From Utricularia gibba (lineage: Eukaryota > Streptophyta > Magnoliopsida > Lamiales > Lentibulariaceae), in the NCBI GenBank assembly GCA_002189035.1, contig CM007989.1, positions 558,001-622,000 on the forward strand: a DNA stretch of 64,000 bases, given 5' to 3'. A program made the position numbers and the translations under genes. Positions 1 through 64,000 of the stretch are shown piece by piece (the first letter of the stretch is position 1; each line of letters opens with the position of its first letter). Under the pieces are notes generated by a model. It was not told the origin of the DNA and did no database searches. It saw only the letters and a program-made list of their open reading frames with translations.

Positions 1-2
1 AA

Positions 3-101
3 GTTCATTTCTCCCAATCCCAAGCCTCTAGGTTTCTTGAACGCCTGATTTCAGATGCAGAGGAGCTCAACACATGGGACATACGACGAAAGCTTGCGTG
101 A
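3..101 (+). CDS. Possible C-terminal end of an upstream gene (partial)
   Basis: The third forward frame is open from the window edge to a TGA at 99-101. It reads as a plausible protein tail with a charged helix (RFLERLISDAEELNTWDI) and ends in RRKLA. I do not recognise the family. It is not preceded by a visible acceptor, so it could be an exon continuing from outside the window or a chance reading. The downstream 95 bases look like 3' UTR or spacer before the next promoter. Confidence 0.25.
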   Translation, partial: VHFSQSQASRFLERLISDAEELNTWDIRRKLA

Positions 102-196
102 TAAGAATCAATAAGAAAAGGAAATTAATTAAAACTAATTTTCCATAATGATAAATACATGGGTCATGATTTTAAACGGCCAGCCAAAATAGTTAC

Positions 197-227
197 TGGG
201 CTTAGGCCCAATAAGGTCTAGGCCCAT
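197..227 (+). promoter_or_regulatory. Cluster of GGCCCA/TGGGCT (site II-like) promoter elements
   Basis: Three GGCCCA/TGGGCT-type elements lie within about 30 bp, roughly 310 bp upstream of the ATG of the first full gene. Such TCP-bound site II motifs are typical of promoters of broadly expressed plant genes. Assignment to the gene at 541 is by position only. Confidence 0.4.
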
Positions 228-540
228 AGAATGGGGTCTTGGACCGATCGCGCTTCTTTTCCATCCTCCATAAAATTACGAAAGCTGGAGAAAGTAATGG
301 AATTTATCAAAAAAAAAAAAAAAAAGGCTGCTGCTGCGGCCGTCGGAATCGGAAGGGGAGGAGTAGGGATTTTGGGAGACACGTAGGTAATCAGGCTTTT
401 GTCCTCTTTTTGAACTTTGGGTGAGCTGTTGGCTAGTTTGTTGAGCTGGGAAGCTTGTGGATTTGAATTTTAGGGATACGTTTGTGAGTGTTTTCTCAAT
501 TTGTAAGCCAATTTTTGGCAGGAGATTGTCTACTTTAGGG

Positions 541-2345
541 ATGCTTCAGTTGTTTTTAGACGAGACGACCTGGGATGATGATGAGTTCCTTGTGGATAAA
601 GCATCCCCTCTTGAGAAGTTAGAATCAGTACTATGGTCTTTGATGACGGCAACCGGATTATCTGAAGCTCGTCTCTGGCTCTGTGATACACTATCCGCCA
701 TAACCTCGATCAGTCGTCCAGGCCAGCGAGACTTATTCTTGAAGCTATTGAAATCTGAGACAGTGAAGCTGCAGTTAGCACCGCAAGTTCTGCAACTGAT
801 TTTTGAGAAACGACCACAAAAACTGGGGCCAGTAATAGCGAAGAAAAGTCGCAAGCTTGTGAACTACTTTGAAGGTTAGTCATCATGTTGTTTCATATTC
901 GTTTTATTGCACCTCCATAGTCTGCTTCTAGTTTGTCTTGAACAGATTTGATTACCTCAGTAGTAGTATCTGTTTCCTTCATCAGGGAATCCAAGGCGTA
1001 TATTGCAATGGTTTTCAAGTTTTTCATCTAGTGGTGATGTGGGGCATGCGAAGGGTGCCAGGGCACTCTCCCAGTTTGCTTTTATAAATCGTGATATATG
1101 CTGGGAGGAACTTGAGTGGAAAGGTAAACATGGACAATCACCAGCCATGGTGGCAACAAAGCCTCACTACTTTCTTGATCTGGATGTTCAACGAACAGTT
1201 GAAAATTTTCTAGAGTATGTGCCTGAGTTTTGGTCATCTGATGAGTTTTCTGAGTCGTTGATGGATGGTGACATTTTTTTGACTGATCCTAGTTACTTCA
1301 TCGATTTCTTCATTGACTGTATGTATGAGGAGAAACTACAAGAGGTTTGGGATGTTATAGAGGAATTTTTAGTGCAGCAACCTTTTGCATTATTGTGTCA
1401 GCACCTTCTGATCGGTCTACAGGAGCAAGGGTTGCGTATTTTCATAGATTCGATTCCAAAATATCTTGAGGCGAAGTCAAAATCATCGAAGTCCAGACCT
1501 GCCACTGAATGGCTAGAGATTATTATATCCAAATTTCGTGATTCATTGAACTTCGATAATCTGCTTCTACTGAATGCATTGACTAATCAAAGCCGACAAC
1601 TTATCAGATTTGTCAAGGAAGAAGGGAGTGATGAAGAAAAGGGAAGGATAAAGGAATTGGCCCATCAACTATCTGAATTGTCTGGCAATGTCAAATCCTC
1701 TTTACCAATACTCAGAGAAGGTCATGTTGTAAAAGCATTAGAGTCAGTAAAGAACTTTGGCTTGCTTTCATGGGCTATACACTTAAGGTTATCAGAAGAA
1801 TTTGTGACCTCAGCATCATGGGAATCCGCTTTTACTGGCAATGGTATCAAATATGTCAGATCTGAGCGATACAGTTTACCTTCAGATGATCCAAATGATG
1901 ACTATGAATCACAAAATGCTGTAGGCTGTTCCATGAGCACCAAGCACAGGAAATTCAAAGGACAAGGAAAGAAAAGAAAACTAAGGTCTAGTCCTGCTGC
2001 AAGCTATGAGGATGACCCAGTCGACTCCACATGGTCAATGGAAATGATTGATTTGCAGGCCAAAGAGGGCGACTGGCTGCTCTCCATTGATGGATATTCT
2101 ACTAGATGGAACATCGTAAGCACTTTTTCCTTTATACCCCCACAAAAGTTTTTCTTTCCATCGTCCCTGGTCACAATGCAGCAACTTTTAGTAATCTCTT
2201 ATCTATCTCACCCTCGGGTTGTGCAATTATAAATAGTTTTCATCACTTTCCTTTTGTGTAGAAGGATTTGCCTGAACACATTTCACGCCATTGCTTTACT
2301 ACATGGTGGAGTTGGCTGTTTCCCATGCTGGAGATTGCATCCTGA
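541..2345 (+). CDS. Plant protein of unknown function, 515 aa
   Basis: Three coding exons: 541-874, 986-2115 and 2262-2345, totalling 516 codons. Introns begin GTTAGT and GTAAGC and end CAG and TAG, and all phases agree. The frame is open further upstream to 457, but the first in-frame ATG is 541 (MLQLFLDETTWDDDEF). The N-terminal two thirds is helical and hydrophobic-charged, without a signal peptide or membrane segment. Around residues 420-440 there is a strongly basic stretch (HRKFKGQGKKRKLR) that could be a nuclear localisation signal. The C-terminus is rich in Trp (FTTWWSWLFPMLE). I do not recognise a named domain and infer no function. The gene structure is secure; the start is slightly less so. 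Confidence 0.8.
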
Positions 2346-3501
2346 CCGCCCGCAATCCATCTAAACCAAACTCTGAGGAATGAAACCCCCCCAGACTGAG
2401 CTTATGCAGCCTCGTGGAAAACCGGTTTCATGGTACACAGATGTAATTCCCAACAACAATCCCCTTGATGCCTTCTTATTCCTGCATGCTAACATGTAGG
2501 TCGGTTTATGCTGATTGATGTTGATATATTGGTTTTTTTTACCACAGAAATCTTGATATGGAACCAGTCGATGAATGAAGGGAACCAGCTACAAGAAAAG
2601 AACAGGGCAGAAGCATTGAATGATTATTGGTAACATGCGGTGCACCTTTCAATTATTTGGCATCAGGAGAGCAGCAGACCCATCGGGGCCTGTCTCTTAC
2701 TAACTCCCTCGCAGGATTGTTGCCGCTTATTGCAATATGGCCCCATCTACTCTCATATAATACTACACTTTGCACCCTTCTGCTATTTCCAACAGTCGAA
2801 ATGTTCCTTATTTTTTGTGAAAAAATGCTATTCATTTAAATTTTATTTTAATTTACCCAGGAGCAGTAAATGCGAATGAGCAGTTCCAGTACCAGCTATA
2901 AAAGAGGCATTTATAAATCGAACTGAAGCTTCCAAGTTTTCACCTTCGCCCCTGCCTCCGTCGAGTTTTCTGCCGACAAGGGTAAATTATTTGTCAGTTT
3001 TCATTGATAGTAGTAGTTTCCAACCACTTCACCATATAGTTTAACCGAAAATTTTGCTGTGAAAAAAGTTTTATAGAAGTTATGGAGGAAGTCGGAGGAT
3101 GGTCCGGTGGATCGGAGTAGCTCCAAAAATACTGTGAAGTGTTTATTTCAATTGTGAAAAGGGGAAGAAGAAAAAGCGGAAGTTAATTTGGTAGCTCGCC
3201 GTCGGCGGTCGACCACTTGTCTTCCTGGACCTTAAAGTGGTTTCAAATATGAACTCTGAGCTCGCGGAGGCGTGGAGGTGGAGAGATTCTTGAGCCCACT
3301 CTTCGCTGTTCTATAATGCAAGACATAAGTGAACCCCATTTGTTTGTCCATAGTCCACATTCCTCTTCTTGAAGCTTTAATTCCCTTTTCGCCAGATGCT
3401 ATTTGCTTTCTGTCGAGCCCTGACTGATGAAAAGCTCCAGATTTGAAAAGGGTTTTTGGATCCAGGGTTTCTTGTTGGAAGACTGATTGCAGTCGATCGG
3501 G
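2346..3501. other. Spacer: 3' UTR of first gene and promoter/5' UTR of next
   Basis: No conserved coding potential seen. The first few hundred bases are probably 3' UTR. The stretch around 2930-3500 contains the likely promoter and leader of the protease-fold gene starting at 3502. Short frames here lack a family match or an ATG. Confidence 0.5.
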
Positions 3502-5101
3502 ATGGGGGTGTTGACGGAATCTTGGTGTTTCTGTGCCGGCGGTGGCAAGTCGGAGAAGATGAAAGCTGCAATTTTTACGGGAAAGTCTCCGGCAATGGCG
3601 AGAATCAACGGCGGGTATACGGGGTTCTTGATCCACCGGCATCTGCTACTCACTACCCACGCTAATTTACCGTCTCCTGCTGCTGCTGAAGCCGCCGAGA
3701 TCTGCCTCCCTAACGGCATTCACGCGTGCCTTTTTCCACACAGGTCAGTTACTTAACAGGTGAATGATTCACTACTACATCGTTACTCATCAGCATTCAA
3801 CATGATTCAGGTTCTTCATCACAAGTTCTGTCTTGGATCTCACCATTGTGGGGCTCGATGTAATGGAAAGAGATTCCAATCAGCATCTGCATTACCTGAA
3901 ATCATGTTCAAAGCCAAATCTTGATCTGGGAAGGGCTGTGTATCTCTTGGGATACTCAGATAAACAGGAGCTGGGAGTTGGTGAAGGGAAAGTGGTAGTT
4001 GCTACAGATAACTTGATCAAGTTGTCAACCGAAGGTGTGATCTGGAGTCCTGGTTCTGCTGGTTTCGATGCCGATGGACACCTTGCCTTCATGGTTTGTG
4101 ATCCCATGAAGCTTGCAACATCTCCCAATACGAAATCCTGTTCGGCATCATCACCTCCTCCTCCTCCTCCTCCATCTTGGAAAAGGGATCTCCCAATGCA
4201 GTTTGGTATCCCTCTCCCCATCATTCTTGATTGGCTGAATCAACACTGGGAAGGCAATCTTGATGAACTTAGCAATCCCAAACTTCCCCTAAAGCGGTTG
4301 ATGAACAATGACCTCTCCTGTGGATCTTTTACTATGAGGAGTGTCTTCAAGCCCACTGAAGAGAATGAAGGGACACCAATTGAGAATGTACTCTTTTCAA
4401 ATGCTTTGGAAGATGATGCAGTAACTGGGGAGAGGAGAAATGATGCTCATGTTTCTGGGATCCCAACTCCGGAGATATACGAATCTCCGAAGCTGATTTT
4501 GACCCCGAAGATAGCAGCTGCGGCTACCCAAATTCAGCTTCTGGATAACAATTTCCCACCCAGAATGCTTCCTAAGCCTAGAGATGCATCGACCGCAGAA
4601 CAATCAAGAAAGGTTCCAATTCCAATGCCAGAAGAAGAGAATTGGTGTGAGAATGAGCCTTCAGTCCATGTTGAATCATCCACAGGATCAGTGAACGGCG
4701 CCCAGAACGACGTGCAATCAGATTCCGACATTTCAGCCCCCCGGCACGATGAATACAGCAGCGAAGGGGAAACCACAATGTACTCCGCGGAGACAGCTGA
4801 AAGCAGGAACTTCCCAAGCCCCAGCCCAGGAAAGCTGCTGCTTCACAACGTGGGGAGAAGCCAGAGCTGCGTCAACTACCCAAGATGGGGATCGGTGCAG
4901 AGATGCTCTATAGCTCCAGGGACGATGCCGGAGAAGCGCCGGAGCTTCCCGCAGAGCCGCAGAGTGCACTCACAGGGCACAGCCGCTCACGATTACTTCA
5001 CCCCCACAGTCTCCTCCATCATGAAGAAGAAGAACAGTTTGGAGCTACAGACGAGAGCACGGCGAAGCGCGGTGCATGCCTCCCCGAGATGGATGTTTTA
5101 A
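3502..5101 (+). CDS. Trypsin-like (PA clan) serine protease-fold protein, 510 aa
   Basis: Two exons, 3502-3743 and 3811-5101, separated by a 67-bp intron (donor GTCAGT, acceptor CAG). The joint reads PHR|FFITSS. The protein has a plausible serine-protease triad in order: His53 in TTHANLP, Asp90 in SSVLDLTIVGL and Ser163 in SPGSAGF, a G-S-A-G nucleophile turn like that of HtrA-type enzymes. A conserved block LPIILDWLNQHWEGNLDEL follows. The last ~200 residues are low-complexity, Ser/Pro-rich and basic, and look disordered. There is no signal peptide, so a cytosolic or nuclear location is inferred. Plant homologues are annotated as trypsin family proteins (related in fold to NAL1). Proteolytic activity is inferred only from the triad. 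The codon run for eight prolines at 4156-4173 is low complexity. Confidence 0.88.
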
Positions 5102-7798
5102 TGCCCACGCCATCCCATATATTCCCATCGCGGTGGCTTCTCAGATCCTCATTCTTTTCTCGCATACATGTAACTAATTGATGAAGAACCGCCCCCAGCC
5201 AGCACCGGCCCGGCCCGCTCCGGACTGGCCCAACTTCAAATCCCCTATATAATAAATGATTTTTCCTCATATCATGCTATATTTGATAGATATTGTTAGA
5301 TATAAAATATTAATAAGTGTACTAAATTTTACATTTTTTAAGGTATACAATTAAGATTTGATATCTTTAAAAAATAAAATTTATCAAATATTAAAAATTT
5401 GAGATTTTATGTTTATAATTTTTTTTGGTAAAAAATACGAGATAAAAATGTATAAAAAATGAAAATTAAGATTTGATGCCCTTAAAAAAAATAAAATTCA
5501 TAAAAAACTAAAATTGAGATTTTATTTTTCTAAATTTAAAAATATATAAAGTTTTTCTAGGAAAATACGATACATAATTATTTCTAAAAAATGATAAGAA
5601 TGTAATTATTTTTTTATCAATCAAAATATATTATATTTTTATTACCAATGACTCTTTATTTAAGAAAAAAAGAAATGGTGATCTGGGCCCCACATATTCA
5701 CATTTCACTCACACATACTTCGGTTTTTATTTACGTAAAATAGTGATGTGACTATTTGATAATATTTATAATAAAATAAAAATAGTGACCCGTCGCCAGT
5801 ACTGTATGTAATCTTGGCAGGACTGGTGCCGTGAGTGGCGCTCCTTGTCTTCGTGTTGTCCGAAGCCTCCCCTCACGTGTCCCCCGCCCCGCTCCTCTGC
5901 ACTGCACTCTGCTCACCTCAATTCAAATCACGCTTATGGATTACTAATTAATTCTAACAACTGGATGGATTTCATTACATCCTTGTGTAAAAGACCCAAT
6001 TATTCGTGTGTTTTCTTGTGCAAAAGGCAGACATGCACATGCAATAAAGGGGAAACACACACACCCACACAAAAACAAAGCAAGAAACCACCCCTAAAGC
6101 ACAATTGCCTGGTCTCTTTCCCCCTTATAAAGCTGCTATAGTGAACGTTTCCTCTACATCTTATCCTTCCTCCACATGATCCCCTCATACACATGAAAAT
6201 TGAAAATCGAATGACTAATGGACATAATCTCGTGCCGAAACCTACGAATTGTGACTGCATCACAACTTGTTAGAGTATGTTTACTCGTTTTCGAAAACGC
6301 TAACATGACATTTTTAAAAATTGAGTTATTAGATTTCTTTTATTAAGTTTTCGTTCTGTTTCTATCAATTTTTGAAAACCTTAATATTAAAATAAATATT
6401 ATAAACTTCATTTTAAATCATTTTCACAAGAAAACCGAATTTACTCATTTTCATTTTCGAAAAAAATGAAACAAATTTACTCATTTCCGAAATAATTACC
6501 TGAAAATGCCACATCATCATTTACATAAAACAAGTAAAGATGATCTTATAACGAATATCAGATACAAAAGATGGGTGGGGTGGGGTGGATCGCATGGCAG
6601 AAGTAAGACAGAACTCATGTAACTACTAAGGGTCCCTAATGTAATGCCAGGGCGACCCCCCTGGTGCACTGGACCGGGTTGCAGGGTACTACCCCACAAT
6701 CATTTGTACGGGCCCGGTCTCCCCCTTTTAACTCCGCCCAACGGACAACTCCTCCCAAAAAAATAATATTATATTAATTAAAAGAATAATCACACTTCAT
6801 GTCATTGTTTTAAAAGGATGGCTCAAGTAGGAGTTACATCAGGTTTAATTCGAATCTATGGTTTTTTAATATTTTATTTAAATATAATTAATGAATACTA
6901 TTCAACATATTAAAGTTCTATAGGAAACAATTACTAATGGAATGTTTGGAATTATGGAATTAGTATGAGAAACAGAATTTAATTTATTTAAATTAATGAA
7001 GTAAATATAATATAATTTATAAACTATTAAAAAAATTAAATAATTTAGACGTGGACGGGTTGTACGGAGACAGGGAGAGGGGCGTTTTGGTCATGGAATG
7101 ACGATTTAATAGTTTGTTTATTTATCACCCACCCCCACCAGCGCCCTCTGAGCTGGAGCCCAACACAATAATTGCATTCCCTATTTTATCTTCTTATATT
7201 ATATACTAATTAATAGTTACCAATCTAATGGATGCTTCGATTTTGTATCTCTTGTCTAGTACATGCGCAATTTACGTGTGATAAGTTCAAAATGGCATGT
7301 TCAAATTTCTTAGGGTTTTGGTGGCGTTAGTTACTATTCAGGGCTTTCAGACAAATCGGACACGTGACTAGTTTATTACTGTGGAATGGTGCCATAATTT
7401 GCGTTTCAGTTTGTCCCGTAACACGTGTCGCTCAATTATTGGCGACATGCTGATGAGTGTTGATCATGTTCATTAACCATGTGGTGAGTACATCCTATTC
7501 GTCTTTATGCCCTCAGAAGTAATTTTGTAATTAAAATAATTTGATTTGGTTGCTTTTGGTGTTCCTAGTTTTGTGCTTTGACTTAGTTTTCTTTAATATC
7601 GGGATTTATTTTGAATAAAAGAAATTAAAAAAAATTTCACTGGAATTTGGTGTTGGTATTTGACGTAAGAAAAAGGGGGGTGAAGTTGGGTGGGGAGTCA
7701 GTTTCTAGCTTTACGGACAAATCCTATGCGTTTAGTTTGGGAATCGGCTTCATTTTTCGTCTCGGCGGAAACGGGAACAAGAAACCGGAGATAAAAAA
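5102..7798. other. Long AT-rich intergenic spacer
   Basis: About 2.7 kb without credible coding sequence. It contains A/T-rich stretches at 5260-5790, 6250-6500 and 6750-7050, a diverged two-copy repeat (listed separately), a G-rich run near 6570-6590, and the formin promoter near its right end. I see no terminal repeats flanked by target duplications and no transposase remnant. Confidence 0.6.
5346..5560. repeat. Two diverged tandem AT-rich copies, period about 115 bp
   Basis: The motif ATTAAGATTTGAT, followed by a CTTTAAAAAATAAAATT-like run and then GAGATTTTAT, occurs at about 5350 and again at about 5465 with the same order and spacing. The copies differ at many positions. This looks like an old local duplication of AT-rich spacer rather than a satellite. 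Confidence 0.45.
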
Positions 7799-10700
7799 AT
7801 GCCAACTTTCGCCGCCTTTCTTCTCTTCTTGCTGTGCTTCCACTGCGCCGTCGCTAACCGCCGGATTCTCCACCAGCCCTTTTTCGCGGGGAGTCATTGC
7901 CGCAGGGGTACTCCCCACCGCCTTCTGTTTATCCATTTCCTGCCTCTGATTCTCAACCTGACAGTACCCCATTTTTCCCATCTGATACCTCGGCGCCGCC
8001 GCCGCCATTGCCGGCGACCTTTGCCTCCTTCCCAGCTAACGTGTCGTCGGCGTCTTTCCCGCACTCACCGGGGGGCAAATCTCCGTCGTCGAAGCTTATT
8101 GCGGCTGCCGTTGCGGCTGTTGTCGCTGCTGTGGTCGTCGTTTCCGTTGCCGTGTTTCTACAAGTGCGTAAAAAGAGCGGAGGTGATAGATCGCCGTCGG
8201 TGGAGCAGGTTAAAATTCGAAGATCTGATGGGGATTCGCCCCACCGACCTCCGGATAGACTGCCGTTACCGAAGCTTCAAAGGCCTTCACAGACTAGCTC
8301 GGAGTTCTTATACTTGGGGACTTTGGTGAATTCTCACGGCGGAGGCGGTGGTTTTGCCTTTTCCGGAGCCAATGGTGCACTGAATGATGATTCTCACATA
8401 CGGCGGATGGAGTCTCCGGAGCTTCAACCCTTGCCGCCTTTGAACACGCGGCAAAGCACCGGTAGAAACTACCGGAGCAACGCAGATGCTGCGACGGGTG
8501 ATGATGATGAGGAGTTCTATTCTCCAAGAGACTCCGTGAACGGCGTCGAGAGTAACATCGGAACGGGATCATCTTCTAGGAGGGCTTTTTCTGGTGTTCG
8601 GGTGGAGAACATCAATGTGTTGTCTACTTCTAATTCCTCCTCCATTTACTCTTCAACCACAGCCTCTGGATCGGCTTCAGGATCGCCGGGAAGGTCAGGA
8701 TCGTTGAGCCTATCGCCGGAGCGCAACCCAAGTCCCGGAAATTCGATTCCCAAATCTCCTGAATTGATTGAAATTCAGAATATTGCACCACTGCGCCGTC
8801 AGACACCTCGAGCTAGAGTAATGGTGTCTCAGGGATCTGCTTCCCCTTCCCCGCCTAGTTCATCTTCCCCCGGTGGATACTCCAGGCGAAGCGATGGATC
8901 ATCGCCTAGAGTTTCAACGAGTTCAGATACCAATATGGAGGCTCCGATTTCACCAAACTATCCTTCTAACCCAACTCTTCCTGCGAACCACCCCGTTTCT
9001 GCGTCACTGCCGCCGCCAACTCCCCCTGCATTCCCCGTTCTTCCTCCACCGCCGCCCCCTCCGCCCTTCAAGGCAACCGAGTTCCTCCGTGATAAAATGC
9101 CTGCCCTGAATCGCAAAGCTGTTGAGACTTCATTGTCTGTGGAGTTGCCTTCTGGCGGCTCTAGAGCTGTTGAGAACAATTTCAAAAAAGAATCACCATT
9201 GAACGAAGTGGAGCTCCCAGCCGAAGAGACGGACACAGATGACCATATTTTTTCTAAACCAAAGCTAAAGCCGCTGCATTGGGATAAAGTACGTGCTAGC
9301 TCTGATCGAAAAATGGTCTGGGATCAACTCAAGTGCAGCTCATTCAAGTATGATCACTGAACTTCAAAACTTTTTCGAAGCTTCAATTGCAATGGTTTGC
9401 ACATGTTTGAAAACTCGTTTTGCTGAGTACGTGCAGACTGAATGAAGAAATGATTGAGACACTTTTCGTTGCGAATGCCCCAAATGCGACTCCAAAGAAG
9501 CCCGCAAGATGGCAGGTTATTCCTCCGCCTGGGCAAGAGAGTGACCACAGTGTTCTTGATCCTAAGAAGGCCCAAAACATTGCAATTCTGTTGAAAGCAC
9601 TCAATGTGACAGTAGATGAAGTTTGTGAAGGCCTCATGGAAGGTACTTTTATGAATCGTCTTCTTCATTTTGATGTTTTTTCAATGTATCTGGTTTTTGT
9701 ATCCAACCTATAACTTCATTTTGCACTTGAACTCAGGCAATGTGGAGACTCTTGGAGCTGAACTCCTTGATGGTTTACTGAAAATGGCACCCACGAAGGA
9801 AGAAGAGCGAAAACTCAAAGAATACAATGATGCTTCTTCTCCTAGCAAGCTCGGGGCTGCTGAAAGGTTTTTGAAGGCAATCATTGATATCCCTTATGCC
9901 TTCAAAAGAGCGGAGGCAATGATTTATGTTTCCAACTTTGAATCTGAAGTTGAGTACCTCAGAAAGTCATGCTCAATACTGGAGGTACTCTCCCATACAT
10001 TATTGAAAATTTGTCCTGAATGTTTTTTCCCTTGAAAATTTCTTTAATCATTATGAAGTTGATGGGCAGACATAGACTTTTCCTGACGTTATACCCTTCA
10101 GTAGAAAGGTGCAGCCACTTTCTGGCTGAAAACTAAACCACAACTACATGAGCTTGTGTCTGCATAACTTGTCTGATAGAGACGTGATTGGTGAACATGC
10201 AGAGTATTCTGTAGCAGGATTTTCCTGCCGACAACTCCCTTTGCATTTCTTGCATATTTCAACTTTTTCTATTGAAAGCTGACTGTGTTGAGTGTGCCTT
10301 GGATTTATGTTTTGGTGACTCCTGTGTTGGTGGTTTGTATGAAACAGGCTGCTTGTGAAGAACTGAGAACTAGCCGAATGTTCCTTAAAATCCTTGAAGC
10401 TGTTTTGAAGACTGGAAACCGCATGAATGTGGGAACGAATCGGGGAGATGCGCATGCTTTCAAGCTTGACACTCTTCTCAAGCTTGTTGATGTCAAGGGA
10501 GCTGATGGCAAGACAACTCTTCTGCACTTTGTTGTTCAGGAGATCATCCGCTCCGAAGGAGCTCGTCTTTCTGACAGGGCGCCATGTGAGAATGCAACTC
10601 TTATTGATGATGCAAAATGCAAAAAGATCGGCCTCCAAGTAGTTTCTGGGCTGGGTTCAGAGCTGTCCAATGTGAAGAAAGCTGCCACTATGGATTCAGA

Positions 10701-11151
10701 AGTTCTCAGCGGTGATCTCTTCAAGCTGTCTAAGGGGCTTGGAAGTATACACGAAGTTGTCAGGCTAATCTCTGCATCCTCTTCAGATGAGAATGGCAGC
10801 CATAAGTTCTGTGATTCCATGAGCAACTTCATGAAGAGGGCTGAAGAGGATATCATAAGGGTCCAAGCTCAAGAAAGCGTTGCTCTATCTCTAGTGAAGG
10901 AAATAACTGAATATTTCCATGGGAATTCAGCCAAGGAAGAAGCTCATCCCTTCAGAATTTTCATGGTCGTGAGAGACTTCTTAGCAGTTCTTGACAGAGT
11001 ATGCAAGGAAGTAGGCATTGCAAATGATCGAACCGTGTTAAGTGCAGCCAACAAATTCCCAGTGCCTGTTAATCCTATGCTACAACAGCAAATATCGTTT
11101 GCATTCCAGGATCGAAAGCTGAACTCATCCCTGGGAGACGAGGGTCCTTGA
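7799..11151 (+). CDS. Group I formin (FH1/FH2), 935 aa, one frameshift in exon 1
   Basis: An actin nucleator anchored in the plasma membrane or endomembrane. Exons are 7799-9347, 9437-9642, 9737-9984 and 10348-11151. The protein starts with a signal peptide ([15 protein letters not shown]) followed by [11 protein letters not shown] Pro-rich extracytoplasmic stretch, a transmembrane helix at about residues 97-122 (Ala/Val-rich, then RKK), a Pro/Ser-rich region with polyproline near 405-424 (FH1), and an FH2 domain from about residue 486 (KPLHWDKV) follow. The FH2 domain retains the conserved [13 protein letters not shown] block. The signal-peptide frame and the rest of exon 1 are in different frames. 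Adding one T to the run at 7880-7884 joins them (HQPFF then [13 protein letters not shown]) and gives 936 codons. The break is either a sequencing indel or a real frameshift. The architecture is that of AtFH1-type formins. Confidence 0.88.
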
Positions 11152-11451
11152 TTCAGCTTCATTTTGGAAAAGGCTGGAGGCTGTCGTGGCATACAAGGAG
11201 TTGGATCTTCGGCTCCAAAAAGAATCAACTTGACATTTTGATATCTCCCTGTAAAGCATATTACTCGGAAAATGCCTACATAAACACAGGCTACGTTTGC
11301 CCTGATTATTCATAGAGTGAACAGGCAAGCCTATGCTGCAAATGGAAGTAAATTATGTATCAGAAACTAGATTAGATTAGTACTTTGATGGCCACTCAGA
11401 AGACTATTCATTGTTTGGTTAGTAACCTCGTGCAAGAATGCAGCAGACTCT

Positions 11452-13052
11452 CTAGTGGATCTTGGCATGTCTTGTCCTGCTTTCTATGGAATCTTCATCC
11501 ATGCGGTGGATGATCCTCCGAGCTTCTTCCTCTGTTGCAGGAACCACCTTTCTAATTCTATGCTTGTTGGTGGCCTTTGCCTCCGGTTTAACAGTGAATA
11601 TGAAGCAAAACGTATTCGAAACCTGCAGCAAAAAGAATCATTGACACTTCATGTATCACATATAATGTAAAACACTCCCACCATACCTCACTAGACCTGA
11701 GTTCAGGTCTTGTAACATGCGCTACGACCTCAACGTGGATAAGAGGCTGGTCGGAGTTCTGGTTTTCAGTGTACAAAACACAAGACTTGAACCGCAGGAA
11801 GTCACCAACATCTACCTGCATAGCAGTAGAAAAACAGTACCCTGGGTTTCAGTTCATTACATGGTGCAACGGTTGAAAATAGCATCCATAAAGAAAGCTC
11901 ACTGGTCTGAGGAAATCAACATGATCTGCTTCAAGAAATGAAGGCATCATCCCTGCAAAGGTGTAGGCAGTCGAGAATGCCAACTCAAATGCTCGATGCA
12001 TTAGAAATCCACCGAAGATCCGACCATGAATGTTCCTTTGCTGGGGTTGGCAAATCAAGGAGTTCTCAAGGCTGGTGTCTCTTAACAGAATGCTATCCCG
12101 ATCTGCTAAGGCGGGCATGTCACAGAAAATCCTACCCTCAGTCAACATTGATTCATATCTTTTTCCACTGTCACCACCATTCTCTGTTTGCTGTCCATCA
12201 TCTCTTATCTTTCTTTTCCTTAACTTGCCTCGAGCTTCAGCAGCTTCGTACAGCTGTTTCTCTCGCTCAGTTTCTGGAACCAACCGGTTAACTGGAGCAG
12301 CTTTACCGGTCTTGTAGTCCCGAGCCACAAAAATGAAGTTTGCAGTAAGGGCTATGGCATCACTGCCATCTTGATCTGTATCAAAAGTAAAGCTTTAGGC
12401 CACTCTCAACAGATTCACAATTCTGGTGAAGTGAACAAGATACCAGATGCTTGTTGGGTAATGTCAAGCTGAATCTCAATAGATGATCGCCCAACCCAGA
12501 TAACAGCTCCAGTGATTTGCAAATCAACATCAATACTGATTGGTTTCTTAAGCAGCATTTTATCAACAGACGCTGTGACTAAATAGAGTGGTCTAGTGGT
12601 ACTATCAACATCTGAGCAATGCTACAAAACGAAGAAGGGAAGCATGAACTCCATTTTGAAGTCAACCCAGAAAATGAAATTTGAAGTATTACCTTGACAG
12701 AAATGGTACCAGCCAGAGCATCAAGATCCTCAAGCAATTTCCCAATTCTGACCCCATTCCAAGGATCCCTGTACTGCTCCCTGAGTATAAAATCACTAGA
12801 AAAATTGTACACGATGGCCATCCTGCTCTCCGAGGGGAACTTGGTGAGCAATTCACTCTGCGGAGGCGCATCAAGTGGGGGATCAAGAAGCCTCTCAAAG
12901 GTTTTCGTTCGTGTTTCCCAAAGTGCAATCGTAACAGGAGAATGGTACATCCCAGGCCATAAACTCAGGGGCTTTTTCGTTGAAGAACTCGAATCATCGT
13001 CATCCATTGGAGAAGTGAAACTTGAGAATATGGGTATGGGATTGGGTTCCAT
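11452..13052 (-). CDS. Acyl-CoA thioesterase, ACOT9/10-like, 436 aa
   Basis: Hydrolyses acyl-CoA to free fatty acid and CoA. Five exons on the minus strand: 13052-12693, 12621-12444, 12375-11903, 11815-11687 and 11622-11452, totalling 437 codons with all phases consistent. The protein carries two hot-dog folds. The first begins with PLSLWPGMYHSPV and YRDPWNGVRIGKLLEDLDALAG. The second contains the conserved NIHGRIFGGFLMHRAFELAF and VDVGDFLRFKSCV. A basic, charged linker (RGKLRKRKIRDD) separates them. The protein ends RKVVPATEEEARRIIHRMDED. Mammalian ACOT9 is mitochondrial. I see only a short Ser/Asp-rich N-terminus here, not a clear transit peptide, so location is uncertain. The gene is convergent with the formin gene, about 300 bp away. 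Confidence 0.92.
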
Positions 13053-14003
13053 CGTCGTTCAAGTTCGGAGCTTTTCCAGATGGGTTTTCGTGTGGTCAAC
13101 AGATTCAGTTACCAAAGTGTTGGAATTTGGAGTTCAGTAGAAAACAAGTTTGGGCAGAGGCGTGAACGTGATGTGGAGGTGTAGAAGTTCTGGTGATAGT
13201 GGTTTTCAGAGTTGAGGAAAGGAAATGACCACTTGAATATCTGGTGATAGTAATTTCGAGGGTGGATGAAGGGAAAAGGTCTCTTGAAGATCTGGTAATA
13301 GTGATTTTGGGAGTGGAGGAAGAAAAAAGGGGAATGATGCAAATTGCGATTGCATTGCACGTGCCGGGTGCAGGCGTATATACAAACCCCACAACACAAA
13401 TGGGGTATGCAGTTCGCTGTCTGGAGAATCGTTATCCACTTGACACAAACCCTCGTTCTTCTCCCCGGGGAATGGCGTGAAATTCTGCTCCTTTCGGAGC
13501 AGTTGGTCCCAATACGGTAGTCGCTGCACCGCCGCGCGGTTGGTAAGCGTCGTAATTTTTGTGTTTCCGGTTGCCTTTTGTGATGCGTCGTCCAGATCAA
13601 GGTCTTCTTTTTGAATTACTTGTTGTGGACTGCATATCTTGTAGTGGGTGCAGATATGGGAAATTTTGTGTGAGGAATGATGATTCTAGCTGTTTCTTCA
13701 GTTGGTTTTGTTTTGGTTGGCTTAATGACAAGATATATGCAATTAAACGTTTTTTTTTCTTGCTTCTAAATGTTTGAACCTTTGGGTGCATTATATTCTT
13801 TACTGGGCATTCAAACTGCATGCCTAAAAGGAGAAATTGGATGATACGGTATTGCTTTATGTTTTTTTGACACGCGTTGTTTCATGAACTTGTCATTTGT
13901 GATGAAGTATTGTTTAATACTGCTACTGCTGTATACATTGATCCACTCTCAATTGCAAGTGATGGGCTTCTGATGTGGTTGTGTAGCATTGAGATTCGCC
14001 GTC
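13053..14003. other. Shared upstream region of ACOT (-) and FRL3 (+)
   Basis: A divergent intergenic stretch of 951 bp. The ACOT 5' UTR and promoter occupy the left part. The right part contains T-rich intron-like sequence before the FRL3 ATG, suggesting a 5' UTR intron. A tandem-like run between 13150 and 13330 repeats the pattern of 'gtggtgatagtgat..gag.gtggatgaa' in diverged form. No coding sequence is supported. Confidence 0.4.
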
Positions 14004-15898
14004 ATGGAAAACAACTGGTGTGCTGCTGCTCTTATGGAGTCCACGGCCTCCAAGATACAGCAGCTTCAGAAGGCATTTGCTGAACTTGAAAGTCACCGAG
14101 CTGTTACCCTAAATTTTCAATGGAAGCAGCTTGAAGAGCATCTTTATGGACTTCAGAAGTCACTGAAGAGGCGTTTCACCGAGCTAGAAGAGCAGGAAAA
14201 GAATTTTGATGCTAGAGTTGCAGAATCCAAAGACATGTTAGAGAAGCGTAAAGCTGCTGTCTTGGCTAAGGAGCAAGCTTCGCTTGAGAGGCTCCAAGAG
14301 AAGCGAGATGCTGCTGTTTCGGCTATCTTAACTTGTATGCAGAAGAAAAGGCCATTTCCCTTGGATTCATTTGATAGAGACACCGAGAATCACGTGGAAA
14401 ACACCTCTGTTGATGAAAGAGCGGATGCTGAGGCTAACTCGGATTTCACGAAAAAACGTGCTAAAAGTGTTGATGTGCAGGTGAAATCCTATCCAGAGCT
14501 AGTGAAATTATGCCGAGAGATGAATTCAGAGGGGCTGCAAAAATTTATATCTGATAACCGTAGGGATCTTGCCACCCTGAAGGAGGAAGTTCCTATTGCA
14601 CTCAGTGCATCTGCAGACCCTGGCACTTTGATTCTGGAAACACTGAAGGGCTTTTATGGAACAGAGGTTCCGAATTTTGATACTAAAAAAGATTCAAATC
14701 TCTTGGGCCTTAGAAGAACTTGTATCATGCTGATGGAGTGTCTCAGCAGACTGCTTAAAGATCAGGATGTCAACTACTCACACTATGAAATCTCAGAGGA
14801 TGCCAGGCAAGGGGCCAAAATTATGGCCGAGAATTGGAAACCGAAACTTGAAAACCTTGATGCTGATGCCAGCAACGGAAATTCTTTGGAAGCTCATGCA
14901 TTCCTTCTCCTTTTGTCTACATTCGGCATCAATTCAGAATTTGATCAGAAAATCTTATTCAAGTTAATACCCATGGTTTCTCGTCGTCGCCAAACTGCTG
15001 AGCTATGCCATAGCCTTGGGTTGACAGAGAAAATCCCAGGTTTTTTATTGTTGTAAACTTGTTTCACCGGAATGCAGCATATTTAGGATTTATGTATTAG
15101 CTCCTCCTGGAAGCTTTCCCTTCACCTTATTTTTCCTCAGAACGGTTTTCTGTTCACTTCTGTTTCTTATATGTCCATGGGAATTTTAGGAATTATTGAT
15201 GTGCTGATCAAGAATGGCAGACAGATTGATGCTGCTAATCTGGCTTTTGCATTTGAGCTCACGGATCAGTTTTCACCAATTCCGCTACTTAAATCTTACT
15301 TGTCTGAGGCGAAGAAAGCCCCCAAAAATGGCAGCACACCACCTACCGCTTCTTCTCAGGTTAATTTCTTAAGATTCGAAAAGCATGCTGTGATTTTGTG
15401 TTACAAGCATATGAGACATCGTAACATCTCCGCAACAGCTCTTAGTAAAACCTTTTTCGGTTGCAGATAGATGCTCATGAGAAAGAGCTAACTGCCATCA
15501 AAGCTGTGATGAAGTGCGTAGAAGACCACAAGCTGGAGGAGCAGTTCCCACTTGAGTCACTCCAGAAGCAGGTTCTGGAAATTGAGAAAGCCAAAGCAGA
15601 AAAGAAGCGTACCGCTGAAGTAGCCAAGCCACAACCCAAGAGGCCCCGCGCCACCGCCGCTGCTCATGCACCACGAGTTTCTCCCAAAGCTGCTGCTGCT
15701 GAAAAGAACTACCATGGCAGTAGGATGGCTGACAAAAGGTATCCACAATACGGCTACGAGATGCTGCCACCACCGCGTTATGCATACCCTGTACCAGGTG
15801 AGCCCCATATTTCCCCATACATGGGTACGCCATCCTACACCTTCTCTCCCAGCTTCTTTGGAAATCCGTACCAGTACCAAACGGGCTACCTTCACTAG
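14004..15898 (+). CDS. FRL3: FRIGIDA-like protein 3 homologue, 545 aa
   Basis: Three coding exons: 14004-15039, 15190-15359 and 15467-15898 (546 codons). The ATG begins MENNWCAAALMEST, and the upstream in-frame codons lack another ATG. Residues about 10-110 form a charged coiled coil (LESHRAVTLNFQWKQLEEHL, then Glu/Lys-rich). The central FRIGIDA domain carries the YPELVKLCREMNSEGLQKFI signature, then FLLLLSTFGI and DVLIKNGRQIDAANLAFAF. The tail is Pro/Tyr-rich (YGYEMLPPPRYAYP), preceded by a KRPR basic patch. FRIGIDA-family proteins act in nuclear complexes that promote FLC-type flowering repressors; FRL3 itself is less well characterised. The paralogue assignment is by overall pattern, the family assignment is firm. 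Confidence 0.93.
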
Positions 15899-16395
15899 TC
15901 TGCTCAAGCTCAACTGATGATGGTCTGCAAATCTTTAACTGTTAGCGTTGACCTTCTACATGTGTCCTTAGTTTTATCGTCCTCTGCTCTTTCCCGCTAC
16001 TTGAAAACTGAATCGAGGGTAATTTGTAGTCTATTGTAGAAGTGGATCGCAGGCATGCCATGCGATCAATCAAACTGTGGTTTATGTTTATATAATGTTT
16101 GTTGTGCTGGTCTAGTGATTGTGATCTGTTTAGAGTTTCTTCTTCCTCCAAGTAGAAGAGAAAGCATCAATCAAGAAAAGATGTCAAATCTGCTGTACAT
16201 AATGAACGAGCAACAGACGAGTGGAAATGAAGGCTATATGCACAGAGGGGCTACATCTGTATTCTTCCCAGACACATATTCCACTCACCAAAAATGGCGT
16301 TCCAAGAAAGGCAGCCGATCAAGAGAAAGAGCCACTAGCAGCCTCTTCGGCACATCGACCACTTCCTATGAATTAGAGTAAGCAATGTTCCATCC
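15899..16395. other. Convergent 3' UTR region between FRL3 and FtsH
   Basis: About 500 bp between two tail-to-tail stop codons. No conserved frame is seen. It probably holds both 3' UTRs; a TATATAATG stretch near 16090 could be part of a poly(A) signal. Confidence 0.45.
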
Positions 16396-19855
<3,460 letters not shown>

Positions 19856-20264
19856 TTCCAAAACCCAAAACTAATGTCACAAAAGCAACATGAAAAATGC
19901 TTCAATATGAAGGCAAAAACTCGCGAATCGATACTCAATGATCACAAGGTATTTGGTAAATTAGGGCATCCATTTTCCTGGAATGAACGTCACAAATGGC
20001 GTAAGTTGATCCACGACACTGGTAAACCAGGGCTATTTGACTTTGCATGAGAAAGGGTAGAAACTAGTGGCGATAGAGCCGTACTTTTGGGCCGGATCTT
20101 TTGAGCCAATATCTAGAGCTCATTACTACTGGCATCTCCCTTAGGCCCATTACTATTTAAAATAGTTATTGACCAACATGGACGCCGGTGAACTGCCGTT
20201 GCTGCCGCAGGGCGGAGGTATTCGGAGGTGAATCTGCAATTTTTTGTTTTCTCGTGAACGAAAA
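19856..20264. promoter_or_regulatory. Short bidirectional promoter, FtsH (-) / DHHC transferase (+)
   Basis: Only 409 bp separate the two divergent start codons. The interval carries GGCC-type site II elements (TTGGGCC near 20088 and TAGGCCCA near 20142). No TATA box stands out. Shared regulation is an inference from position. Confidence 0.5.
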
Positions 20265-22504
20265 ATGAGGGAACAGGTTCGAGTTCTCCGTAATCAGCAA
20301 TCCAGCTCTTGGATTGTGGGCATAGTTTCGCTGATCTCTGTTCTGGCTACCCAATTGACGCTTTCAATGCTTCCCGTTTTCTTCCCCACCTTAAGCATCC
20401 TCCTTCTCATCCCGCTCTCAGGTTTAATCGATCTTCGCATCTTCTTCTCCATATCATGTTTATGATCAACAGGATTTCATGTTTTTTTTCCTCTTTCAAC
20501 TGCAGTTGTTTTTCTTGGGGTTGTGCTGGTCTTGTCGAGGTTCTTCAAGAAAATTGCTGGTGTGAGGGCCTCGGCTCCGGCTTTTGTTTTTTTCACAATT
20601 CTTTTCGTCTGGGCAGTTTACTTTTGGATGGTTCGCCAAGGTACTTGATTCAAGCTTCTATCCTTGAAACTGCTAAACCGGCGATTCTCCTTTGTTCATC
20701 ATGATTTTTTTTTACTACGGAAAATGAAAGGACTGCCACGGATGATGTTGATCTTATTCTTCTATCTCATGTTGAGTAATTGCCTGAGATTGGAAGGATG
20801 CGTGGATTGCATATTAATGATTTGAAATGAGTCTTAGGGTGCTGTTGACTTTATTCTACGTTATTTTTCTTTGGGAGATTCCCTAATAGAGCATGGCCTA
20901 TGAAACAATGTTTTGCATACGGTGATAGGAAGATAATCTCATGCTTTTTTTTTTTTTTTTTTGCTGATTTTGCAGCCATTTCACCTATGATGGACCTTAT
21001 TTTTAATATAGAAATCCTCTTGCTGATTGTTGGTTTATGCTGGTGAGCTAGTCTTACTATTTTAGCTTGATTGATTATACCTGCTTTTTTTATCCTTTTC
21101 TAAATTGTTTCTTCCAGTTTTATGAAATCGGATCCTGGGTATGCCAACTTTCATTCTTCCCAGTTGAACATGCTTGTCAGGGGTCTCGATGGGAAAGTTG
21201 AGGCTGAAGTAGAGGTTATTCTCGTTAGGGCTTAGAATGCCCCAGCAGATTCTGTGACAATCTGTTTTATCATGCAGGAATTGTATATTTGAACTTCTCT
21301 TGTTCAGGAGTCTCATGCTCAAGATGTAAGCTAATTCATTTCCGCTTTTTGTTTTCCAATTTTGTTTAAACGCTCTTTTTTCTAGGTTACTGGTGCACTC
21401 AGAAGAGTAAGATACTGCCCACAATGCAAGAACCATGTTAAAGGCTTTGACCACCACTGCCCTGCTTTTGGAAATTGTATAGGTCTCCATTAGTAAATAT
21501 TTTGTCAACTCTTTGTGCCTTTTTTGCTTATGTTTCAGGGATATCATATTTTGTGTGCAGGTCAAAGAAATCATTTTTTCTTTTTGGTGCTTCTGGTGGG
21601 ATTCTTCATATCTGAGGCCACTTTCGTAGTCTGTTCATTTGAGAGTGAGTTCAGTCTAGCCAAAGTTTAAGATGCTAGTTCTTAGAAACTTCCTTTTACT
21701 GCTCTCTGTGTAATTACTCAGATCATCTGCCTTCTCCTGGTTTCAGTTGCTTCTTCTTCATCTCCCAGCATCAACGCTTTCAGTTGGAAGATACCTTATT
21801 CTTCTCTGGTCACATCCCAAATGAAATTTCCTGTTAAAATGCTTCATGAGCCACTTCCTAATAATGATGCTAACCATGCGAATTTTTTCCAGACGGTGAT
21901 TCCAGAGAATGTCGTTGTAGGTTCCTTGTTGTTTTGCATAATTCAAGAAGCCTGGAAGGTACCATTCGCTTCTATTTCTATCTGTGTAGCTAGCTCTATG
22001 GGAATGTTCATTAACTAGCTTTCGGGTCCAGATTTTCTTGCATTATGCAAATATTGTACGACCGCCCATTGAAAGTATGCCGCCTTATGGTGTACCCTTT
22101 CAACTTGCAGGTGGTCTTCATCATGTGGCACATCTATTGTGCTTGTTTTAACATCAAAACTGATGAATGGGTAACTTCTCCCACCAAATAAGTCTCTTCC
22201 CTTTGATAACCATCGCTCCCTTCTTTATCCTTGTTGCGCCTCATGTACAAATGGCTGTTCACAAACATACTCCGCAGATAAACTGGAGAAAGTATCCCGA
22301 GTTTCAGATGGAAGTCATCTCCCACTACGGTAAATTCGCATGAACTTCTGTTATCTTCATTTTCTACTGGACTCCATAACAACAGAGATGGGGGGAACAC
22401 CCACACCATTTGCAGGGGAAGGTGCAACACAGACAGAGTTCAAGAATCCTTACCACAAAGGTATACTGCAGAATCTGAAAGAGTTCCTAAGACCACAGGC
22501 TTAA
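20265..22504 (+). CDS. DHHC-type protein S-acyltransferase (palmitoyltransferase), 365 aa
   Basis: Transfers palmitate from acyl-CoA to cysteines of membrane proteins. Eleven exons: 20265-20421, 20506-20640, 20976-21042, 21118-21214, 21309-21326, 21386-21482, 21561-21644, 21747-21958, 22111-22170, 22278-22329 and 22386-22504. They total 366 codons and every phase closes. Exon 5 is an 18-nt microexon (ESHAQD). Two N-terminal membrane helices (exon 1-2) precede the Cys-rich domain RRVRYCPQCKNHVKGFDHHC, whose catalytic core is DHHCPAFGNCIG. Two more helices follow (FFFLVLLVGFFI; SLLFCIIQ..VVFIMWHIYCACF). The TDEW...NWRKYPEFQ block and the KNPYHKGILQNLKEF tail are typical of plant family members. 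Exon 8 inserts a Ser-rich loop of about 50 residues before helix 4; this exon is the least certain. The PAT number is not assigned. Confidence 0.85.
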
Positions 22505-23165
22505 CATTCTGGGAGACATGCTCGTTCATTATCCGGTGTGTAGTGTCTTTCTTCAGATCTTGCCCCAAATAGAAACCCGAAACTTCACTTTCAGTCACGT
22601 GACATTATTTTAACCAACACAGTCCTCTGCAGATGCATGAGGTGGGTTCATTATTCGGTTTCTGGGTTCTTTGACAGACCGCCGCCCATCGGAGTAGTCT
22701 GCAGAGCTGCACAAGAAGAAGAACAAGCGGACCGCCCTCCGGCACATCTTGCCGCACCCACTCGTACGTCCTCTCCTCGTTTATGTCAAATCTATGTTCC
22801 GGTCGTTTGAACGGTCGACCACCCACAGGAATGAGCTGCTCTGCCCCCACCACCCTCCATTTTAATGTTTTGGATTTTGTCGGGATGATTTATGAGCTTC
22901 TCAATAATTTCCTCAGCGAATTTTCATTTTAATCACACAAAAATTAATTATATTTATTCCTAAACTTGCCCATTCTCTGTGCGGTCAAATGCATGCATGA
23001 ATTGGTAATAACCTAATTTAACGTTGTATTTATTTTCAGTGACCACCTGAAACAAATGTTGCAATAAGAAGAAAACTTGAGGATTAAGCGTCGTCCCCGT
23101 TCTTACAGAGACGAGACGACAGGCGCAGTTCTAGACTAAAAGCAATCTTGTCCTAGAATCTTCTC
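22505..23165. other. Spacer between DHHC gene and small membrane-protein gene
   Basis: Contains the 3' UTR of the DHHC gene and, on the other side, the 3' UTR of the convergent gene ending at 23166. A GC-rich stretch at 22600-22850 has open frames on the minus strand but no usable ATG and no recognisable product. Confidence 0.4.
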
Positions 23166-23726
23166 TCACGCTAACCCCGGACTGGAACCAGAGCCTGTGA
23201 CGGGGATGACCTGAGAATTCTGCTTGTGAAGGGGAAGCGGCGGAGGATTCCCATGGCCCGCCTGGCATCTGAACCTCCTCTGCATCTCCGCTTCCTGCGC
23301 CAGCCTCTTCCGCAGAAGCTTGTCTTCCGCGTCCCTCAAAAACTTGAAACTCGGGGGAGGAGAATGGGGAATCAGATCCACGGCTCCGGTGCCAACCCTC
23401 CGCGGCGGCGAAGGTACCGGGGTGAAGTCGCTTCTCCTGGACCCGTTTCTGGGTAGTTTCCCATCGTTGGACTCCAAATCCTCCCTCGTCTCCTCCACAA
23501 TCGGGAATAGAGACGGCTGCAGCTTCGTGGATTCCGGCTTCCGTCCCCCGGCGTGGAACCCGAAGCAGCAGCAGCTGCAGCAGAAAGAGACGGGTTTGGT
23601 CTTGTGGGCGGCGGTGACGACGATTCGCTTTTTCCAGTAGAAGTAGTAGAGATCAGCGACGATCCCGAGAAGAATGAATCCAAAGAGAATGCTGAGGCCG
23701 ACTCCCAGTCCGCAGAAGGGGTTCAT
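23166..23726 (-). CDS. Single-pass membrane protein of unknown function, 186 aa
   Basis: Single exon, with ATG at 23726-23724 and TGA at 23168-23166. The frame is open upstream but has no ATG there. The N-terminus is one strong transmembrane helix (NPFCGLGVGLSILFGFILLGIVADLYYFYW) followed by KKR, suggesting the C-terminus faces the cytosol. A cysteine cluster (FCCSCCCFGF) lies just after the helix and could be palmitoylated. The rest is Pro/Ser/Arg-rich with SFKFLRDAEDKLLRKRLAQEAE as a short amphipathic helix. Similar small plant proteins exist but have no established function. The compositional shape and single intact exon support a real gene. Confidence 0.75.
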   Translation of the reverse strand: MNPFCGLGVGLSILFGFILLGIVADLYYFYWKKRIVVTAAHKTKPVSFCCSCCCFGFHAGGRKPESTKLQPSLFPIVEETREDLESNDGKLPRNGSRRSDFTPVPSPPRRVGTGAVDLIPHSPPPSFKFLRDAEDKLLRKRLAQEAEMQRRFRCQAGHGNPPPLPLHKQNSQVIPVTGSGSSPGLA

Positions 23727-24800
23727 CGGGAGAAACGGAAAGGAGCGTGGAGGAGGATGTGACTGAAAATGGCTCCAAATATCCACAGGTGGCGTCAACG
23801 GGTCAGCAACCGCAAGGAGACGGATGCATCACAAGAACCCCGAAGCCGGACAAAAAACTCTTGCAGGGGCTTCTGAAAAAGAGGCGATTCCTCCCCCTCA
23901 CTCACATGCGCCTGCCAAGTGCCAATTACGGAAATTACAATTTTTTTAAAAAAATAATTAAATGCATATTTATTTATTTATTTATAGAATTAAAACGCCT
24001 TAGCTGGATTGGACGGATGGCTTCTTTTAAAAATTGGTATGATTTTTTACTAAAAAAAATATTATTCATTTGTTCTTTGTCTTTTTGTTTTTCACTTTGA
24101 GATTGATAATTTTTTTTAGTAATTTTTGGGATTTTGGGGTGGTTTCCGTAATTAACTAATTTTCAAGGACTCGAATTGCGAACCGCCTGATGTCTTTCCG
24201 TGGCACGTCTCTGGCACCTCACTCGTCTCGCATTCGCCGGAACACCCAGACGCTAGGGCGCATACTTTACGCGATCTCCGGAATCGGCTTGCGAAGATGC
24301 TGATACGATCAGCATGTCGACGGCGGCTCTGGACATAACTCTGGATGATCGCATCAAAAGTAACCCGTAGCTCGTGGCCAGTGCCGCGGCGGCGGAGGTC
24401 CTGGACCGTCGCGCCGCCTGAATTTCATGGACGTTAATCGTGCCGCTCCGTACACAGTTTCGGAATCTCATATCCGGTTACTGGTTTTGCTCTGCAGCTT
24501 CTCATGAGATGCGGCTGTCGTATACGCTCCTGGAGCAGCAAGGGGCCATATTATGGTCTCTCATATCGGCACCGGGACGGAGCAGTACGTCTCCGATCTG
24601 GATTACGGAGCATCTAACGAAGATATTAAGGTCAGGGGACGTAAATCAAGGAGGGGCTCCTGGTTTTCAATGGTTTTTTAGCAAGTGCTTTCATATAGGA
24701 ACAATATTTCATATGGCCAAACTACCCCTGCCCCAGTTAGCCGTGCATAGTATTTACTCGTTAGGGGCAAACATGGCATTTCTAATTCCGCCCTGCGACC
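23727..24800. other. Spacer with no supported gene
   Basis: Contains the promoter of the small membrane-protein gene at its left end and AT-rich sequence at 23940-24130. A GC-richer stretch at 24180-24650 has overlapping frames on both strands, none starting with a credible ATG and matching a family. It could be degraded coding sequence, but I cannot name it. Confidence 0.4.
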
Positions 24801-24819
24801 CACCTAAAAGGCTTCTTTT

Positions 24820-25242
24820 ACTTGGGCTTGAGCATTTGTATATGAGCCCAGTGTCGTCCAGGAAACCCTCGCCGTCAGACTAACAAATTGAGCTGCGAGT
24901 TCCGCAGGTTTGGAATTCTTCGATTACGAAGCGGCCGGCCAGCTTCTCAGGTTCTTTCTGGTTCTTTGTGTTCTTGCATTTAATCGTTATATTTTCGGAC
25001 ATCGTTTGAATCTTGAGATGATTTCTGTCTGGGTGTTCCGAATGAAAGACGTAATCCTGTTAGGAGATGCGGCTGTGTTTTCCGATAAATGTTGATTTTG
25101 GATGTTGTTGTTTAGTGATCTCTTGCGTCGAACGGAACTACAATGGGTTTTGAGTGATAGTGAGGGTAAATGATTGTAGCCGTGGGGCTTGCGTGAAGAT
25201 CTCGTTTTGTGATTCTATCATCGGTTATTTTGATTGCTGCAG
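24820..25242 (+). promoter_or_regulatory. RPS15A promoter, leader and probable 5' UTR intron
   Basis: TTGGGCTTG and GAGCCCAG (site II-like) at about 24824-24852 and a telo-box-like AAACCCTCG at about 24862 resemble the motif pairing usual in plant ribosomal-protein promoters. A probable leader exon ends near 24951 (CTCAG before GTTCTTT). A T-rich intron with acceptor TTGCTGCAG ends at 25242, 13 bases before the ATG. The transcription start is not determined. Confidence 0.5.
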
Positions 25243-25252
25243 CTTGAGTTAA

Positions 25253-25828
<576 letters not shown>

Positions 25829-26132
25829 AAATTCAGAACCCTGCTCGCCTTTCTCTACTCTTTGGACCATGTTGCAGTTTTGTTTCCTGGGAAACATTCT
25901 CGCATTTGTACCTGGATCTCGTTTGAGTTTCAATGGTTCATTTCATATTTAGGTTGATGAAATTTGAACTGCATGCACTGTGCTGTGCCCTCATCCTCAG
26001 TTTTTGAAATATGAACCATAAGCCCGGTTCTGCTATAATGAAATAGCCCCCAGTTGCTACCTTCCAATGCTACATGATGAAAACTGCTCCTTGTCCAAGA
26101 GCAAGTGATATTACACTGGCAGGTGGTGATTC

Positions 26133-26895
26133 TCATGGGCGTATCTTGAAGTGGAAGAGCCAGGAGAGGATGAAGGCGAACACCATGCACGCTACCAGAA
26201 AGTTTATGAAACGATGGCGATGACACAGCCTCTGGCGCTCAACCACAGCAACCGTCTCGGCTGTTTCCGAGGCCGTGCTTGCTGCTTCGTTCCACGTTAT
26301 GGCGAACTGTGCATCGCCGGTGGAGCTCACATTCCTTGCTGTGGATCCGCATATCTCACAAGTCCTGTGGATTCAAAAAGCAGAGGTCCTCAGAACTGTT
26401 GGAATTGAAATGCGTGGAACAACCCTGTTAGGAAACAAGGCTGGAGGAGTTGTGGGCGACCCAAAGAGACAACAACTTCGAGTTCAACCTTCAAGAATTC
26501 AAAAAACGAAGATACTGAGGTTGGAAATGGCAGAGGAACGGTAATGCGACTCACGTGTTTCCTTTAATCTTGAACCAAGTCTCAGCACACTGTTTGTGGG
26601 CGGCACCCAGATCATCTTTACATGAGCACCCTAATTCGAAGCAATTTCCAGGATCTTGATGCGTGGCATCGATGCTGAGATGACAAATCCTGCAGTCTCT
26701 CCCTGTTTTCCTGGAAGAAATTTGAATGAGCCCAGATTCCAGATCCACCATCTCCACAGATGCATTTGAATTCCTGCCTTTATCTTTCCTCTCGTTCTCC
26801 GACATCGGCGCGATCTCCTTCGCTGCCAGGGGCGGCGGCCCGCCGGCGTCGGTGACAGGTGATACAAAATCAGTAGACTGATGCAAAGTCGACAT
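26133..26895 (-). CDS. RING-CH (RINGv) membrane E3 ubiquitin ligase-like protein, 190 aa
   Basis: Two exons, 26895-26555 and 26364-26133, totalling 191 codons. The intron donor is GTGAGT and the acceptor CCACAG. The RING-CH zinc-binding pattern C4HC3 is complete and spans the intron: C68-x2-C71, C90-x-C92, H100-x2-C103 and C116-x2-C119 (motifs CRIC, GCSC, HKQC, CEIC). One or two hydrophobic segments near the C-terminus (FINFLVACMVFAFILSWLF) anchor it in a membrane. MARCH-type proteins of this layout ubiquitinate membrane cargo; the substrate here is unknown. It is convergent with RPS15A. A 76-codon upstream frame ends just before its ATG (listed separately). Confidence 0.9.
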
Positions 26896-26897
26896 TT

Positions 26898-27128
26898 TTA
26901 CAGAAGCCCAGATGAAGAATATGATTCATCTATGAGAGGAAGATGAAAGGGTGTTGTAGACCCATTGACTACTGATTTCCCAACAGCCACAACAACCCCA
27001 ACAATTGAGATTCCTAGACTTTGCAGAGAGAAGAGGACACTGAGTGGGTTTGTTTTTAATTCCATTGTCAGCGGAAGGGGAGAGGTCCGGGCGACCATTT
27101 TCCCTTTAAGGAAGGCAGGCATTTTCAT
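26898..27128 (-). other. Upstream open reading frame in the RING-CH leader (candidate)
   Basis: On the minus strand an ATG at 27128 opens a 76-codon frame ending with TAA at 26900-26898, two bases before the ATG of the RING-CH protein. It contains a hydrophobic stretch (LGISIVGVVVAVG). If the transcript starts upstream of 27128 this would act as a uORF reducing translation or allowing reinitiation. It may also be chance, since the transcription start is unknown. Confidence 0.3.
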
Positions 27129-27522
27129 ATCTCAACACATGTAAAACATGTGGCTATAGTATAGATGACGCCATTTTTAGGGTTTAGATCCTGTGTTACC
27201 ATTTTCTTCTGCCAGATGTTAACTTCAGACCACAGGCAAAGAAGCTCCTCAGAATGTTGGTTGGTTTGTACAGATCTATCTCTCTGTCTGTGCAGACCAG
27301 GCAGGCAAAAGGTTGCTGATTGATGACAATATATGGAGATTTAATTTCAAGTTCAAGAATCCAATCCAGAAAGGTAGTAAAAACTGGGGACATAATGTGA
27401 ATCAAGTGTTTCCCAACTTCAAGAACTGCAAGATGAATCACCAACTGGGGCAAGACAGCACCAGCTGGACATGGAAACGGAAACAGAGCATCGAGTAGCT
27501 ATTCCATCTCAGGCAAGGAGAA

Positions 27523-27756
27523 TCAACCAGACACCATTTTGACAACTATGCAGAGTAGATTGAGAAGTATTAGAGGAACTCTCAGGTACTGAGTTGCATA
27601 GATAAGACCAAGAATCTGCCCCTTCAGCGAGTTCCTTGTGACACCAGAGTACTCTTGGAAGCTCCACCCTCGTGGAGCAAGAAACCGATCTTCGTTCAAG
27701 ATTGCTAATGAATTCGCAAGAAGCAGGAACCCCTCCAGAAGCTTCCACAGCCCCAT
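27523..27756 (-). CDS. Yos1/IER3IP1-like protein, 77 aa
   Basis: Small membrane protein of the early secretory pathway; yeast Yos1 binds the Yip1-Yif1 complex and is needed for ER-to-Golgi transport. The single coding exon begins MGLWKLLEGFLLLANSLA and retains the family signature NEDRFLAPRGW near the middle. It continues NSLKGQILGLIYATQYLRVP and ends in a second hydrophobic helix finishing KMVSG. Length agrees with the family (about 80 aa). The frame is open nine bases upstream without an ATG. A leader intron is likely (acceptor GTGCAG just upstream of 27785). Confidence 0.92.
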   Translation of the reverse strand: MGLWKLLEGFLLLANSLAILNEDRFLAPRGWSFQEYSGVTRNSLKGQILGLIYATQYLRVPLILLNLLCIVVKMVSG

Positions 27757-27784
27757 TTGCACCACACTTCAAACAACCCTGGAT

Positions 27785-28399
27785 CCTGCACTTGTTAGAG
27801 CGACATCACAAGTCAGCAGTGGAAGGGAATTCCTGAGATGACGCTTAATCCAAGCCCATGCTAACAAAAAAAATGAGAATGGAAAGAAGCCAGCTATGAT
27901 TCTCAACTAAGAACACATGAAAGCTCACTGACTTGATCCTAATACTTAAAACAGTCAAGTCATATGAAAAACCGAGGTTACTATTGACTGCATTGCCATG
28001 TCCCAACACAAAACTGATGGAACACCCTACAATCCAACTCAGTGGGTTGATCACAAAAGATTCCAAACTGCGCACCGTCCGAACTGTGTATTCAATTGAA
28101 GAAAAACCAATGGAATAATCACAGTTTTTTAAGCACTCAAGAAAAAAAAAATTGCATCATGTTTGAAACCACAAGTCGACTATTGAATCACCCAGGCAAG
28201 AAAAGCCCCAATCCAATCAAAAAGAAAAAGAAACGTCCGCAAAAAAAGAGCAATACTAGAAGCATGAAGTTCCATAGACTAATTCCAATAACTGAGCCGG
28301 AGGCGGCGAGGCCTGGCCTGATCGGTATACCAAAAAAAAAGCCTAAGAGCAGCAAAACAACGTGAATTCCCAGAAACAACAGCAAAATCAAGAGTACAA
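27785..28399 (-). other. Probable 5' UTR intron of the Yos1-like gene
   Basis: Between the shared leader (28391-28485) and the coding exon lies T-rich sequence on the minus strand. A possible donor GAGA|GTTTGT sits near 28398 and an acceptor AAGTGCAG at about 27786-27790. No conserved coding sequence is seen. The intron is inferred; no transcript evidence is available. Confidence 0.4.
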
Positions 28400-28485
28400 A
28401 CTCTCGATTTCTCCTAGAAACCGAAACCGTCGAGAGATCTGGAGCAAAATTTGATCTGAGAAAAAAAGTGCAAAATGCGAAAAAG
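28391..28485 (-). repeat. Leader segment shared with clathrin heavy chain (copy 1)
   Basis: Read on the minus strand this 95-bp segment aligns with 49856-49960 on the plus strand. Identical blocks include TCGCATTTTGCAC, CTCAGATCAAA, CTCCAGATCTCTCG, GTTTCTAGGAGAAATCGAG and GTTTGTACTCT, with a gap of about 12 bases and few mismatches. Similarity stops abruptly after the last block. It sits where the 5' UTR of the Yos1-like gene should be. Confidence 0.85.
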
Positions 28486-28594
28486 TCGCTACCAAACGAA
28501 GCTTAATGCTCTAAAGTTGCTACGCGATTCTGCATGACGCAGCTGTTGTTTACCATAGCGCCTTCCTTCAGTCGAGATGCGTCCCTGCAAGAGG

Positions 28595-28665
28595 TAGGTC
28601 GGGCCTGCGCAAGCATAATTCGGCCCATTGGGCCTTTTCGGTCTGGCCCACACCCTAAAGACATC
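28595..28665 (-). promoter_or_regulatory. Site II (GGCCCA/TGGGCC) cluster upstream of Yos1-like leader
   Basis: Within 70 bp there are GGGCCTG, CGGCCCATTGGGCC and CTGGCCCAC. This dense cluster lies about 110-180 bp upstream of the putative start of the Yos1-like leader and is typical of housekeeping plant promoters. Confidence 0.5.
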
Positions 28666-29030
28666 TTCAAATTGCGCTTATCGAATACAAGAATTCACAA
28701 ACAGTTTCCATGTAAGAAACTGGTACCAAGGCAAAGCAGAATCAACGATTACGCTCCCAAAGCAACCCTAGACCAATTCTGGGCATGGGAGCCTGCAGGC
28801 AGAACTGAAAATTAAATATTATCAAATTTCTAAAACAAACAAAACACTAAGCACACGCTATTAAGAATTGCAACCAGGCCCTTGTGTTGCGTTTGTATTG
28901 TTGGAAGGCTCTCAAACAATTGGAAAATCATATCCAGACACGGGTTCCAAATCATGGGAAACACAGAAACGTGAAAATTAAGGCAGACTCGAGGTCTATA
29001 AGGTAAATAAGGCGGCAGCAAGCTTCCAAA

Positions 29031-30490
29031 TCAATCAAAAAGGCTGAAACCCATGTCATCATCAGACTCCTCAGCTGGCTCTTCTTTCTTCTCCTCCACA
29101 GCAGCAGGGGCAGCGGCAGAACCAGCGTCGGCTGCTGCTGCTGCCGGAGCTGCGGCGACAGCAAATTTGCTAGGATCCTGTAGAGAGGAATCAATCAGGA
29201 TTAGATGTACGGTGTACTGGGGGGGCAGACGGGGCAAGAAAGAAACCGGTAGCTTACTGCGAGATACTCCTTGACTTTGTCAGCTTCAGGGAAGGAGTAG
29301 TCTGTTTCAACAGCGATAGCCAAGACGTTCTTGTAAGCATTGATAAGCATGTGGGGCGCAGCTGCAAGAGTGGGATATGAGATGGCGAGAGAGAATGCAG
29401 TCACCAGGGAAACCCCGGATGCAAACTTCTCGACAAGGTCATCTTCGGTGAGGTCCAAAACCTCTGGGCTGAAGACGGACCCATTGTCGTACACTGAAAC
29501 GACTATCAGTCCATATGAGAAGGGCCTTATTCCAAGTTTCGCCAGGAGTGCAGCTTCAGAAGAACCAACTTTATCTCCCTTCTTGATGAGCTCTACCGGG
29601 GTAATAATCTCAACTGTACCCTTGTTGATTTTGGTGGGAATATTTAGAACCTGCATGAGTATCGACATTGGTTACTACATCACCTTAACGAAATAATGAA
29701 AATGGTCAGAGACAATTCACGAATTCGCTACCTGGAAAAAGGATGTCTGGGATGGATCCAGACCAGTGTTGCCTGGTGGAACAACCACATCAATGGGAGC
29801 TACTAGACCAACACGAGCAGGAGCCCCGACCTATTAACAATCATGCACAACAAGTCGGTACTCATCAACTGTCATACAAAGCAATCCAATGCACAAAATC
29901 AACAGTATCTGGACACAGGACTTCAGCATTGCTTTTAGAATGGACTTTCTATAAAAAATGTTCTAAAAATAAAACAATGGCATACATGCTTTCTTCGTAT
30001 AGAAACCAATACAACAGAAATGATAGAAAAGTGTTCACCAAAAGCATCGGCACGATGCTTACCTTGTACTTGGCAATCTCTTCGCTGACTTCCTTTAGAT
30101 CTCCCTTTGTGAAAATCAGCCCAACATTTCCCTATCAAGTAAAATAAACAAAACAAGGAATTTAGAATACAAATTCGGAGGCCGGAGTCTCAATATAATA
30201 ACGAGGTTACGGCCGAGCAATGCAATACACACAACAAGCAAGGGGATAAGGTTCAGAATGGCAGTGTTTCCCGTCTTCTCCGCGTGGATCCTGACACTCC
30301 TCTTTATCATAGTGTTTTTCCCCATGAGAACCACGGAATCACCACGCAATCCCTTTCTAATTGCCTGCAGCTGATTCGACCCCACGTTATCGGCAATCGC
30401 CACCAGAACCTGAGTATACTCGTCGAGCAACTGGCAGAGCTTCTTGTCATAGTTCACCTTCTTGTCCGCCTTTGAAATCTTAGGAGCCAT
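29031..30490 (-). CDS. RPP0: 60S acidic ribosomal protein P0 (uL10), 321 aa
   Basis: Base of the ribosomal stalk, which binds P1/P2 and recruits elongation factors. Five exons: 30490-30233, 30131-30063, 29830-29732, 29650-29258 and 29177-29031, totalling 322 codons. The start is [15 protein letters not shown]. The rRNA-binding domain carries [11 protein letters not shown], then [20 protein letters not shown] and the [20 protein letters not shown] block. An Ala-rich hinge ([14 protein letters not shown]) leads to the conserved acidic tail [13 protein letters not shown]. The first donor is taken as GTT|GTGTGT, which restores the expected PLLVGNVGL joint; the overlapping GTTGTG alternative would lose one residue. 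The length is normal for plants. Confidence 0.96.
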
Positions 30491-31045
30491 CTCTACAACA
30501 ACAAACAACACCTACGTACAAGGAAAAACAGGGCCAAGACGAAGCGACGATTGCTTGCCAAGGCGGACAGCGGCGGCCGTCACTTTAACCTGAAGATTCA
30601 GATTTAACAAAATGCAACCGCAGACGGGGAGAGGCAGAACCCTAGATCCCTGCCTTCCGCATCACTGTATACATATATATACACAGAGAGAGAGAGAAAA
30701 AAAAAAGAAGCCCATAATACCGGCCCAACAAACAAGTATGTGAGTTGAGCATCACTGTATGTTACAGCAATCTGATTTCCGAGAGGGCCTTTCTCTTCAT
30801 CACCTTTCCCCTGCTTTGCTCTACCGCGGCTGATTCCGGAGGCGGCGCCGGTGTTCGCCTGCCATCAACCACCATCCTTGAAGATCAACGGCCATGCCTC
30901 CGCGAACAGAGGTTTCTCCGATTGATCATCAGAGAAGAAATACCACCATTTGCCTCCCTCTCTGGGTTAAAATACTCGTTTTTTGTTTCTTGTAAACTAA
31001 TGTTAACAGGTGGGTTTAAGTAGAAAGCACGCGGCGTTGGATGCG
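30491..31045. promoter_or_regulatory. Divergent promoter region, RPP0 (-) / unknown small gene (+)
   Basis: Contains an AACCCTAG telo-box-like element near 30640 and GGCCCA/AGCCCAT site II-type elements near 30711-30728, as expected for RPP0. A GA-rich microsatellite followed by poly(A) lies at about 30682-30707. The right half is probably promoter and leader of the small gene starting at 31046. Confidence 0.5.
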
Positions 31046-31725
31046 ATGCGCCCCATGGGATTCCCCAACTCCGTCGTGCGGAAATGTCTGAATGATCTCC
31101 TCAAGGTTTCAGAATCTCCCGAGTCATCATCGTCGCCTTCCTTCCGAATCTGAAAGATCGGATTTTGCTTCCAGGTTTACGGGAAAACCGGCTGGGCTTT
31201 CATCGAAGCGGATGCCTACAAGGTGCTTATCGAGACCATTCTCGAAGAACTTGAGAAGCCTCCTCCTGAAGATGATCAAAAGCAGCCTTTGGCGATAGAA
31301 GCTGGTGAAGATGATAAACAACCCATTCTTCTCCTGGAGGTAAAAATAGTTGCAGACACTTTATTATCGCTGGTTCTTCTGCGAGGTGGGAGAATGAAAA
31401 GAGTGATTTTTCAGGCGCCCAAGTCGGTGGAAGAGACTGGGGCCGGTAAAAGAAAACCATGCCATGGGTGGATTGGGGCTGAGGATGATGATGATTTTGT
31501 GTACTTGGAACCACTTGATCCGCATGGCTTCGATTACCCTTGCGCTTCAGGCGAGGTTCACTCCAACAATACTCAATGAAGAGTTGTTAAGATCTCAACC
31601 TGATACAGAGTTTTTCTTTGATGCTTACAGAGGTTCCGGAGTCACAAAGCTCTCAGATGCCTGATGAGCCAGGACGCCAGCGCAGCAAAAGAATCGCGAA
31701 ACCTCCTCCTTGGTTGCCATTCTGA
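31046..31725 (+). CDS. Small acidic protein of unknown function, 152 aa
   Basis: Four exons, 31046-31105, 31175-31339, 31415-31555 and 31633-31725, add to 153 codons with phase 0 at every junction. The protein begins MRPMGFPNSVVRKCLNDLLK, followed by VYGKTGWAFIEADAYKVLIE, an amphipathic helical block, then acidic and Pro-rich segments (EEEL...PPPED; GAEDDDDFVYLEP). The tail is basic with GRQRSKRIAKPPPWLPF. I do not recognise a domain. The last junction (GAG|GTTCAC, acceptor CAGAG) is weaker than the others; a shift of two bases at the acceptor would change the tail. Similar short nuclear-looking plant proteins exist, but no function is claimed. Confidence 0.65.
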
Positions 31726-31882
31726 CTCCAATCCAGGGATTCGCTGGAACCTAGACATTGTGGACGAGGAGAGATTTTACAGCAACGGATGATTGAAGCT
31801 GAAGGTACGGATTCAGGTATTGCAGCCTATTGATTGTGTAGTTTAGAGCTTGGATGCTGACAGAACTTACTTAGATTTCTGG

Positions 31883-32311
31883 TTAAGATCGGTTGGTATC
31901 GTAATCGAGAATTTCTTTATGAGCCACCGATCTGGAGTGCTGGACGATGGATCTACCGATGGCGTTGATCCAGTCTTCCTTCTCCTTCTCCGAATCGGCG
32001 ATGAAGTACATCGGCTCCTCGCCGGTTGAGATCTCGAACGCGAATTCTCGATTCAGCACATCCTCCGCGCCTTTCACGGTGACGCAATTCGCCGCTAGGA
32101 TAACGCCGCGAGGCTTCGAATCGGGCGTTACGTTTGATTCCTTGAACCAGAACAGTCTCCCTCGCTTCAGAACGAACCACCGGCGACGCCAGGTCTTGAT
32201 GTACTCCCCTTGCTTCATTAGCCACCCTGCGCGCTCCGGTGCGCTCCAGAACTCCACTCCGCCGTAATCCTCCTCGCCGGATCCCATCGTGGCTCGCCAT
32301 AGACTCAACAT
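31883..32311 (-). CDS. PH1: Pleckstrin homology domain protein PH1-like, 142 aa
   Basis: Single exon. The whole protein is essentially one PH domain, which binds phosphoinositides; Arabidopsis PH1 binds PI3P on late endosomes. The ATG at 32311 gives MLSLWRATMGSGEEDYGG, matching the AtPH1 layout (MESIWR...); a second ATG lies at 32287. Seen in order are ERAGWLMKQGEYIKTWRRRW (strands 1-2 with the basic phosphoinositide-binding loop), RPRGV-type strands, EFAFEISTGEEPMYFIAD and the C-terminal helix EKEDWINAIGRSIVQHS. The length equals that of AtPH1 within a few residues. No lesion is visible. Confidence 0.93.
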   Translation of the reverse strand: MLSLWRATMGSGEEDYGGVEFWSAPERAGWLMKQGEYIKTWRRRWFVLKRGRLFWFKESNVTPDSKPRGVILAANCVTVKGAEDVLNREFAFEISTGEEPMYFIADSEKEKEDWINAIGRSIVQHSRSVAHKEILDYDTNRS

Positions 32312-32851
32312 CGATCCGTGGTCGGTCGCAGCTGAAGGAACGATGATCGAATTTTCCTAGAATCTTATCATCCACGTTCGGCGAATCAATCAATACTCGT
32401 GCATCTGCACCACAAGGGTCACGCTTTCCGGTCTCTTCCTCGAAGCCACGAATGGGCCGGGCTGGTGCTCGAATAAGCGTAAACCCAACCCCGACCCATC
32501 TCCATGTTTGAGCGGATTTGCACCAGGGGATTCTTTCCCTTTTCTTTCCTCCATTGATCAGTGAACATCCATTTCCGAAGCTACTACTAAGTACACAAGG
32601 TTAACAAACAAACAAAGAAAAGGTTAACCCTTGGAATACTCTGTGCTGTCCCTCTTTGTCGCATTCTACTCACAACTGCATTGCAGGTTTTCAGGTAGTA
32701 TCCTTCCCTGAAACCGGTGACCTCCCTGCACACCTTCGGCCTTTCTGAAAGTTTCTCCAGTTTGCAGTCAGTGACTCAAGATAGCATGCTCTGATGATTG
32801 CAGGAGTTCACCTACGTGAACCAGCTTTCACTTGGAGGCATGATGTTGATC
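32312..32851. other. Spacer between PH1 and MOS7
   Basis: Contains the PH1 promoter (ATGGGCCGGGC near 32451) and the 3' UTR of MOS7, whose stop is at 32854-32852. No coding sequence is supported. Confidence 0.45.
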
Positions 32852-35800
32852 TTAATCACAGCTTTCCCTGGTTTTCAAGGTAGATTCGATGAGCTTGACC
32901 TTTTTGCTGTTCTCACTATTTAAAAGAGAGAGCTTTTCGAGTGAAGATTTAAGCTGACGCATCTCATCCTCCGCCCGACTTCTTGCCGGGGATTGCAGCT
33001 GTGGGGTTTTTGATTTTCCCTGAGGAGAATGCTGGTGTTTCTTCAATCTTGCGTTCAGAGCCTCGATGGCTGAGTGCAAGGCACCCAACTCCATCCCGGT
33101 TAATCGATCTGCAGATAGATGCAACCCTTTGTGAAATGACTAGCCAAACCAGAATGCAAAAAGGTGCCTAGACAAACAATTACCGAGCTCGGATTTGAAA
33201 TCTCTCTCTGCTTTTGAAAGAGGTTTCTTGTGTAATCCAGGTACGTTCCTCAGCTTCATTAAGCGCTCTTCAAGAGCAGTGTGCCGCTTCAGGGCTTCAT
33301 CTATTCTATCTTCAATCTGTACATGTTTCTCTTCAACATCCAACAGCTTCTGCTGAATTGCTCGCATGCGAGATGCCTGATTCTCAACCATCTTCTTCAC
33401 CTGAGGCCCATGATGCTGGAGTTCAAAGTATACCTACAAGTGAAACAAATCATGCTATGCAGTCAGCACTTGAGTTACCTGAAGATACTAATTGACCATT
33501 ATCCATGGAGTTCAATCATCTTCTTCAGCCATACCTTGTATGCATAATCCACATAATTTTCATGGAGGAGTGTGAAGAACTGATTGAGCATAGACCTTCC
33601 TTCAATGGAGTCAGAACTTACGTTGCGTGAACTTGCTGCAGAGGCAGGCAAAAGAAGTGGCTTTGGCCCGACAAGGAGCTCTTTACTGATTATGGTGTAA
33701 GGAGTCTCCGTATCACCCATTTTCTCCCCATCTGAAAAGAGAGTTTCCCTCAGCTTATGAATATCAGAACGCAATACGCTCTCCATCTGTAATACCAGGC
33801 ACTCATTTGCAGATGTGATTCCCACAATCCAAGAATTCCCAAACGGGTCCAACAGAGGAAGACAACCACGAAGAGGGGATGGTACTGAAGCATCCCCAGT
33901 TCCGGTAGTAACAACAGGGAGAACTGATGGAGGCTTCATCCGCTCATTTTTCCTGCTTGTAATGCTGGTGAATGGGAGGAAATGCAAGATAATGGAATCT
34001 ATTCCCCCAGCATGAACACAAAGTACACGTTTAGGGTCAAGAGGATCTGCCATCATGACCAGGTTGGATGTAGGCTTCTTGGGCAGAGCTAAATCGACAA
34101 CAGCCAGCCTTAGCAATGGAGGGGGATGGCCCAACCAAGCAGCAGAGTCCTCAAGCTTCATCAATGGCTTCTCTTGTGGATAACAAGGCTCACAAATTGT
34201 AGCAGCACGGAGGATTTGATCTGTTGAGCTGAAGGAGGTTCTTGGTGCAGAACCAGAATTCCACACCGGGTGAACTTCATCAGCTAAAGCATCAATTTGC
34301 AATTGACCACCACCCCAAGCAGTAACAAGGATTGAGTCTTTTCCAACCAAATTGTAAAGGAAACTGACGGCATGACCCTCGAATACTGCCTTCTTGTCTC
34401 CATTGGTTTTCTTCATATCATGGCGTATATTAGACAAAGGTCCCTGTGATTGAGGATATTCACACTCTAAATAAGCAAACTTAATTACATGGTTGGAAGA
34501 AAATCACACCACATGCTTCAGAAGAGAACTAGTGCAGCACCTGCAACACTACTGATGATTCCGACAAAACAAAAGGCCGAGCCTTCACAGCCTTTGGTTT
34601 TCCAGTATCTCTAGGTTGTTGAACTAAATCTGGGAATGTAGCCTCCAGCCAAGATAATGCAGCTCGAGCATTCTTAACCGCTTTTGGATCAGAAGATTTC
34701 AGTCCAGTGGCTTGCGTGTCATGGTACAATTCCAAAATTGATTCCCACGTATATACACTGGGAAAACAAAGTATTTCAGAGTCAAACGAAACAAGATCAT
34801 CAAGAACAGCAGCAGCAACAGAAATTCTGAGTTCCAAAAATAGTGAAAGATAATCATGGGAAAAATACCTTCCAAAAGGAGCTACAGCACAAATTACGAA
34901 GCAAGATCCATCACTAAACAATATAAACACCTGAAAATTTAGAAGGGTCTCACATTATCATGTGTATAATAAGGGATGGTGATATGAACCAGGAATGAGG
35001 TTTCAGCTATCATCAATAAATGTCACATATCAGAAGCACCAGATCCGCATAAACTCCACAGCATAAGATTGATTATCTTTTGCAAGTTAAGCAAGATGGA
35101 CTATGTCTTACACTAAATCTATCCCACATGTGGTCTCCACCAAAGGAAAAATCAACTGGACATATGGCTGCTGCATGTGAAGATTTTCCCCCTTCTATAG
35201 GTTGCAGATAAAATTCTTGCTCTGGTTTCCCGAAGTCATTGGACAGATCAAAAATTCTGCAGAAAAACTTCCAGGGTCATTGGAGCTCTTTTGGCTTGGA
35301 AACTCACAGAATTAGGATCGTACAATAGACTTATTTCCAAAGAAAAGCATGCTATCACATCTAATTAGAGGTGCCAGCCATAACAAACAGCTTTTCCAAG
35401 GATATTTGCATTAAAATGAAATCTAGCGTAACAATGATCAGCGTTGATGCAATAGCAATCAAGCGAGCTAGAAGAATATAAGAGAAATGGATCTCGACAA
35501 ACAAATTATCCATTTCAGATATCAATGTAGCCAAGAAAAATGATGAGACAGGAAAAAAACTCACCTAAACACAGAATCAGATGACAGAATTCCCACGTGC
35601 ATGTTACTGTAAGGGTGCCAAGAAACCTGGAGTACTCTTAGTGAACTATTTCCGTTGAAATAGATCTCCGAACCAACTGACGAAGTACTGAAAAAGAAGT
35701 AAGGGTTAAGACAAAAAATTGTGAATGCTTATTTTAGAAAAAAAATGCTTTGATTTTTCCAAATGGAAGAAAACTATTTATACAAACAAAAGGTCCAGGA

Positions 35801-36636
35801 GTACTTAAGTGCACGGAAATATGTGAGCAAACACAAGATAAGGGTTTACCGACATATGATGGTATTTTCTTGCATTGAAGTGCGCCCATGGAGGTACATA
35901 AGCTGTACTCCCTTCACACCAACAAGCAACAAAACAGATCCATCTCTGTTTATGGAGATCTTATTGACCTCAAAATTCAATGGAACATCTGGTCGTAGTA
36001 ACTGTAACAAAAGATCACCCGTAAGCATAGAGGCCAATTCTCGGAGTTTACGCCCCTTCGGATCTATTAAAATAAAAGGACTGCTCGATTGTTGAGCCGG
36101 GTACCACCAAGTCAGGATACCACAACCCCAAAAAAAGGCACATAATCATTCAAAGTTTCACCTCAAGATCTTAAATTCAATGTCAAAAATTTATTTTTTA
36201 GTCCAGAATCGAGAGCGTGAGGTCAAGACACCGATCCCCATTCAAAATAAAACTAAAGCAAGTTCACAATAGCAGAAGTCGTGCGTTGAAAAAGCTCTCA
36301 CAAGTCTCCCGGAAGTGAGTTTTCACTCAGAGAACAACAAACCTTAGATGGCGAAGCAGCGATGACAGAAGAAGGGTCGGGCTCTCCTAGCCGAACCGAG
36401 ATCCGGTGTACGCACTCATCTTCATCATCCCAGATATAAACACGCGACGAAGCTTCATCCCAGGCAATGAGATTGGAAAGCGTTTCCTCCCCCGAGTCGG
36501 TAGCCTTTCCTGAAGAGAAAAGCGGGTGATTCTGCAGTGGAACCCACACCACCTCCCCTTTGGAAACTGAACTCGACGCCGTAGTCGCGGGAGCTCGCCG
36601 GCTCCCTGTTTCAGCAACATCCAAAGCAAACCTCAT
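32852..36636 (-). CDS. MOS7: Nuclear pore protein MOS7/NUP88 homologue, 802 aa
   Basis: Cytoplasmic-face nucleoporin; in Arabidopsis MOS7 controls nuclear retention of defence proteins and is essential. Nine exons: 36636-36343, 36001-35850, 35687-35565, 35256-35112, 34930-34869, 34757-34541, 34443-33535, 33433-33184 and 33108-32852. They total 803 codons, close to AtMOS7 (about 810). The N-terminal two thirds is a beta-propeller-like region (WVPLQNHPLFSS, KISINRDGSVLLLVG, VSWHPYSNMHVGILSSDSVFR, IFDLSND). The C-terminal ~220 residues are coiled coil (VENQASRMRAIQQKLLDVEE; RAEDEMRQLKSSLEKLSLL). The exon 1-2 joint reads SPSK|LLRPDVPLNF. All introns are GT-AG and in phase. Confidence 0.95.
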
Positions 36637-37000
36637 TTTTCCGACCTACCTTCGAATCCCACCCCCACCCCCGCACCACGCCAAGTCCCAAGGGCTGTGA
36701 ATGGAATTGCCGCTCTCCAGATTTCCTTTTTTTCTGCTTTTTTTAAGAATATTGAATTAAATTATATAATATATTTGAAGAAAAATACCAAATAAAATTT
36801 TTATTCATATAACAAATAATATACACATTTTTAATAAATCATCCATAACAAGCACAGGGTAGAGAAATGGGGGGAGCCAGCTTCTGAAGCCATTGTACAG
36901 AGATCCTTGAGTTCGGCCTCAGCAGCAAATTGAGAATCCTTGTTGCTGAAAGAATATTAACCTACAAGTCTTGGTTTGCATTGCACCGCCGGCAACCGCA

Positions 37001-38605
37001 TCATCCGAACTGATTCGCCGGAATTCCATGCTTTTCGAACCATTCCGGCATACAGAACTTCTCATACAGAAAGGGGCGTACATCTTTCTGCAAGGACAAG
37101 TGCTTCAGCAATGGGAGGATCACTTCCATTAGCTTTGAAGCAGATATAAAAATGTCATCACGCTTTAACAATGGTGTAAAGGCAGCATTTTGTCAATGGG
37201 GTTGTATTGTATGCATCATACCTGCTCGTCTCGAGGTTGACAAGCTGAGAAGGGGACACAGGGGATTCCATTCAATGGTTGCAGCAAGAAACTAAAGGGG
37301 TTGTTGTCTACAATGACCACCCTGCACAGATCCTTTGACAAACAAGATAGGTCCTTTACATGGTCACGATACTGCCTGCAATTCACCGAGAAATCCCGAT
37401 TCATTCGAAAAAAATGCATATGAAGATGATGAACACAGGATGTAACAGAAGAAGATCACTGCTTCCAAATGAAATGGCCATACTGAATCAGTGAACTTAC
37501 GTGCTGACAGTTGAAGGCCGGTAGAGTCGACGACCGAACACTTTGTTCACATCTATTCTGTCTACAAGTGGTCTTGCATAACCTGTGGGGGGATGAAGAA
37601 GAGCAGAGAGCTAAGCGAAGTATTACAGAAACATATGTATGCCTGAGCTTTAAAATCAACATAACAGAAGCTGACTGGGGAGAGGAGTGACCTTCTAGGC
37701 CAGCAGTAAACAATACTACATCTGCAAATTCACTGAGTTGCTTCAGAAAATCCTTCAATCCCGGCCTCTCAAAAACAGTTACATAGTTGACCTTAGGTTT
37801 CCCTTCATTCTCCTTCAATTACCATCAAATATTACTGATACTTACTAACAGCCTACTCATACATGTCCAGCAGAAACTAGCTACTCACCTTGTCTGGAGA
37901 GTAGCACTCTAGTTCAAACCAGTTAATCCCTGCTTCTGTAGCTTGGCAACGTATATTAACCGGCAAACTGGAAGATTCATATGCACATACAAGAGTTTCA
38001 TCCAAATCAAGAACCACCTGCAGGTTGTAACTAGACGTGATTACAAGGCAATCTGAATCAGGGGGAGCGAGCAATCATCACTGAAATCGTCCTCCCTCAT
38101 CAGTCACAGGTTTCTACATCAACGTGAAGTTTTTAGAGGGATTCTAGTGTTTGTATCATGCAAAACCTTCCACAAAAGCCGTAGAAAGTGATTTCAGGGC
38201 ACAACCCTTGAAGCAGTTTCATAGAATTAGTAATTGTTTGTATCAGATTCCCAATCTATGTCTCTTTAATGCCGAAATAATTACCATTAGCTTCTCCATT
38301 GGAGCGCCATCACCGCTTCCGGGCTCAGCATCCGCTACTGAAACCGAGGACGAACGCGGCGTCTCCTGCGTCCCTGTTTCCCCTATTTCCTGCATCTCAA
38401 CAACCGGGACAGGCTTGAACTGGAACTGCGGCGTCCCTGGGGCGGAAAACGAGTCCTGACGCCGGCCGACGTACGATACCACCTGCGCGAACGACGGCGC
38501 GCTGCCAAGGATCTGCGCGAAGATCTGGAAAAGAAACCCCACCCAGTCCACCATCACCCTCCAGACCTGTATCGTCCGCGGCGCGTAGACTTCATTCGCC
38601 GCCAT
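37001..38605 (-). CDS. CTD small phosphatase-like (SCP/HAD) protein, 312 aa
   Basis: HAD-superfamily phosphatase of the FCP/SCP group, which dephosphorylates Ser/Thr in targets such as the RNA polymerase II CTD. Six exons: 38605-38285, 38017-37889, 37812-37692, 37582-37501, 37375-37222 and 37132-37001, giving 313 codons. The catalytic DxDxT motif is D111-L-D113-E-T115 in VVLDLDETLV at the start of exon 2. It is followed by VTVFERPGLKDFLKQLSEFADVVLFTAGLEGYA and the second HAD motif VVIVDNNPFSF. The N-terminal ~100 residues are variable with one hydrophobic patch (VMVDWVGFLFQIFAQIL), perhaps a membrane association segment. The C-terminus is EWFEKHGIPANQFG. The specific substrate is unknown. Confidence 0.93.
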
Positions 38606-40486
38606 CTCCGGACCTCGAGAGAAAGCAGAAATAATCCAAAAATTGAACTCCGATTGAACAGCTCCGCCACCGGAGTACGAGAGTCTAGTCGGAAACTTCC
38701 CCGGGCATAAAGAGAATATTTATTCAGCGGAGGTAAAGACACGCGTGCTGTTCACGCTCCAATGGCGGCTGGGATTAGCGGATTAGCCATGTGTAATTAA
38801 ACAGGGAACCCCAAAATTCCCAGAAATTAGTTGGGAATTTTCCGATTAAAATCTTTTGAAATACATATTCGAAAATAAAACTCACGTAATTTTCATGGGC
38901 GATAATTAGAAATGGCACCGAATCTATTCACTAACTTCCAATCACAAATCGGACAAAAAAGAAAGAATATTTTAAATCATTTTTTTTTCCTGCACGCTGC
39001 ACTTCCACATCCACTCCTTTAATTCATTCAATGCATCGGGCGCCCGAAAATCCAAAAATTGAATATAATCAAATCTAATTCCATTTTTCGATTTTCAATT
39101 TCAATATTCACCTTAGAATATATGGGTTGATTAAATCCGATATTTATCAGTTTGATTTTCAGCTTATTTTTTTAAATCAATTATTTTAATATATATTTTT
39201 TAGAATATATTTAGAGTTCGATATTTTAGATTTATGATAAAAACTAAATCAGTGTTTGGCAATAAAAAGTTTCAATTTACTTGAGTTTAAAAAAGTTGAC
39301 GTGGAAAGATTGATTTTTAGATAGTATTTAATTAGTGGGATTAAAATTAAATAAAAAATAAATGCATTTATATATAGAACGTATATAATAACTAGTTTAT
39401 TTAAATTCAGGAATCAAAAATCATATGCTTTATAATTCTACATTTAAATCTATTTAATTTATTCAGCCAAACACTATCAAAAAAATAACTTCCGAATTCC
39501 GTTTACTACTGCTACTTTAATAAATCCATTTTTAACTCGGAGCATTCCGTACATGTTATTATCTTTTTGGATGGGAAGCATGGCCCGAACACATCGGTGC
39601 TTTGTGTGCCCTAATTTGATGCGATGGAAGGGCAATGGGCGACTGGTCCCCCAAGGAGAAGAAACATTGGATAGCAAGCAGCAGGGGCGGGGGTGGACCA
39701 AGCCCCAAGGTGAAGAGTGAAACACGCAATGCCCTGATTCGAGGAAAGCGACTCGCTCGCTCCATTTCAAGAACCGACGAGGATCCGATCCGCATCCAGA
39801 CCCGTCTGCCTTCAAGTCCCCAGGTGGTGGGTGGTTGGGTCGTCTCGGCTCGGCCTCTTCGCGCCTTTTCGATTCCACAGAGGCCGTCTTTTCTTCGATT
39901 CAACGCAGCATTTTGGCAGTTGCAGGTGCAGGGCTCATGTTCCGGGTCGCGATTGAGAAGTGTGACCTTTGAAATTTGTTTATTTAGCTCGGGGGGAAAA
40001 TGTGGCCCCCACGCTCCACGTGCATGCGAACGTGGTGGGTTGATCCGGTGGGACCCACGTTCAAAATTATACCCACATGGGATTTGCCCCTTTTTTTTCT
40101 AGGGTATTTACACTCTCGTTCGTTTAAAATCCATTTGGGTAAGATTTATGTTTAAAAAATATTAAAATTTTAGAATTATTTATTATTTTTTAGAAGATGA
40201 AATATTCCAATATTTAAATTTTGTTTAACATTATTTATCAAAAAATGATTTTACAGGGTGAAAAATGAACTGGGGTGGATGCGGCTCCGCCTGAGAAACC
40301 GCCATCTTCTGTTGGGGAGCAAAATGTACTCCTTAAGATAAACTGTTGCGCCATCTCACTAACGAAGATGACCAATACAATAGGCTTTAACTTTAGTAGT
40401 CGTCTTGTTTCGATCTAATGTCTGTAACGAAACAAATGGGTGATCCTGAAGTGCACCCAGCTCTGCGGTTTACTGGAGATGCCCAA
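38606..40486. other. Spacer between SCP-like gene promoter and FAD3 3' end
   Basis: 1.9 kb, AT-rich at 38860-39500 and GC-richer at 39560-40100. Open frames at 39477-40102 on both strands overlap each other and match nothing I recognise. An ATG at 39635 opens 155 codons (MGDWSPKEKKHW...), which I do not accept as a gene. No repeats with terminal duplications are seen. Confidence 0.5.
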
Positions 40487-42127
40487 TCACGAGTTGCGGT
40501 GATTCGGATCCGTCTGGTAGTAGACGATATCTCCGGTGGCAGAGACGAAGTGATCCCTGTTCAGGCTCTTGGCAATAGTTTTCAAAAGGTGAAAAGGAAT
40601 GGGATATGACTTCTTGGGTTCTCTGTAGTATTTCCCTAGAATCGGCTTCGCTGCTTCCGTCTGCAATTCACCCATAGCTCAGGCCAACCTAGTTTAGAAA
40701 CAGAAACAGAAAAAAAACTCACTGCTTGTTTCAGATGATAGTGTGGGATTTGTGGGAAGAGATGATGAATAACATGGGTTCCAATGTCATGGTGGACGTT
40801 GTTTATCCATCCATAGTCCCGATCCACCGTGGTAAGGCTTCCCCTTAGGTAGCTCCATTCCTAAACAACGCATAGATTGCAGTAACTCACGAGTTTCTTT
40901 GTAAAATACTGGATTTGCTCACCAACCTTGCCACGGTACCAAGGAAGCTTCTCTTCATCTCCATGGTGATGCAGATAGGTGACTAAGTCAAGCCACATCA
41001 CGAAAACCTGCACCCATATTTTTAAGTAGATGTTTATTATCGGTTTCTCAAGTTCAAAGAACCAAGGAAACCATGGTGGATTACCAGGTAAGGAACACCA
41101 TAGAGCTTGAGTAGTTGGAGAGGGCCTATAACGAACGTGAGCCCTGCCAGTGCCCCTGCCATTGCCGCCCAACAAATGCTTGATGTCATAACTTGTTTCT
41201 CTCATTTGGGGAACAAATCGCTGTCTGGATCAAAGTGTGAGCCGCTTTTCCCCGGGCTTCTGTTGACCTGAGGCGAGATGAGGGATGGAGACTAGGTAGA
41301 AAGGTTCCATGCAGGAGGTGTGTGCTCATAGCTTTGCTTAAGCGAGATGCTTACCAGATAAAAGGGATATGCCAGTAAAGGGAAGGGCAATGTGAACCTG
41401 AGTTTCTTAGTGCTATCACTTAAATTCTTGTACTCGTTCTCATTCAACTGCAAGTGATCCCATAGAAAACAACCGATCAAAATCAATCTTTTGCTGCTAG
41501 AAATTAAGGCCTCACCGGATGCCAGGATTCGTCGTTCTCGACGTCCATGATTGTGATGGTGATGCCTGTGGCTAATCCTCCTAGATGAGCACTCAATGTA
41601 ACAGTAGAGTGATTGAAAGAAAACCAAGAACATCATCACTTGATCCAAATACAGAAACATGCATACCAGCCATTGTAAGGCACCAGAATCGAAGAATGAA
41701 GCAAATGTCCCACGAAACTATTCAACGTGGGATTATCTGAAAAACTTCCATGGCCACTGAAAACGGAGGAGACCAATGAATAAAAATACAAATTCGAATT
41801 TCGAAAAGAACAGTCGCACCAGTCATGGCCGAGGACAAACATTGCCCAGAACATTGTCCCCTGCGCAAGCCAATACAGAGGCCAAAAGAGCCAGCTATCG
41901 AAATACCCCGCCGCGACCGCCAACCCAACGACCACGGCAACATCCCTCGCCACGTAACTCATCGATCGCCATGTTTCCTTCACCCAACACTCCTTCGGAA
42001 TCGCCGCCCTGATATCCGACATCTTGAACGACGGCGCTGCCCCGAGATCGAAAGCATTTTCGCTCTCGTTCGCCTCTCCTCCCATGGCACGCTCAAGTCT
42101 CGACGTTGGGGTGCCACTCTCCTGCAT
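40487..42127 (-). pseudogene. FAD3: Microsomal omega-3 fatty acid desaturase FAD3, disrupted
   Basis: Intact FAD3 desaturates linoleate to linolenate on ER phospholipids. Eight exons: 42127-41820 (308), 41756-41667 (90), 41580-41516 (65), 41447-41355 (93), 41267-41085 (183), 41007-40927 (81), 40860-40723 (138) and 40660-40487 (174). Internal exon sizes in the family are 90, 67, 93, 186, 81 and 138, so exon 3 is 2 bp short and exon 5 is 3 bp short. The exon 3 loss falls after HRHHHHNHG, where HVENDESW should follow, and leads to a TGA early in exon 4. Exon 5 has a TGA in the correct frame at 41204-41202 (DLFPK-stop-EKQVM). His box 1 (HDCGH, split by intron 1) and box 3 (HVIHH) are intact. Every splice site is intact. 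There is no plastid transit peptide, which favours FAD3 over FAD7/8. The state is either a recent null allele or consensus errors. Confidence 0.85.
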
Positions 42128-42615
42128 TGTTGCAAACTTGTATTTCTTTATTTCGATTAACTTAAATAAAAAAGACAAATTTGATCGTGACTTGATTTTT
42201 GATTTGTGCTTTAAATTTGATAAATGAATTACGATTAAACATTTTTAAATTACGAATTTTTATGATATAAAATAAATTAAATTTCTTTAAAATGAAAAAC
42301 AATGAATAATGACCTAATTCTAATTCAATCATGATTCAATTATATTTCAACCATAATTTAATATTTTATATATAATTATATTTTTTATTCAATCATAATT
42401 TAAACATTCGTATAAGTAATTTATACAAAATTCAATCTTATGATACAAAAATACATATAAAAATAATATGAAAATGACGTTGGAAAAGCAGCATTTTGGT
42501 TTGGATCCACCTTTACAAATGAAACGCTTCTTGGGTATATATACTGTCTGAGGGGCACACAGACAAGATTCTTGAACTCAATCCCTCGCACTTGCAGCAA
42601 TGGATGGTTGGCTGG
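42128..42615. other. FAD3 promoter (AT-rich) and 3' UTR of tomosyn-like gene
   Basis: 488 bp, very AT-rich at 42180-42470 with runs such as ATTCAATCATAATTTA repeated in diverged form near 42320-42400. The right end is the 3' UTR of the gene ending at 42616. Confidence 0.45.
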
Positions 42616-45600
42616 TTACAGATTCCACCATTTCCGCTTCTCCATTGTCTTGGCGAGCTCCTGAGCCATGGAGGCGAAGTTCTCCGCTCCGCTTTGTAGC
42701 TCCTCCGTTCTCCGGCTGAGTCTCTGCGGTGACACAGAAAGATGACTGATTGTTTGTTTATTAAAGGGGACTGGCTGGTTCGGAATGCTCCCTCCATGGA
42801 AAGCTCACAGCATCCTGGAGTTGTAGGATTTACCTCAAGCTTCTCCTGGCGCTCTATGAGTTTGTCCCTTGCCTGCGATGCTGCACTTGCTGCAACCTGA
42901 AAACCGGGAAGTTCCATGGATTATCTCTGTGCATGTACTTCATCAAAATAACGAAGTTGAGATGCTGGAGCTAGAGGAGGAAGCCGCTCACGTCTGGCTT
43001 GCGATACTTGGCGATGATTTCTTCTCGTGTTCGCATTCTTGGCTTATCATCACTAGAACCTCCTTCGAACAGCTTTCTCCTGTCGCCCTCATTGTCTGAA
43101 AACCAGAAAGGTATGAGGGTCTCAATGATGCTTGAAAAACCAGAGCAGGGAAAGGATTATGCAAGTTTTACCTTTGATTTCATAAGTAACTTTGGAGCTT
43201 ATGGGCTCTGGCTCATCGATCTCAATGTCAATGTCATCTGGAATAAGCGATTTCAGCAGCATATTCTTTTCTTGAGAACAGAAAACCAACAAGGAGAAGA
43301 GAAGGTAGATTACCTATTCCGAGTTCCGTCGCATCGAGATCATAAGGACTGGAGAATGGAAACCTCGAAAATATTCTTTCCAGATGCTCTGCTAACATCC
43401 CTTGAGCTTCATTGTACTCCATGCTATGACTTGATTTAGATGCCTTCAACCCCTTCTTTATCATGTTGTTGACAAATCCACTGATAGCACTCTGTCGGAG
43501 ATGACCATGATTAATGAAGAAGAAGGAAACCGCATAAACATAGGAGTGAGTTGAACCAACCTTGTGTTTTTTTGGGATTGTTTTGGTAGAGGCAAGGACC
43601 TTATCATGTAGGCAAGGAAGCGACTCAGGAATCCTGAAATGGTTGTTTCTAGTTAGGGCTCCGGATATGAGACAGGGAAAAGTAGGCCATGGCAGGGGAT
43701 TACCTGAGCTCATTTTCGGATGCTGAAAGCGACAGTACAGCAAATTCATTACCATTTACCTATAGAAAGAAGGCATACAGGAGTCAGTTGCAAATACAGC
43801 ATAAAGGTTGGCAGCTTAATGCATACTGAAGAGGAGGCAACAACCAGTGCGATCAAGCCCTTCTTTGAAGCACTCATTGTCCTGTCCATGTTGTTCTTGA
43901 AGTTCCATCTCAAAATTGACATCAATGAGGTGCAGCTCAACAGTTGGAACTCTGGAAGAGTCCTAAAAGAAACGCCCATGTTTTGCACACAAACCAGTGA
44001 GTGGAAAAGTGTGATTCTACAGATATTTCTGATGAAATGACTATTGTGTATTCTATATGCGAATGCAACAAAAATGCATGAATTTTTACCTGATGTCAAT
44101 TTCGCCCGTTTGATACAGGAGTACCAGTTCACAATTGTCTACACCTTTCTTGAGGACTGCTGTCCATGAACATGGCTTCTCAAGTTTCAACTCTCGGATG
44201 GGTACTTTATCGCCCTGAGTCAAAAAATACTTGCTAGGAATCAGCATCTGGGGTTAACAGCGGTTAGATGAAGGACTTCATTAAAACTAGCTAGAACCTG
44301 AAGCAATGACTTCAACGCATACAGGAAGACTACTTCCTCACAACAAAGTAAAATCTGAGAATCCAGTGTCACATCTCCAACTTCTGATGTACTGCTCTGG
44401 TTTGTATCATGAGAACCAGTCGGTTCTACACCTGAAACAGATCGAATATGATGTAAATACTGGAGAAGAAAATACAACCTGACCACGTGACAAAAGCAAT
44501 ATCAAAAACTTGCCTAAAAAATGAAAGTTTATCGCAACCAAGTTTTCTTTATGATGGGAACTAAGTACGTTGCCGCTGCTGGTTTCCATCAGAACCATGC
44601 ACGCATCTCTAGTACAAACAAGAGCAATCTCCCTAGCAGATTCATAAACAGAGGCATGATCTGAGCTATCTTCTGTTGTCCTTGGATTATCAGGAGAAGT
44701 TGTAACAGCAATAGAAAAGATAGGAGATGAGCCCGCGAAACTGTCCACTATAAGTAAAACTGATGGCGAACCAGTGTCCAAAACCATAACCTGTATCACA
44801 GTCCACGGTGTTGTGGGAAAATATAATTATTTGAGAGTTGACTGAGTGTATTTTATTTCAAAAGAACAAGTACCTTTCCACATTGAAATCCAGATAGAAG
44901 TTTTGCACAGGATTTCGTAAATCGGAGAGCACGTACAGGAGATTTAAATATGGAATATATTATAGAGCAATTGTTCCTCTCTTCAGGTTGACAATGGTGA
45001 ACTGCCAACAAACTACATTCAGGGTGTAGCATTTTAAGGAGATATGAAACCTTTAAGTACCAACACAATGGTTGATAAAACGGTGCTAGAAATAAAGAAA
45101 AGATACTGATTTCATGTCACCACATGAATAAAGCTAAGAGACATGACTCTACATGCCATTTGTTGCTATTCAACCGAGAAATGAACGCATACCATAATGC
45201 TTGGATTCTGTATGAACTGCAATTTTTTTGTGACTGGAATTCGGATCTAGAGAATAAAGAAAAATCTGTGCAGAACAATAAGTGATGTCGTTAGTCAGCT
45301 CATTAAGGATGACAACAGCAAAACACATCTCTCCTTACCAGACCAGATTCATTTCCAACAGCAAAAGTTAAGGTAGGAATAGATAAGTCCAATGCTGTCA
45401 CTGATGAACTTGAACCCTCAATTGGGACACTTGTAACCTGCCAACGCACAATACATGAACTATGAATGAACATGTGCTGCACAACAGGGAGAGGAGATAG
45501 CAACTTTCAGTAGTGACCTCCTGTCCAAATACAGAAACCAGGGACAACACTGGTACTGTGGCATCCCAGATTCGGATGGATCCATCTTCATACCCTCCAA

Positions 45601-48197
45601 TGTACATTCTTTCCACTAAGTTTCTTTCATCAGCACGTATTTGATGCATGACACCACCTGCAAAAGGCCACTTTGACTTCCCACCAGCTGCTGAATTATC
45701 AGATTGATGCGTTGTACGTGAAACTGCCTAATAAAACTGTAACTGATCATTGCAATGAATGAATAGATGAAGGAAGCATGTACCATGCAAGATCATTTTT
45801 GAGTACCTCAAGAATTTTCTTTTCTAAGTCAATGGTGTAGAGTTTTCCAATAGTCATGTATGGATCCACAGTGGGTATGATGGAGCAGTATTCAGACGAA
45901 TCTATCATGTGGTTTTGTCCTTTTTCAGACTTCATGACAGATAGGGAAGCATATTCAGAGAAGTGTAATTGTCCTGGATTGGTCAAGATAAAGAATGAAG
46001 TGTTACTGGAACTTCTGTTATCCTCTTCATAAGAATTTGATATTACACATAAGTCCGCAAAAGATCCATGAAGCCTAAGGTCAACTCGGTCAATGCACTT
46101 CAATTTTGCTAGACCAGATGACCAATCAAGATCAAGGATCTGCAAAGGAATGAATATAAAATGAGGATATGAAGCCTTGCTAGGAATCACAACTTCATAC
46201 TGACTAGATGTCCTCATACTTTATATAAACATAACGAGTACATTATTGTATACAAACACGTGTAACAGAAAGAAGTGAGCATGAGACATGTGTAAAGAAA
46301 AGAACGGACCGTCAGCACTTCCTCTGATCCGATGTCTTCACCACCATAGACAAAAAGTTGGCCTCCATTCCTACTTTGAGTTTTGTTAGAAGACCAGTGA
46401 AGTACAATGACTGGTAGTCTTCTGTCTCCTGATGACAGCTGAATCTTCACAACATCATTATGAATTTTTTGACTCGTATGACTTTTTACATCATCTGAAA
46501 CAGACAGGTCCCACAGTAAAATATCTCCATCCACGTAGCCAACAGCAAGAAATGATCCATCGACTGACACCCAACAGAGAGAGCTTATTTCCTTTTCCAT
46601 TTCTTCTTCATCTGATGCATTTTGGTTGGCATAGTTCTCGTTATTTGAAAAGCTCACAATCATGCTCTCCTTCAGCTCAAGATCCTTATTTCCCTTGACG
46701 TGGATGGCTCTATCTTCAGTGACATCCCACAAAACAATAAGACCATTTCCATATGCAATCAGTACCCTATACATATTTGGAGGTTATCGTCAATGACCTT
46801 TCTTTGCAATGAAATCATGTAAACTGCTAGCAACTGAAACAAAAAAAAAAAAAATGGCATCCAATAATATGCTTAATCCATCATCTTCTCATAAGAAAAT
46901 GAGAAGCAATCTCATGTAGAAGGTTTCTGGGGTAAATACATAGAATAAGGCCATTTAAACATGTACGAAACGGGATAAATGAACTTAGAAAATCAGAAGT
47001 AAAATTTACCTGTTTCCACTTGAAAAAGGCTGAGGTAGTACGCCAACTATGGACTGATGATCAGGCATCGGAAATCCAGTCCCCTCTACAAACCAAAGAT
47101 GAAGATGAAATAGATGAAAGTATACAATTCACCATCTCAAGAACACAGAGCAGTCAGACGAAACACAAACTTTGAGATGGGCAAGTGAAATCCTGATGTT
47201 ATAGATCAATCATGATGGACAGAAAAATAACCAGTATGTTAAACATGAATATCTACCAACAAATTTTTTCATTGTCAATTCAACCCTCACAGCCATGTTC
47301 CTTGCTGCATTTGACATCTCAAAGATCCTCGATCACTGATATCAAAGTGTATAGGTATTAAAGGTTTTTATCTAGAATGAACAGGTACCAGCAATAAGAT
47401 TTGGTGGCATATGGTATGGCAACTGAAGAATATTCCTTTGTTCGAAATCATACTTTAACACAGATAGAAATCCATACTCATCTCCTGCATACCTGAATGG
47501 TCCAAGAATATCAATGAACAAAATGTTCATCTGCGAGATGCTAGAATACATAACTTACAAATCTCTTACATATAATTGGTACCAGAGATAACAGAAAATG
47601 CAGTAATATTGGACTCCCACTGTATGGAACAAGCTATAGATCTCGTTGCCAGATCCCAAATCTGTCAAGGTTACATTCGTGTGATGAATGAAACATGGAA
47701 TGTTAGATAAATGAACATATCATGCAATTGTACCTGAATTTCATTTTCACTGGAGACACTCACTAGAAAACCTTGGTTTTGAAAAAACTGGGGAAAAATG
47801 AAAAAAAAAAACCAGCATAAATAGATAGAAACTATTTTTCGTGCATCAGAAATATAAATGAGATACAAACGCAAACCTGTAAGTTCTTGAATGGTAAGGC
47901 TTTGGGAGACATAAAAAGCCCTTCTATACTGTCTCCACCAACCACTTTAATTCTTCCATCTCTGCAACAAAATACAAATATGCTCGGATGTTGCGTTTGT
48001 CACTTGATCCAAAGTTTGGCAACAAATAGGGAAAATTACAGCAACAAGTAAGCAATAATAAACCTCAAAAGGGGTTTTTTGACTCACAGTGTCCCTACTG
48101 CTAAGAGGCGTTGGATAGAATCGAAAGCAAGGATTGACGCAGTCGCTGGTATGCCATAATGAACAGCAACAATGGGCACAGATTCTGATGATGCCAT
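42616..48197 (-). CDS. Tomosyn/Lgl-like WD40 protein with C-terminal R-SNARE-like motif, 1040 aa
   Basis: Regulator of SNARE-dependent secretion; tomosyn uses its C-terminal SNARE-like helix to bind syntaxin/SNAP partners. Twenty-three exons run from 48197-48088 to 42723-42616. The largest are 46766-46310, 46139-45807, 44790-44514 and 45727-45518. They sum to 1041 codons with every phase closing. The N-terminal half holds WD repeats (YGNGLIVLWDVTED, VGYVDGDILLWDLS, GGYEDGSIRIWDA). A conserved block RIPESLPCLHDKVLAS precedes the tail. The end RTEELQSGAENFASMAQELA followed by KTMEKRKWWNL is R-SNARE-like. The intron after exon 13 is a GC-AG intron (AG|GCAAGT at 44514/44513). The family has two members in Arabidopsis (TYN1/TYN2); I do not choose between them. 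Confidence 0.92.
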
Positions 48198-49827
48198 AAT
48201 TTAGTCAGATGAATACAGCTGCGAAAAATGGAAAAAGAGTTCATGGGTAAGAAAATTGGAAAACAGGAAACCGGATCGGGGAAAATTCCAGGAATTTCTT
48301 TCCTTGAATCGAACCTCATGAACTTAGTCCAAAAACAAGCTCCTCATTCCGCATCAAACTCAAAATTTCCATCTGGGATCGCAATTTCACGTACAACCCA
48401 ACCCAAAATGGAACATAAACAGATGATAAAAGCTCAATAAACTTTGAATTTTCAACAGAAGCTGTCTATTAAGGCCCAATCAAATCATTGACACTAAATC
48501 ATTTCCATTTTCCTCTCAATACACTAAATCATGGAGTGAATCCTAAGGCACCTGGATCAGAGGAGGAAAATGGGATAACAAAGAAACCCACCACTAGATG
48601 CCCAGCATATGTGAAACAGATTGAGAGAAAAAGATTGCTGACATTCACCTGGGAATAAACGAGAAGACGTGGCTTCCAAGGTTGATTGGGATTGGAGAGT
48701 AACAAGTCAAATCAAACTATTAAAAGCATCTAATGGTCAATTTTCGCAGTTATAGGTTCGACATTTTGCCTCTTCATTACGTACTCCTTTTCCCCCATGA
48801 TTCAGATCCTCTGGTCGGTGGAGAAGATCTTGATGCTCCAACGGTCGACACGGCACCAGTTCGAATCTCGAAGAGGACGCTTCAAAACAAAAAAAAAGGG
48901 AAAATTATTCTTTTTTATTTTCCATGGCACCACGTGGATACTGTTTGAATATAATTATTAATATTTAATTTACACTGGGCACGTGTTCATAAGCCCAACT
49001 GAAAAAAGGGCCCATCTACCTCTATCAGCGGCCCAGATCCACTGAAGAAATCTCTGTATATTATAATTTTAGGGTTGTGGTAGCAGGTTTTAAATACGAA
49101 TAAAACTAATTCATAAAAAATCAGTGTATTCTGAACCTAATAACCATATCACATATTGGTTAGGTATTCTTCTAATCTTATATAAAGGTTTTTCTTGAAT
49201 TGATAAAACGTAAAACTATAATAATTGGATATAAACTGATCTCAAATTGAAACTATAATAAGATTATGGTTTGAAGACTCTATTCTCATATATGAAAGTG
49301 GTATATAATCCATATAGTTATTTAAAAAAGTTTAATTTTTTAAATATATTAAAAATAATAGAAAATTGTTATTTTAATTATATTAAACAATCAAACAACT
49401 CAATTATATAATGTTTAATAATTTAAATTCATTTTTTAAAAGTATAATTGTTTTTTTAAAATACCTTTTGTGAAGACATTTTTATCAAATAATTTGTTTA
49501 CATGTTTTTTCAATAATTTTTTTGGGAATAATTACTTATTTTTAAGTAATTTATATATAAGTATTTATAATTGTTATTATGTTTTAAATATTATTTTATA
49601 CATAAATATTGAATAATAAATATTTATATACAAAAATATATACTTTTCGACAGTTTTTTTAAAAATATTGGATAAAAACATTTTATTTTAAAATATATAA
49701 TATATATTTTTATCTACAAAAACAATTAAAAATTCAAACAAGTGTGGATACCCTTTTTGAGTCTCGGTGTTCTCTGCCCCCTTCTGCCTCATGTATCAAT
49801 CCCGTAAATTTCAACAGAAAAGTCTCC
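48198..49827. other. Divergent region upstream of tomosyn-like (-) and clathrin heavy chain (+)
   Basis: Contains the tomosyn-like leader (48198 to about 48660). Site II motifs AAGCCCAAC, GGGCCCAT and CGGCCCAG lie near 48990-49035. A long AT-rich stretch runs from 49040 to 49740 with runs of A/T over 20 bases long. No coding sequence is supported, and no MITE-like terminal inverted repeats were recognised by eye. Confidence 0.5.
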
Positions 49828-49837
49828 TATATATAAG
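49828..49837 (+). promoter_or_regulatory. TATA box of the clathrin heavy chain gene
   Basis: TATATATAAG lies about 30 bp upstream of the start of the shared leader (49856) and 220 bp upstream of the ATG. It is the expected distance from a transcription start near 49860. Confidence 0.5.
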
Positions 49838-49855
49838 CGCTCATTTTTTTGCTAG

Positions 49856-49960
49856 TCGCATTTTGCACATTTTTTTCCCTCAGATCAAAATTTCTCTCCT
49901 CGTTTTCTCCAGATCTCTCGTCGGTTCCTGTTTCTAGGAGAAATCGAGGGTTTGTACTCT
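49856..49960 (+). repeat. Leader segment shared with the Yos1-like gene (copy 2)
   Basis: 105 bp that align with 28391-28485 read on the opposite strand. It begins right where transcription should start (about 25 bp after the TATA box) and ends nine bases past a possible splice donor (GAGG|GTTTGT). It therefore corresponds to the transcribed leader of clathrin heavy chain, not to coding sequence. Confidence 0.85.
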
Positions 49961-50048
49961 TCGCCTCATTCTCTGTTCATGCACTGATACTGTTTGCTGT
50001 CTAGATTCGTCTACAGTTTTCCAGATCCGGAGTTTTGAGTCGCTTACC

Positions 50049-53000
50049 ATGGCGGCCGCAAGCGCCCCGATCACTATGAAGGAAGCCCTCACGGTACGCT
50101 ACATTTTTTCGCATGATTTATTTTAATTTGATTCTTGTCTAGAAGTTGAGTTTTGCTGTTGCGATTATTCTCCATTGGCTCGCGATTTGATGTACGGACG
50201 GTATCTACAGTTTCTAAGAGGTTTTGGATTGGGCTTTTGTTGTTGAGTTGGATTAGTTTATGCACAGATCTGGTTGTTCTTTTTTATTTGATGGCGGTGA
50301 TGCACGAGTAGTTGCTGATCTTGGGTATTTTTTCCTGGTGATTGCAGCTGACTAGTATAGGAATCAATCCACAATTTATCACGTTTACAAATGTCACCAT
50401 GGAATCCGACAAATACATTTGTGTTCGTGAGACGGCTCCTGCAAATAGCGTTGTGATTATTGATATGAGCATGCCAATGCAGCCGTTGAGGCGACCAATT
50501 ACTGCGGATTCGGCTCTCATGAATCCAACTACAAAAGTTTTAGCATTAAAAGGTAAATTACATGTTAACGGGTTTGCAATATGATCAGAAGAGCACACTA
50601 TGATATTGTTCACCTTTTGGTGCCAAAAGACGTCAAAATTTCTTTCGCCCCTTCACTATTTACACTGAAGATGAGCTGTTTGTCTGTCATTGTATGGGAG
50701 CAGCACAACTCCCTGGAACGACTCAGGATCATTTGCAAATTTTCAATATTGAAGCTAAGACGAAGGTGAAATCTCATCAGATGCCTGAGCAGGTGCATTA
50801 TTTCTCCTTCTGAATTACTGGATTCTCATACTGCTCCTGTTTCTCGCCTGTAAATGTCATTTAGGCGAACTATGCTTTTGCAGGTTGTCTTTTGGAAGTG
50901 GATTTCACCTAAAATGCTAGGGATAGTTACACAAACTTCAGTTTATCATTGGGTTATTGAAGGTAGAGGAGTCTCAATCCTTTTATTTTACTATGTTCCG
51001 CCCTTTTTTGCATTCTTGTCGTGATATGTTTTGAAATTTTTTCATCAGGCGAGGCTGAGCCTGTGAAAATGTTTGAAAGGACTGCTAATTTGGCCAACAA
51101 CCAAATCATCAATTATAAATGTGATCCTTCTGAAAAGTGGTTGGTTTTGATCGGAATTGCACCTGGCTCACCCGAGGTTTGTGTTATGAACTATTTTATA
51201 ATGTCCTCCAAAAAATTCTGCAACAAGTGTCTCAGGAGAAGTACTTAGTTTTCTGCATATTTCAAATTAAACTTTTCCTTGCTGACTCTGGTATGCGATT
51301 GTTGGAAATACTTCAGCGGCCTCAGCTAGTCAAGGGAAATATGCAACTTTTTTCTGTGGATCAGCAGCGTAGTCAAGCACTTGAAGCCCATGCTGCGTCA
51401 TTTGCTTCCTTTAGGGTATATATTACTGTTTTTTCATTTGGCATTTATTAGCTGGGTTTCTACTAATCTATATATTTTCCTGTACTTGCATCTCAAGCAG
51501 GTTGCGGGAAATGATAAGGATTCTATTCTTATATCTTTTGCAACTAAAACATCTAATGCTGGTCAAACGCTATCGAAGTTGCATGTCATCGAGCTTGGTG
51601 CCCAACCAGGTTTTAATTTTTTTTTCTCTCTCTTAGCATGCTTCAGCAGGGCTAATCAGCGGAGCTTTTGTAGGTAAACCAGCATTCACAAAAAAGCAAG
51701 CAGACCTTTTCTTCCCTCCTGATTTTGCTGATGATTTTCCAGTGGCCATGCAGGTAGCACCCTTGTTTTTCAGAGGCTTTCCTTGTTGTATTTCCAATAA
51801 TGTATTTTCATATCTACCCCTTTTCTCGCAGATATCCCATAAATATGGCCTCATTTATGTCATTACAAAGTTAGGCCTTCTTTTTGTGTATGATCTGGAA
51901 ACTGCCACAGCTGTTTACAGAAATAGAATCAGCCCAGATCCTATTTTCCTTACATCGGAAGCATCTGATTTGGGGGGATTCTATGCTATTAATAGGAGAG
52001 GGCAGGTTCTACATGCCAATGTAAATGAATCAACTGTTGTGCCTTTTGTCAGTGGTCAGGTGGGTTTTCTTTTCCACATGCATAGTATTTTTGTATAAAT
52101 TTGGATGTTGTTAATTATCATTAAATTTCAACAGTTAAATAACCTGGAGCTTGCTGTTAATCTTGCAAGAAGAGGAAACCTCCCCGGAGCAGAAAATCTG
52201 GTCAGTCAATTTTTCACCTTTGATGCTTTCGAATAAGCGCTTAGCATTGCCCTTATGAAGTTGAATGTTATAAGAGCTTACTTTTTGTTTTTTTGCTTTC
52301 AATAGGTCGTCCAGCGTTTTCAAGAATTGTTTGCTCAAACCAAGTACAAGGAGGCTGCAGAGCTCGCTGCTGAATCTCCTCAAGGAATTCTTAGGACAAT
52401 GGAGACAATTTCCAAGTTCCAGGTGAAGTTGTTACTTCGAAGAAGTTATCCTTGTTTCCAGGAAACCATTTGGTTGGACTAGTTGCCATAGGCTGTTTAG
52501 TTCTCTTGGTGATGTGGGAGCTCAGTTATTTGTTTATGTTTTCAGGAAACCGTTTGGTTTGACTAGTTGCAATAATCTCTTTAGACCTCAGTACGGTGGA
52601 GCTGAGATATTTTCTTATGTTTTCAGAGTGTGCCTGTTCAAGCTGGGCAAACACCGCCATTGCTGCAGTATTTTGGGACACTCTTAACAAAGGGGAAACT
52701 GAATGCCTACGAGTCCTTGGAGTTATCTCGTATTGTTGTCAACCAGAACAAGAAAAATTTACTGGAGAACTGGTTGGCTGAAGACAAGCTGGAATGCAGT
52801 GAAGAGCTTGGGGATCTCGTAAAGGTACTTCAAATGTACTTTCTGCAGTAGATTCCTTGACTTTTGAACACTCACAGTTTCATTGATAGACCATCTTTTC
52901 ACTTATTTTTAGACGGTTGACAATGACCTTGCCCTTAAAATATATATTAAAGCCAGAGCAACACCAAAGGTCGTAGCAGCTTTTGCTGAGCGCCGGGAGT

Positions 53001-56000
53001 TCGACAAGATCTTAATATACTCAAAGCAGGTTACACCATAGTATTGCTTCAGCACTCTTGTTTGATCAGAAGATCTCAAGGGACCTGGTTCTTGTTTCTG
53101 TATTTCTATCACCGATGGAGTTCTCTGCATGAAGATGATTGATTTTATTATGACAGGTTGGATACTCACCTGACTATTTGTTCCTTCTGCAAACGATTCT
53201 CCGGTCAGATCCTACGGTATGCTGCAATGCAAGAGCTGATGACCCTCTTGCATGTTTATCCTTGAGCAGAACGTTTGTATTTTCATCCTCGCCACCAATT
53301 TATGTATAATGTATGCAGGGAGCTGTAAATTTTGCTCTTATGATGTCCCAAATGGAAGGTGGCTGCCCTGTTGATTACAATACCATAACTGATCTTTTTC
53401 TTCAGGTGTGAATGTGTTTTTTTTATGAACCCTTATTTTTGCTTCATTTGTACACCTTTTTTAAAGGCCCTTAGTGTAATGAAATATTAAGTTGTGTATT
53501 AATTAAAAACTTTATTCAGAGGAACATGATCCGTGAGGCAACTGCATTTCTCTTGGATGTTCTGAAGCCTAATCTGCCGGAGCATGCGTTCCTGCAGACA
53601 AAGGTGAATCATCACTGCTTTTCTATTTGACTCTTTGTGAAGATTCGTTGTTGTTTCCTTGATTCATGTTAGGTTCCTATTTCAGGTTCTGGAGATCAAT
53701 CTTGTGACATTTCCTAATGTTGCGGATGCTATCTTGGCTAATGGTATGTTTAGTCACTATGATAGGCCACGCATAGCACAGCTTTGTGAGAAAGCTGGAT
53801 TGTATGTTCGAGCTCTTCAGGTTTAGAAATCAGTACAATGGGCTATTTTTGTTGCTGTGATTTGGTGATTTTCTTTCCACTGAACCTTAATTCGATGGTT
53901 GCAGCATTACTCTGAGTTGTCAGATATCAAGCGTGTTATCGTGAATACTCATGCAATTGAACCTCAGGTGATTCAGTTAATAACGCTTCTGCTATGTTTT
54001 CCAGTCTGTGCCACTGATATGCATTTTTTTCTTCATCGCAGGCTCTTGTTGAGTTCTTTGGAACATTGTCCAAAGAATGGGCACTCGAGTGTATGAAGGA
54101 TCTGTTATTGGTTAATTTGAGGGAAATCTTCAGATTATCGTTCAGGTGGGAATGTGATTCGTGTTGGATATGGTTAACTTATTTCCCCTTGAGGGAAGCC
54201 TACTGCTATTATGTATTCTGAATGTGTATTGAGGAAATCTAAATCTTTTGCTTAAGTTGTTTGTTCATCACTCTAGTCCATGCTTACTAATTGCCAAGCA
54301 TTGAGCAGGTTGCAAAAGAATATTGTGAACAATTGGGAGTTGAAGCATGCATTAAACTGTTTGAGCAGTTCAAGTCATATGAAGGATTGTATTTCTTCCT
54401 GGGATCGTATTTGAGTTCAAGGTCGCCTATTTTTCAAAGCATGACTGTTTGTTCACTTTTTGTACTTTAAGTTTTATGATTGACTTGGTTCCATTTTTTT
54501 GGCAGTGAGGACCCTGAGATTCACTTCAAATACATTGAATGTGCTGCAAAGACTGGGCAAATCAAAGAGGTTGAACGTGTTACAAGGGAATCGAATTTCT
54601 ATGACCCTGATAAAACCAAGAACTTTTTGATGGAAGCAAAACTTCCTGATGCACGGCCATTGATCAATGTTTGTGATCGCTTTAACTTTGTGCCTGACCT
54701 GACACACTACTTGTACTCCAACAACATGCTTCGCTACATTGAAGGCTATGTGCAGAAAGTACGGTTTCTTTGTGACTCAATATTTCTTGAGATGGCGTCA
54801 TCCTTTCATGTTCTGAAGCCTTGATTTTATGATAGGTTAATCCTGGAATGCACCCTTAGTTGTAGGACAGCTCCTGGACGATGAGTGCCCTGAAGACTTC
54901 ATCAAGGGCCTCATCCTTTCTGTACGCTCTCTGCTTCCTGTTGAGCCCCTGGTTGAGGAATGCGAAAAAAGGTAATTTCATGTATTCTGTTTGAGAGTCT
55001 TTTAAAAAGATTTATGTGTTTATATATGGTTTTAATTTTAGGAATCGTCTTCGTCTGCTCACTCAATTTTTGGAGCACCTTGTGAGTGAGGGTAGCCAAG
55101 ATGTTCATGTTCACAACGCTTTGGGCAAGATCATAATAGACAGCAACAATAATCCGGAGCACTTCTTAACAACTAACCCATATTATGATTCTCGTGTGGT
55201 GGGTAAATATTGTGAGAAGCGTGATCCTACACTTGCTGTTGTGGCATATCGGAGAGGACAGTGTGATGATGAACTTATTAATGTCACAACTAAAAACTCA
55301 CTATTCAAGCTTCAAGCCAGGTTAGTATACCTGCTATGCCTTTACTACTTTTCATACACTGTTGGTCTATTGTGGCTCATATATGTCATTGCCATTTCAG
55401 GTATGTGGTTGAAAGAATGGATGCTGATCTCTGGGCTAAGGTCCTTGACCCAGAAAATGAATTCAGAAGGTTGCTCATTGATCAAGTTGTATCCACTGCC
55501 TTGCCAGAGAGCAAAAGTCCTGAGCAAGTTTCTGCAGCTGTTAAGGCCTTCATGACTGCTGATCTTCCACATGAACTCATTGAGTTGCTCGAAAAGATTG
55601 TGCTTCAAAACTCTGCTTTCAGTGGAAACTTCAACCTCCAAAACCTACTCATCTTAACTGCAATCAAGGCAGATCCTTCGAGGGTCATGGACTATGTTAA
55701 CAGGCTTGATAACTTTGATGGCCCAGCTGTTGGAGAGGTGGCTGTGGAAGCTCAATTGTACGAGGAAGCATATGCCATTTTCAAAAAGTTCAATCTGAAC
55801 GTTCAGGCTGTTAATGTATTGCTGGATAATATTCGAGACATTAATAGAGCAGTGGAATTTGCATTTAGAGTGGAGGAGGATGCTGTCTGGAGTCAGGTGG
55901 CTAAAGCTCAACTCAGGGAAGGACTTGTTAGTGATGCAATTGAATCGTTTATTCGTGCTGATGATGCAACTCAATTCCTGGAAGTCATCAAAGCCGCAGA

Positions 56001-58167
56001 AGATGGAGATGCCTATCATGATCTTGTCAAGTATCTTCTCATGGTCAGACAAAAATCGAAGGAACCTAAAGTTGACAGCGAGCTCATATATGCTTATGCT
56101 AAGATCGAACGATTGGGTGACATTGAAGAGTTCATTCTAATGCCAAATGTTGCAAATTTGCCTAGTGTTGGTGATCGTTTGTATGATGAGGCCTTATATG
56201 AAGCTGCAAAGATTATTTTTGCATTTATATCGAATTGGGGCAAATTGGCTAGCACTCTTGTCAAGTTGAAGCAATTTCAGGGTGCAGTGGATGCTGCACG
56301 GAAAGCAAATAGTGCTAAAACATGGAAGGAGGTCTGCTTTGCATGTGTTGATGCTGAAGAGTTCCGTTTGGCTCAGATCTGTGGTCTCAACATCATTGTA
56401 CAGGTATTGTACCCTAAAGTACAACCAAGGTTCATTCGTTTTTCTCTTCTATGCAGGCTAGTCGTTATTTGGGCTATGGTTCAATTTTATGTACATTTTC
56501 TGACATTTTTTAGGTTGACGACTTGGAAGAGGTTAGTGAATATTATCAGAACAGAGGATGCTTCAATGAGCTTATTTCACTGATGGAGAGTGGTTTGGGA
56601 CTGGAACGAGCACATATGGGAATATTTACAGAATTAGGTGTTCTTTATGCTATATACCGCCATGAGAAGCTTATGGAGCATATCAAATTGTTTGCAACTC
56701 GACTTAATATTCCAAAGTTGATTAGAACTTGTGATGAGCAGCAGCACTGGCAAGAGTTAACATATTTGTACATTCAGTATGATGAGTTTGATAATGCTGC
56801 TACAACCGTCATGAATCATTCTCCTGAAGCTTGGGATCACATGCAATTCAAGGACATCATTGTCAAAGTTGCCAATGTAGAGTTGTATTACAAGGCTGTG
56901 CACTTCTATCTGCAAGAACATCCAGATATCATTAACGATGTTCTGAATGTCCTTGCTCTCCGTTTGGATCACACCCGTGTTGTTGACATAATGAGAAAGG
57001 TTCATGACTACAGCCTTCAAAGCTTCGCTCATTTTGTTATGAAATTTTTCTGCTCAACTTATCATAAACTTTTTATGCTGTCATCTTAGGCTGGCCATCT
57101 GCGACTCATTAAGCCTTACATGGTAGCTGTTCAGAGTAATAATGTTTCAGCTGTCAATGAAGCACTCAATGAGATCTATGTTGAAGAGGAGGATTATGAT
57201 AAGCTACGAGAATCAATTGATTTGCATGATAACTTTGATCAGATTGGTTTAGCTCAGAAGGTGATTCTGACTTCTTTTTTTTTCTTCAGTTTTTTCACCT
57301 TTGTCTCAATGCTTATATGGATGTATGCTCCTCTAAATAGATTGAGAAACATGAGCTGATTGAGATGAGGCGTGTTGCGGCTTACATCTACAAAAAAGCC
57401 GGGAGGTGGAAGCAGTCCATTGCCTTGTCAAAGAAAGACAATTTGTACAAGGATGCAATGGAAACAGCTTCACAATCTGGTGATCGTGAACTTGCTGAGG
57501 AGTTGCTTGCTTATTTCATCGACCAGGTAAAAGAAGTGCAGCCCACTGACGTTTTTAACCGTGTTATTATGAGCTTTGGTATATCGACAATTGGATTTCT
57601 GATTTTGCATGTGTATGTAGGGCAAGAAGGAATGCTTCACATCATGCCTGTTTGTTTGCTACGATTTAATCCGGCCAGATGTGGCACTTGAACTTGCCTG
57701 GATGAATAACATGATAGACTTCGCATTCCCTTACATCCTGCAGGTAATTAACTAACTATCAGCTCTTGTCCTCCAAGTCCTTTTTGGTTTAATCATTTTG
57801 GTTTGATGGCACTTGTGAAATCACTTTGCTTCAGTTTATTCGTGAGTACACCGGCAAGGTTGATGAGCTAATAAAAGACAAGATTGAGGCTGCAAATGAA
57901 GTGAAGGCCAAGGAGACCGAAGAAAAAGACATTCTAAAGCAACAGGTATGAACAAGTCTCTTCAAGGAGTAACAACAACTTATCCATGGCCTTAACCTCC
58001 CCTCTGTGTTGTCGATGCAGAACATGTACGCCCAGCTGCTCCCTCTGGCGCTTCCCGCACCACCGATGCCTGGCATGGGCGGCGGCTTTGCTGTCCCTCC
58101 TCCGATGGGCGGCATGGGAATGCCTCCGATGCCACCTTTCGGCATGCCGCCGATGGCTCCCTATTGA
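50049..58167 (+). CDS. CHC1: Clathrin heavy chain, 1700 aa, with two 1-bp deletions
   Basis: Scaffold of clathrin coats in endocytosis and trans-Golgi traffic. Thirty exons run from 50049-50093 and 50348-50552 to 57835-57945 and 58021-58167. The largest are 55401-56403, 56514-56999 and 55042-55320. The N-terminal beta-propeller starts [20 protein letters not shown]. Heavy-chain repeats fill residues about 500-1550. The C-terminus is Met/Gly/Pro-rich ([18 protein letters not shown]). Exon 19 (54042-54145) is 104 bp instead of 105, with one G missing from the run at 54121-54123 ([11 protein letters not shown]). Exon 22 (54836-54971) is 136 instead of 137, with one A missing at 54847-54848 ([12 protein letters not shown]). 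With both restored the total is 1701 codons, close to Arabidopsis CHC1/CHC2 (1705 aa). CHC1 versus CHC2 is not resolved. Confidence 0.93.
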
Positions 58168-59902
58168 TGCGGGGACTCCAGAGGCGTGCGTGTGGTGATT
58201 GATGATTTTGGTAGCTGGGACTCGGCCTGAATGTCTGGTGCTTTGGGAGTATAGTCTGGTCATCCTTATTTGTAATAATAATATTCTTTGGTGGACGTGG
58301 GGGGCGGCACCGTAGGACATATGCGACGACGATTTTGTAATTTATATTCTCACAGGATCTACCTCTCTCGCACTCTCGCTCTCTCTATATATATATTGTA
58401 CTGGTCATCAATCTTCTCACTTGTTCCGGCGCTACGAAAAGATATATTTCACACCTTAGATTCATTTTGTGCGGAGCGTGAGGGTGCTGCTGCTCCTGTG
58501 ATACACATTTCCACTTGGAAAGGGGGAGGGGTTGCTCTTTGTCGTTGGTCTCTCCATGGCGGTTTCTTTGAATTTGGATTTTGGAGCCTCAATCGCCCTG
58601 ATTCGTTTTCTTCCTGTGTCTGGATATTGCATTAGGTGTGATTTCTCGATTCACGAGCCCTAGTTTTATGCGTGGTTTGCGTTTTTCAGGTGATTGGATG
58701 CATTTGTGGTGCAGGAAGGAAGTTTTGTAGGTCGAGAATGTATCCGATTCTACTGTGTGAAGCAGCTAGCTAGGGATGTGGATGAAGTCGATGTGTTCGA
58801 TGTGTCTGAAACTAGCCAAGAAGCATTTTCCAGTCCCTGTGTGATGAGTTTCGTTGAAGACATTGCTCCCACTGAAAAATCTGTTTTGGTTCCTCACACC
58901 TCCAAAGGGCTAGCTACTAGAGCACCTTTTACAGCCTGCAGCCAAGGTTCTTGGCGGATAGATGGATAGATACACGGACTCAAAGCCCCCTGTTCCAACA
59001 TCAGGAAGCAAGTTTCCAGACTTGTTACAGGAGTCACATAACAGTAAACGGCGTTCAGGACTTCCTCAGATTCATTTGATGATAGCAATAGAGGCTTACA
59101 CCTAAACAAACGTCATTCCTGGTGGAATGGGTGTGGCTGTCATAATCTTCTCGTTCGTGTTTATCAGCTCCGTAATGTTCGCTGCAACTTACATCCTATG
59201 GAAGTCGGGTGCGGTACATTTCAATGGATACTGAATGCTGGAGGATCATCCATTAGGTATGCTTCACACAATAGTTGTTCGTGTGTACCTAGTTTCTTAT
59301 TCACTTGTGCTGGTTTATCACTGAGATGTGGGCATAAAATTGCTTTGAAGTTCAGAATTAGGGTAGTTGCGGGACACATGAAATTTGAATTGCTTTGAAG
59401 CTCAGAATTTTAGGACCATGACACTCTTTTGTGCATTGCATTCATGCTAACAACTACCCTTCTCGTTTATTCATGGACTGGCAATTCCTATCAACTTTGA
59501 TTCATCAAGTAGTATCAGTGCAAGTTGTTCGGTATTCGGGGGGGAATTACGTGTACATAACGGTTGCTGTCCGCTGTTTGGTATGGTTTGCTTGTTGTAC
59601 AACCATGAAATGAACGCATGTGTTCAGTGTGTTACCATTGCCGTTTCCGCGAGTCCTGAATGCTTTTATGCCCCAGTTCTTGTAGGTGTTCTCTTGCCGG
59701 CCGTTTCTTCGGCCAGCTGGTTTATATCCCTAAAAACTTGGTGCAGAAAGAGAAACTGTCTTAACCACCAAGTGCCGATACCGAAAGTGGTTTCCTCCAT
59801 CAGCGAGCAGTTAGAAGTGATGGTTCTCCTCCACCCCTTTAACGTCGGTTATTTAAGTTGACAAGCATGGAGACTGTGTTCATCAACGGTTAAGACACAA
59901 CC
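58168..59902. other. 3' UTR of clathrin heavy chain and spacer before MYB
   Basis: The 3' UTR probably extends to about 58450. A CT-rich/TA microsatellite lies at 58362-58397. No family-supported frame is present. One small ATG frame at 59127 is listed separately as a candidate. Confidence 0.5.
59127..59234 (+). other. Candidate 35-aa membrane microprotein
   Basis: ATG in good context (GGTGGAATGGG) opens 36 codons ending TGA. The product is almost one hydrophobic helix (VAVIIFSFVFISSVMFAATYI) with a short polar tail. I do not recognise it, and it may be chance in a stretch without other genes. Confidence 0.2.
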
Positions 59903-60540
59903 ATGGAGATTAACGGCGGTGGCAGGGAAAGGATTAAAGGGCCATGGAGTTCGGATGAAGATGCTGCGCTGGTGAAGCTGGTGGCAGAGTACGGTCCCGG
60001 AACTGGTCCCTGATAAGTGCCCATATACCACGGCGATCGGGAAAATCATGCCGGCTGCGGTGGTGCAATCAACTGAGTCCGGCAGTGCACCATAGCCCAT
60101 TCACGCCGGAGGAGGACGCCGTCATAATGGCAGCGCACGCGGTGAACGGAAACCGGTGGGCAGCCATCGCTCGTCTCTTGCCTGGGAGGACGGATAACGC
60201 TATAAAGAACCATTGGCATTCTACCCTAAAGAGGAAGAGGAGCCCCGGCAGCGGCGGCTCGTCGGAATCCGGGATCAAGCGGCAGTGCTCGTGGGCGTCG
60301 CAGGAACACGATAGTTACCCTGGGGACGAGACTCTGCAGTCGGGCTTAAATGGGGCGGATGCTGATGACGGGCTTACGTTGGTTCTGTTCCCTCCCCGTG
60401 CGGAGGCGGATCCGACGGCTGAGACAGCAGACACGCGTTTCATGAAGACGATCAAGAAGATTATAGCGGAAGAGGTCCGTAATTGCATCAGGGGACTTTG
60501 CGCCAACATTCCTTGTAATCTTCCTCAATGCCAAAATTAG
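59903..60540 (+). CDS. R2R3-MYB transcription factor (subgroup 22-like), 212 aa, one frameshift
   Basis: Intronless, as are MYB44/70/73/77-type genes. The ATG at 59903 opens the R2 repeat ([22 protein letters not shown]). The frame then breaks, and R2 resumes in another frame with [20 protein letters not shown] and WCNQLSP. Adding one C to the run at 59996-59998 gives GPRNWSLIS, as in the family, and 213 codons. R3 is complete ([19 protein letters not shown], then [20 protein letters not shown] and [11 protein letters not shown]). The tail has a hydrophobic LTLVLFPP patch, which resembles the LxLxL-type repressor motif of the subgroup, and [17 protein letters not shown] near the end. The usual TGLYMSP motif is absent. 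The family is sure, the subgroup likely. The break may be a sequencing error. Confidence 0.85.
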
Positions 60541-60755
60541 TTCTCACAAAAATTTCCTGTTTACTTTCAATTGGTATATATTTCATGTACACCATTTAGG
60601 GTATGGAGGGTATATTTAGCCCATGATAGAACGTGTTCCTCGGTTTGTGCCGAGCGACTGAGTTTATCCACACTCCCTGCTACACCTTTACAAACAATCA
60701 CCGGAAAAAGCAGCAGAGCGCCTCCTTATTTGCTGAATCATTCCACAAACGCGGC

Positions 60756-60780
60756 GATGAGGATGAGGATGATGATGATG
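60756..60780. repeat. GAT/GAG microsatellite
   Basis: A run of GATGAG and GAT units (gatgaggatgaggatgatg...) in the spacer between the MYB and SAM50. It is probably in 3' UTR sequence of one of them. Confidence 0.6.
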
Positions 60781-60877
60781 CATGCACCTTTCTCATGGTT
60801 GTAGATTTTGGTGGAGTTTCTCAAGTTCCTTATCCACGAGGGTCTTCCCTCGTACAAATGCAAACACAGACGGACAC

Positions 60878-62793
60878 TTACAGGGAAGAGGAGAACCTGA
60901 ACTGTACGCCGGTCCTTTCTCGCTCTGGCTTCTGTTGTTTCAGTATGCAGCAGTAGTTAACCTGCAATATCTCACCCCCAACACAGTTAGGAAGAGGAAA
61001 TGAGCGTGATTCAGGATGCAGATGGACATGCCAAGTGTCTATCTCACCTCCATCCGCAGTAGTTTGGTGGGTAGGACGATTCCAAATCCAAGGGAGCTGC
61101 GGAAGGAGTCGATGACGCTCCGGAAGGTGAGTTCTTTGAAGGAGTTGGGAGTTAGTCGTTGGGAGGAACCAGTGCGAGCAAAAGCATGGCCGTGCACGCC
61201 AGCCTCCCTGAAGAATCCAAATGGAAGATCGAAGGAAAAGTCTGCGAAGGCCTTGAGATTAAAATATCCACCCAAGGTGTCAGAACTCTCATTACTGGGG
61301 GCACCAACATCGTCCAGTCCCCAAGCCCTGAAGCCTGAAACGGATGTTGGGCCTGCGATGGAGTACGCTTGGGAAGAATCACCAGTGCCTAAAAACCGTT
61401 CAGTCAAGTAGGAAGACTCATTCAGGTGTCCACCCTTCCATGGGAACAGAAAGCCACCGGAAACTCCAACATTCAGAGCTGATCGATTGAGGCCAAAGGG
61501 AATGGCGTAGTGCAGCTGAAACACCTGGTTAATGACATGAAGGTTCTTGGCATGAGGAAGAATACGACCAACACGAGTCAGGAATGCAAAGGCATGTCCC
61601 TGTGTTGGCCTCACGAGTGAGTCTCTCTGGTCAACTTTGTAGGAATACTTGAAACCAGAGAAGAACGTATGTCCATGAGTCCTCTGCAGTATGTCTGAAG
61701 CGCTTTGCGCCTGATCCTTGAGCATTTGCCAAGAAAGAGCAAAAGAGAGATCATGGTTACCCGATTGCAGTAGGCCGACAGTTCCGCTGAGCTCCGGACT
61801 CTTATATGAACTCAAAGTCATCCAATCTTTCGAAAGAAGGGAGAGCTTCAGCGACAGTGGGGTAGCCAATGCTTTAAATCTCGGTAATGACACGCCTGTA
61901 TTGAACCCCATTGCTTGACCGTACTCCGGAGCAAATGATCCTTCCCACGCATCACCATAAGCAAACAAGTTCTTCAGCTTCACCACTCCTTCAAGAGGCC
62001 AAAATTTATCCTGGAGAAGAAATGCTCAAGTCATAAAACGAAAGCCAATAAAAGGGTAAACTGAGATGCAATGAAGAAATGCACTACGATCTGTCAACAT
62101 GCCCAGAAAATCCATTGGTCCACGGACCACGTTGGCTTTCCCAAGGTTCATTGAAGTCCAGCACAGCCAAATGAAGGTACGGATAGCATGATGATGATCA
62201 TGAATCAAGAAAGAGCACCTTATTCTCAGAAAGCATTTGAAGTACGGTACCTCCGGCGACCAAAAGCTTCCCAGGCTCAGAGAAACAGGGTTTTTCGCCT
62301 CAGAAACCTCAATTACAGCATTCGCTACGCCAGGAACCTCTGTCGGACCACCGTCAAGGGTAATGCGAACGGAGTCGAAAACGTCGAGACGTCGCAGGCG
62401 TGAGGTCGCGATAAAGGCGGCGCCGAGCAACTCATCGAAGTTCGTGGCGTCCCGGAGGATCGTCTCCACCTCAGATAAGATCAGAGAGTCACTAGTCTTG
62501 CGGTCGCCTTTGATAACAATATCAAACACCCGCACGGGAACCCTCTCCTCGGAGAATCTCCAGACGAGATCACCGATCTTTTCTCTGGTCATGATCTGAA
62601 ATTCTTCCTCTTCCTCTTCCTCCTCGATGTCGATCTCCTCGAATTCATCGCTGTCGTCATCCTCCTCGGCGTCCTCGCCTTCATCCCCGGAGTCATCCAA
62701 GTAATCGATTTCGGGAGTGAAGGGCTCCGGCTGTGCCTCCATTTGCAACCCTTGTTGGAGTGGGTTTGCAGTTGGATTCCCCGTAAACGTCAT
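60878..62793 (-). CDS. SAM50: Mitochondrial SAM50/Omp85-family outer membrane assembly protein, 529 aa
   Basis: Core of the sorting and assembly machinery that inserts beta-barrel proteins into the mitochondrial outer membrane. Three exons: 62793-62251, 62010-61048 and 60961-60878, totalling 530 codons. The N-terminus is acidic (DEGEDAEEDDDSDEFEEIDI). A POTRA domain follows (VPVRVFDIVIKGDRKTSDSL; FDSVRITLDGGPTEVPGVAN). The 16-stranded barrel spans exon 2 with VKLKNLFAYGDAWEGSF, YKVDQRDSLVRPTQGHAFAF, and the family loop with TSVSGFRAWGLDDVG. The last exon reads VNYCCILKQQKPERERTGVQFRF and ends SSSL, the expected C-terminal strand. ATG 62793 has A at -3; ATG 62742 (MEAQPEPF) is an alternative start 17 codons later. 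The family length is about 520-530. Confidence 0.92.
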
Positions 62794-63234
62794 CGTTTTG
62801 AAGGTTGGGGCTCCCCTGCTCAGATGGTAAGATGACCCAATAGCCTTTCTGCCTTCCTGTGGTTGAGGGCTGTGTCACCAGAACACCATCCTTCTTCTTC
62901 GACGAATCTTCACCAAAGCGGAGCGGGGAAGAAGTGATATTGAACTGAATCAGAAGACAAAAGTCACGGCGGCTGAGCTGCTTTTTCACCATAAAGACTT
63001 TCAATGGAGTACACAAGAGATGAAGCAGATCTCCAAAGATGGTTATAAATGGCAACTAATGATGCTGAGTAAGGATCTGGGGATGCTGTGCTGCTATATG
63101 AACAACATTCCTGATATACCGACCGCGCAAGCAAGGCTCGAGGGCATCAGTAAGCCCCATGCAAATGCAAACAAAAATGGTTGGGCAGCTGGATTGGGGA
63201 GCAGCAGTGGTGATGATGATGGTGGTGTGGTGGT
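62794..63234. other. Spacer: SAM50 promoter and eIF2-alpha 3' UTR
   Basis: 441 bp between two genes on the same strand. The left end is the SAM50 promoter and leader, the right end eIF2-alpha 3' UTR. Frames here have no recognisable product. Confidence 0.45.
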
Positions 63235-64000
63235 TCACTCTGTAATTCCAGGGGCTGCGTTCTCGAGATCGATTTCGCCCATCCCAGTATCCTCCTCTTC
63301 TTCACTGTCATCATCACCACTGACTTCCTCGTTTTCTTGACCAAGCTTAGCCATCTGCTCGGCAAGTAGTTTGTCCTCCCGTTCGCTCACCTGAAACCAT
63401 CGAACACCGTTAGCATATGGTGTGCAAATCACAATGGGCGAGTGGAAGTAATTCCCAAGAACATTCCCAGGGAAGGGAAGGCAGCAAAACGCACCGCTCT
63501 AGGCGCCTCCTTAACAGTGAGCTTTCCTTTGTGCTTCTCAATTTCTTGTCTGCAGACTTCAATAGCATCATTAAGAATCCCAATGCCTTGTTCCTGCAAA
63601 GCCCACAATTCAAACATCGGTGAGAATTATTTTCGCAAAAGTGTAGACGAAGACAAAGATGGTTACCTTGTCGAGAGTCTGGGTGTTTAGAACATATGAA
63701 GGCGCGGCTATGAGCTTCATTTTAACAGGACAATCCTTGTTTCCAGTATCTTCTGCTTTACGCATCGCTTCCTGAAGAGACATTTTGAGGGAACATTTTC
63801 AAAACTAGCCCCGATAATGCTGCATAAACATGGAACCAAGAAAACAACCCCAACATAACGGAAACAATTCCTATTTCAGCACATCAAACGCTAGCATATC
63901 AAATTAATCTGAAGGGATTCAAAAGACAGAACATATTCAAAAATAATGCATTTGGGTGAGCCATTGAAAGGACTATGACCTTTATGTGCAAAACACCATC
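63235..64000 (-). CDS. Eukaryotic translation initiation factor 2 subunit alpha, C-terminal part (partial)
   Basis: Part of eIF2, which delivers initiator tRNA to the 40S subunit. The gene continues beyond the window at its 5' side. Exons visible: 64000-63980 (partial, reads DGVLHIK), 63771-63667, 63593-63495 and 63390-63235, all in phase 0 and 127 codons long together. The C-terminal domain is recognisable: DCPVKMKLIAAPSYVLNTQT, KGKLTVKEAPRAVSERE and the plant acidic tail EVSGDDDSEEEEDTGMGEID, ending at a TGA. The regulatory serine phosphorylated by GCN2 is in the missing N-terminal half. No lesion is seen in the part present. Confidence 0.94.

Follow-up and report, generated by a model that had tools for sequence, protein, structure and literature searches.

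A third FAD7/FAD8-clade desaturase gene of Utricularia gibba lacks a transit peptide and is interrupted by short deletions in the assembly

The window analysed here is a 64,000-nucleotide stretch of the Utricularia gibba assembly (bases 558001-622000 of contig C1) and contains an omega-3 desaturase gene, hereafter the window gene, which as assembled cannot encode a full desaturase. Sequence comparison, partly with uncurated references, supports its assignment as a third member of the plastid-type FAD7/FAD8 clade, located at the ancestral FAD7/8 position. We favor the view that it is a real pseudogene of recent origin, most likely an ordinary one. The original prediction had described an inactivated FAD3 at this locus; the absence of a full reading frame was borne out, but the FAD3 name is unsupported, because the tree and the gene order place the gene with FAD7/8.

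Structure and lesions of the window gene

The window gene consists of eight exons (Table 1) and matches in layout the eight-exon plan of FAD7/FAD8, with its core of 90-67-93-186-81-138 bp. Its seven introns run from GT to AG, thus all 14 splice sites are intact, as first reported, and exon 1 stops inside the first histidine box (GHD/CGH). The frame break announced for exon 3 was also found: the second histidine box is altered to HRHHHHNHG, a 2-bp deletion lies behind it (about 41543-41545), and past this point the translation reaches a TGA early in exon 4. The two His residues that replace Thr and Gln in this box, noted before and seen again here, cannot be reached by fewer than three base substitutions, unless 3-bp indels compensated each other, and thus the change in box 2 is more than a 2-bp loss. 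The Trp that opens exon 5 is Val, again as previously indicated.

The shortened exon 5 and its in-frame TGA were likewise confirmed, but not their explanation by one extra and one missing A. In the alignment with both paralogues, L041 and L042, two deletions suffice (TTC--CCCAAATGAGAGAAACAA-GTT), one of 2 bp and one of 1 bp (net -3), about 17 nt apart and with PNER out of frame between them; a lost codon need not be assumed. A rescue by shifted splice sites was considered and rejected by inspection, since no GT/AG restores the frame without loss of HVENDESW. In the assembly, frame-breaking lesions lie within coding sequence that is otherwise recognisable, as in a pseudogene.

Table 1. Features of the window gene and its surroundings (positions within the window).
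Feature	Position	Strand	Description
Exon 1	41820..42127	-	308 bp; start ATG, context AACAATG; no transit peptide
Exon 2	41667..41756	-	90 bp; remainder of histidine box 1 (CGHGSF)
Exon 3	41516..41580	-	65 bp; 67 in both paralogues L041 and L042
Exon 4	41355..41447	-	93 bp, the family length
Exon 5	41085..41267	-	183 bp; 186 in the intact paralogue L041
In-frame TGA	41202..41204	-	within the frameshifted part of exon 5
Exon 6	40927..41007	-	81 bp
Exon 7	40723..40860	-	138 bp; third histidine box HVIHH
Exon 8	40487..40660	-	174 bp; terminal TGA
AT-rich spacer	42128..42490		GC 8-22%; 11-bp-spaced TTCAATCATAA-like repeats; no transit-peptide coding sequence
Tomosyn-like neighbour	42616..50000	-	WD40 match only; last codon near 42616, upstream end approximate
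Clathrin heavy chain neighbour	50082..57950	+	extent approximate; about 5 kb with conserved exons in frame
NUP88-like neighbour	32852..36645	-	weak Pfam Nup88 match; limits approximate

Real lesions or consensus errors

The breaks might be uncorrected deletions of a long-read assembly, the gene being intact in the plant and encoding an FAD7/8-clade omega-3 desaturase without transit peptide. We regard this as possible, if rather doubtful. The U. gibba genome has been described in papers as a PacBio assembly, and five control frameshifts were found in otherwise sound genes, each of them readable as a single base dropped from a C/G run. Two of the five single-exon cytosolic HSC70 genes, L061 (C451:3343400-3345150) and L062 (C496:432800-434550), are one base short at C-runs and otherwise perfect, and these are residual consensus errors. 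The KCS gene L066 (C4:3824100-3825200) is one base short in GGCATGGGTGCAGC, probably a G4 read as G3; it reads GGCATGGGTGC, and the protein motif calls for one G more. The sphingolipid DES-like desaturase gene L008 (C98:2255112-2258573) has its frame broken at a G-run (TTGGGGAGGG), which is probably another consensus error; this frameshift and that of the KCS gene were judged from the motif, with no intact DNA copy alongside. L042 (C412:1636900-1640700) lacks a base, perhaps a G, where exon 5 begins (TGGGTAGGAGTCC); this gap in TGGGTAGG can be read in the same manner, and L042 is a probable further case. Two BiP-like HSP70 copies with equal scores (C241:12834-18511 and C304:2235549-2238296), representing a duplicated or unmerged segment, both switch frame at one shared place.

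No such breaks were seen in L041, in two FAD2 genes or in three sphingolipid-desaturase-like genes of 477-478 aa. The histones showed no frameshift, nor did about 5 kb of the clathrin heavy chain gene, which lies 8-16 kb off on the same contig.

The lesions of the window gene bear a different signature. Two of them remove 2 bp and the third removes 1 bp, and only the first of exon 5 touches a C-run; the 2-bp loss of exon 3 and the single-base loss of exon 5 lie outside C/G runs. Three breaks in 1.13 kb are also above the background of about 0.09 per kb of control coding DNA, a rough tally of about 4 events in 47 kb. At this rate, at least three breaks would arise with a probability of about 1e-4; with the rate raised to an upper value of 0.21 per kb, it becomes 2e-3. 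Both figures are optimistic because the gene was chosen for looking odd and errors may cluster locally. Moreover, the changes of Thr and Gln to His and of Trp to Val are substitutions. At about 188 columns without variation among the eight remaining proteins of the comparison, the window gene departs 12 times, and the corresponding counts are two for L041 and one for L042; the FAD3 references, on similar branches, depart 7-8 times, and thus the excess is mild after allowing for branch length. Indel errors do not produce substitutions such as those in the box and in the invariant columns.

Some observations speak against a pseudogene. Outside the lesions the window gene looks well kept, all three short deletions could fall in simple sequence (a C-run, an A-run and an AC repeat), and the strong past constraint and the intact splice sites suit a gene that still works. 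The dN/dS of its branch is 0.087, not above that of the other copies, with dS saturated; no gene-wide relaxation was detected by this measure, to which a recent relaxation would be invisible at such saturation. Given this low value, any loss of function would be recent, and thus the recent inactivation initially proposed is compatible with both the splice sites and the dN/dS. We infer that the lesions are present in the plant rather than only in the consensus. The warning about consensus errors was justified in that the assembly does contain them, but they do not look like the breaks of this gene.

Assignment to the FAD7/FAD8 clade

In a small maximum-likelihood tree of nine rows a branch with 99/96 support separates the window gene and FAD7/8 from the FAD3 references. 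This placement should be taken as a lead, since the FAD3, FAD7 and FAD8 references (Arabidopsis, soybean, tobacco, perilla and sesame) are not a curated set. The rows closest to the window gene are the sesame FAD7 reference, L042 and L041. The window protein shares 77% identity with L041 and with the sesame FAD7 reference, and 68-70% with four FAD3 references. Among 14 diagnostic columns it is FAD7/8-like in 6 and FAD3-like in 4, the former including WHP (WVP in FAD3) and the acidic residue of DPDSDLF (NPYS in FAD3).

The gene order points in the same direction. The window gene is adjoined upstream by a gene that we take to be a tomosyn (its C-terminal sequence is ...KTMEKRKWWNL), with the clathrin heavy chain gene farther out and a NUP88-like gene downstream. 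The published Arabidopsis numbers are AT5G05580 for FAD8, AT5G05680 for NUP88, AT3G11170 for FAD7 and AT3G11130 for clathrin heavy chain 1, and tomosyn is AT5G05570 (PMC8964185), whereas FAD3 (AT2G29980) lies away from the FAD7/FAD8 neighbours. With its tomosyn, NUP88 and clathrin neighbours, the window gene thus corresponds in position to FAD7/FAD8. L041 and L042, examined over 10 kb per side, have no flanking gene in common with the window. A duplicate segment on contig C317 has kept clathrin, and no FAD gene was found there within 30 kb.

The window gene thus has in common with Arabidopsis FAD7 and FAD8 the clade, the gene neighbourhood and histidine boxes 1 and 3, but differs from them in its altered box 2, its two frame-breaking regions and the absence of a transit peptide, which is present in L041 and L042 (MASWVLS...). 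The window protein has instead 25 residues, 5 of them acidic, ahead of the conserved FDLGA motif, and upstream of its ATG there is an AT-rich spacer (Table 1). This spacer is weakly similar (70-80%, on both strands) to about six dispersed intergenic loci. Replacement of the transit peptide by a transposon was considered and is not claimed, as neither element ends nor a target duplication could be drawn.

That the window gene is a true FAD3, i.e., the ER omega-3 desaturase, now dead, appears very unlikely. It shares with Arabidopsis FAD3 the exon plan and the short N-terminus without transit peptide, its length is near that of FAD3, and the four FAD3-like columns agree with this idea. The clade, the neighbours and the six FAD7/8-like columns nevertheless contradict it, and the C-terminus is not lysine-rich and has no KxKxx, although ER retrieval signals are generally known to vary among species.

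Other omega-3 desaturase genes in the assembly

The assembly (100.09 Mb, 516 contigs) was searched with the window protein, an uncurated FAD3 protein and DNA queries. It contains two further FAD7/8 genes of full length that encode transit peptides: L041, which is intact, and L042, with the short exon 5 described above. A degenerate 3' fragment of an FAD7/8 gene, L043 (C1:5972400-5976400), comprises exons 6-8 only. Near L041 there are coding remnants of a Ty3/gypsy-like retroelement (L045, C1:4349450-4359400), and contig C1 itself is exactly 8,500,000 bases long and looks cut rather than naturally ended.

The second intact FAD3 that the original prediction proposed to look for was not found: these queries revealed no FAD3-type gene and no intact allele elsewhere in the assembly, and apart from the FAD7/8 loci the two proteins matched just two FAD2 genes and some weakly related desaturases. 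As the assembly has gaps and the search covered its accessible stretches, the missing FAD3 is an absence from the assembly and not a proof of loss. No relatives were found in viral contigs, and among the papers searched none linked Utricularia with FAD3. The lowering of seed 18:3 expected from a FAD3 null is not supported for this locus, given its FAD7/8 clade and neighbourhood and the presence of L041 and L042 with their transit peptides.

Proposed history and implications

We propose that a FAD7/8-clade gene would first have lost its transit peptide and would then have been inactivated recently through short deletions, one of 2 bp in exon 3, immediately behind the degraded histidine box 2, and two in exon 5 (2 bp and 1 bp). 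Translation of an ordinary mRNA would stop early in exon 4, so that the protein would lack histidine box 3, and the transcript would probably be removed by nonsense-mediated decay. The activity of the di-iron desaturases requires histidine box 3. Because translation would end before this box, no active enzyme of this type should be possible, and plastid omega-3 desaturation would be left to L041 and L042.

That the window gene is instead a retargeted, non-plastid omega-3 desaturase that replaced FAD3, either still active by an unseen route or only recently lost, is extremely improbable: the coding constraint, the good ATG context without transit peptide and the lack of FAD3 in the assembly are in agreement with it, but the constraint may date from before the loss of the transit peptide, the gene as assembled carries the lesions, and both localisation and activity are purely putative.

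Both kinds of damage have been described in cotton, in two separate genes. The pseudogene FAD3-2.2 is, like the window gene, a duplicated omega-3 FAD with a frameshift and stops, and FAD7/8-3 has, like the window gene, the Thr of histidine box 2 replaced, which has been interpreted as a sign of altered activity (PMC4245742). In U. gibba the two are found together in a single FAD7/8-clade gene.

Seen as the pseudogene of a desaturase duplicate, the window gene is ordinary. It illustrates how real lesions may be separated from the errors of this particular assembly, which are readable as single-base losses in C/G runs. The lack of a recognisable ER omega-3 desaturase in the assembly leads, in addition, to a prediction on 18:3 in the phosphatidylcholine and the storage oil of bladderworts. 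In Utricularia turions, 18:2 amounts to 20-34% of dry weight and 18:3 only to 0.7-1.9% (PMC11085451); this fits a weak extraplastidic omega-3 desaturation, although many other causes are possible and U. gibba is not among the species measured. We put forward as a speculation, rather unlikely on present evidence, that Utricularia lost FAD3 altogether and that extraplastidic omega-3 desaturation passed to a FAD7/8 gene without transit peptide, itself later lost or still intact behind consensus errors. If this were true, the turion storage oil, rich in 18:2 and poor in 18:3, would be a consequence of lacking extraplastidic omega-3 desaturation throughout the lineage.
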